Source of the DNA: Haloferax larsenii JCM 13917
GTDB lineage: Archaea; Halobacteriota; Halobacteria; Halobacteriales; Haloferacaceae
Direction: 5' to 3'
Assembly: GCF_000336955.1 (NCBI RefSeq)
Contig: NZ_AOLI01000014.1
Span: forward strand, 289,884 to 328,870
Length of the DNA: 38,987 nt
Shown here piece by piece: positions 1-38,987 of this stretch (its first letter is position 1; every line of letters begins with the position of its first letter). The notes under the pieces are model-generated. The model searched no databases. It worked only from the letters and a program-made list of their open reading frames with translations, and was not told where the DNA came from. The position numbers were made by a program, and so were the translations under genes.

Positions 1-190
1 CCATACCCGTATGCCAATAATAACAACAATATTGATTGGTTGTTACTAGTAGACTGCGTGAAGTTGCTAGATTGTTTTGCCGATTTCGAGTGTGGTTGTA
101 TTTAGATTGTTGTCAATTCTCCCCCAACTCGACTTGTTACCTGCAACAACTTCCGGCAGTTTGGACCGCCCCCCTCACCTTCACACCGAG

Positions 191-216
191 AACAGCGGAC
201 ATAGTGGTGTGAGTGT
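191..216 (+). repeat. Iteron copy A
   Basis: This copy reads CGGACATAGTGGTGT preceded by AACAG and followed by GAGTGT. It shares 25 of 26 positions with copy B at 278-303. It may be a binding site for an Orc/Cdc6 or Rep initiator. Confidence 0.7.
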
Positions 217-277
217 TACATCGTCTCGGGGCGATACTCCTCGTGTCCAGGACTTCAGCTGACTTCCTCACAGTCAG

Positions 278-303
278 AACAGCGGACACAGTGGTGTGAG
301 TGT
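278..303 (+). repeat. Iteron copy B
   Basis: This copy reads CGGACACAGTGGTGT with the same AACAG and GAGTGT flanks as copy A. It is followed by a run of five G, a feature also seen next to haloarchaeal origin recognition boxes. Confidence 0.7.
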
Positions 304-431
304 GGGGGTTCGCATTCACCGAGTTCCGAGTTGCGCTCTCTCGAATTTTCGTTCACTGTTCGGTCGTCTCGTCTTTCTACGCTATCGATGACTCCGTGTA
401 ATCTATACCTCCAACGGCATACCGACCACAA

Positions 432-459
432 TTACAGCGGACTTGGTGGTGTTGCGAGT
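432..459 (+). repeat. Iteron copy C (diverged)
   Basis: This copy reads CGGACTTGGTGGTGT, with one mismatch to the consensus CGGACANNGTGGTGT, and is preceded by TTACAG. It keeps the orientation of copies A and B. Confidence 0.55.
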
Positions 460-531
460 AGCCGAGACATACCCGGCGGTGTTCACTCACTACAGTCTGC
501 TCAAAAATACATCGTTCTACAGACTTGAAAC

Positions 532-560
532 GGATTACTCCGGACATCGTGGTGTTCCTG
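532..560 (+). repeat. Iteron copy D
   Basis: This copy reads CGGACATCGTGGTGT preceded by GGATTACTC. The same flank, GGATTACT, precedes copy F at 2703, so D and F form a subclass distinct from A and B. Confidence 0.6.
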
Positions 561-591
561 CTTTCCGATTTGGCAGTTGGACGTCGATACC

Positions 592-612
592 AACACCACT
601 GTGTCCGCTGTT
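592..612 (-). repeat. Iteron copy E (inverted)
   Basis: On the minus strand this reads AACAGCGGACACAGTGGTGTT, whose core is identical to copy B. It is the only copy in opposite orientation and faces copy D across about 35 bp, as seen at bidirectional origins. Confidence 0.65.
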
Positions 613-616
613 CTAT

Positions 617-694
617 CTACGCTGCTCTATCTCTTGCTTTATCTCTGCTGCTCTAGCTACGCTGCTCTATTCCTACTGTGCTATTCCTACTGTG
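617..694. repeat. Short direct and tandem repeats beside the iterons
   Basis: CTACGCTGCTCTAT occurs at 617-630 and again at 657-670. CTATTCCTACTGTG is repeated in tandem at 667-680 and 681-694. The stretch is pyrimidine-rich and of lower GC than the genes, which would suit a duplex-unwinding element, but no function can be read from it. Confidence 0.5.
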
Positions 695-777
695 CCATCC
701 ATCTCGTATCTCTCTCTGTGGTCGACAAAGAGAAACTCACACCAAACACACCGCGAACGACTTTTTTGATCTCCTGT

Positions 778-1335
778 TTAGTTGTCTCGGGTATCGAGAA
801 TGACGTCGACGATCTCCTCGGGATACTCGGCTGCCACACGAATGAGCGCGTCGTGGAACTCGCGTCCCGTCAGGTCGCGGACGTCGTGTTCCCGACGAAG
901 AAGCGACTCGACTTCGAACTCGGCGTCGTCCATCACGTCTAGTGTCTCCTGACGGACGTAGACGCTCTTTGCGGTCGTCGCTTCGAATTCGAACGCTGGA
1001 CCGTCGGGGTCGTCATCGTCACGTTGACTCGACTCGGTGGACGGTTCGGTGTCTGAATCTGCGGATTGGTCTGCTCCGTCGTTGCTCTGATTCTCCTCGA
1101 CGGCGTCTGTTTCGGGCGTCTCTTCGTCAGGCGTCTCTGGCGAAGATTCTCCTTCCGGGCCCTCCGGCGTTTCTGTGGAGTCGTCTACCGTCTCGTCGAC
1201 TGACTCTGCGTCTTGACTGGCAGTCTGGTCTGTTTTCTGTTCACCGTCGGTGTTGGCTTCGGCGTCAGCGTCAGCTTCGTCTTCTTCTCCGTCGATTGCT
1301 TCGCCGAGGCCGGCGAAACGGTTCTCTTTAGGCAT
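778..1335 (-). CDS. Acidic partner protein of ParA (hypothetical)
   Basis: This is a 185-residue protein whose first ~110 residues are an Asp/Glu/Thr/Ser-rich, probably disordered tail. The C-terminal ~70 residues look folded (KSVYVRQETLDVMDDAEF, then LTGREFHDALIRVAAEYPEE). Its ATG lies inside the end of parA, overlapping by 8 bp, so the two are almost certainly co-transcribed and translationally coupled. The position is that of a ParB or other centromere-binding partner, but no ParB domain or clear HTH is visible. I do not recognise the family. A role as the DNA-binding or adaptor half of the partition system is inferred from context only. Confidence 0.8.
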   Translation of the reverse strand: MPKENRFAGLGEAIDGEEDEADADAEANTDGEQKTDQTASQDAESVDETVDDSTETPEGPEGESSPETPDEETPETDAVEENQSNDGADQSADSDTEPSTESSQRDDDDPDGPAFEFEATTAKSVYVRQETLDVMDDAEFEVESLLRREHDVRDLTGREFHDALIRVAAEYPEEIVDVILDTRDN

Positions 1336-2152
1336 CGGTCACCCCTCCACGCTCGACGATACCGGCCAGTTCGTCGAGTCTGTTCAGCATGTCGTTCGTC
1401 GGGTCGTACTCTCGAAGCGTCTTCCCGTCACGCCACGCCCGACTGAATGCGATTCGATGTCGAATTCCCGGCCCTTTCGACTCGGCGTCGTCGAATAGGC
1501 TCGACCGAGCGAACTTCGGGATGTACTTATCGAACGGCGAGTCTTCCAGGTTCTGGATGATTCGACGCTCTTCGTTGTTTCCGGTGAGATCGTTCGGGAC
1601 GATTGCGAGGATATCGAGGTCGACCTCTCGACGAATCGGGCCGATTTGTTGTTCGAACATTCGCTCGAACCCACTCACGCTGGGTTCGCTCATGAGAAGC
1701 GGAACCACGACGTTCCCGGAACCGATGAGGGCAGCGTCGGAGAGCGGACCGAGACTCGGTGGTGAGTCGATGACGATGTAGTCGTATTCGTCGTCCAGCA
1801 GTGGGTCGATGATTCGCCGCCGGACCCACAGCACACCGAACGTCGAGTTCCGAACCCGGTCTTCGATATCGTCGAGGTCGACGTGTGCTGGAAGGACGTC
1901 GAACACCTCCCGGTCGCGGATAACCTCCTGAACGTCCACCGGGTCGCCGTCGGTCAGCACGTCTCCGATGTTCGGGCTTGCCGACTCGTAGGCATCTTTC
2001 ATGCCCACTCCCTCGGTCGCGTTCCCTTGCTGGTCGAGGTCGACCAGAAGGACGTCGTTGTCTCGCGCTGCGAGCGCGTCGGCTAGGTTGATCGCAATCG
2101 TCGTCTTGCCGACGCCACCTTTCTGCAGGGAGACACTCACTGCACGCGACAT
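1328..2152 (-). CDS. parA: ParA-family partition ATPase
   Basis: This is a 274-residue ParA/Soj/MinD-class ATPase. The deviant Walker A motif KGGVGKTT is at residues 11-18, with the signature lysine at 11. A switch I-like DLDQQGNAT follows at about 38-46, and a Walker B-like strand with DYIVIDSPPSLGPLS near 120. Such ATPases bind DNA non-specifically when loaded with ATP and move or position replicons or protein cargo. The length is typical of the short ParA class without an N-terminal HTH, so autoregulation would need the partner gene overlapping its 3' end. Upstream lies an AT-rich palindrome (2219-2236). With the iterons this suggests chromosome or megaplasmid partition near an origin. Confidence 0.93.
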   Translation of the reverse strand: MSRAVSVSLQKGGVGKTTIAINLADALAARDNDVLLVDLDQQGNATEGVGMKDAYESASPNIGDVLTDGDPVDVQEVIRDREVFDVLPAHVDLDDIEDRVRNSTFGVLWVRRRIIDPLLDDEYDYIVIDSPPSLGPLSDAALIGSGNVVVPLLMSEPSVSGFERMFEQQIGPIRREVDLDILAIVPNDLTGNNEERRIIQNLEDSPFDKYIPKFARSSLFDDAESKGPGIRHRIAFSRAWRDGKTLREYDPTNDMLNRLDELAGIVERGGVTDA

Positions 2153-2200
2153 CTACTGTCCTCCCGTCTGTCGAGACTGTTTACAATCCATACGCACTGT

Positions 2201-2236
2201 ACCATTTGCACCATTTGCACAAATTGTACAATTTGT
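2201..2236. promoter_or_regulatory. parA-proximal palindrome and 9-bp tandem repeat
   Basis: Two tandem ACCATTTGC units (2201-2209, 2210-2218) run directly into a perfect 18-bp palindrome ACAAATTGTACAATTTGT (2219-2236). The element lies 50-85 bp upstream of the parA start codon. That is where an operator for the partition proteins or a parS-like centromere would be expected. The structure is seen; the function is inferred. Confidence 0.55.
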
Positions 2237-2397
2237 AGAATGCGTGGACCTACTAGCTGATCCAAATTGGCCTTGGTTGGTGGATTGGATGCGCATGACG
2301 TCGTTCAAAATCTGGTTCTTCGCACTGGTACATAATCCTATCCACAACTTTTGAACTGTCGTAACAGTTGGCCATTCTCAAACATTTTAGAATTTCT

Positions 2398-2414
2398 AAA
2401 AATTGTATAATTTT
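2398..2414. repeat. AT-rich near-palindrome, repeated at 16496
   Basis: AAAAATTGTATAATTT at 2398-2413 is a near-palindrome. The same 16 bases occur at 16496-16511. Just upstream, TTTAGAATTTCTAAA (2387-2401) is another near-palindrome. Confidence 0.55.
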
Positions 2415-2702
2415 CGAATTATCGGGCTGGATTGTCTCATACTTTGTTCTGACCGAGTGTTTTCGCGTGTCCGCTCCCAGATATCGAGTACTTGTGTTTG
2501 GAAATAACCTATTCAGACGCAATGTCAGCGCTTCTGTCCTATGCTCTCCGCACCGACCCAACTGTGTGTAGTTGAGGTGATTAAAAATTGTACAAATTCT
2601 ACACGCTGTTGATTCTCTGCAATTGGTGCGCTGTGAATACGGTGTGGAAACTCTGGAAAGCGTACGACGTGTGAAATCCGTTCGATACTGGTGCAATACG
2701 CT

Positions 2703-2730
2703 GGATTACTGCGGACATTGTGGTGTTGGT
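2703..2730 (+). repeat. Iteron copy F
   Basis: This copy reads CGGACATTGTGGTGT preceded by GGATTACTG and so closely matches copy D at 532. It lies on the other side of the parA operon, about 2.2 kb from the main cluster. Confidence 0.6.
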
Positions 2731-2798
2731 TGCGGGCACTGAGTACGACCTTCTCTGCTCAGCAATCCGTAACCACTGTCCGCCACGCCGTCTTGACT

Positions 2799-2824
2799 GT
2801 GTACAAATTCTAAAATTTGTGCAC
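2799..2824. repeat. AT-rich inverted repeat, shared with 16467
   Basis: GTGTACAAATT (2799-2809) pairs with AAATTTGTGCAC (2813-2824) apart from one mismatch. GTACAAATTCTAAAATT (2801-2817) is found unchanged at 16467-16483. A 17-bp exact match at two gene-free sites 13.7 kb apart suggests a protein-binding site rather than chance. Confidence 0.55.
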
Positions 2825-3086
2825 TTCGTAGAAATTCGAAGCTATCTACACTGCTCGGGACTCTCTCGCTGTCTCGAATCTGCTGACTGTCTGTACTGTG
2901 CACACTGCTCTAGATGCCTACGATGTTCGAGCATTTGACTGCCCTCCCCGCCAGGATGTGAGCACATCTGACGGTGTGCCCAGTGTCCAAAAATTTCACA
3001 CATTCCAGACTGTGTTCACCGCGTCGATGGTGCAGCCCTGGCAACCGAGAGTTCCGCGAGGACGAGATGTCGCCGACGACTAGTCG

Positions 3087-3626
3087 TCAGTTGGCGAGTT
3101 TATCGGCGAACTTCTCGCGGACTTTCTTCACCTTAGGGGCGACGTTCACCGCACAGTACGGTTGGTTCGGGTTCTTCTCGAAGTAATCTTGGTGATACGC
3201 TTCTGCCTCGTAGAACGTATCGAGCGGTTCGATTTCGGTCACGATTGGGTCGTCGAATGCTGCTGCCGATTCGAGTTCGTCGACGAACTGCTCGGCCAGA
3301 CGTTGCTGTTCGTCTGATTCGGTGTAGATAGCCGACCGGTACTGACTCCCCACGTCTGGTCCCTGCCTATCGACCGTCGTCGGGTCGTGGACGGTAAAGA
3401 ACACTTCGAGGAGGTCCTCGTAGTCGAGGACAGCCGTCTCGAAGGTGACTCGAACGACTTCTGCGTGGCCGGTGGTCCCGTTACAGACCTCTTCGTAACT
3501 CGGGTTTGGAACGTCGCCGCCCGCGTACCCGGAGGTCACGTCTGTGATACCGTCGAGTTCTTTGAACGCCGCCTCGATGCACCAAAAGCACCCGCCGCCG
3601 AGCGTCGCTGTCTCCGTGGTGGTCAT
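3087..3626 (-). CDS. msrA: Peptide methionine sulfoxide reductase MsrA
   Basis: This is a 179-residue cytosolic enzyme that reduces the S form of methionine sulfoxide in proteins. The catalytic motif GGGCFWC is near the N-terminus, with nucleophile Cys13 and a second Cys16. It is followed by the family signature GYAGGDVPNPSYEEVCNGTTGH and, further on, QYRSAIY. The length matches the usual 170-180 residues without an MsrB fusion. TTAATTC lies about 25 bp upstream of the ATG as a plausible TATA element, which fits leaderless transcription. It appears to be a single-gene unit. Confidence 0.96.
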   Translation of the reverse strand: MTTTETATLGGGCFWCIEAAFKELDGITDVTSGYAGGDVPNPSYEEVCNGTTGHAEVVRVTFETAVLDYEDLLEVFFTVHDPTTVDRQGPDVGSQYRSAIYTESDEQQRLAEQFVDELESAAAFDDPIVTEIEPLDTFYEAEAYHQDYFEKNPNQPYCAVNVAPKVKKVREKFADKLAN

Positions 3627-3829
3627 ACTCTTCCTTACGTCGCTGGTGAATTAAGCCCCGCGGCGGGGTGCGGCGAAAACGAGAAACGAGTGAGTGTCTC
3701 CGAAAGTCAGCGCCTTCGAACACGACCAATCGGATCCGCATCAACGACCAAACCGGACTCGGTCGGCACGATACCCGTCGTTTTCTCTGGGACACTAACA
3801 TTTAATTCCTGGCTCTGTTAGCAATTATC

Positions 3830-4234
3830 ATGGAAGATATATTCGTAGCTCGTCTCATGTCGTCGTCTCTTCACACGGTGACGACCGATACTCTCGTCGA
3901 AGATGCAGCACAGTTGATACTCGACAACAACATCAGTTCGGTTCTCGTCGTCGACGAGGACAACCAACTCGACGGAATCTTGACCACTACTGACTTCGTG
4001 CGCATCGTCGCGAAGAGTCAGCCAAAGGCACAGACGACCGTCCAGAAGTACATGACGACCGACGTCATCACTGCGAACGCACAGGACAGTATCATCGACG
4101 TCGCCGAGCAGATGACTGAACACGGATTCCACCACATGCCGGTCGTCGACGAGGACGAGGGTGTCATCGGAATCATCGCCACCTCCGACCTCACGGCGTA
4201 CCTCTCGCGTGCAGACCAGCCGACGGTCGCGTAA
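3830..4234 (+). CDS. CBS-domain pair protein
   Basis: This 134-residue protein consists of two CBS domains (about 8-62 and 72-130). Both carry the usual patterns: LVEDAAQLILDNNISSVLVVD with GILTTTDFVR, and SIIDVAEQMTEHGFHHMPVVD with GIIATSDLT. Stand-alone CBS pairs usually bind adenine nucleotides and act as energy or ligand sensors for other proteins. No partner gene is adjacent, so the regulated target is unknown. A TATA-like stretch (TTTAATTC) is about 28 bp upstream of the ATG. Confidence 0.92.
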   Translation: MEDIFVARLMSSSLHTVTTDTLVEDAAQLILDNNISSVLVVDEDNQLDGILTTTDFVRIVAKSQPKAQTTVQKYMTTDVITANAQDSIIDVAEQMTEHGFHHMPVVDEDEGVIGIIATSDLTAYLSRADQPTVA

Positions 4235-4326
4235 CGCGTCTACTACCCACCGGTAGCGTGACGCGACCATACCGGTCCAACGGTCGCGGAACGCCATCAC
4301 CAATTGCGCTCATTCTTCGCTACATC

Positions 4327-5514
4327 TCACTTCACGCGGAGTGCTTCGACCGGCCGCTGATTCGCCGCTCGCCACGCAGGATAGAGGCCGCTCGCCAAAC
4401 TGACGGTGACGCCGAACGCGACGGCGAAGACGAGATACCCGGCAGTACGGAGGTTTGCGACGACAGGGAGCGTGACCTCCGGGACGACCACGTACAGTCC
4501 GAGCGCGACGAGGCCGCTGATTGCCGCGCCGCCGACACCACCGACGACCCCGAGGAGGCCTGCCTCGACGAGAATCGTTCGCAGGACGTCGATTCGCTGG
4601 ACGCCAACTGCGCGGAGGACGCCGATTTCGCCGCGTCGTTCTGAGACGCTCATCAGCATCACGTTCAGAATGCTGACGCCCGCAACGACCAACGAGACGG
4701 CCCCGATTGCGACGAGAAACGCGTTCAAGAGGCCGAAGAACTGGTCGATTCTATCGACGATTTGAGAGAGTTCGAGAATCGTCACGCGCTCGCCGCGAGT
4801 GTTGAGCGCGTCTCGAATCGAATCCGCTGCCGCAGCGGCTTCGCTCCCCGAGTCGGCCCGGACGATGACCTGCGTGAACGATTCGTCTGCGAAGGCGCTC
4901 CGCGGAATCAACACCGCCCCGTCCGGTTGCAAGAGATTCACCCCGTCAGACTCCGCCAGTACAGCGACCACGCGGTACTCTCGGCCTTCGATAGTCACGG
5001 TCCGTCCGACGTCGACACCGAGGCTCGATGCGACGTCGCTACCGACGATTGCGCCCCGGCGGTGACGCTCGGGCAACTCACCACTGTATGCGGAAAACAG
5101 GTCTCCCGGTCGCTCGACGGCATACAGCGCCGCAAACGTCTGCGACTCACCACGTTGGACCAGCGCCCCGCCGGTGACGATTGGAATGACGGTCGCGTCG
5201 TCGACTGCCCGAGAGATTAACGCGACGTCTCTATCCGTCAGTCGGTCCACGCCGGCGTCGGCGTTCGGCGAGACGATAACTTGGTCGCCCAATCCGCCGA
5301 GAGCGTCGGTCGCAGTAAGCTGCACGACGCTTCCGAGGATACCGAGCGTCGCAATGGCGAAGACGCCGATGACGATGCCGAGTGTTGCGAGCGTAGACCG
5401 AAGCGGGTTGCGGGCGAGGCTCGTGCGGGCGAGATACACCGACGCCAAGAGTTGTGCTGCGATATCCGACGCAGCCTCCGACTGTTGCGCTGACTTCGGT
5501 TCCCGGTCGTTCAT
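4327..5514 (-). CDS. FtsX/MacB-type ABC transporter permease
   Basis: This is a 395-residue membrane protein with the MacB layout. One N-terminal TM helix (about 43-65) is followed by a large extracellular MacB_PCD-type domain (about 70-245) and then a C-terminal FtsX domain with three helices (about 258-285, 313-340, 358-380). The cytoplasmic motif SVSERRGEIGVLRAVG between the helices is typical. Such permeases export or mechanically transmit rather than import. Its ATG overlaps the stop of the upstream CARDB protein gene by 4 bp, so the two form an operon. No ATP-binding subunit lies beside it, so it must be supplied from elsewhere. Confidence 0.93.
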   Translation of the reverse strand: MNDREPKSAQQSEAASDIAAQLLASVYLARTSLARNPLRSTLATLGIVIGVFAIATLGILGSVVQLTATDALGGLGDQVIVSPNADAGVDRLTDRDVALISRAVDDATVIPIVTGGALVQRGESQTFAALYAVERPGDLFSAYSGELPERHRRGAIVGSDVASSLGVDVGRTVTIEGREYRVVAVLAESDGVNLLQPDGAVLIPRSAFADESFTQVIVRADSGSEAAAAADSIRDALNTRGERVTILELSQIVDRIDQFFGLLNAFLVAIGAVSLVVAGVSILNVMLMSVSERRGEIGVLRAVGVQRIDVLRTILVEAGLLGVVGGVGGAAISGLVALGLYVVVPEVTLPVVANLRTAGYLVFAVAFGVTVSLASGLYPAWRAANQRPVEALRVK

Positions 5515-7175
5515 CGCGTCTCCCGCCGGATTCGGAGGGCGGTCGCCACTGGGAGGGCGAGCAACACCACGAAGACGACGAGACCGACACCGTTCGTCGC
5601 TGGGCCGAGACGAGAGACAGCAGCGTGCTGTTCAGACCCGGAGACTGCCCCGAGGTCCCCAGCATTCCCAAGGTCCCCAGCATTCCCAAGATTGCCGACG
5701 GTAAACCCTCCATCTTGTTCGGCTTCAGGAAGCTCGACGACGTGGTCGCGGACGACTTCCACGCCGTCGACAGTGTAATGGGTTCTGACCGTTACGTCGG
5801 TCGCACCCTCAGACACCAGCCCGGTGAGTTCGAACGGTGCGAAGTCGCTTGGTGCGACCCGCCCGACGAAGTAGTCTCGTTGCGGGTACTGCGGGGCGAC
5901 AGACTCCTCTTCGACGAGTTCGACGACGACGCCAGACGCTTCTCCGAGACCGCGGTTGACGACGTTCCCAACGATTCTGAGTTCGCCGTCTTCGGCAGTC
6001 ACATCCAAATCGGTGACGGCGACGTCGGCGACTGCGGGCCGGTAGTCGAGGGTCGTCGTTGCGGTTCCGGACGCCACGCCAACGCGGTACGAAGCGGTTA
6101 TCGAGAGCGGCCCAGCCGTCCGAATCTCGGAGAGATCGACGGTGGCGGCAGCGGACGCTCCCGGTTCGATGGGGCCGGGAATCGAGAGCCGTGGCAGCGT
6201 CCCGTTCGACCACTCCGTCTCGACGACGACGTCCGAGATCGGCGCGCTGCCGAAGTTCGTGACGACGACTTCGAATCCGGCCACGTCCTCGGTGGTGCTT
6301 TCGTCTGCCCCGTCGGTCACGCCGCCACCGCCGCCGAACGCGACACCCGCTGCACCCCCGCCCAGAAGCGACGCGAGTGTCGAGGCGTCTGTGGTCGCAC
6401 CGTCGTCTTCTCGAATCGGTCTGAGCGAAAGCTGCACGTCGTCAGCGAACTCGACGACCTGCACTTGCGTCTCGGTGACGAGTGACTTCTCAGTCCCGGA
6501 CGCGGTCGTGTAGTTCACGCGCAGCGCGAGCGGCAGGTCTCCCGGGGCTGCCGGAACGACAGTCAGATTCCGGACTTCGGTCGCCCCTTCCGGGAGCGTC
6601 GCAACAGACGCCGTTCCGACCAGCGCCTCGCCATCGAACGAATCGACGGAGACGACGATATTTCGGATGTCGGCGGTCGTCGGGTTCGAGAGCGACACCT
6701 GGATTCGGGTTTCGCTATCGACGACAGCGTCACTCACGGCGACGCCGACCAGCGGGGGCGCGTCTTCGACGGCGATGGGAACCGGGCGCTCGACGCGAAC
6801 TCTGTCTCCATCTTCGTCAGTCCCCAAGACGGTGAGCGAGAGCGTTCTCGCCCCGGCAGTCTCGAAGGTCAGCGCCACCGGGACAGTCACCGAGTCGCCC
6901 GGCGAGAGGCTCCCGAGAGTCCGTGCACGAACGTCGAGGTCGTCGACGGGGTCGGAGAGTCGAACCTCGTCGATTCGTGCGGCGTCGGGACTGGCGACAG
7001 AGTTCGCGATAGAGACGCTGACGACCACTTGTTCGCCGACGACGGGCGTCTCCGGCGACACTGCGGCGTCGCTAACCGTGAGTCGGGCGTCTGGAACGGC
7101 CACCACCGTCCCGACGCTCGACGTGAGAAGTAGTACGACAGCGACGAGGGCGAGGACGTGGCCGCGGGGACTCAT
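5511..7175 (-). CDS. Membrane-anchored CARDB-type surface protein (COG1361-like)
   Basis: This 554-residue protein has an N-terminal signal segment (residues about 7-27). Repeated beta-sandwich segments resembling CARDB/COG1361 domains follow (for example VVVSVSIANS, IQVSLSNPTTADIRNI and FEVVVTNFGSAPISDV). A C-terminal TM helix (about 528-548) ends in positive residues. It is predicted to sit on the outside of the cell, held by the C-terminal anchor. It is co-transcribed with the MacB-like permease (4-bp overlap), so it is probably the extracytoplasmic partner. A tandem 18-bp repeat at 5653-5688 encodes a duplicated LGNAGD segment in the linker before the anchor. Confidence 0.85.
   Translation of the reverse strand: MSPRGHVLALVAVVLLLTSSVGTVVAVPDARLTVSDAAVSPETPVVGEQVVVSVSIANSVASPDAARIDEVRLSDPVDDLDVRARTLGSLSPGDSVTVPVALTFETAGARTLSLTVLGTDEDGDRVRVERPVPIAVEDAPPLVGVAVSDAVVDSETRIQVSLSNPTTADIRNIVVSVDSFDGEALVGTASVATLPEGATEVRNLTVVPAAPGDLPLALRVNYTTASGTEKSLVTETQVQVVEFADDVQLSLRPIREDDGATTDASTLASLLGGGAAGVAFGGGGGVTDGADESTTEDVAGFEVVVTNFGSAPISDVVVETEWSNGTLPRLSIPGPIEPGASAAATVDLSEIRTAGPLSITASYRVGVASGTATTTLDYRPAVADVAVTDLDVTAEDGELRIVGNVVNRGLGEASGVVVELVEEESVAPQYPQRDYFVGRVAPSDFAPFELTGLVSEGATDVTVRTHYTVDGVEVVRDHVVELPEAEQDGGFTVGNLGNAGDLGNAGDLGAVSGSEQHAAVSRLGPATNGVGLVVFVVLLALPVATALRIRRETR
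5653..5688. repeat. In-frame 18-bp tandem duplication
   Basis: AGGTCCCCAGCATTCCCA is present twice in tandem (5653-5670, 5671-5688). It adds six residues to a Gly/Asn-rich linker of the surface protein gene and keeps the frame. Confidence 0.85.
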
Positions 7176-7220
7176 CGTAAGATGTTAGCGGTGCAAGACG
7201 ATAGCCGTGCCGCCACCCCC

Positions 7221-8096
7221 TCACTCGACCGTCTCAGAGAGACTCTCGACGACGCTCGCGAGTTTTGGGTCTTCGGTGTGGCCGTGGTGAACTGCGAGCG
7301 GTGAGACGCTCACCTCACCGTCGACCATCGCCCGGCGGTCGGTCCCGACGGGGTAGCGCTCTCGGTGTTCGTCGCGCGGCGGGAACGGGTTCTCGTAGCC
7401 GACGGTGTCCGGCCACGACACGTCTCGCAGGCGAACCAGAACCTCGTCGTTTCCGAGTTCGGATTCGTCACCACCGTCAGAGTGGGCGCTGGCGTCGTCG
7501 TGGTGGTCGACTCGCTGGTCGTAGTCCGCCAGCGGCTCGGTCACGCGCATTCGGGGGTTCGGAACGTCGATGGGCGCGTTGACGTTCAGCAGGTCGACTT
7601 CGTCGAAGATTCCGGCACCGCTGACGCGTTCGGTGACCGCGCGAGCGATACGTGCCGGGCGGGAGAAGTCGTACTCCTCGGGCGGGTGGCAGAAGAAATC
7701 GCGGGCGTGATAGCTAGAGACGGCAATCGCGGGTGTTCCGAGGAACGCCGCTTCGATTCCCGCACCGACTGTACCGGAGCGTCCGACCACGTAGTTTCCC
7801 GCGTTCGGGCCGTCGTTGATACCGGAGACGACGATGTCGAACTCCGTATCGAGGCCGCGGAGTGCGTACGCGACGCAGTCGGCGGGCGTCCCTTCGAGCG
7901 CGTATCCCCACGGATGGTCGCGGCGGACGGCGTGCTCGTTTCGGGCGCGTCCGACGCCGCTTTGGTTTTCCGCGGGTGCGACGACAGTCACCTCACCGAT
8001 GGCGGTGAGTTCTTCGCGCATCGCGGCGAGGCCGGGCGCGTCGATACCGTCGTCGTTGGTGAGCAAAATACGAAACGAGGAGGACGAATCGCTCAT
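7221..8096 (-). CDS. surE: 5'-nucleotidase SurE
   Basis: This 291-residue protein is a metal-dependent phosphatase of nucleoside 5'-monophosphates. It carries the SurE hallmarks: LLTNDDGIDAPG with the metal-binding Asp pair at about 15-16, VVAPAENQSGVG, EGTPADCVAYAL, and the signature SGINDGPNAGN followed by SGTVGAGIEAAFLG. It is slightly longer than bacterial SurE (about 250) because of an acidic His/Asp-rich insertion near residues 195-220, a common haloarchaeal feature. No operon partner is evident. Confidence 0.95.
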   Translation of the reverse strand: MSDSSSSFRILLTNDDGIDAPGLAAMREELTAIGEVTVVAPAENQSGVGRARNEHAVRRDHPWGYALEGTPADCVAYALRGLDTEFDIVVSGINDGPNAGNYVVGRSGTVGAGIEAAFLGTPAIAVSSYHARDFFCHPPEEYDFSRPARIARAVTERVSGAGIFDEVDLLNVNAPIDVPNPRMRVTEPLADYDQRVDHHDDASAHSDGGDESELGNDEVLVRLRDVSWPDTVGYENPFPPRDEHRERYPVGTDRRAMVDGEVSVSPLAVHHGHTEDPKLASVVESLSETVE

Positions 8097-8181
8097 CTAC
8101 TGGGGGGTTCGCGTCACACGTGGTAGGTATTGCGGATTGCCGCTCTGGACTCACACCCAACCATCCACAACCCACATTCGA

Positions 8182-8655
8182 TTACGGACCGTACTCGGCT
8201 TCGACGTCTGTGAGGCGGTCGTTTACGGCCTCGCTTCGTTCGTGCATCTCGGCGACACGGACTCGAACGAGGTCGAAGTCGTGCGACTCGGTCAGTTCGT
8301 TCCACGCTCGTGACGCACCGACTGCGAGTGTCTGTGACTGCGGGCAGAACGGTGTCGTGGGTGTGAACTCCGCCCAGAGGACTGAGGGGTCGTCGGCGTC
8401 GACGGCGTACCGGAAGCCAGCGTCGGGATGCCGCGTGTCGAGGTTCAGCCGGGCGAGGTTGTAACCGAACGTCACGTCGTAGACGCCCCGTTCTTCGAAG
8501 AGGTCGTGGGCGGTCTGATGCACCGAGAGATGGTCGCTCCCAGCGAGGACGTGGTGGTCGGCGAGGAACGCCCCGGGAGTCGGAATCGTGGCCGAGTCGA
8601 ACGAGTCCTCGTCCTCGAAGACGTCGTCGGGGGTCGGTGAGCCGAGTCCAAACAT
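8182..8655 (-). CDS. Hypothetical protein, weak DUF59/MIP18-like motif
   Basis: This is a 157-residue acidic protein. I chose the ATG giving MFGLGSPTPDD; an in-frame start 45 bp further out adds a basic, Cys-containing stretch that looks non-coding. The centre contains WAEFTPTTPFCPQSQTLAVG followed by a strand LVRVRVAEMH. This is reminiscent of the TPTxxxCP turn of DUF59/MIP18 iron-sulfur assembly factors. The resemblance is weak and the function is unknown. It is a single gene between surE and a DUF6544-like gene, all on the minus strand. Confidence 0.75.
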   Translation of the reverse strand: MFGLGSPTPDDVFEDEDSFDSATIPTPGAFLADHHVLAGSDHLSVHQTAHDLFEERGVYDVTFGYNLARLNLDTRHPDAGFRYAVDADDPSVLWAEFTPTTPFCPQSQTLAVGASRAWNELTESHDFDLVRVRVAEMHERSEAVNDRLTDVEAEYGP

Positions 8656-8739
8656 ACTCGAACCTTTCGCGCACCGCGGGGTAGCTGTGGTCCCGAACAC
8701 GTTCGTGGTTCTCTGACCCGACCGTTTTCGGCCCGAAAA

Positions 8740-9603
8740 TCAGTCTAACTCGGCGAACTCGTAGGACAGTTCGTCGATGGTTGCGCGCCAGTACGGGACG
8801 GTCTCATCCGGCAGGTTCCACTCGACTACACCCGACTGCGGCACGAGTAGTCCGTCTACGTCGTGGTACTCCTCGAAGTATCCCGTCCACGGGTGTTTCT
8901 CGTACCCGCCGTCGTCTGTCTCGTACCAGCGGTCGGCGGTGACGCGCGTAATCTCGTCGTTCTCGTCGACGTGGAACACGGCGGAGACGCTCGTCCCCTC
9001 GAACTCGATGGTCGCCCGTGCTGCGCTCTCGCCGACGGGGTCCCACTCGACGTGCTGGCCGGGGAGGAAGGCCGTCGGGAACCACACCATCTCTGCGAGG
9101 TACCGATGAAGTTCGCCTTCGTCGAGTTTGGGACTCGGCTTGGCGTCTGCGACGGTGACGACCGAGAAGAGTTTCGCCCGCAACGTCCCCCGTCCACGGA
9201 CGAACGCATCGACCACGTGAACCGGCACGAACGGGAAGAGTTCGATTCGGGCGTCCCAGACGAATCCCGGAGGTTCGACGGAGTAGTGCTGTGTCGCTTC
9301 GAGCGGCTTCCACGGGGAGTCCGCATCGCCGAGTCTGAACTCGCCGGTTTGATGGAGTCGGGCCGACTGCACGTACGGCTGGCCGTCGTCGAGGACGTGT
9401 TTTAGGTATCGCTGAATCGGGTCCGGAAGGTCAGCAACGTCGTCGGGACTGAACTGCGGCCGAGTGACTGGCGTCTGTGCCGCTTCGAACTCGGCAAAGA
9501 GGTTCGCCTTGGTGTCGTCTTTCCACACGCGACTGGCGACGAGGGAGGCGATGCTTCCGACCCCGAGAACCCCGAGAAGTATCGCTCGCCGGGAGACGTT
9601 CAT
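8740..9603 (-). CDS. DUF6544/DUF6920-like protein with N-terminal membrane anchor
   Basis: This 287-residue protein starts MNVSRRAILLGVLGVGSIASL, a short basic segment with a hydrophobic helix that anchors or exports it (a weak Tat-like SRR). The body is a beta-rich domain with DPIQRYLKHVLDDG near the start, YVQSARLHQTGEFR, VWDARIELFPFVPV, MVWFPTAFLPG and, at the end, ETVPYWRATIDELSYEF. These are features I associate with the DUF6544 family of unknown function. An in-frame start 141 bp upstream would translate a minisatellite into GPGRREERR repeats, which I regard as intergenic. Confidence 0.8.
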   Translation of the reverse strand: MNVSRRAILLGVLGVGSIASLVASRVWKDDTKANLFAEFEAAQTPVTRPQFSPDDVADLPDPIQRYLKHVLDDGQPYVQSARLHQTGEFRLGDADSPWKPLEATQHYSVEPPGFVWDARIELFPFVPVHVVDAFVRGRGTLRAKLFSVVTVADAKPSPKLDEGELHRYLAEMVWFPTAFLPGQHVEWDPVGESAARATIEFEGTSVSAVFHVDENDEITRVTADRWYETDDGGYEKHPWTGYFEEYHDVDGLLVPQSGVVEWNLPDETVPYWRATIDELSYEFAELD

Positions 9604-9667
9604 AGTTCGACTCTGTTCGCTAGCACGAAGAGCCCCGCTTACGCTCTCAAAAATTGGGAGTCGTGAG

Positions 9668-9740
9668 CTCCTCTCTTCTCTCCTCCCCGGACCCCTCCTC
9701 TCTTCTCTCCTCCCCGGACCCCTCCTCTCTTCTCTCCTCG
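9668..9740. repeat. 27-bp CT-rich minisatellite (2.7 copies)
   Basis: A 27-bp unit beginning CTCCTCTCTTCTCTCCTCCC is repeated at 9668-9694 and 9695-9721, with a partial third copy at 9722-9740. It lies between two minus-strand genes. Confidence 0.9.
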
Positions 9741-9763
9741 ACAACCCATCTTCCCCCGCCTGC

Positions 9764-11101
9764 TCAGGCGGCCCGAAGCCGAAACACTCCTTCAGGAACG
9801 TGGTTTCGAACCGTCTGGGCGAGGTTCACGACGAACGCGACAGCACCCATCGCTACGAGACCGCCCCCGACGACAGTCATCACGCCAGTTGCTGGTTCAC
9901 CGAGTCCGACTGCCCCGAGAAGTACGACAGTCCCGCCAACGAGAAGCAGGAAATCGGTCAGTGCAACGTCGGCTCTGTAGAGGTCGTCGAGCATCGGGAC
10001 CGGTCGTCGCCCGAGGTCGTCGCTGTAGCGGTCGACCCAGACGATGAACGGCACGACGTGATAGAGGGTTCCGAAGACGACGAATCCGACGACACCGAGA
10101 CCGAAGAGTAGGGTTGCGCCCGGCGGTCCAAAGAGGGTCGTTCGACTGAGTGGAGATGCGACCCACGTCGCACCGGCGGTGAGCGCCCAGACGACCATCG
10201 CGACGACAGCGACGGCATACCGCCGGAGAACTGGCGACCACGGGACTCGCATCCGGCGGAGTAGCCCGGCGGTTGCTCCGGCGAATGCCAACGTCGCGGC
10301 GACGATTGCGAGGCCGCCGACGAGTGCCACCCATTCGACACCGAGGAGTCGACCACCTGCAAATACGACCGTTCCGGTCGGGTGAAGCAGCTCTTCGACC
10401 TGTCTGAGCCGACGCCCCCACGCCGAGTGCGTCGTCTGCGTGAACATCTCCGATAGCTGCCCGAACGCCCCGAAGATTGTCGTCAGGACGATACCGAAGA
10501 CGGCCACCGTCGCATGCGAGAGGACGACGTTCGAGCGATTCAGACCCGCGTCACGGAGCACTGGGGTGGTGAAGTCGACCGCGAGCAAGAAGCCGAGAAG
10601 CGTCGCGAGCACGAGAAAGCCGAGTGCGTACGCGAAGTGTCGCTCCACGCTGTCGAACGGCCGTGCGCTGGCGAGCGTCCGGGCGATGTTGTACGCGAAC
10701 ACCCAGAAGCCGACGAGAGCAACCGCCCCCGATAGTGCGAGCGAGTCGAACGCGCCGGTGGAAAAGCCCGCGACGAGACCTGCAACACCGGCGCTCACGA
10801 GTCCGAGTGCGACGTACGCTAATCGTCGAGAGTGCAGGTTCACGCTTGACCAGACGGGGACGAACTGTGTCATCGCACCCATGATGGTGAGACAGACCCA
10901 GCCGACGAGGAGGGCGTGAACCTGGGCGACGTGGGCGAACACCAACCTTCCACCGACGATGGGGAGCTGCCCACCGAACACCGAGATACCTCCGAGTCCG
11001 ATACCAGCGAGAAGGAAGACGGTGGCCACCGCGAAGTGGTGAAACGGGATTGCTATCGGTGGCCCCCCGTCGGTGTCGACTTCGGCGAGAATCGCGCTCA
11101 T
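9764..11101 (-). CDS. Heme-copper-oxidase-like / NnrS-like membrane protein
   Basis: This 445-residue polytopic protein has about 12 predicted TM helices. Histidine pairs in helices suggest heme and/or metal ligation: IPFHHFAVATVF at the N-terminus, FAHVAQVHALLVGW, LSHATVAVFG and LYHVVPFIVW. It resembles the stand-alone oxidase-subunit-I-like proteins of the NnrS group found with denitrification genes. A CGAACGTGTTCG palindrome (11139-11150) lies about 43 bp before the start, tying it to the neighbouring nitrogen-oxide genes. A role in NO response or copper/heme handling is inferred. It lacks the full catalytic motif set, so it is not an obvious terminal oxidase. Confidence 0.8.
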   Translation of the reverse strand: MSAILAEVDTDGGPPIAIPFHHFAVATVFLLAGIGLGGISVFGGQLPIVGGRLVFAHVAQVHALLVGWVCLTIMGAMTQFVPVWSSVNLHSRRLAYVALGLVSAGVAGLVAGFSTGAFDSLALSGAVALVGFWVFAYNIARTLASARPFDSVERHFAYALGFLVLATLLGFLLAVDFTTPVLRDAGLNRSNVVLSHATVAVFGIVLTTIFGAFGQLSEMFTQTTHSAWGRRLRQVEELLHPTGTVVFAGGRLLGVEWVALVGGLAIVAATLAFAGATAGLLRRMRVPWSPVLRRYAVAVVAMVVWALTAGATWVASPLSRTTLFGPPGATLLFGLGVVGFVVFGTLYHVVPFIVWVDRYSDDLGRRPVPMLDDLYRADVALTDFLLLVGGTVVLLGAVGLGEPATGVMTVVGGGLVAMGAVAFVVNLAQTVRNHVPEGVFRLRAA

Positions 11102-11138
11102 ACTCTGAGTTGGGTCGCGTTCGACGTTGCTCTAATTC

Positions 11139-11150
11139 CGAACGTGTTCG
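11139..11150. promoter_or_regulatory. CGAAC-N2-GTTCG site for NnrS-like gene
   Basis: CGAACGTGTTCG, extended to CCGAACGTGTTCGG, is centred about 43 bp upstream of the NnrS-like start codon at 11101. It is one of seven such sites in this island. Confidence 0.75.
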
Positions 11151-11207
11151 GGGCTGGGCACGAGTCGACGAACGCGGAAAAACGGAAGAAAAGCGCGACG
11201 ACCGAGC

Positions 11208-12365
11208 TTAGAGTTCGTAGCCCGCGTACTCCATCAGCTTCTTGAAGATGTCGGTGTCCATCGCCTCTTTGTAGACGACGCCACCGAGCATGCCACCGGG
11301 GTAGAAGTTCCCGTTCATGACGTGGTTGACCTTGTGGCAGTGCATGAGGTAGATTCCGGGTTCAGCGTCGGCCGTGAAGTCGATGGTGTGGCGCTCTGCG
11401 GGTGCGATGTTGGTCACGTCCATCTCGTAGCGGGCCGCTTCGGGAATCACGCCGCCGTCCTTCTCGGTGAGTTGGAAGCGGTGGTTGTGGATATGCATGG
11501 GGTGGCTCATGTACCCCGCGTTGACGAAGTGGAGACGCACGTGGTCTCCCTGCTCGACGATGACCGGCGAGCCGTCTTCGGGGTGGAGCGTTCGCGGGGC
11601 GCTCTTTCCGTTGACGGTGAACACGTCGGATTTGCGGTTCCGCGGGTTGTACTGTACGTTCTCTCCGGCCATCATCCGGGGAAGGCGTGAATCCCAGTCT
11701 CTGAGCGTGAAGAAGTGTTCCTTGTCGGCAGGCTCGTAGCCCTTCGGGTCGACACGGAAGATACCGTACATCCCCATCTCGATGTGTCGGTGGGTCTGGT
11801 AGTGACAGTGATAGAGGTGCGTCCCGGGGACGTTCGCCGGGATGGTGTAGGTGTGTTTCTCACCGGGGTCGACGCGGATGCCCGTCGTCGTCGGCACACC
11901 GTCGTCCTTCCACGCCTTGCGTGCGCCGTGGAAGTGGAGCGTGTGTGCACGCATCCCGTCGGTGTTGTCGAGCGTGACCTCCATGTCCTCACCTTCGGTG
12001 GTTCGGAGAATCGGGCCGGGAACACTCGGATTGCCGTCGTCGGCTTGGAACGCCCACACCTGCGGGAGTTCGACGGGACCACCCATCGACTCACCCGGGT
12101 GGACAGCGTGCCGCGCGGGTGTCGAAGAGATAGTCACCTTTCCGCCCTGCTCGTCCACGTTCACGACTTCCGGCGGACTCGTGTACGGAAGCTCGGATGC
12201 GCTCGTCGACGCGGGGGTCTGTTGCTCCGTTTCGATGGCGGCGTTCGACCCGCCGTTGGTGGGTGCAGTGCACCCTGCGAGACCGACAGCACCGGCGCTA
12301 CCGGTCGCCGCGAGAAATTCTCTGCGAGACATCGTCGAACCAGGGGCGCCTACGTATTTTCTCAT
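11208..12365 (-). CDS. Two-domain multicopper oxidase, possible copper nitrite reductase
   Basis: This is a 385-residue exported copper protein. The N-terminus has a Tat motif (SRREFLAATG, 13-22) and lipobox GLAGC (Cys32). Domain 1 carries HTLHFH (His141, 144, 146) and HCHxxxHxxxxM (186-197). Domain 2 carries HPMHIH (288-293) and HCHxxxH (342-348) with Asn, not Met, at the axial position. The eight His of a trinuclear centre are thus present, plus one or two type 1 sites, so the layout is that of a two-domain multicopper oxidase, not classical NirK. The context (NO reductase, halocyanin, shared promoter palindromes) argues for nitrite reduction or a linked copper redox step. An alternative ATG at 12332 begins MSRREFL. 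Confidence 0.88.
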   Translation of the reverse strand: MRKYVGAPGSTMSRREFLAATGSAGAVGLAGCTAPTNGGSNAAIETEQQTPASTSASELPYTSPPEVVNVDEQGGKVTISSTPARHAVHPGESMGGPVELPQVWAFQADDGNPSVPGPILRTTEGEDMEVTLDNTDGMRAHTLHFHGARKAWKDDGVPTTTGIRVDPGEKHTYTIPANVPGTHLYHCHYQTHRHIEMGMYGIFRVDPKGYEPADKEHFFTLRDWDSRLPRMMAGENVQYNPRNRKSDVFTVNGKSAPRTLHPEDGSPVIVEQGDHVRLHFVNAGYMSHPMHIHNHRFQLTEKDGGVIPEAARYEMDVTNIAPAERHTIDFTADAEPGIYLMHCHKVNHVMNGNFYPGGMLGGVVYKEAMDTDIFKKLMEYAGYEL

Positions 12366-12432
12366 TACAATTTGGCGTAGGGAGGAGGGGTCGGTATATG
12401 AGGGGGGCTGTTCTCACGGCGTCAGAAAGATT

Positions 12433-12444
12433 CGAACATGTTCG
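12433..12444. promoter_or_regulatory. CGAACATGTTCG site upstream of multicopper oxidase
   Basis: This is a perfect 12-bp palindrome centred 73 bp before the multicopper oxidase ATG at 12365, a distance shared with the NO reductase. It is also 178 bp upstream of the divergent HTH gene at 12622. Confidence 0.75.
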
Positions 12445-12621
12445 GGACTGCCGATACTACCCTGACTCTCTTACCCTCCGTTGGGGTGGCTGTGACACGA
12501 CAGGGGTTGGTTCGTACCGAAGATACCCCACACATTTCAGACTCGACGACGACGAACTAACTATCCACGTTCGTTCATTCGAATCGGGCACGAACGGAAC
12601 GAAGGGACCGAAACTCACACG

Positions 12622-12996
12622 ATGCCAACAAATCCGCTGTCAGACGCTCTCGAACCGGACTTCCAGACGGTGTTCGACGCGCTGACGAACGAACAGTGCC
12701 GTACGGTACTGAGTGGGCTCGACCATCCGATGACCGCCAGCGAAATCGCCGAGGAGTGCGACCTCCCGCGGTCGACCGTGTACCGAAAGGTGGAGCTGAT
12801 GGTCGAAGCCGGATTGCTTCAAAAACAGGAACGCGGTCGCGAGGCGGCGCGGTACTCGTTGGGATTCGACGAAGTGCTCGTCACACGCGAGCCTGGAGAC
12901 CTCGAACTCTCCATTTCACGTCCGTCACAATCTGCGTCCGAACAGCTGTCGGAACTCTGGTCTGAGGTTCGCAACGAGGCAGACCCGAACCGGTGA
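12622..12996 (+). CDS. Small winged-helix transcriptional regulator
   Basis: This 124-residue protein has an N-terminal HTH (about 15-85). DALTNEQCRTVLSGL leads into the recognition segment MTASEIAEECDLPRSTVYRKVELMVEAGLL, then a wing with ARYSLG. It matches haloarchaeal ArsR/TrmB-like winged helices. The C-terminal 40 residues are short and acidic, with no ligand domain. It is divergent from the multicopper oxidase and convergent with the HTH_10 regulator gene, inside the denitrification island, so it may regulate that island. The target is not shown by the sequence. Confidence 0.88.
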   Translation: MPTNPLSDALEPDFQTVFDALTNEQCRTVLSGLDHPMTASEIAEECDLPRSTVYRKVELMVEAGLLQKQERGREAARYSLGFDEVLVTREPGDLELSISRPSQSASEQLSELWSEVRNEADPNR

Positions 12997-13044
12997 CTGG
13001 GGACGTATGTCTCCTCCGGTAAGAAACGACTCGCAGACGCTCGG

Positions 13045-13686
13045 CTACTCTAGGCCGACATCGTCGTCCGCGAGGAACTCTTTCATGACTTTGCCCTCGG
13101 CCCGATGTAACTTTTCGCTCGTCGTCGACTTCGCGAGGCCGACCGAGTCAGCGAGTTCTGTGAGTGTACAGGTTCGTGGTGTGTCGTAGTAGCCGCGATT
13201 GGCCGCGGTTTCGAGCAGTTGTCGCTGGTCTTCTGTCAGGAGTGACTCGGTGTCGATAGACTGTCGAATCGACACGAGGTCGAACGGGATGCCGAACAGT
13301 TCGAGCTTCTCGCCGAGGTCGGACAGCTTCTCTCGGGGTGCCGTAATCTCGACTGTCACCTCGCCGTCGGAGATTGTAATCGGCAGTTCGAGTGGGATGC
13401 CCACCTCGCTCAGAGAGAGGATGAGAAGCGGTTCTGTCGTCTCGAACTGGACGAGTGCGCGGTTCGGCTGAGCTTCCAGAATGTTCACCGAGAGGACGGA
13501 GTCGTACCCGTCCATCGCCGTCACGACGTGTTCGATTTCGTCGGACTGTATCTCGACCAACCCGACACCGGTTTCGTCCGCTGGCATCGCCGCGAGGACC
13601 GTGAACTCGGCATCGGAATACTGGCGCGAGAGGTCGGAAACCCAGACTTCTGAAGGCAGCGTGATAGAGAGATTGGCGCGTGGCAT
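13045..13686 (-). CDS. HTH_10 (Bat-type) regulator of denitrification island
   Basis: This 213-residue regulator has a C-terminal HTH_10 domain (about 155-213). LLTEDQRQLLETAANRGYYDTPR is followed by TLTELADSVGLAKSTTSEKLHRAE. The N-terminal half is a beta-rich sensor-like domain. The only cysteine is in the HTH (RTCTLTEL). The cysteine cluster reported for the haloarchaeal denitrification activator NarO is therefore missing, and this is a paralogue rather than NarO itself. It is divergent from the NO reductase gene, and a CGAACATGTTCG site lies 48 bp before its start, so it is itself under the island's control. It may sense NO or another effector; that is inference. Confidence 0.9.
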   Translation of the reverse strand: MPRANLSITLPSEVWVSDLSRQYSDAEFTVLAAMPADETGVGLVEIQSDEIEHVVTAMDGYDSVLSVNILEAQPNRALVQFETTEPLLILSLSEVGIPLELPITISDGEVTVEITAPREKLSDLGEKLELFGIPFDLVSIRQSIDTESLLTEDQRQLLETAANRGYYDTPRTCTLTELADSVGLAKSTTSEKLHRAEGKVMKEFLADDDVGLE

Positions 13687-13728
13687 AGGTAGTTAGTAGT
13701 TATTTGGTCTCCGGGAGGAAGTTAGTGG

Positions 13729-13740
13729 CGAACATGTTCG
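13729..13740. promoter_or_regulatory. CGAACATGTTCG site in regulator/nor divergent promoter
   Basis: This is a perfect palindrome centred 48 bp upstream of the HTH_10 regulator start (13686, minus strand). A second site for the nor side is at 13809. Confidence 0.75.
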
Positions 13741-13808
13741 GCCTGTGAGAAACGGAATTCGATTCGAGACGCTGAAAGACACTCCACGAACCGAGACGTT
13801 CACGTGTC

Positions 13809-13820
13809 CGAACATATTCG
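13809..13820. promoter_or_regulatory. CGAACATATTCG site upstream of nor
   Basis: One half-site differs by a single base from the perfect palindrome. It is centred 72 bp before the chosen ATG of the NO reductase at 13887. It is identical to the minus-strand reading of the halocyanin site. Confidence 0.75.
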
Positions 13821-13886
13821 CCCCGTGTCCGAAGATTGGTAGTCGGCGTCTGCTCTTTTTCACCCAGTTTTCGAACGCCCACTTGT

Positions 13887-16175
13887 ATGAAAGTCTCTCG
13901 ACAAACTCTCTGGAGGCTCTTGGCGGCGGTCTTCGTCGTGAACCTCGTCGTCATGGGTCTCGGAGCATGGTACTCAGCACAGCAAGCACCGCCCATACCG
14001 GACGAAGTCGTGGGCCCGGACGGCGAGTCGCTGGCGACGGGTGCCGACGTCCGTCAGGGGAAAGTCGTCTTCCAACAGAACGGCTTGATGAATCACGGGT
14101 CGATACTGGGTAACGGCGCGTACTTCGGGTCCGACCTCACCGCGGAAGCCCTCGACATGAAAGTCGAGTACATGCGCGACTACTACGCCCGAGAGAAGTA
14201 CGGGACATCCTTCTCGGACCTCGATGCAGACGCGAAGGCGGCGGTTAGCGACCAAGTCCGCCGCGAACTCGACTCGGCAGTCGGCCGCGCAGGGACGATT
14301 GAATACTCCGCCGCCGAGATGTACGCTCACGAACAGGTCCGCGAGCGATACGTGGAACTGTATCACGAGGGCGAACTCGAACGTGGGATTCCCTCGGGGA
14401 CCGTGAGCGACGAAGCAGAAGCACGACGCCTCGCCGACTTCGCGATGTGGACCGCGTGGTTCTCGCACGCTGACCGGCCGGGAAGCGACCACTCGTACAC
14501 CAACGAGTGGCCGTACCAACCTGCTGCAGGTAACGAGCCCGCCGGAGCCACGATGACGTGGAGCGTCATCGCCATGGTATTGCTCGTCGCTGGCGCTGGC
14601 ATCGGCGTCTGGCTCTACAAGTCCGTCGAGCTTCCGGAACCAAAGACCGGCGCTGTCGACGTGCCGCACCCGCGGGATGTCGCACTCACGCCGAGTCAGC
14701 GGGCAGCGAGTCGATACGTGCCAATCGCGGCGTTGTTGTTCGTCGTACAGGTCATGCTTGGGGGGCTTCTCGCCCACTACTACATCGAGCGTGACGGGTT
14801 CTTCGGGCTCGGAGAACTGCTCGGCATCGACTTCCTCTCGATTCTTCCGTTTTCGATGGCGAAGACGCTGCACCTCGACCTCGGCATCCTCTGGATTGCG
14901 ACCCTCTGGCTCGGTGCGGGGTTGTTCCTCCCGCCACTCTTGACGGGGTACGAACCGAAGAATCAAGACCGCTACGTCAACGGGCTGCTCGTCGCGCTCG
15001 TCGTGGTCGTCGTCGGTGGGATGTCTGGTATTTGGTTGGGCGCGAACGGCTACATCGACGGCCAGCTCTGGTGGATTCTCGGCAACGAGGGCTTGGAGTA
15101 CCTCGAAGTCGGTCGCTTCTGGCAGTTCGGGCTCCTCGCCGGGTTCCTCATCTGGGCAGGCCTCGCCGCACGCGGGTTCAAGCCGCTTCTGGACAAGGAA
15201 GCGCCCTACGGCCTCGCGCACATGATACTCTACGCCGGTGGGTCGATTGCGCTCCTCTTCACCGCTGGACTCCTCTACACGCCGCAGACGAACATCGTGA
15301 CGACCGAGTTCTGGCGCTGGTGGGTCGTCCACATGTGGGTCGAAGGCGCGTTCGAGTTCTTTATCATCGCCGTCGTGTCGCTCACGCTGGTCAGCATGAA
15401 TCTGCTGTCTCGGCGGTCGGCCGAAAAGGCAGTCGCGTTCGAGGCGCTGTTCGTGATGGGAACGGGAGTCATCGGCGTTTCGCACCACTACTGGTGGGTC
15501 GGCCAGCCCGACGTGTGGCTCCCGCTCGGGAGTATCTTCTCGACGCTGGAGCTCATCCCGCTCGTGCTCATCCTCTTCGAAGCGATGAACGAGTACCGGA
15601 CGCTCGCCACGAGTGGCGAGTCGTTCCCCTACACGCTTCCGTTCATGTTCATCATCGCGAGCGGTGTGTGGAACTTCGTGGGCGCTGGCGTCCTCGGGTT
15701 CTTCATCAACCTCCCGCTCGTGAACTACTACGAACACGGGACGTACCTGACGGTCGCACACGCTCACGCCGCGATGTTCGGGGCCTTCGGGTTCCTCGCG
15801 CTCGGCATGGCGACGTACATCCTCCGGCTGACCGTCTCCCCCGGGCAGTGGGTTGAGCGTCGCCTCCGGTGGGCCTTCTGGCTCTGGAACGCCGGCCTCG
15901 CGCTCATGGTTCTGGTGTCGCTTCTGCCGGTTGGCTTCCTCCAGTTGGAAGTCGCGTTCACTCAGAGTTACGCCGCGGCGCGGAGCCTCGAATTCTACAA
16001 CGGTGGTCTCGTACAGGCGCTGTTCTGGGCACGACTGCCCGGTGACACGCTTCTCATCGCCGGGACCATCGTGTTCGCGTACGACGTGGTGAAAAAGCGG
16101 TTCGTCCTCAGGGAGACGAGCGACGTTCCGGCGCGGACGCCAGTCTCAGACCAGGTCATGTCTGACGACGACTGA
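13887..16175 (+). CDS. norB: Quinol-type nitric oxide reductase, single subunit
   Basis: This 762-residue membrane enzyme reduces 2 NO to N2O with electrons from the quinol/halocyanin pool. One TM is followed by an extracellular domain (about 35-215) replacing the NorC cytochrome c part, with no CxxCH heme motif, as in qNor. About 12 helices of the heme-copper core follow. Visible ligands and key residues: HLDLG (about 329), HMWVEG with the NOR-type Glu (about 482-487), SHHYWW (about 532) for the binuclear site, and AHAHAAMFG (about 624). I chose the ATG giving MKVSRQTLWR because upstream frames are non-coding. It is also called norZ in haloarchaea. It is divergent from the HTH_10 regulator with two palindromes between. 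Confidence 0.96.
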   Translation: MKVSRQTLWRLLAAVFVVNLVVMGLGAWYSAQQAPPIPDEVVGPDGESLATGADVRQGKVVFQQNGLMNHGSILGNGAYFGSDLTAEALDMKVEYMRDYYAREKYGTSFSDLDADAKAAVSDQVRRELDSAVGRAGTIEYSAAEMYAHEQVRERYVELYHEGELERGIPSGTVSDEAEARRLADFAMWTAWFSHADRPGSDHSYTNEWPYQPAAGNEPAGATMTWSVIAMVLLVAGAGIGVWLYKSVELPEPKTGAVDVPHPRDVALTPSQRAASRYVPIAALLFVVQVMLGGLLAHYYIERDGFFGLGELLGIDFLSILPFSMAKTLHLDLGILWIATLWLGAGLFLPPLLTGYEPKNQDRYVNGLLVALVVVVVGGMSGIWLGANGYIDGQLWWILGNEGLEYLEVGRFWQFGLLAGFLIWAGLAARGFKPLLDKEAPYGLAHMILYAGGSIALLFTAGLLYTPQTNIVTTEFWRWWVVHMWVEGAFEFFIIAVVSLTLVSMNLLSRRSAEKAVAFEALFVMGTGVIGVSHHYWWVGQPDVWLPLGSIFSTLELIPLVLILFEAMNEYRTLATSGESFPYTLPFMFIIASGVWNFVGAGVLGFFINLPLVNYYEHGTYLTVAHAHAAMFGAFGFLALGMATYILRLTVSPGQWVERRLRWAFWLWNAGLALMVLVSLLPVGFLQLEVAFTQSYAAARSLEFYNGGLVQALFWARLPGDTLLIAGTIVFAYDVVKKRFVLRETSDVPARTPVSDQVMSDDD

Positions 16176-16617
16176 GGTCGGCACGCGTTTCGGTTCGACC
16201 TCTCCTTTTCCTCTCCCCTTCCCGCACCCATCCCCACTCCTTTTCCTCTCCGCTTATCCGCATCGCCCCTCGGTTGGGCGTTCGAACACTCAAGAAGCCA
16301 TGTTGGCTACCCGCCAAAGACGGTTCCAATACCAGTCACCCAGCTAGACCACCGAGCCCCTCCCAATTCGCACAGAGTGCACCGAGACCGACACTCGGGT
16401 GTTCGACACCTCCCAGACTGTAGGCGCAGTCCTGAATCCTACAGATTTTCGAACATCCTAAAGACTGTACAAATTCTAAAATTCCCACAATTTGTAAAAA
16501 TTGTATAATTTGTCTCTGTTGAAACCTCAATCAGTGATAGGTTTTCGCGGTCGTGGTGAATACAGAGCGCACGTCGGCCAGACGCAGTGTGGTGACATGG
16601 GCGACTCTACGGCTCTC
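16176..16617. other. Gene-free stretch with pyrimidine tract and AT-rich motifs
   Basis: No gene is seen. A polypyrimidine tract (about 16196-16260) follows nor and may act in termination. At 16467-16511 lie two AT-rich words identical to motifs upstream of parA. Confidence 0.5.
16467..16511. repeat. AT-rich motif pair shared with the parA region
   Basis: GTACAAATTCTAAAATT (16467-16483) is identical to 2801-2817, and AAAAATTGTATAATTT (16496-16511) is identical to 2398-2413. Between them CACAATTTGTA resembles half of the 2219 palindrome. It is a cluster in an otherwise empty intergenic stretch. Confidence 0.6.
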
Positions 16618-16800
16618 TTAGAATACGTGGGAGTACCCGGTTACTATGAGTCCAACACCGAGTATTCGATAGAGCCACACCTTCTCGCTTGATGGAGGCG
16701 AAGTATCACGTCCGAACTCGTGTGCTCTTCTGGGTATCATCACGTATACTATCCCAAATAGAATCGTTCCCAGAGCCGCGATTTGTATGAGTATTCCCAT
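16618..16800 (-). CDS. Small two-helix membrane protein (hypothetical)
   Basis: This 60-residue protein starts MGILIQIAALGTILFGIVYV. It has two hydrophobic helices (about 3-21 and 43-58) joined by a polar loop with RRAHEFGRDTSPPSSEKVW. The pattern (helix, Pro/Ser/Glu loop, RILGVGLIVTGY) recalls the DUF6199 type of small membrane proteins, but the match is from memory and weak. Codon use is more AT-rich than its neighbours. It sits between the NO reductase and halocyanin genes, without a recognisable palindrome of its own. Confidence 0.5.
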   Translation of the reverse strand: MGILIQIAALGTILFGIVYVMIPRRAHEFGRDTSPPSSEKVWLYRILGVGLIVTGYSHVF

Positions 16801-16978
16801 CTCGACTATCCGTTGATGTGTAGTATATCTAAAAAATGGTCTAGTCTTTGCTGAACTCACGCGCTGCCTGTGTCACAGTATCCCCGCCAAGTTCTGAGGG
16901 ATTCAGCGGAGCCTCTAGTTTGTAAAAATAGGAGAAGCCGTACGATGCGGGACCCGTCCAGTTGCTCGATATCGGGTG

Positions 16979-17515
16979 CTATTCGACGACCACTGCCCCC
17001 TTCATCCCGAGTGTCTCGTGGGGGACACAGGAGTACTTGTAGACGCCCGCGCTCTCGAAGGTGTATTCGAACGTGTGACCTTCGTCGCCGACGAGCTCGG
17101 ATTCGAACTCACCGTCGGTGTGGACGACGTTGTGGGTGCCGCCCTTTCCGTTCCACGTCCACGTGACTGTGGTCCCCTTCGAAACGCGGACCGCCGCGGG
17201 ACCGAAGCCGAACGCGCCGCCGTTGGCCTCGACGCCGACATCGACTTCGACGGCGTCCGAACCAGTCTCGTCGACGACACCGTCGAAATTCTCGACGTCG
17301 TCGAACCAGCCATCAAAGTTCTGCGTTCCACCTGCTGCACCACTATCACTGCCCGAGGAGTCGCTCGTCTCCGTGTTCTCGGCTGGAGCCTCAGCCGTCT
17401 CTGGGTCCGAGGCAGCATCGCCGCTGGAACCTGTACAGCCAGCGAGTGCGGCCGAGATGGAAGTCGTCGCGACGAGTGCAGTAAACCGCCGTCTGCTGAG
17501 TCCAGTAGATGTCAT
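16979..17515 (-). CDS. Halocyanin (blue copper lipoprotein)
   Basis: This 178-residue protein is an electron carrier on the outer face of the membrane. The N-terminus has a Tat motif (SRRRFTAL) and lipobox ALAGC (Cys27), then an acidic Ser/Glu linker. The C-terminal cupredoxin domain (about 85-178) has all type 1 copper ligands: His in GGTHNVVH, then Cys, His and Met in YSCVPHETLGMKG. It probably carries electrons to the copper oxidase/nitrite reductase or the NO reductase of the same island. A palindrome (17558-17569) lies about 48 bp before its start. Confidence 0.95.
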   Translation of the reverse strand: MTSTGLSRRRFTALVATTSISAALAGCTGSSGDAASDPETAEAPAENTETSDSSGSDSGAAGGTQNFDGWFDDVENFDGVVDETGSDAVEVDVGVEANGGAFGFGPAAVRVSKGTTVTWTWNGKGGTHNVVHTDGEFESELVGDEGHTFEYTFESAGVYKYSCVPHETLGMKGAVVVE

Positions 17516-17557
17516 CGTCAGTTGTTCGTCGTCGCCGAGACAAGCAGACGATTACCC

Positions 17558-17569
17558 CGAATATGTTCG
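17558..17569. promoter_or_regulatory. CGAAC-type palindrome upstream of halocyanin
   Basis: The minus strand reads CGAACATATTCG within an 18-bp near-palindrome flanked by CCC/GGG (17555-17572). It is centred 48 bp upstream of the halocyanin ATG and just past the stop of the radical SAM gene. Confidence 0.75.
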
Positions 17570-17581
17570 GGGCGTATCTCG

Positions 17582-18697
17582 TCAGTCGTCGCTCGCCCGA
17601 CCGGCTGGCATCGGACCGTCGTAGTCAGTCGGGACGTAGTCGCACAGCGGGTCGCTCGCCAGTGGGTCGCCGGTGTGGGCGTATGCTCGGGACCGGCTGC
17701 CGCCGCAGACGTGCCGGAACTCGCACGCGCCGCACTTTCCGCTGAATTGGTCCGGGTCGCGAAGCGACTGGAAGAGGTCGCTCTCGCGGTAGCGTTCTAC
17801 GAGACTCGATTCGCGGACCGACCCTGCCGACTTCGGGAGGAACCCCGACGGATAGATGTCTCCCGTGTGGCTGACGAATGCGAAACCGTTGCCGGCGATG
17901 ATGCCCAGTCGGCGGCCGATACCGTCCACGTCAGGTGCGTCGGTCGAGTCGCGGCGGCGTTGAATCGCCACGCGGCGGTAGTGGGGCGCTTCGGTCGTCT
18001 TCACGCCGAACGGTGCTTCCTCACTCACCTCCGTGAGCCACGAGAGGATTCGCTCGGCACGCTCGGGAGTCACCGGGTCGAGGATGCGACCGCGACCAAC
18101 CGGGACGAGGAAGAACACCGACCAGAGCACCGCGTCGAGGTCGGCCACGAGGTCACGAATCGCCGGGAGTTCGTCGGCTGTCTGCGCGCAGACGGTCGTG
18201 TTTATCTGGAGTGGCACGCCGGCCGCCCGCGCTGCACGGGCCGCTTGCACTGTCTGCTCGAAACTCCCGTCTTCGCCACGGAAGGAGTCGTGGGCCGCCG
18301 GACTCCCGCCGTCGATACTCAAAGCGAGTCGCTGAATCCCGGCGTCACCGAGGTCACGAACCGTCTCGGGCGTGAGCGACGAGGTTCCGCTGGGCGTCAG
18401 CGTCATCCTGAGTCCCTGTTCAGTCCCGTACTCGACGAGTTCCGTGAGGTCTGACCGTGCCAGTGGGTCGCCCCCGGAGAGAACCACGAGTTGCCCGGGA
18501 CCGAACTCGCTGGCTTCGTCGAGCAATCGCTTGCCCTCTTCGGTGGTCAGTTCGTCGGGGTGTCGCGCCGGGGTCGCGTCCGCCCGACAGTGGTCGCACG
18601 CCAGGTCACAGGCCTGTGTGACTTCCCACACGAGGACGAACGGACGGCGACTCGTGTCGATAGCGGTGGGGTCCGGTCCGCGAGATGGGCGAGACAT
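17582..18697 (-). CDS. Radical SAM/SPASM protein of the denitrification island
   Basis: This 371-residue protein has the radical SAM cluster motif as CDLACDHC (CxxxCxxC) near residue 30, then SGGDPL and LSIDGG. A C-terminal SPASM-like segment (about 320-360) has GKCGACEFRHVCGGSR and a final Cys in DPLCDYVP, for auxiliary iron-sulfur clusters. It belongs near the AhbC/AhbD/NirJ-like and TIGR04053-type proteins, which act in heme or heme d1 synthesis or peptide modification. Here a role in heme supply for NO reductase is plausible, not proven. ATG at 18697 is preferred over the in-frame GTG at 18703. A palindrome lies 48 bp upstream. Confidence 0.88.
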   Translation of the reverse strand: MSRPSRGPDPTAIDTSRRPFVLVWEVTQACDLACDHCRADATPARHPDELTTEEGKRLLDEASEFGPGQLVVLSGGDPLARSDLTELVEYGTEQGLRMTLTPSGTSSLTPETVRDLGDAGIQRLALSIDGGSPAAHDSFRGEDGSFEQTVQAARAARAAGVPLQINTTVCAQTADELPAIRDLVADLDAVLWSVFFLVPVGRGRILDPVTPERAERILSWLTEVSEEAPFGVKTTEAPHYRRVAIQRRRDSTDAPDVDGIGRRLGIIAGNGFAFVSHTGDIYPSGFLPKSAGSVRESSLVERYRESDLFQSLRDPDQFSGKCGACEFRHVCGGSRSRAYAHTGDPLASDPLCDYVPTDYDGPMPAGRASDD

Positions 18698-18739
18698 AAT
18701 CACTCGACTGTTTCGACCGACACCCAGTGAACCACGTGG

Positions 18740-18751
18740 CGAACATGTTCG
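18740..18751. promoter_or_regulatory. CGAACATGTTCG site upstream of radical SAM gene
   Basis: This is a perfect palindrome centred 48 bp before the ATG at 18697 (minus strand). It lies in the divergent promoter shared with the DUF2249 gene. Confidence 0.75.
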
Positions 18752-18785
18752 CCTATCGCGGTGTTCGACGCAGCAGCCCCCACGT

Positions 18786-18797
18786 CGAACATCTTCG
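18786..18797. promoter_or_regulatory. CGAACATCTTCG site upstream of DUF2249 gene
   Basis: This palindrome has one mismatch and is centred 44 bp before the DUF2249 ATG at 18836. AACTATCT at about -30 could be the TATA box of a leaderless transcript. Confidence 0.7.
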
Positions 18798-18835
18798 GGG
18801 AGAACTATCTACGATTTCCCGCCGATTTTTCGACC

Positions 18836-19096
18836 ATGGATGTGGAACCGCTTCTGCAGGAGGCCGATGCACCGACCGGGAAGGCTATCGAATTCCTCGA
18901 CGCGCGCGACCTCCCGCCGCCGGAACCGCTGACGAAGACGATGAACAGCCTCGCGGAACTCGACTCGGAGACGGTCTTCGTCCAACTGAACGACCGCGCG
19001 CCGAAGTTCCTCTTCCCCAAACTCGACGACCGGGGGTTCGACTATCGGACCGTCGAGACCGACGACGGGACCGTGACGGCGATTTGGCGGCCGTAG
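18836..19096 (+). CDS. DUF2249 protein
   Basis: This 86-residue protein fits DUF2249 over nearly its whole length: LDARDLPPPEPLTKTMNSL, then VFVQLNDRAPKFLFPKLDDRGFDY. DUF2249 proteins are small TusA-like or SirA-like folds that often sit with nitric-oxide and denitrification genes; their chemistry is not settled. I start at MDVEPLL rather than the upstream in-frame ATG at 18761, because that extension would run through the regulatory palindrome. Divergent from the radical SAM gene. Confidence 0.87.
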   Translation: MDVEPLLQEADAPTGKAIEFLDARDLPPPEPLTKTMNSLAELDSETVFVQLNDRAPKFLFPKLDDRGFDYRTVETDDGTVTAIWRP

Positions 19097-19124
19097 GCTC
19101 CTGCGCCTACACGTATTTCTACAC

Positions 19125-19976
19125 CTACGCTGGATGACTGCTGTCGTCGTCGGATGGTTCCCACTCGATGAGTGTCGGCGACTCGGGGTCGATGTCGGCG
19201 ACGAACCGCATCGTCGCGATGTTCAGTGCAAGCCCAAGGACGCCCCCACCGACGATACCGACGAGCAGTCCGACGACCGGGATGTTGACCACCATCGCGG
19301 ATGCGACCAGCGAGACGCACGCGGTGAACGCGACGTATCCGAGGAAGTAGCTCACGTACGGGCCGCCACGAACAGCCAGCGAGTACGATTCTTGCAGCGC
19401 TGCCACGAGGCCCAGTTCTCGAAGGACGAGCAGATACGGCGTGGCGTAAAAGAGGTACGACACACCGAGAAACACGACTATCGCAGCGACGAATAACGCG
19501 GCTATTCCGCCTCCGAAACCCCCACTGCGGAATCCGACACCGGCCGCGAGTGGAAGCAAGACGAGTAACGGAAGAACGCCCAGTAGGAGAAACGGGACGA
19601 AGTAGGCCCGAACGTGGGCGAAAAAGTCGTAACTTCCGCGTTCCAGATACGACGCGACACTTCCGAAATATCCTGCCGTGAGGGCGGATTTCACGACGAC
19701 TGTTGCGGCGACGAGAAGCAGGATAGTCGGTGACATCCCGTCGACGATGCCGAACCTGACCGTGAACCCACTCGTCGGTACACTCACGAACGACCACACT
19801 GTCCCGACTGCGTGCGGGAATCCGAATTGGAGCCCGAAATACATGCCATCGTGTGCGAGAACCGACTGTATCTTATCTATCTCCAGACACGCGAACAGGA
19901 CGGGAATCAGGGTAAGTGGGGTGATATCGAGCGCACGTTCCCAACCGTCGGCGATGCGTTGTGTAAACCGCGGCAT
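19125..19976 (-). CDS. Polytopic membrane protein of unknown function
   Basis: This 283-residue protein has about six hydrophobic helices (for example LTLIPVLFACLEI, ILLLVAATVVVKSALTAGYF, FVPFLLLGVLPLLVLLPLAAGV, ALFVAAIVVFLGVSYLF, SYFLGYVAFTACVSLVASAMVV and VGLLVGIVGGGVLGL). It has amphipathic starts and an acidic C-terminal tail. The layout resembles haloarchaeal DUF4013-like membrane proteins. I prefer the ATG giving MPRFTQRIADGWERAL; an earlier in-frame ATG at 20054 adds 26 polar residues with Lys and Asn that look untranslated. It is convergent with the DUF2249 gene. Confidence 0.8.
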   Translation of the reverse strand: MPRFTQRIADGWERALDITPLTLIPVLFACLEIDKIQSVLAHDGMYFGLQFGFPHAVGTVWSFVSVPTSGFTVRFGIVDGMSPTILLLVAATVVVKSALTAGYFGSVASYLERGSYDFFAHVRAYFVPFLLLGVLPLLVLLPLAAGVGFRSGGFGGGIAALFVAAIVVFLGVSYLFYATPYLLVLRELGLVAALQESYSLAVRGGPYVSYFLGYVAFTACVSLVASAMVVNIPVVGLLVGIVGGGVLGLALNIATMRFVADIDPESPTLIEWEPSDDDSSHPA

Positions 19977-20131
19977 TAGTTCGACCCCCTTTTCGGGTGC
20001 TGGTGTGGTCGTCTTGTTCTGAAACTGGTTCGTTTGGAGGGCATCGTTTTCCACTCAATGATTAGAAGTAATACACTTTTTGTTGCGGTTGAGAGCGTTT
20101 GGACTTGTGCTGAGCCTCCGTTATAATGCCC

Positions 20132-20147
20132 CGCGGCGAGAGCCGCG
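20132..20147 (-). terminator. Hairpin after the GH97 gene
   Basis: CGCGGC and GCCGCG pair across a GAGA loop, 8 bp beyond the GH97 stop. An overlapping alternative stem GAGAGC/GCTCTC can also form. It might mark the 3' end of the transcript, though archaeal terminators usually depend on T-runs and none follows here. Confidence 0.3.
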
Positions 20148-20154
20148 ATAGCTC

Positions 20155-23100
20155 TCAGTCCAGCGAGACGAACGGGAGAGTCGCCGGACTACCATCGCTG
20201 TAGTCGAGGACGGACGACTGCGACTCCTCGTCGGGGACGATGACGTCGGCAACGAGCGGCGCATCGTCGACTGCACCCGATTTCGCACCGCCGAAGACGT
20301 ACGCACCGCGTTCCTCGCTGACCGGGCGAAGCGACCCGCGGTCTTCGGACTGCACCGCGGCGACGACCTCCAATTCCTTCGCGTCGACACCGTCGAAGGC
20401 CGCCCGGTTGAGCGTCAGTTTGACGGTGTTGTCCTCGGTATCGACTTCCTCCGTGAGCGCGATGGTGCTGCCCGATTCGTCGGTGAGCGGTGCCCCGGTC
20501 GCATCGACGGCGCTCTTGGTGAAGCCGCTCACTTCGAGGCGGTAGTGCCACGATTCTTCGAACGACACGTTCGCCCCGAGGTCGTCGAGACTCTCGTCGG
20601 CACCGCCGGAGTTACTCGGGTCGCGAACCCACAGGAGGAACAGTTGCGGCGAGAATCCACGGCCGCTCCCGAAGGCGTTGTACAGGTTCTCGACTTCGAA
20701 GGTCACCAGATACTCGTCCGGCGTCTGTTCGACCGTGACCGACTGGAGGTCGAACGCCCCGTCTTTGAAGGCACCATTGGTCGGATACGTGTAGGACCCC
20801 GGCCCGTCGTCGTCACCCGCCGGGTCCGACAGCGTCGCGACGGTCTCCGGCGGTTTGACCGTCACCGTCTCGGTGGCGAGCGTTTGCCCGTCTGTGGTTC
20901 GGACGGCCACGTCGTAGGTTCCGGGCGTGTCGATGGTGTACGAGAGCGTGTCTTCTTGGTCAGTCGCCCCCGGCGAGAACCGGACGTTCGAGGTCGCTTC
21001 GACCTCGCCATCGACGACGATTTCGACCGTCGTCCCACCGATGTAGTCGCCGGTGTTCGACCCCGTCGCGGTCACGAACGTCGCCCGAACGAACGGGTCG
21101 TCTCGAATCGAGACATCGACATCCTGCTCGGGTCGCTGGTACGTCGGAAGCCGCTCTAAATCCTCGTTGGTAGCCGGTCTGAAGCGAATCGCCGTTCCAC
21201 CGGTCTCTATCATCGACGCGAGAATCGTCGTCTCGGCCGTGACGATGGCTTCGTCGGTTCGGACCGCGTCGAGGTTCGCATCGTACGCTGCCTCGATGCC
21301 GTCCGAGTACAGTTCGGCGACGTACTTCCCTTTCGTGTGACCGAGACCGTTCGATTTGCTGTGGCCTTTGCCGTTCGATTTGTTGTGGCCTTTCCCATTC
21401 GACTTGCGGTGGCCCTTACCGTTTGATTTGTCGTGCCCTTTCCCATTCGAACGCCCTGGATTCGACGAGTGGCCTTCGCGTGCTCCCGGCGCGCTGTCGA
21501 GGAAGTCGAGTGGAACCTCCAGCGCCCGGCCGTTTTCGTCGGTCATGGCTCCGACGAACCACTCCTCTCCCTGCTTTCGTGCGACGACCGAGTACGACCC
21601 GATTTCGGCGTCGAGGACGCGAGTGTCGTCCCACGGTCCGGCCGGAACCGACTCGATGAAGTCGAACGCCTCGACGGTCGGCCCGCGGGTCGGGTCGGTC
21701 TCGGGGTCTGGCATCGGTGCGTCGGGTTCCGTCACTGCTACCGAGTCGAGGTTGAAACCGCCCGTGTCGTCGGCTCCGAGCGTGACGGTGACTTCGTTCG
21801 AACCGGCCGACAGCGAAACGCGAACGGAGACGGTGCTCCACTCGTCCCAGTACGTCGTCGATGGGAACGTCACCTGCTGTGCAGTGCCGCCGACGCGTAC
21901 GGTCGCCGTCCGGGGCGTTCCCTCGGGCACCGCGTTCTTCGTCGCGTCGCTCGCATACCGGAGGTGAAGGTCGTACTCACCAGCGGTTGCGACGTCTTCG
22001 ACCGTCCACGACAGGGAGGCACCGCTGTCGACGGTGTTCGGGTCGACAGGAACGTACGTTCCGCCGGAGGCACCGGCCCACTTCGCGGCCGTCGTGAAAC
22101 CGTCTCGGTCTGCGTCTTCTGCCTGCGATACGCCCCCGACTTCGACCGTCTCTTCGCGGTCGGCGAGGTACGAACTCGGGAGGTCGGCGACCATCTGGAG
22201 GCCGCTGAAGTACGTCGGGTACATGGCGAGTTGCTTCGCGCGAGTCGTCTCGATGCCGCCGGACCCCGAGTCAGTGTCGAAGATTCCCGGTGTGTACTCG
22301 ACGGGGCCGCCGAGCATCCGGGTGAAGGGGAACGTGACGTGGTGTGACGGGCTGACCCGACCGAAGGAGTCGTATTCCTGTCCGAGGACGCCCTCTCGGG
22401 TCATCACGTTCGGGAAGGTCCGGCGCTCTCCGGTCGGCTTGAGCGGTTCGTGAACCTCCAGCATCTGTCGGTGTTTGGCCGCCTCCCGGTAGACGAGTCG
22501 GTGGTGGTTGACGAGGAGTTGGCAGTGGTGGTTGTACGTCTCGCCGTCGATGGTGACGCCGCTGTCGGCGACGTACCCCGTCTTTATCGAGTGGATGCCG
22601 AGCGAGTCGTAGAACGCGAACGGACTCGAATCTGACTCCAGTTGCGACTCGTAGTTCGAAATGTTCCCCGCAGTTTCGTTGTGTGCGGTCATCCTGACCG
22701 GCGGGTTCAGACTGTCTCCGTAGTCCGTCACCGCCTCGATGTCGAAGTCCGGATACGTCTCGTCGAAGTCCATCGCACTGCCGTCGCCGGGGTAGGTGCT
22801 CCACCCTTCGTTCCACCCTTCCACGAGGACGCTCGGGATACCGTGTTCGCTGGCGAAGTCCATGTAGCGTTTCATGCGCTTCGTCTGCGCGCCGTGGTTT
22901 CCGGTTTCGGGGCCGCGGTACTCCCAGTCGGCACGGCCGGTAATCATGAGCCACCACACGCCGAGGAACTTCTGCGGCTCTATCCAGTCGGTTCCGTGAG
23001 GAAAGTTCGCGGAGTCGTGCGGTTCGTTGAGGTTGACGACGAGGTTCGATTCGACGAGGTCGCCCGGGCTCGACCCGACTTGAATCGTCCGCCATGGGGT

Positions 23101-23949
23101 TGTATGCGGTGCGGTCGCTGTCACCTTCGTCCCGTCGGGAAGCGGTGCGAGCGTCGATTCGAACGTCGTCGACCCGGTGGACGCGGGTTCGACAGCCATC
23201 GCCGCGTAATCGACGAGACTCGCCTCGTGGACGCTGAGATACGTCTCGTCGTCGGCTTTCATCGTTATCGGAGTGTGCGCGCCACCGAAGGGGCTTCGGT
23301 CGCCGATTTCGCTCAGCGGAGTCTCCTTGTAGGCGTACTCGTAGCTGTTGAAGTCGTTTTCGACCCACCACGACGTGTAATCTCCGGCGAAGGCGAACTC
23401 GGTCCGCTCGGCAGTGACGACGAACTCGCCGAACCCACTGTCTTCGGGGAACACGTATCGGAGACCCACTCCGTCGTCGAACGCACGGATTTCGACCGTG
23501 AGGTTCCGCTCGGTGCCGGTTGTCTCGGCGAGGCCAACCCTGAGTTCGGTGTAATGTTCGTCGATTTCGTCGTACTGGTCCCAGACCGGGGTCCATCGCG
23601 TGTCTACTGTCTGGCGCTCGGTCCCGGTGACGGTCAGGTCGCCCCCGAATTTGGGTTGTCCGTCGAATTCGAACCCGAGCGAGGACGGCTCGACGACCTG
23701 CGTTCCGTCGTACGAGACTGCGTAGGTCGGCGTCCCCGACGCCACGTCGAACTCCACGGTGACCGCTCCGTCTGGCGACGAGACGGTTTGAACGAGGTCG
23801 TCGTCGGCGTTCGACACTGTCGACGCGACTGTGTCGGGGACGTCTAGCGTGTACGACGATGCCGCGGCGACTGAGGTGAGGCCGCCGAGAAATTGTCGTC
23901 TGCTGAATTCTGGCTCGTTGCCATTTGAGTGGCGTTGTCTATCAGGCAT
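20155..23949 (-). CDS. Secreted GH97 glycosidase with glucodextranase C-terminal domain
   Basis: This 1264-residue exported glycosidase has a Tat signal near the N-terminus (SRRQFLGGLTS). GH97_N (about 40-300) is followed by the GH97 barrel (about 315-600). The barrel has SIKTGYVADSG at about 451, with Gly where retaining GH97 enzymes have the Asp nucleophile, as in SusB-type inverting alpha-glucosidases. HEPLKPTGERRTFPN and MTREGVLGQEY lie at about 499-522. A carbohydrate-binding-like beta domain (about 612-735) and GH97_C follow; GH97_C is interrupted by SNGKGH repeats (about 834-870). A CARDB-like segment and a Glucodextran_C domain (about 1042-1264, GDDDGPGSYTYPT) complete it. The likely substrate is an alpha-glucan. 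Single gene. Confidence 0.92.
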   Translation of the reverse strand: MPDRQRHSNGNEPEFSRRQFLGGLTSVAAASSYTLDVPDTVASTVSNADDDLVQTVSSPDGAVTVEFDVASGTPTYAVSYDGTQVVEPSSLGFEFDGQPKFGGDLTVTGTERQTVDTRWTPVWDQYDEIDEHYTELRVGLAETTGTERNLTVEIRAFDDGVGLRYVFPEDSGFGEFVVTAERTEFAFAGDYTSWWVENDFNSYEYAYKETPLSEIGDRSPFGGAHTPITMKADDETYLSVHEASLVDYAAMAVEPASTGSTTFESTLAPLPDGTKVTATAPHTTPWRTIQVGSSPGDLVESNLVVNLNEPHDSANFPHGTDWIEPQKFLGVWWLMITGRADWEYRGPETGNHGAQTKRMKRYMDFASEHGIPSVLVEGWNEGWSTYPGDGSAMDFDETYPDFDIEAVTDYGDSLNPPVRMTAHNETAGNISNYESQLESDSSPFAFYDSLGIHSIKTGYVADSGVTIDGETYNHHCQLLVNHHRLVYREAAKHRQMLEVHEPLKPTGERRTFPNVMTREGVLGQEYDSFGRVSPSHHVTFPFTRMLGGPVEYTPGIFDTDSGSGGIETTRAKQLAMYPTYFSGLQMVADLPSSYLADREETVEVGGVSQAEDADRDGFTTAAKWAGASGGTYVPVDPNTVDSGASLSWTVEDVATAGEYDLHLRYASDATKNAVPEGTPRTATVRVGGTAQQVTFPSTTYWDEWSTVSVRVSLSAGSNEVTVTLGADDTGGFNLDSVAVTEPDAPMPDPETDPTRGPTVEAFDFIESVPAGPWDDTRVLDAEIGSYSVVARKQGEEWFVGAMTDENGRALEVPLDFLDSAPGAREGHSSNPGRSNGKGHDKSNGKGHRKSNGKGHNKSNGKGHSKSNGLGHTKGKYVAELYSDGIEAAYDANLDAVRTDEAIVTAETTILASMIETGGTAIRFRPATNEDLERLPTYQRPEQDVDVSIRDDPFVRATFVTATGSNTGDYIGGTTVEIVVDGEVEATSNVRFSPGATDQEDTLSYTIDTPGTYDVAVRTTDGQTLATETVTVKPPETVATLSDPAGDDDGPGSYTYPTNGAFKDGAFDLQSVTVEQTPDEYLVTFEVENLYNAFGSGRGFSPQLFLLWVRDPSNSGGADESLDDLGANVSFEESWHYRLEVSGFTKSAVDATGAPLTDESGSTIALTEEVDTEDNTVKLTLNRAAFDGVDAKELEVVAAVQSEDRGSLRPVSEERGAYVFGGAKSGAVDDAPLVADVIVPDEESQSSVLDYSDGSPATLPFVSLD
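21350..21445. repeat. 24-bp in-frame tandem repeat in the GH97 gene
   Basis: Four 24-bp units (starts 21350, 21374, 21398, 21422) encode SNGKGHxK repeats, with a diverged fifth on the low-coordinate side (SNGLGHTK). The result is a Lys/His/Gly-rich loop, basic in an otherwise acidic protein. Confidence 0.88.
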
Positions 23950-24133
23950 CTGACGCTCTGTTATCCGTCATGATTGAAAGTTCTAATGGCGAAGAAATAT
24001 GTGTTCACTATTTCACGACTCGTCGAACGAGACGAGTGAGTCGCGGTGAGGCGGCACTAACGAAGCAGTACAGGGTGAAACGAGGCTCCACAGCAGCCGA
24101 AAAAAGTGACCGGGTAGTGTACCGACAGCGACC

Positions 24134-24886
24134 TCAGAGATACGCCGAGTCCCAGCGTGACGGACGTCGCTTGTTACCACACTGGTTGCAGACGATCTTC
24201 CCCATCGAGTCCATCGTTACTTCGAAGCTCTCGCAGTTTCCACAGAAGAAGCCGTACCGCTCCGTGCGGTTTTCGTCGACGTAGCTGGCGTAGAGCGGCG
24301 CTTGTGAGCCGCGGTCGCTCTCGTCGAACGCGACGTAGACGGTCTTCCCGTCGACCGTGTGGGGGTCCAGCGGGGACACGACGTCACCGTCAGCTCCGGG
24401 GAACCGGGCGAAGACTCGTTCGTCGTACTGCTCCTCACCGAGTTCGATGCGGCGGCCTTCGACCTCCTCGTAGCCGTGGTGGTCGTAGAATTCGGCTCCC
24501 GGTTCGTTGAGTTCGAGGACTTTCCCCGTCAGTCGGGTTGCCCCCTCGTCGACGAGCGCCTCTTCGGTCCGGGTGAGGAGTCGAGCCCCGATGCCGTGGC
24601 CGCGGTGGTCCGGGTGGACGTGTATCCAACTGATTTGGCCAGTAACGACGCCGTCACCGCCGAGGTAGCTCTGCGAGAAAGCCACGACGTCACCGTCCTC
24701 TTCACAGACGAGAAAGAGCGCGTCATCGTCGTCGAGCTCATCTGTGAGCCCACCGCCGTACCACTCGTCGACCGAGGTTTCGATGACGTCCTCGTCGAGT
24801 GCGTGGCCGTACGACGCAACGAGTGAGTCGTGTGCAACGCTTCGGATGCCATCGATGTCTGCTGTCGTGGCCTCACGGATGTCCAT
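24134..24886 (-). CDS. GNAT acetyltransferase with C-terminal zinc ribbon
   Basis: This 250-residue protein has an N-terminal GNAT domain (about 1-150) with the acetyl-CoA loop HPDHRGHGIGARLL and EFYDHHGYEE. A linker and a C-terminal domain (about 165-250) follow. The latter has two CxxC knuckles, FFCGNCES and IVCNQCGN, typical of a haloarchaeal zinc-ribbon domain (DUF5816-like). The fusion suggests the ribbon helps bind the substrate, perhaps a protein or nucleic acid; the substrate is unknown. I chose the ATG giving MDIREATTADID over the upstream MLSNHIRT. Confidence 0.9.
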   Translation of the reverse strand: MDIREATTADIDGIRSVAHDSLVASYGHALDEDVIETSVDEWYGGGLTDELDDDDALFLVCEEDGDVVAFSQSYLGGDGVVTGQISWIHVHPDHRGHGIGARLLTRTEEALVDEGATRLTGKVLELNEPGAEFYDHHGYEEVEGRRIELGEEQYDERVFARFPGADGDVVSPLDPHTVDGKTVYVAFDESDRGSQAPLYASYVDENRTERYGFFCGNCESFEVTMDSMGKIVCNQCGNKRRPSRWDSAYL

Positions 24887-24987
24887 AGTCCGTATGTGGT
24901 TTGATAACATAAAAAAGTAGTCGAGAACTGCTATTATCAGCGTGAATGTTTGATGTTCACTCAGTATCGGTGGAAATCAGTTGACGG

Positions 24988-26775
24988 TTAGCCGTGTTTC
25001 GGTAGCTCGACGACGAACACCGCGCCCTCGGGGTCGTTGTCTTCGATCCAGACAGTCCCATCGAACTTGTCGACAATCGTCTTGACGAGGTACAGTCCCA
25101 ATCCTGTTCCACCGCTTTCCAGTCCTTTGTTTCCTTTTCCGAACACCGCTTCACGTCGCTCTGGCGGCACTCCCGGACCGTTGTCCGCAACGCGCAATTG
25201 GACCGTCTCGTCTGCCGGTCGAACGTCGACTGTCACCTCGGCAGTGTCTTTGTCGTTGTGCTGGACTGCGTTGCCGACGAGATTTCGGACGACCGGGCGT
25301 AGCATCTCGTTCGCCCACACAGTCACGTCTGGAAGTGGTTCGGAAATCTCGATTGTCGCGTCGGCGTACGTCGAACACAGATGGTCGAGTTCGTCTCGGA
25401 GGAGGCGCGCGAGGCTAGTCGGTACGAACTCGTGGTCCTCTCCGAGGAAGATTCCAGCCATCATCTGTGCGTTCTCCGTAACCTCGACAGAGTGACGGGC
25501 CGCCGAGATGATGCGGTCGAGATGCTCGTTGTCGTCGTCTAGCTCTTCGTCGAGCAGGTCGGCATACGCGAGTACCAGTTGGAGGTCGTTTCGGATATCG
25601 TGGCGTATCACCTGATTTAGCACTTCCAGGCTATCTCGTTGGTCTTCGACCCGCTGTTCACGATGGATTCGTTCGGTGATGTCTTGGAACGTTCCCCGGG
25701 CACCCACCGTCTCCCCGTTGGCGACCCACGGTTCACCGCGGGCGCGGACCCAGCGAACCGCACCGTCGGGCGTGACGATTCGAAGTTCGAGGTCGTAGGG
25801 CGTGTTGTCAGAGCGGAGTTGCTCGAAGGCTTCTCGTATCGAATCACGGTTGTCGGGGTGGTAGAACTCGAGTGCGTCCGAGAGGTTGATGTCTGCGTCG
25901 GTCGTGAGGCGGTGAATATCGTACGTCTTTTCGGTCCATGTGAGCTCGTCCGTCCTGAAATCGACCTCCCACCCGCCGATTTCAGCCACCTCTTGGAGCT
26001 GTCTGAGGAGGTTCCGGTGGCGGTCTCGCTCTCGTTCACGACGTTTCTGTGCCGTGACATCCCGGTATATCCAGAGGTTCGCATCACCGTTTGGGAGCTG
26101 ATAGGGGACGTAATCACGGACGATGGTTCGACCATTTGTGAGTTCGAGTTCTTGGCCTCGAACGAGTTCTCGCTGTTCGATGAACTCGTCGTTGCTGTTG
26201 ATGAATCGTTCGGGGTCGGTGAACAGTCCCTTCATCTCTTCGGCGGCCTGTGCACAGTCGCGTCCGATCATGCCCTCTGGGTCTACCGGGACTCCGAGGG
26301 TTTCACCTAGTGCCTCGTTTACCATCAACACATCGCGATTCTCGTCTTCGACGAGGGTGCCAAGCGTGAGGTTTTCGAGAATCGTCTTCAGCACGACCTT
26401 CGACTGGTTCGTCGAGTCTTCTTGCGCCGTTGTGTCTGCCTCCCGAGCCAGTAACAGCCGCAGGTCGCTGTCTCGCTGCGGGAGTTCCGAGACCGAGACG
26501 TCGGCTCGGTAGCTGGTCTCGTCCCCTCGGCGCAACGAGACTGTAACGCGGTCACTGCTTCCGTTTTTCAATAGTCTGCGAACGGTCGAGCTGTCGCCGT
26601 CGGGGACCAGCACTTCGACATCTTGTTCGACCAGCTTCTCGGCGGGATACCGTAGATGGTCGCAAGCGACCGAGTTGACATCGTGAACGGTCTCGCTCTG
26701 ACTGTCGACGACGATTGCGGCTTCGTTGAGGTGCCGCCAGAACGCCTCCTCTGTGTGCTCCCCCGTGTGCGACAT
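24988..26775 (-). CDS. Soluble three-PAS sensor histidine kinase
   Basis: This 595-residue cytosolic kinase has PAS segments at about 10-110, 125-240 and 250-375. The last ends with GTFQDITERIHREQR, a PAC-type motif. A HisKA-type dimerisation helix carries the phospho-His in RHDIRNDLQL (about 391), and the HATPase domain (about 485-595) has NLVGNAVQHND, VADNGPGVP and GGTGLGLYLV. It has no TM helices and no receiver domain, and no response regulator gene lies nearby. It may signal through a distant stand-alone receiver, as is common in haloarchaea. The signal sensed cannot be told. Confidence 0.93.
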   Translation of the reverse strand: MSHTGEHTEEAFWRHLNEAAIVVDSQSETVHDVNSVACDHLRYPAEKLVEQDVEVLVPDGDSSTVRRLLKNGSSDRVTVSLRRGDETSYRADVSVSELPQRDSDLRLLLAREADTTAQEDSTNQSKVVLKTILENLTLGTLVEDENRDVLMVNEALGETLGVPVDPEGMIGRDCAQAAEEMKGLFTDPERFINSNDEFIEQRELVRGQELELTNGRTIVRDYVPYQLPNGDANLWIYRDVTAQKRRERERDRHRNLLRQLQEVAEIGGWEVDFRTDELTWTEKTYDIHRLTTDADINLSDALEFYHPDNRDSIREAFEQLRSDNTPYDLELRIVTPDGAVRWVRARGEPWVANGETVGARGTFQDITERIHREQRVEDQRDSLEVLNQVIRHDIRNDLQLVLAYADLLDEELDDDNEHLDRIISAARHSVEVTENAQMMAGIFLGEDHEFVPTSLARLLRDELDHLCSTYADATIEISEPLPDVTVWANEMLRPVVRNLVGNAVQHNDKDTAEVTVDVRPADETVQLRVADNGPGVPPERREAVFGKGNKGLESGGTGLGLYLVKTIVDKFDGTVWIEDNDPEGAVFVVELPKHG

Positions 26776-26887
26776 TGATACGACCTACTTGTGGGGATTT
26801 TGTCGTATAAGCATTCGGTGAGTTTCGACGAACTGAAACTGGTGGGCGGAGTGTCGCGGATGCGAGACACCCGGTCGCTTACGAACT

Positions 26888-26933
26888 GGGTCTGTTACCG
26901 CTCTCGCTCTGGGTCTGTTACCGCTCTCGCTCT
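26888..26933. repeat. 23-bp tandem duplication
   Basis: GGGTCTGTTACCGCTCTCGC plus TCT is repeated exactly (26888-26910, 26911-26933). It sits between the divergent-direction kinase promoter and the sugar dehydrogenase stop. Confidence 0.9.
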
Positions 26934-26939
26934 CACTGA

Positions 26940-28178
26940 CTACTCTCGGCCCACGCCGATTCTGACGAGGGGTGCGTTCTTGGCATCGATGACGACGTAG
27001 AGGTCACCCGAATCGGGGACGGCTAGTACGTCCCGGATACGCCATCCGCGGTCGGCCAACAGCGGTTCGGCCTCGGTTACGGTTTGTCCGTCGACGGTGA
27101 AGTGCGCGAGATACTGCGAGGCGAGACCAGCGACGAAGAGGTCGCCCTGCCACTCCGGAATCGCATCACCCGTGTAGAATGCCATCCCACTCGGTGGGAA
27201 CCCGCCGCTGCCGCACGGCCACGAGAAGACCGGTTCGACGACGTCGTCTCGCTCGGCGTGCGAGACGCCAATCGGCTCACCGCTGCCGTAGGTACAGCCC
27301 TCGTCGGCGACGGGCCACCCGTAGTTCGCCCCGGCTTCGAGGACGTTTATTTCGTCGCCGTCTTGCTCACCGAACTCCGTCTCCCAGATATCGCCCGTCT
27401 CTGGGTGGGTGGCTAACCCCTGCGGATTCCGGTGGCCGTAACTGAAGATGGTGTCTCTGGCGTCTGGGTCGTCGACGAACGGATTGTCAGCGGGGACCGA
27501 GCCGTCGGCCTCGAACCGCAGTATCGCCCCCAGTTCGTTGGTCGGGTCCTGTGCGACGTGGTCCGGCCCGAAGTTTTTGAACTGGCGGTCGCCGACGCTC
27601 ACGTACAGTCGCTCGTCGCTGTCGAAGGTGATTCGCGACCCGAAGTGGCCGGTCGAGTCGACAAACGGGTCGGCGGCGTGGAGTCGTTCGAACCCCGTAA
27701 TACGCGCCGCATCTACGTCGAGGCGTCCGCGTCCGAGGTGAGTGCTCGACGTCCCGTCGTCTCGCGCAGCCGAATACGTGAGATACACCCACGGTTCGTC
27801 TGGGTACTGTGGGTGGAGCGCGACATCGAGTAGCCCGCCCTGCCCGCGTGCGTACACGTCGGGCGTCCCCTCGACGTGCGTCGTCGCGCCCGACTCGCGG
27901 TCGACGAGCAACAACTGGCCACCCTGTTCAGTCACGAGGAGACGCGAATCGTCGGGCAGCGATTCGAGCGCCCACGGGTACGTCAGTCCCGTCGCAACGC
28001 GTTCGACTGTGAGGTCCGTTGATACAGTGTCTGTGCGCTCCGCATTCTCGGACTCTGATTGGCCAGTCGCTGTAGACTCTGTTTCGGTGTCCGAACCAGT
28101 ACCGACGCCACCGACGCAGCCAGCGAGTGCGGTCCCCATGGCCAGTCCACCGAGTCTGAGGTACGTTCGTCGGTCCAT
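26940..28178 (-). CDS. PQQ-dependent sugar dehydrogenase (lipoprotein)
   Basis: This 412-residue secreted enzyme belongs to the soluble aldose/glucose dehydrogenase family, which oxidises aldoses with PQQ. The N-terminus has a Tat-like RRTYLRL and lipobox ALAGC (Cys21). The six-bladed propeller shows family motifs: YPWALESLPD, LDVALHPQYP, VYLTYSAARDDG, HFGSRITFDSDERLYVSVGD, YGHRNPQGLATHPETGDIWETEFG, EINVLEAGANYGWP and PPSGMAFYTG. It would feed electrons to the membrane chain, perhaps through a halocyanin. No PQQ synthesis genes are visible, so the cofactor must be made elsewhere or taken up. Confidence 0.94.
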   Translation of the reverse strand: MDRRTYLRLGGLAMGTALAGCVGGVGTGSDTETESTATGQSESENAERTDTVSTDLTVERVATGLTYPWALESLPDDSRLLVTEQGGQLLLVDRESGATTHVEGTPDVYARGQGGLLDVALHPQYPDEPWVYLTYSAARDDGTSSTHLGRGRLDVDAARITGFERLHAADPFVDSTGHFGSRITFDSDERLYVSVGDRQFKNFGPDHVAQDPTNELGAILRFEADGSVPADNPFVDDPDARDTIFSYGHRNPQGLATHPETGDIWETEFGEQDGDEINVLEAGANYGWPVADEGCTYGSGEPIGVSHAERDDVVEPVFSWPCGSGGFPPSGMAFYTGDAIPEWQGDLFVAGLASQYLAHFTVDGQTVTEAEPLLADRGWRIRDVLAVPDSGDLYVVIDAKNAPLVRIGVGRE

Positions 28179-28532
28179 CTCGATGTCGTACCGAAGGCCT
28201 CAGTGGGTTTCAATGGTGCGACAGTAGTTCACTGCGCTCGAAGACGCACGCTCCGTAAGCCGCACGCTCCGTAAGCCGCACGCTCCGTAAGCCGCACGCT
28301 CCCCATCGCTCGGGTCTCTGGGTCGTGGTTGGCCGGGGTCGTGCCACGCGAGCAGTCTCACCTATCTCGGCCCGTCGTTCACCCTGTTGGTGGTACTTCA
28401 CCAACCGTCGGGTGTTGAAAGAACAGCAGGAGGACGAGCCTCATCAATGAACTACATTGACGACTGCTGCCATCGCACGAACTGACAGACCGAAGCAGGA
28501 ACCGGAGTGAGACCAACGTGGGAATTCACCGC
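28179..28532. other. Intergenic stretch with 16-bp minisatellite
   Basis: No gene is seen in these 354 bases. They carry a tandem repeat (28245-28302) and the upstream region of the sugar dehydrogenase. Confidence 0.6.
28245..28302. repeat. 16-bp tandem repeat (3.6 copies)
   Basis: GTAAGCCGCACGCTCC is repeated exactly at 28255-28270, 28271-28286 and 28287-28302, preceded by a partial copy CGCACGCTCC (28245-28254). The position is upstream of the PQQ dehydrogenase gene. Confidence 0.93.
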
Positions 28533-30233
28533 TCATGAATCACTCTGTTCAGTCACAAATTCGAAACGCGCCCCGCCCTCGTCGCTGTCCGTGACCCCGA
28601 TTCTCCACCCGTGTGCTGTCGCAATCTCCGCGACGATTGCTAAGCCCAAGCCTGTTCCGTCCTGCCCCGTCGAGTATCCGCTTTCGAAGATTCGTTCCTT
28701 GGCTTCGAGCGGGATTCCGCTGCCGTCGTCGGCGATGTAGAATCCGCGGTCGTCTTCGAGGGTACCGATTGTAATCGCCACGTTCTCTCCGCCGTGGTCG
28801 ATTGCGTTCCGCAGCACGTTCTCCACTAGCTCTTGGAGACGGGTTGGGTCGGCGTGCACTGTCACGTCGGTATCGACAGTCAGCGTCGCGCTCGCTGTCT
28901 CGACGGTCTGCCAACAAGTGTGGGCGAGTTCGGCGATGTTGACCGGTTCGGTCTCGCTTATCGCGTTTCCAGACCGGGCGAGCGTCAAGAGATTCTCGAT
29001 GAGGAGTTCCATCCGCTCGTGTGCCTGCGTGACTTTGGCCAGACTCTCACTGTCGTTGTCGTCTCGTGCCAGTGTGACCCACCCTTGGGCGACGTTCAAC
29101 GGATTTCGGAGGTCGTGGCTCACGACCGACGCGAACTGTTCCAGTCGGTCGTTCTTGCGCTCGATTGCCTGCTCTCGCTGTTTTTGAAGCGTCACGTCCC
29201 GGAATACAAAGAGAAAGCCGAGCGACGAATCGAGAGCGCCCTCGGCTGTCGCGGTGTGAGCACTTCGGGGGACGATTGGTGAGACAGCCAGTTCGTACTG
29301 GTACTGAAGTCCATCGACCTCGGCCGTAATCTCGATTGGCTCTGTCGAGGTCCCGACCGGCGCTGTGGAGAGTTGGGGGTACTCTTCGAAGACTGCTGTC
29401 GTCGGCATTCCGATTGCGTCGCCGTCGACGTCGAACAGCGACTTCGCCCGGCCGTTGAGGTCGACCACGCGCCCGTCGGTATCGACCGCGACGACCGGGT
29501 CGGTCATGTTCTCGAACAGTGTCTCTCGGGCAACTGGAACGAATTCGAGAAAGTCGGCGTAGAACAGCGCCCACAGCACGATTCCCGAACTGAGGACGAT
29601 GCCGATGACACTGAAATCCAAGCCCGGAATCCGAACGAAGTCCATCAGTTCGAGAAACCCGGTCGACACAGGTAGTACGCCGGTGAAAACAAGCGATGCT
29701 GTCTGAATTTTGCTCACGCCCCGGGCGCTCGCGTAGCGTTCCAAGAGGATGCTGAGAACAATCAGCATGAGCGTCACCCGCAACAGCGTATAGCCGTAGA
29801 GAATCACACCCGGTGTCGGGTCAATCAGTCCTGACTGTGGGAGGTTACTCGTCCCTGTCGCGTACAGGTGATGCAGCGGGTTTGTGAGGATACCTACCCA
29901 TTCGAGACCGATGAACCCGAGGAGTCCTCCGACGACTGGCTTCTGTTTCCACCACTCGTGTCCACTGTACTCGACGACGACGTAGAACCACGCGACCGCG
30001 GTTGGGCCAATGACGATGAACACGACGGTCTGTGCTGCTCTCGTTACGTCTGGTGCGACGATGAGCGACGCCACCCCTGCCGCAACCGACCAGACGGCAG
30101 CCGAGAATGCCATCACGACGAGGGGAAAGCCGCCTGGTCGCGCGCGGTACTGCCAGGACAACGCTGTAATCACGAAGCAAACGCCCCCGATACCGAGTTC
30201 GAGGAACGAGACGACGAGTGTACTGGTGGTCAT
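28533..30233 (-). CDS. Membrane histidine kinase with 7TM sensor and PAS
   Basis: This 566-residue kinase has an N-terminal seven-helix region of the HisKA_7TM type (about 1-220), then a PAS domain (about 235-345). The HisKA has SHDLRNPLN (phospho-His about 370) and the HATPase (about 465-560) has NVLRNAIDHGGENV, DDGSGIP and GTGLGLAIV. No receiver and no adjacent regulator. It is divergent from the next kinase gene across a 241-bp gap. The 7TM module is common in halophile kinases; its ligand is unknown. Confidence 0.94.
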   Translation of the reverse strand: MTTSTLVVSFLELGIGGVCFVITALSWQYRARPGGFPLVVMAFSAAVWSVAAGVASLIVAPDVTRAAQTVVFIVIGPTAVAWFYVVVEYSGHEWWKQKPVVGGLLGFIGLEWVGILTNPLHHLYATGTSNLPQSGLIDPTPGVILYGYTLLRVTLMLIVLSILLERYASARGVSKIQTASLVFTGVLPVSTGFLELMDFVRIPGLDFSVIGIVLSSGIVLWALFYADFLEFVPVARETLFENMTDPVVAVDTDGRVVDLNGRAKSLFDVDGDAIGMPTTAVFEEYPQLSTAPVGTSTEPIEITAEVDGLQYQYELAVSPIVPRSAHTATAEGALDSSLGFLFVFRDVTLQKQREQAIERKNDRLEQFASVVSHDLRNPLNVAQGWVTLARDDNDSESLAKVTQAHERMELLIENLLTLARSGNAISETEPVNIAELAHTCWQTVETASATLTVDTDVTVHADPTRLQELVENVLRNAIDHGGENVAITIGTLEDDRGFYIADDGSGIPLEAKERIFESGYSTGQDGTGLGLAIVAEIATAHGWRIGVTDSDEGGARFEFVTEQSDS

Positions 30234-30474
30234 GTATCAGCCGAGTCGACAGTGGTGTCTGTCACCTACTCTCGTCGTACTCATCTCTCCATTATAATAT
30301 GACTGTTCACAGGTGTGAGGAGTGTCCGATATTGGGGCTGTAGACGATACCCGAAGGCGTCGCAGCTTATGATTCGTAGTGACGAAAGAAGTCTTGAAAG
30401 CATCCCGCTGGTGGATGGCACTGACGACATATTGGGCAAAAGATACATTCTCCAGGAAACACTTTCACTATTAA

Positions 30475-31653
30475 ATGTCGAAACGGCGCCACGTTCTGGG
30501 GTCCCGCGTGAAGCAGCTTCCACAACTCATCATGGGGTTCGGGGGGTTGCTTTTGTTCTCTGTCCTCGGAGAGTGGGCGGTTCTCGGTGAGCTGCGGGTG
30601 GACTGGTTGCTGTCGACGGATTTTCTGGGGTATATCGTCACCACCAGCCCGTTCGTGCTCGGTCTTCTCTACGGAGGCTATTGGCTCGAACAGAGCGCCT
30701 TAGAGCCAGCCCGATACGCGCGAGTCGGTTGGTGGCTTCTCGCTGGGCTGGTCATCTATGTGGGAATCAACCTCTTTATCATCAGCGTGTTTCCCGCCGA
30801 AATCGACCTCTCGTTTTTCTTTGGCTGGGTGAGATTCGCGATTGCGATGGGTTCCGCTGGGGGACTCGTAATCGGTATCATCGAAGCGCGTGCTATCCAA
30901 CGCGAGCGTGCAGCAGAACGCGCTATCGTCTCTGCGGAAGAACTCCGGTACCGTAGCGACCAACTCGAGTTTTTCAACAGCATCCTCCGACACGACGTGC
31001 TCAACGGCATGACAATCATTCGGGGTCACGCGGAGCTTCTCACCGAGGACCTCGAAACCGAAGAGGAACGCCGGTCCGCCGAGACGATTCTCCGCTGGTC
31101 TGACGAAGTCGTAGACGTCATCCAGCGCGTGCGGGCTATCATCCAGCGGCTGACCGGACAGTCGAAGCTTCCACTGACGAGCGTCGACCTCTCGACTATC
31201 GTCGCCGAGGAAGTCGAACGCGTGCAACAGACCTACCCTCGTGTCACCTTCGAGACGCGCGTGCCCGACGAAGTACACGTGAAAGGAGACGAACTGCTGA
31301 GTGAAGTCGTCGGCAACGTCCTCACGAACGCTGTCATTCACAACGACCGCGACGGATTAACCGTCACCGTGACGGTCGAAGTGGACGACGAGGCGGGGAC
31401 GGTTAGAACGCACGTCGCGGATACCGGTCAGGGTGTTCCCGACGACGAAAAAGACGCTATCTTCCGCCGAGGAGAGTCGAACAGAGAGAGTGGTGGCTTC
31501 GGTCTGTTCTTCGTCGACACGATGGTGTCTGTCTACGGCGGTGACGTATGGGTCGAAGACAACGACCCACAGGGTGCTGTCTTCGTCATCGAACTCCCAC
31601 TCGAAACGGAGACGCGTAATCTCGAAGCTCCACCCTACCTCGTCCGCCAATAA
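30475..31653 (+). CDS. Membrane histidine kinase with 4TM sensor
   Basis: This 392-residue kinase has four N-terminal helices (about 15-155) with LIMGFGGLLLFSVLGEW, VLGLLYGGYWL, WWLLAGLVIYVGINLFIISV and FAIAMGSAGGLVIGII. A coiled linker, RHDVLNGMTIIRGHAELL (phospho-His173) and a HATPase domain (about 260-385) with NVLTNAVIHND, DTGQGVP and SGGFGLFFV follow. No PAS domain is visible. The start gives MSKRRHVLGSR. Divergent from the 7TM kinase. It is also an orphan kinase. Confidence 0.92.
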   Translation: MSKRRHVLGSRVKQLPQLIMGFGGLLLFSVLGEWAVLGELRVDWLLSTDFLGYIVTTSPFVLGLLYGGYWLEQSALEPARYARVGWWLLAGLVIYVGINLFIISVFPAEIDLSFFFGWVRFAIAMGSAGGLVIGIIEARAIQRERAAERAIVSAEELRYRSDQLEFFNSILRHDVLNGMTIIRGHAELLTEDLETEEERRSAETILRWSDEVVDVIQRVRAIIQRLTGQSKLPLTSVDLSTIVAEEVERVQQTYPRVTFETRVPDEVHVKGDELLSEVVGNVLTNAVIHNDRDGLTVTVTVEVDDEAGTVRTHVADTGQGVPDDEKDAIFRRGESNRESGGFGLFFVDTMVSVYGGDVWVEDNDPQGAVFVIELPLETETRNLEAPPYLVRQ

Positions 31654-31824
31654 CGTCACCCCATCCCTTCGGCTTTGGTTATCTTTGCGGAGCCTCACAT
31701 CGAACGAATGGCCGGTGAGACTCCTTGGATTCAGGCCGTGAGGGCAACTCTCATGTCGACCTACTCCCGTCGCGTCGGAAAGTTGAGTGGCAGAGCTGTT
31801 CTCATATCACTCACACAAGTCTAT

Positions 31825-31838
31825 TTTAGTTATCTAAA
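31825..31838. promoter_or_regulatory. TTTAG-N4-CTAAA palindrome before the ABC operon
   Basis: TTTAG (31825-31829) and CTAAA (31834-31838) form a perfect inverted repeat around TTAT. It lies about 40 bp upstream of the first small ORF. It could overlap the TATA element of the transporter operon, which would suit a repressor. The shape resembles DtxR/SirR-type metal-repressor sites, but that is from memory and unproven. Confidence 0.45.
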
Positions 31839-31876
31839 CCAAAGTTGTTTTTACTGAGGCACATCGCGTGTCTGGT

Positions 31877-31993
31877 ATGTCTGCTGAACACCCTCCGTCT
31901 GTCTCCCCGAGCGAGGACGTTCGGGTACAAATCTGTGGCTTTCCGGTAGCGACAGCTGAGAAATTTGTCACACGGGTGGCTGTCGATGCGTAG
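31877..31993 (+). CDS. Short leader ORF (38 aa) overlapping the binding-protein start
   Basis: An open frame of 38 codons, MSAEHPPSVSPSEDV then VQICGFPVATAEKFVTRVA, ends at TAG with the next gene's ATG overlapping its end by 8 bp. It shows GC-favouring third positions similar to its neighbours. It may be a leader peptide giving translational coupling, or a fragment. I do not recognise it. Confidence 0.35.
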   Translation: MSAEHPPSVSPSEDVRVQICGFPVATAEKFVTRVAVDA

Positions 31994-33560
31994 GCGCTCT
32001 TCGAGACGGCGGTTTCTCGCCGGGCTCTCGGCTGGTGTGTCTGGACTGATTGCAGGCTGTACTGGCTCGCAACTCAGTCTCGGCTCCGACTCTGGCACGG
32101 GGGCCAACACCGACTCGCAATCCAGTTCTACCGAGTCGTTTAGTGTCGCACTCGCCCGCGACCCGACACGAGAGAAGTGGGACATCTACGGCGGTATCAC
32201 GCCGTACTACACGCACGTCTTCGAACCGCTCGTGGACACGACAGCGGAGATGAAGACTGCACCGTTGTTGGCGACCGAGTGGGAGGCCGTCGACGAGACG
32301 ACGTGGGAGTTTTCGCTTCGCGAGGGTGTCACCTTCCACAACGGTGATTCACTGACCGCCGACGCGGTCGTCAGCTCGTTCGACCGCGTCTTCGAGCAGT
32401 GGTCGTGGGTTCCGGGGTGGATTGGTGTCGAACCCGACGGCGTCACGGCAGTCGACGACACCACGGTCCGATTTCAGACGACGGAGCACTTCCCCGCGTT
32501 CCCGGGGACGATTTCGCACAACTACTTCGGTATTCAGCATCCCGACCCGGACGAGACACCAGTCGGAACGGGGCCCTTCCAGGTCGAACACGTCGAAGAA
32601 GAGCAGTCGATAACGCTCACGCCGTACGAGGACTACCGTGGAGACTCTGTGGACCCGACAGAACTCACGTTCGAGTGGGTCAAAGACCCGAATACGCGGG
32701 TGTTGTCGCTTCAGAAGGGTTCGGTCGATATTGCGGAGCAAATCCCGAAGAGCCGAGCAGCGGCGCTTGCCGACGCGGACGACACGGCTATCGAGACGCA
32801 ACTCACTCCCGAGGCGGGACTCGTCGCGGTCAACCTCTACACCGCGCCGACCGACGACGAACAGCTTCGAAAGGCACTCAATTGGGCGGTCGACCAACGA
32901 CAGATTGTCGAGCGCGTCCTGAACGGAACGGGAAAACCGGCCCGAGGGCCGATATCGTCGGTTATTCCCTGGGCTGTTCACGACGACCTCCCGACGTACG
33001 GCCCCGACAGAGAGCGGGCGCGGGAGTTGGTCGAGGACTCTTCTTACAGCGGCGAATCGCTCACGATTCTGATTAACAGCGAGAACACCGACGACAAGAT
33101 GGTCGCACAGACGCTCTCGGGGTGGTTCGACGACATCGGCGTCGCGAGCGAGATTCGACAGGTCGACCCGGCGTCGTTCTACGACACCTTCACCGCCGGC
33201 GAGGCACACCTGACGCTCGTCAGTTTCGGCTCGAACAGCGCCGCCTGTGATTACCTCGTTCGGGCGATGTTCCACTCGGAGGGCAGCGACAATCGGAACC
33301 GCCACGAGCAAGATGGAACTGGAATCTACAACCCCGGACCCGAGGTCGACCGCCTCATCGAGCGCGGCTATCGAGCTGAGACGGTGGCCGAAAAGCGCGA
33401 GCACTACGGTGCAGTACAGAAACGAGTCGTCCAGACGGGTGCCGTTATCCCGCTGTACTACGACGAATCCGTCTTGGCCCGGCGAGCGACCGTCTCAGGA
33501 ATCGACGGCCACCCAGTCAGCAAGATGACCGATTGGTCTGGGCTCTCTCGGAGCGACTAG
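31986..33560 (+). CDS. Peptide/nickel-type ABC solute-binding lipoprotein 1
   Basis: This 524-residue extracellular binding protein of the SBP_bac_5 family has a Tat motif (SSRRRFLAGL), lipobox LIAGC and a Ser/Thr linker. Then come the family's typical strands: EPLVDTTAEMKTAPLLATEW, WEFSLREGVTFHNGD, GTGPFQVEH and LRKALNWAVDQRQIV. It captures substrate for the permease pair downstream. The family takes up peptides, nickel or glycosides; the ligand cannot be fixed from sequence. I start at MRRRSSRRRFL. It is first of two tandem binding proteins. Confidence 0.93.
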   Translation: MRRRSSRRRFLAGLSAGVSGLIAGCTGSQLSLGSDSGTGANTDSQSSSTESFSVALARDPTREKWDIYGGITPYYTHVFEPLVDTTAEMKTAPLLATEWEAVDETTWEFSLREGVTFHNGDSLTADAVVSSFDRVFEQWSWVPGWIGVEPDGVTAVDDTTVRFQTTEHFPAFPGTISHNYFGIQHPDPDETPVGTGPFQVEHVEEEQSITLTPYEDYRGDSVDPTELTFEWVKDPNTRVLSLQKGSVDIAEQIPKSRAAALADADDTAIETQLTPEAGLVAVNLYTAPTDDEQLRKALNWAVDQRQIVERVLNGTGKPARGPISSVIPWAVHDDLPTYGPDRERARELVEDSSYSGESLTILINSENTDDKMVAQTLSGWFDDIGVASEIRQVDPASFYDTFTAGEAHLTLVSFGSNSAACDYLVRAMFHSEGSDNRNRHEQDGTGIYNPGPEVDRLIERGYRAETVAEKREHYGAVQKRVVQTGAVIPLYYDESVLARRATVSGIDGHPVSKMTDWSGLSRSD

Positions 33561-33561
33561 C

Positions 33562-33666
33562 ATGCGCCGAACCAACCAGACGGGGGAGTGGTCCGCCGCC
33601 GACTCGACAAGTGCATCAATCCGAAACCGAATGACAGCGATAGAGACGAAGCACATCAATGGTTGA
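33562..33666 (+). CDS. Short ORF (34 aa) between the two binding-protein genes
   Basis: This open frame of 34 codons begins MRRTNQTGEWSAADS and ends TGA, overlapping the start of the second binding-protein gene by 8 bp. The same geometry is seen before the first one. It is shorter and less convincing than the upstream case; it may be a fortuitous frame. Confidence 0.2.
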   Translation: MRRTNQTGEWSAADSTSASIRNRMTAIETKHING

Positions 33667-35230
33667 TATTACGAGACGACAGACGTTGTTCGGACTCGCA
33701 ACCGGCGTGTCCGGTCTTGGTGGCTACTGGGCGCTCGGTGGCGACTGGGTATCTGGTGACGACGGGGCACCCAGTGGCGACGATGCGGAAGCCGACACGA
33801 TTACCGTGGGGTCGCCGTGGACGCCGGATTCGTTAGACCCGGTCGTAAACGGGTGGCTCTGGCGTCGCATCAGCGTCCTCGAACCGCTGTTGACTGTCGA
33901 TTACGACGCGACAGTGGCTCCCGGTCTCGCTACCGACTGGCGTCGAGTCGACGACGTGACGTGGGAATTCGACCTCCGTGAGGGGGTGACGTTCCACGAT
34001 GGGACCGACCTCACGGCGACCACCGCACTCCCCTCGCTTCGGCGGGCGTTCGAGTCGAGTTCGATGGCTTCCGTGCCTGTCGAATCAGTCGAGGCGGCCG
34101 ACGACCAGACAGTCGTGATTCGGACGGACGCGCCGTTTTCGCCACTCCCGGCACACTGTACCCGGGGCACGACGTGTCTCGTCTCACCGGCCGCCATCGC
34201 CGACGATGGGTCGGTCAGCGAGCCAATCGGAACCGGCCCCTTCCAGTTCGAACGCTGGCGACAAGGGTCCAGTATCACGGCGACGGCCACCCCCGACTAC
34301 CACGGCGTGCCCCCTCGGGTCGAGACGCTCATCTACGAGGGAATCACCGACGACCAGACACGGCGGTTGAAACTCGAGAACGACGAGCTAGACATGGCTC
34401 GAATCCTCCCGAACGAAACGGCCGACACCCTCGAATCACGCGCCAACCTCACCGCCCACACGTACGAGATTCCGCGGGCACGGTTCCTCGTCTTCGACGT
34501 GGACTCGTCTCCGTTTTCGGACAGGCGCGTTCGCAGCGCGGTCATGCACGCGGTCGACCGCGACGCAATCGTCGAGAATATCCTGAGTGGCCTCGGCTCG
34601 GCGGCAGTCGGCCCGTTCCCGTCGAACATCACGGATTGGGCGGTCGACGACCTCGAACCGTACGAGTACAACCCGGAGCGTGCGCGAAGTCTGCTCTCGG
34701 AGGCAGGCTGGGAACAGGACGGTGAGACCCGAACTCGCGACGGAGAATCGCTCTCTGTGTCCATCTGGACCTACAACTCTCGTCCGAAGCTCCCCACAAT
34801 CGCACAGGTGATACAGCGACAGCTTCAGGAAGTCGGGTTCGACGTCGAGGTCACGCTCATGGAGTCGGCGACGATAAAAGAGCAGGCAAAAAGCGGCTCC
34901 TTCGACGCCGTGCTCTGGTCGAGTTCGGTACTGTGGTATCCCGACCCGGACCGACTGTCAGACTTCGTCCACTCGGAGGCGACGACGATGTTCAGCGGCT
35001 TCGAAAACGAGACGGTCGATAGACTCCTCGAAGAGGCGCGGCGCACGAGTGACCGTGACGAACGGTTCGAACGATACGCCGAGGTCCAACGCATCGTTCA
35101 CCGTGAGGTCCCGATTGGCTGGCTCACGTACTATACGAACGTCGTCGGAACACGTGCCGATATCGACGGCTATCGCCCGCACCCGACCGAGTCCTGCTAC
35201 CATCTGGAGAACGTCACACGGCAACGATGA
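33659..35230 (+). CDS. Peptide/nickel-type ABC solute-binding protein 2
   Basis: This 523-residue SBP_bac_5 protein is paralogous to the preceding one, sharing WEFDLREGVTFHDG, GTGPFQFER and LLSEAGWEQDG-type motifs. The N-terminus, DITRRQTLFGLATGVSGLGGYWA, is Tat-like, but I see no lipobox Cys. It may therefore be cleaved or remain anchored by its hydrophobic segment. Its stop overlaps the permease ATG (ATGA). The two binding proteins may widen the range of substrates for one transporter. Confidence 0.92.
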   Translation: MVDITRRQTLFGLATGVSGLGGYWALGGDWVSGDDGAPSGDDAEADTITVGSPWTPDSLDPVVNGWLWRRISVLEPLLTVDYDATVAPGLATDWRRVDDVTWEFDLREGVTFHDGTDLTATTALPSLRRAFESSSMASVPVESVEAADDQTVVIRTDAPFSPLPAHCTRGTTCLVSPAAIADDGSVSEPIGTGPFQFERWRQGSSITATATPDYHGVPPRVETLIYEGITDDQTRRLKLENDELDMARILPNETADTLESRANLTAHTYEIPRARFLVFDVDSSPFSDRRVRSAVMHAVDRDAIVENILSGLGSAAVGPFPSNITDWAVDDLEPYEYNPERARSLLSEAGWEQDGETRTRDGESLSVSIWTYNSRPKLPTIAQVIQRQLQEVGFDVEVTLMESATIKEQAKSGSFDAVLWSSSVLWYPDPDRLSDFVHSEATTMFSGFENETVDRLLEEARRTSDRDERFERYAEVQRIVHREVPIGWLTYYTNVVGTRADIDGYRPHPTESCYHLENVTRQR

Positions 35231-36177
35231 ACGGCTGGAAACTGGCCAGACGATTGGCGACGATGCTCGTCGTGCTCTTCGGCGTCTCGGTGCTCACCTA
35301 CGGGCTCATCTTCGTCACGCCCGGTGACCCGGCGCGAACGATTCTGACTCAGCAGATGGGCGGCCAGACCCCGTCACAGGAGGCGGTCGAGCAGTTCCGT
35401 GCTGCCAAGGGTCTCGACGACCCGTTTCCTGTCCAGTACGCTCGCTGGGTGGGCAACGCGGTTCGCGGCGACCTCGGACAGTCGTACTACAGCGACCAGG
35501 CGGTCACCGCGATGATAGCCACGAGGCTCCCGAACACTATCGCACTCGGGGTCGCGTCGATGCTCGTCGCGGTCGCGATTGCCGTCCCAGCCGGAATCGC
35601 GAGCGCGGTCGAGCCGGGGAGCCAGACCGACTACGCCGCGCAATTTGGCGCGCTCGTCGGCGTCTCGATGCCGAACTTCTGGCTCGGCTATCTGCTCATC
35701 ATCGTCTGTTCGCTCTGGCTCGACCTGTTTCCCGTCGCCGGTGCGGGTGGGCTCGAATATCTGGTCTTGCCGGCGTTGACGCTTGGTTCCGGTATGGCCG
35801 CCGTCATCGCCCGATTAGTTCGAACGGCGATGCTCGACGTGCTCGACGACGCGCACATCCGAACCGCCCGGTCGAAGGGGTTGCGCGAGCGAATCGTCGT
35901 CTACAAACACGCACTCAGGAACGCGCTCGTCCCCGTCGTGACGATTATCGGGCTCCAGTTGAGTTACGTCCTCAACGGGGCCGTCGTCGTCGAGGTGGTG
36001 TTCCAACGACCGGGACTTGGGACGCTCTTGGTGGACGCGATTTTCGCACGCGACTACCCGGTCGTACAGGGGGTGACGCTACTCATCGGGGTCATCTTCG
36101 TGGTGACGAACTTCGCTGTCGACCTGACGTACAGCCGACTCGACCCGCGAATCGACTTCGGAGGTGAGCCGACGTGA
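35227..36177 (+). CDS. ABC permease 1 (DppB/NikB type)
   Basis: This 316-residue inner permease has six helices. The N-terminal helix begins LARRLATMLVVLFGVSVLTYGLIFVTPGDPAR, the BPD_transp_1 core is at about 95-310, and the EAA-like loop is near HIRTARSKGLRERIVVYKHALRNALVP. It overlaps the preceding binding protein and the next permease by 4 bp each. It forms the pore with the DppC-type partner. Confidence 0.94.
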   Translation: MNGWKLARRLATMLVVLFGVSVLTYGLIFVTPGDPARTILTQQMGGQTPSQEAVEQFRAAKGLDDPFPVQYARWVGNAVRGDLGQSYYSDQAVTAMIATRLPNTIALGVASMLVAVAIAVPAGIASAVEPGSQTDYAAQFGALVGVSMPNFWLGYLLIIVCSLWLDLFPVAGAGGLEYLVLPALTLGSGMAAVIARLVRTAMLDVLDDAHIRTARSKGLRERIVVYKHALRNALVPVVTIIGLQLSYVLNGAVVVEVVFQRPGLGTLLVDAIFARDYPVVQGVTLLIGVIFVVTNFAVDLTYSRLDPRIDFGGEPT

Positions 36178-37064
36178 GCGCCGCTCAATCTGACCCCCAG
36201 CAACGCACAGCCGACAGCCGAAGTCGGTTGACTGATACGATTCGGTCGAACCGCCTCGCACAGGTCGGTGTCGTCGTCGTCCTCTCGCTGGTCGTGGCCG
36301 CCGTGTTCGGCCCGCTCGTGTCGCCGTACGACCCAGTCGAGCAGAACCTCGCTCACCAGTTGGAACCGCCGTCGCCGACCCACCCACTCGGGACCGACCA
36401 ACTCGGCCGCGACGTACTCACGCGACTGTTGTACGGGGCCAGACTGTCGCTCGGAATCGCCGTGGCCGTGACGGGCGTCCGACTCGTCGTCGGCACCGCA
36501 GTCGGCCTCGTCGCGGGCTATGCAGGCGGCTGGGTCGACGAAGCGTTGATGCGACTCGTCGACACGCTGTTGGCGTTCCCCGGAATCGTGCTCGCGCTGG
36601 TCATCGCCGGCGTTCTCGGGCCGAGTCTCGTGAACGTGATGCTCGCGCTGGCCGTCGTCGGCTGGGCGTCGTACGCCAGACTGGTCCGAAGCAACGTCCT
36701 CGCGCTTCGAAACCGGGAGTTCGTCACCACCGCCAGATTGCTCGGCCGGTCCCGGACACACGTCGTCGTTCGGCACCTGATTCCGAACGTCGTCGCTCCG
36801 GTCGTCGTGCTCGCGACGCTCGATATCGGCGGCGTCATTCTCGGGACCGCAGGGCTGTCGTTCATCGGGCTGGGCGCACAGCCCCCGACGCCCGAGTGGG
36901 GGACGATGCTCGCCTCTGGGCGCACGTATCTCCAGCAGGCGTGGTGGCTCGTCAACGCCCCGGGCGTCTGTATCATGATTACCGTCCTCGGGTTCAACCT
37001 CCTCGGTGACAGCCTCAGAGACGTGCTTTCGCCGACGCAGTCGGCGCAGATGGAGCAACTCTGA
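36174..37064 (+). CDS. ABC permease 2 (DppC/NikC type)
   Basis: This 296-residue permease starts with GTG, which overlaps the stop of permease 1. It has an N-terminal helix, VGVVVVLSLVVAAVFGPLVSPYDP. LGTDQLGRDVLTRLLYGARLSL and the EAA loop (YARLVRSNVLALRNREFVTTARLLGRSRTHVVVRHLIPN) are family hallmarks. Partner of permease 1. Confidence 0.93.
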   Translation: MSAAQSDPQQRTADSRSRLTDTIRSNRLAQVGVVVVLSLVVAAVFGPLVSPYDPVEQNLAHQLEPPSPTHPLGTDQLGRDVLTRLLYGARLSLGIAVAVTGVRLVVGTAVGLVAGYAGGWVDEALMRLVDTLLAFPGIVLALVIAGVLGPSLVNVMLALAVVGWASYARLVRSNVLALRNREFVTTARLLGRSRTHVVVRHLIPNVVAPVVVLATLDIGGVILGTAGLSFIGLGAQPPTPEWGTMLASGRTYLQQAWWLVNAPGVCIMITVLGFNLLGDSLRDVLSPTQSAQMEQL

Positions 37065-37068
37065 ACAG

Positions 37069-38160
37069 ATGAGCGACCCACTCCTCCGCGTCGAAGACCT
37101 GCATACTCAGTTCAACACCACCCGCGGGACTGTCCACGCCGTCGACGGCGCATCGTTCACCGTCGACCGCGGCGAAATCGTCGGCATCCTCGGCGAGAGC
37201 GGGAGCGGCAAGTCCGTCACGGCGCGGTCGATCTGCCGACTCGAAGACCCGGGACAAATCGTCGACGGGACGGTCACGTTCGACGGGACCGACCTGACGA
37301 CCGCCGACGAGTCGGCGCTTCGCCGGATTCGCGGGTCCGATATCTCGATGGTGTTTCAGGACCCGACCGAGACGCTGAATCCGGTGTTTTCGGTCGGCGA
37401 ACAGATTGCCGAAGCGGTTCGGATTCACGACACAGAAAAGCGACAGCGACTCCTCGATTTCCTCGGCGTGCCGCTGTTCCGAAACCGGTCGGCGTGGTCG
37501 GACGCACACGAACGCGCCATCGAGTTGATGGACCAGATGGACATTCCGAATCCCGAATCCCGGTCGTCGGCGTATCCACACGAGTTCTCTGGCGGGCTGC
37601 GTCAGCGTGCGGTCCTCGCTATCGCGCTGGCGAGCGAGCCGTCGCTCCTGATTGCTGACGAGCCGACGACGGCGCTCGACACGACGACGCAGGCCGACAT
37701 CCTCCGACGGTTTCGCACGCTCCGAGACGAGCGTGACCTCGGTATCCTCCTCATCTCTCACGACATCGGCGTCATCGCACAGACCTGCGACCGCGTCGTC
37801 GTGCTGTACGGCGGGCAGGTGATGGAATCCGGCCCGGTCGAGACGGTGCTGACCGAACCGGCGCACCCCTACACTCGAACTCTGCTTTCGTGTTCGGTTC
37901 GAAACAGTGATCCGGGTGAACGGGTTCGGTCGGCCGAGGGGAGCCCACCAGACCCTCTCGGTGGCCACGAGGCCTGCCCGTTTGCCGACCGCTGTCAGCA
38001 CGCGACGCCGACCTGTCGCGAGGGTCGTATCCCGACGACCGAACTCGACGACGGGCATCGCGTGGCCTGCGTGGAAGCACCGCTCGATGCGTCCGCTGAA
38101 TCGCCTCATCGACAGGCGCCACCGATGCCAGATGGAGGTGCAGAACGTGACTCTCTCTGA
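37069..38160 (+). CDS. ABC ATPase 1 (DppD/OppD type)
   Basis: This 363-residue ATPase has Walker A GESGSGKS (about 44), a Q-loop at VFQDPTETLNP, signature FSGGLRQR, Walker B LLIADEPTTALD and H-loop SHD. The C-terminal oligopeptide-ABC extension ends with a Cys-containing motif (ACPFADRCQHATPTC). I start at MSDPLLRVED, 4 bp past the permease stop. It energises the permease pair. Confidence 0.94.
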   Translation: MSDPLLRVEDLHTQFNTTRGTVHAVDGASFTVDRGEIVGILGESGSGKSVTARSICRLEDPGQIVDGTVTFDGTDLTTADESALRRIRGSDISMVFQDPTETLNPVFSVGEQIAEAVRIHDTEKRQRLLDFLGVPLFRNRSAWSDAHERAIELMDQMDIPNPESRSSAYPHEFSGGLRQRAVLAIALASEPSLLIADEPTTALDTTTQADILRRFRTLRDERDLGILLISHDIGVIAQTCDRVVVLYGGQVMESGPVETVLTEPAHPYTRTLLSCSVRNSDPGERVRSAEGSPPDPLGGHEACPFADRCQHATPTCREGRIPTTELDDGHRVACVEAPLDASAESPHRQAPPMPDGGAERDSL

Positions 38161-38968
38161 CGGCGTGAAACAGCGTGCAGAGGGCGAGAGCAAACCGGAG
38201 TCGGAGCTTCCGGTAATCGAGTTGCAGAACGTCTCCAAGTCGTTTTCGGGCGAGCGGTCGCTCTTGGACCGCTTGCGTGGTCGCACCTCGACTGCGAAAG
38301 CGGTCTGTGACGCGTCGCTGGCTGTTCACAGCGGCGAGACCGTCGGTGTCGTCGGCGAGAGTGGCTGCGGAAAATCGACGCTCGCCAAACTCCTCACTGG
38401 CCAACTCACGCCCGACTGCGGACAGGTGCTCCTCGACGGGACTCCCGTTGGCGGGCTCGCGGAGCGGTCGCCAACCCAGCGCCGCCGAATCGGCGTCGTG
38501 CTCCAGCACGTTCGCGGGAGTTTCGACCCTCGGTGGCCGGTCCGTCGGTCGCTCTCGGAGGCGCTCGACGGCCCAAGTTCTGTCTCTCGCTCCACTTCTC
38601 CCTCTCACTCCAACTCTGCCACTCACTCCACTTCTCTCTCTCACTCGAACTCTGCCACTCACTCCACTTCCCCCTCTCACTCCACCTTCGATTCTGCCCT
38701 CGACGACGTCGCTGGGTTGTTGCGCAGCGTCGACCTCTCACCGCAACTTGCCGACCGCTATCCCCGAGAACTATCTGGTGGGCAACTCCAGCGCGTTGCG
38801 CTCGCTCGCACCCTTGCACACGACCCCGACGTAATCGTCCTCGACGAACCCGTCTCTGGACTCGACGTCGCGACCCAAGCGACGATTCTGAACCTGCTCG
38901 CCGACGTTCAAACCCGGTTCGGCGTCGGATACGTGTTCATCTCGCACGACCTCGACGTCGTCCGGTAT
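38132..38968 (+). CDS. ABC ATPase 2 (DppF/OppF type), cut at the contig end
   Basis: The open frame continues to the end of genuine sequence: 279 codons, no stop. Walker A GESGCGKST, Q-loop region VVLQHVRGSFDPRWP, signature ELSGGQLQR, Walker B IVLDEPVSGLD and ISHDLDVVR are visible. A Ser/His/Thr-rich insertion (about residues 149-187) splits the helical domain. ATG at 38132 overlaps ATPase 1 by 29 bp; GTG at 38147 or 38165 could also be used. The 3' end is missing because the contig stops. Partner of ATPase 1. Confidence 0.88.
38591..38689. repeat. 36-bp in-frame minisatellite in ATPase 2
   Basis: Two 36-bp units (38591-38626, 38627-38662), differing at two positions, and a partial third (38663 to about 38689) encode repeats such as STSPSHSNSATH. 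It is CT-rich like the intergenic minisatellite at 9668. Confidence 0.88.
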
Positions 38969-38987
38969 CTGTCTCTTATACACATCT
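38969..38987. other. Tn5/Nextera mosaic-end adapter (artefact)
   Basis: The last 19 bases, CTGTCTCTTATACACATCT, are exactly the reverse complement of the Tn5 mosaic end used in Nextera libraries. They are not genomic. The gene upstream is therefore interrupted by the end of the assembly rather than by a real stop. Confidence 0.97.

Follow-up and report, generated by a model that had tools for sequence, protein, structure and literature searches.

A predicted type A two-domain multicopper oxidase in Haloferax larsenii, probably an accessory of haloarchaeal denitrification and not its nitrite reductase

The type A arrangement has been proposed as an early one in the evolution of two-domain laccases, copper nitrite reductases (CuNIR) and larger multicopper proteins. 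Two-domain oxidases with type 1 copper sites in both domains are assigned to this type (PMC13151041), and Ausec et al. (2011; PMC3192119) report genes of the class solely in Archaea, after Nakamura's prediction, with examples listed from Halobacterium NRC-1, Haloarcula marismortui, Halogeometricum and Haloterrigena. In the literature we found no type A member that had been purified or whose structure had been solved, nor any biochemistry on one. In Haloferax mediterranei, one study describes a protein of the nir–nor cluster that is annotated as a copper nitrite reductase, is 23.3% similar to NirK, and in nitrate-grown anaerobic cells reached a proteomics intensity above those of Nar and Nor; its authors regarded it as a likely copper oxidoreductase and suggested a role in electron transfer, and HFX_2180, a 440-aa COX-type protein, was likewise detected by proteomics (PMC7754194). 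From the same species, a promoter study reports the motif CGAAYATDKTYG at the nirK, nor and nosZ promoters (at 79, 66, and 69 nt, respectively), mutations that support its function at nor and nosZ, its presence at 83 promoters (i.e., not exclusively at those of denitrification), and a motif-bearing multicopper oxidase, E6P09_RS00725 (PMC10062603), which is probably the same gene as that of the nir–nor copper protein.

Here we analyzed a multicopper oxidase gene of Haloferax larsenii JCM 13917 in its surroundings, a window of 38,987 nucleotides (the whole stretch of DNA studied), which holds the following features.

9764..11101, minus strand: 445-aa membrane protein with a heme-copper oxidase subunit I fold, next gene on the oxidase strand (model; COX1 in relatives)
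11208..12365, minus strand: predicted type A two-domain multicopper oxidase, 385 aa, ATG start (ORF, Pfam, ligand conservation, AlphaFold2 model, closest folds)
12270..12329, minus strand: Tat motif (SRREFL) and lipobox (LAGC) of the oxidase, a predicted exported-lipoprotein signal
12433..12444, no strand: CGAACATGTTCG, the denitrification promoter motif, an exact palindrome 68–79 nt upstream of the oxidase start (motif scan)
12622..12996, plus strand: divergent winged-helix regulator (Pfam HTH_20), often adjoining the oxidase in other genera
13045..13686, minus strand: HTH_10 regulator of the bacterio-opsin activator/NarO type (Pfam HTH_10, BAT); motif at 13729–13740
13836..16175, plus strand: norB, quinol-type nitric oxide reductase (Pfam COX1 and NorB_cytochrome_c-like), ATG probably at 13887; motif at 13809–13820
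16979..17515, minus strand: halocyanin (TIGR03102, 152.7 bits); motif at 17558–17569
17582..18703, minus strand: TIGR04053 radical SAM protein, heme-synthesis-like (family match); motif at 18740–18751
18761..19096, plus strand: DUF2249 protein (Pfam DUF2249)

The E6P09_RS00725 locus of H. mediterranei has the same constituents as the window (HTH_10 regulator, halocyanin, nor, DUF2249 protein, 440-aa COX-like protein, and motif), and because the gene order matches, the H. mediterranei nir–nor copper oxidoreductase is likely the counterpart of our oxidase. A trinuclear set or type A class is not part of the published description of that gene in the sections consulted (PMC7754194, PMC10062603), and neither a type A analysis of its ligands, nor persistence of its motif across genera, nor class-wide co-occurrence turned up in the literature covered, which is incomplete. 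A DUF2249-type protein is induced during H. mediterranei denitrification (PMC11218638). Within H. larsenii, plasmid pHl5678-2 carries an oxidase copy that is 99.7% identical, in a gene order identical to that of the window, and close relatives (84–86% identity) are found in Haloferax species.

The 445-aa neighbor resembles HFX_2180 in size, context and fold class. Its model matches cbb3 CcoN (Z 34.0) and NOR (Z 32.7), and its relatives match COX1 (E 1.2e-6); the window copy itself had no Pfam match, hhalign against norB gave nothing, and its profile matched no solved chain by sequence. As few histidines are conserved (H62, H155, H196, and H348 are invariant in 12 relatives), the protein is possibly a degenerate oxidase or a single-heme electron carrier. 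A one-mismatch copy of the palindrome lies before its gene, at 11139–11150, and another at 18786–18797.

The oxidase chain comprises two cupredoxin domains, as seen from Pfam matches far beyond chance (Cu-oxidase_2, E 1.9e-30; Cu-oxidase_3, E 2.3e-21) and from the model and its fold matches over residues 73–384. Preceding these is the Tat/lipobox signal, of which R14, R15, G31, and C32 are kept in 96 of 98 homologues (the remaining two have gaps), so the oxidase is probably exported and lipid-anchored, with this topology predicted from the signal. The copper-ligand motifs are placed as follows.

11928..11945, minus strand: domain 1 HxxHxH, H141-T-L-H144-F-H146; H141 type 1, H144 and H146 trinuclear (conservation, alignment)
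11769..11810, minus strand: domain 1 H186-C187-H188...H194...M199, invariant, unlike H192
11487..11504, minus strand: domain 2 HxxHxH, H288-P-M-H291-I-H293; H288 type 1, H291 and H293 trinuclear (conservation, alignment)
11289..11342, minus strand: domain 2 H342-C343-H344...H348...M359, with N353 variable (conservation, alignment)

A sequence-only reading of this gene had proposed HxxHxH and HCHxxxH sets in both cupredoxin domains, predicting a trinuclear center and one or two type 1 sites. We followed ligand conservation first in 81 sequences (the window and named genomes) and then in a set of 98 that extends to diverged members of 51% identity, and at the sequence level both sets are confirmed and near-invariant. 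Specifically, every one of the 98 homologues has H141, H186, C187, H188, H194, M199, H288, H291, H293, H342, C343, H344, H348, and M359; H144 and H146 are kept in 97/98, all but a frame with a stop (locus L121). The eight histidines of a putative trinuclear cluster (H144, H146, H186, H188, H291, H293, H342, H344) are thus all present, and of type 1 sites there appear to be two, both with an invariant Cys (C187 and C343): the domain 1 His/Cys/His/Met set (H141, C187, H194, M199) and the domain 2 His/Cys/His set (H288, C343, H348) are each complete in 98/98, and M199 is the full axial Met that had been read in domain 1.

The trinuclear and type 1 sets of that assignment therefore stand; two single residues do not. 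The third His of the domain 1 'HCHxxxH', H192, differs in 22/98 homologues (mostly Q or P), while H194 is invariant and is aligned to the type 1 His found in both NirK and type C oxidases, which makes H194, and not H192, the likely type 1 ligand of domain 1. The Asn proposed as the domain 2 axial ligand, N353, occupies the canonical axial position (Cys+10), and was rejected as a conserved ligand because across the 98 homologues the residue there varies widely (T, N, G, D, S, R, and others); in this domain M359 is again invariant, and M350 is kept in 83/98 and replaced in 15/98. The Asp of the 'DG' loop (D155) is also invariant (98/98) and is absent in NirK; in multicopper oxidases this loop is linked to O2 reduction (D94 of Fet3p), and the stretch that includes it (residues 152–159) is one where the model is uncertain.

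Broken or split copies of the oxidase, with internal stops or in separate pieces, were seen in five haloarchaeal genomes, L121 among the copies, which suggests repeated loss.

How does this ligand set compare with those of described families? When solved and genomic reference sequences were aligned with it, the oxidase family alone showed Cys in both domains. The type C oxidases (the Nitrosomonas europaea BCO, 3g5w, and a metagenomic laccase, 2zwn) are the closest solved relatives by sequence and fold and have the same domain 1 type 1 set; however, they have Cys in domain 1 only, with Asp where the oxidase has C343, and the oxidase, with a domain 2 Cys and both His, falls outside type C. Type B two-domain oxidases share the domain 2 HCHKxxH type 1 arrangement, yet bacterial type B-like oxidases have Cys in domain 2 only, and the full type 1 set in domain 1 likewise places the oxidase outside type B. 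The AlphaFold2 monomer model (mean pLDDT 84.7, pTM 0.84) matched 3g5w (Z 31.1, rmsd 2.7, 280 residues aligned) and 2zwn (Z 30.7, rmsd 2.4, 278 aligned), followed by NirKs and other two-domain oxidases (Z about 26–29). The predicted 'type A two-domain laccase' of Nakamura, as presented in the consulted parts of PMC3192119, is like the present oxidase in coming from haloarchaea and in combining a type 1 site in each domain with a trinuclear set; those parts give no denitrification link for the type A genes, and their match to the present loci is by class and host organisms. A member from Halobacterium salinarum falls inside the oxidase clade, and one encoded on a plasmid of H. marismortui shows 73% identity. 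By its ligand residues, then, the oxidase is assigned to the type A two-domain multicopper oxidases, a class previously predicted from haloarchaeal sequences, and among the identities that had been floated for it the 'ancestral-type two-domain oxidase' is supported.

With CuNIR (NirK, AniA) the oxidase has in common the fold, the domain 1 type 1 set, the export signal and the regulon; it differs in lacking the catalytic Asp and in having a domain 2 Cys and the extra trinuclear ligands. The column of the NirK catalytic Asp (type 2 site) holds H144, and at the columns of H188, H288, H293, H342, C343, and H348 NirK has A, S, I, V, D, and R; other trinuclear ligands of the oxidase fill positions that bind no copper in NirK, and the set is, as had been noted, unlike the usual one of that enzyme. 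A phylogeny with NirK and two-domain oxidases, which had been suggested as a check, resolved the oxidase family as one clade and NirK as another (100/99 each) among 44 sequences, in a tree whose long branches leave the order between groups unsure; the oxidase thus lies outside NirK. Its score against the NirK family model TIGR02376 was 66.6 bits, vs a cut-off of 296.3, and a search for a canonical nirK in the same genome found one (contig C15, 357 aa, with HNVDFHA and HCAV signatures), on the contig that also carries nosZ. On these grounds NirK identity was rejected, and with it the nitrite reductase option of the sequence-only reading.

We next consider the promoter. The window contains five exact CGAAYATDKTYG sites (10 strand-matches vs 0.12 expected), before the oxidase, the HTH_10 regulator, norB, and the halocyanin, with the fifth between the radical SAM and DUF2249 genes. 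Its edges lie 68–79 nt from the start codon for the oxidase, 67–78 nt for norB, and 81–92 nt for nirK. Across 80 homologous loci—from related genomes, such that counts are not independent—an exact motif occurs ≤350 nt upstream in 18, vs 0.04 expected under a Markov model and ~1 given how often the motif occurs in the background of these loci. The palindrome with ≤2 mismatches is found at -65 to -115 in 55/80 loci vs 2/80 in a control interval at -200 to -250, a criterion that about 2% of shuffles match. Motif-bearing loci include ones where neither norB nor nirK is nearby, and among the 80 the motif is absent at most Haloarcula chromosomal, Halococcus, and Halovenus oxidase loci. From this motif at promoter distance, we predict that the haloarchaeal denitrification regulon includes the oxidase.

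Close proximity to other denitrification genes, on the other hand, is confined to some genera, as among the 80 named loci norB lies ≤10 kb away in 13 and nirK in 7, and one clade is mostly in metal islands. A winged-helix regulator is found ≤10 kb away in 44/80 loci (≤2.5 kb in 33/80), and a blue copper protein ≤2.5 kb away in 35/80. The clade in question (16 rows, support 100) is found mostly in islands that also hold CtaA, DsbA/B, heavy-metal P-type ATPases, and CDF, some of them plasmid-borne, and also has the motif, in a weaker form. Within such CtaA/DsbAB/metal-ATPase islands, again in part plasmid-borne, three sets of identical oxidase proteins (two, three, and three loci) occur in different genera, which looks like recent horizontal spread of a metal island across haloarchaea. 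Separately, the norB matches of eight Haloferax genomes contain one internal TGA, probably an alignment overrunning a slightly earlier C-terminal stop.

Co-occurrence was assessed in 391 Halobacteria genomes (genus unknown for 15), from match lists transcribed by hand and with oxidase cut-offs chosen after the E-values were seen: E ≤ 1e-190 for close homologues (n = 161) and E ≤ 1e-160 for a wider set (n = 197). At the stricter cut-off, 150/161 oxidase genomes also have nirK or norB, with odds ratios of 9.3 for nirK and 10.4 for norB (8.7 and 26 when stratified by genus); at the wider one the odds ratios are 9.6 and 8.1 (stratified, 9.3 and 15.7). Between nirK and norB themselves the odds ratio is 6.5 (stratified, 7.7), and the association of nosZ with the oxidase is weak (1.4–1.9; stratified, 2.7–3.5). 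The possibility of a phylogenetic or genome-abundance artefact was addressed by the genus strata and by a patchy control, Bac_rhodopsin, whose odds ratio was 0.74–0.89 (<1 when stratified). The oxidase is present in 76–86% of genomes with both nirK and norB, 29–43% with one, and 9–17% with neither; about one in ten oxidase genomes lacks both genes (22/197 or 11/161), and no positive association is seen for genomes whose only members are diverged ones (E 1e-100 to 1e-160). The link to denitrification in the sequence-only reading is thereby backed twice, by the promoter motif (55/80 vs 2/80) and by class-wide co-occurrence with nirK and norB.

Taken together, we consider it reasonably probable that the oxidase is an exported type A enzyme of the denitrification regulon that plays an accessory part in the nitrite-to-NO-to-N2O stage (NirK and NorB) and is not the nitrite reductase. 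By analogy with other two-domain oxidases it would form a homotrimer, with a trinuclear cluster where domain 1 of a subunit meets domain 2 of its neighbor and, from the ligand residues, one type 1 copper per cupredoxin domain. A small donor—halocyanin, Cu(I), or NO—would supply electrons to the type 1 coppers, from which the His-Cys-His links would carry them to the cluster; there O2, the default acceptor, would most likely be reduced to water. Such an enzyme may clear residual O2 at the onset of anoxia, oxidize NO or Cu(I), or move electrons. Three observations count against this overall reading, namely that the sense of an O2-using enzyme in a regulon induced by low oxygen is not obvious, that about one in ten close homologues belongs to a genome without nirK and norB, and that the clade in plasmid islands with metal transporters points to copper handling.

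The last of these observations leads to an alternative that we regard as unlikely, in which the oxidase has a CueO/CopA-like role, oxidizing Cu(I) outside the membrane and protecting copper enzymes such as NirK, and its denitrification linkage reflects copper demand. Besides being favored by the metal islands of that clade, it is in keeping with the view of the H. mediterranei authors, who suspect copper homeostasis for other denitrification-induced multicopper oxidase operons (PMC11218638). However, a metal ATPase lies ≤2.5 kb from the oxidase in 1/80 loci and ≤10 kb in 15/80, and NosZ, the other copper enzyme of denitrification, is weakly associated (odds ratio 1.4–1.9 overall), norB strongly, though its product needs no copper. 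NorB is a heme/non-heme iron enzyme. As the nosZ association is weak and that of norB strong, we consider a function in the nitrite/NO stage more likely than one in general copper supply, and copper supply for NosZ in particular is disfavored.

A comparably doubtful alternative is that the oxidase handles NO directly, as an NO oxidase (NO to nitrite) or an NO reducer at the trinuclear cluster, and acts as a safety valve between NirK and NorB. Its presence tracks the pair that makes and consumes NO (76–86% vs 29–43% vs 9–17%), norB is locally linked in some genera, and the promoter motif is held in common. Ceruloplasmin, for which NO oxidase activity (NO to nitrite) has been reported, likewise has several type 1 sites. 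Yet any accessory of the nitrite/NO stage would be expected to give the same pattern across genomes. That the oxidase is a second NirK is very improbable: database records do label relatives 'copper-containing nitrite reductase' (PMC9240420, PMC7754194) and the fold is the same, but H144 in place of the catalytic Asp, the trinuclear ligands, the separate clade, the TIGR02376 score, and the canonical nirK all speak against it, as does the finding that only 17–19 of 52 norB+ nirK- genomes hold the oxidase, by which a replacement NirK in nirK-less genomes was rejected as well.

These data imply that haloarchaeal genes annotated as extra 'copper-containing nitrite reductases' need a check of their ligands before they are counted as NirK. 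With the oxidase read as a probable accessory of the nitrite/NO stage, the type A class is now connected with a pathway and with a promoter motif, and this in a genus, Haloferax, that is tractable, which makes its function directly testable. One possibility, which we consider unlikely, is that haloarchaeal denitrification includes an extra copper enzyme, a type A oxidase that acts on NO (to nitrite with O2, or by reducing NO) between NirK and NorB; if true, it would give the predicted ancestral class its first member whose physiological role is known.
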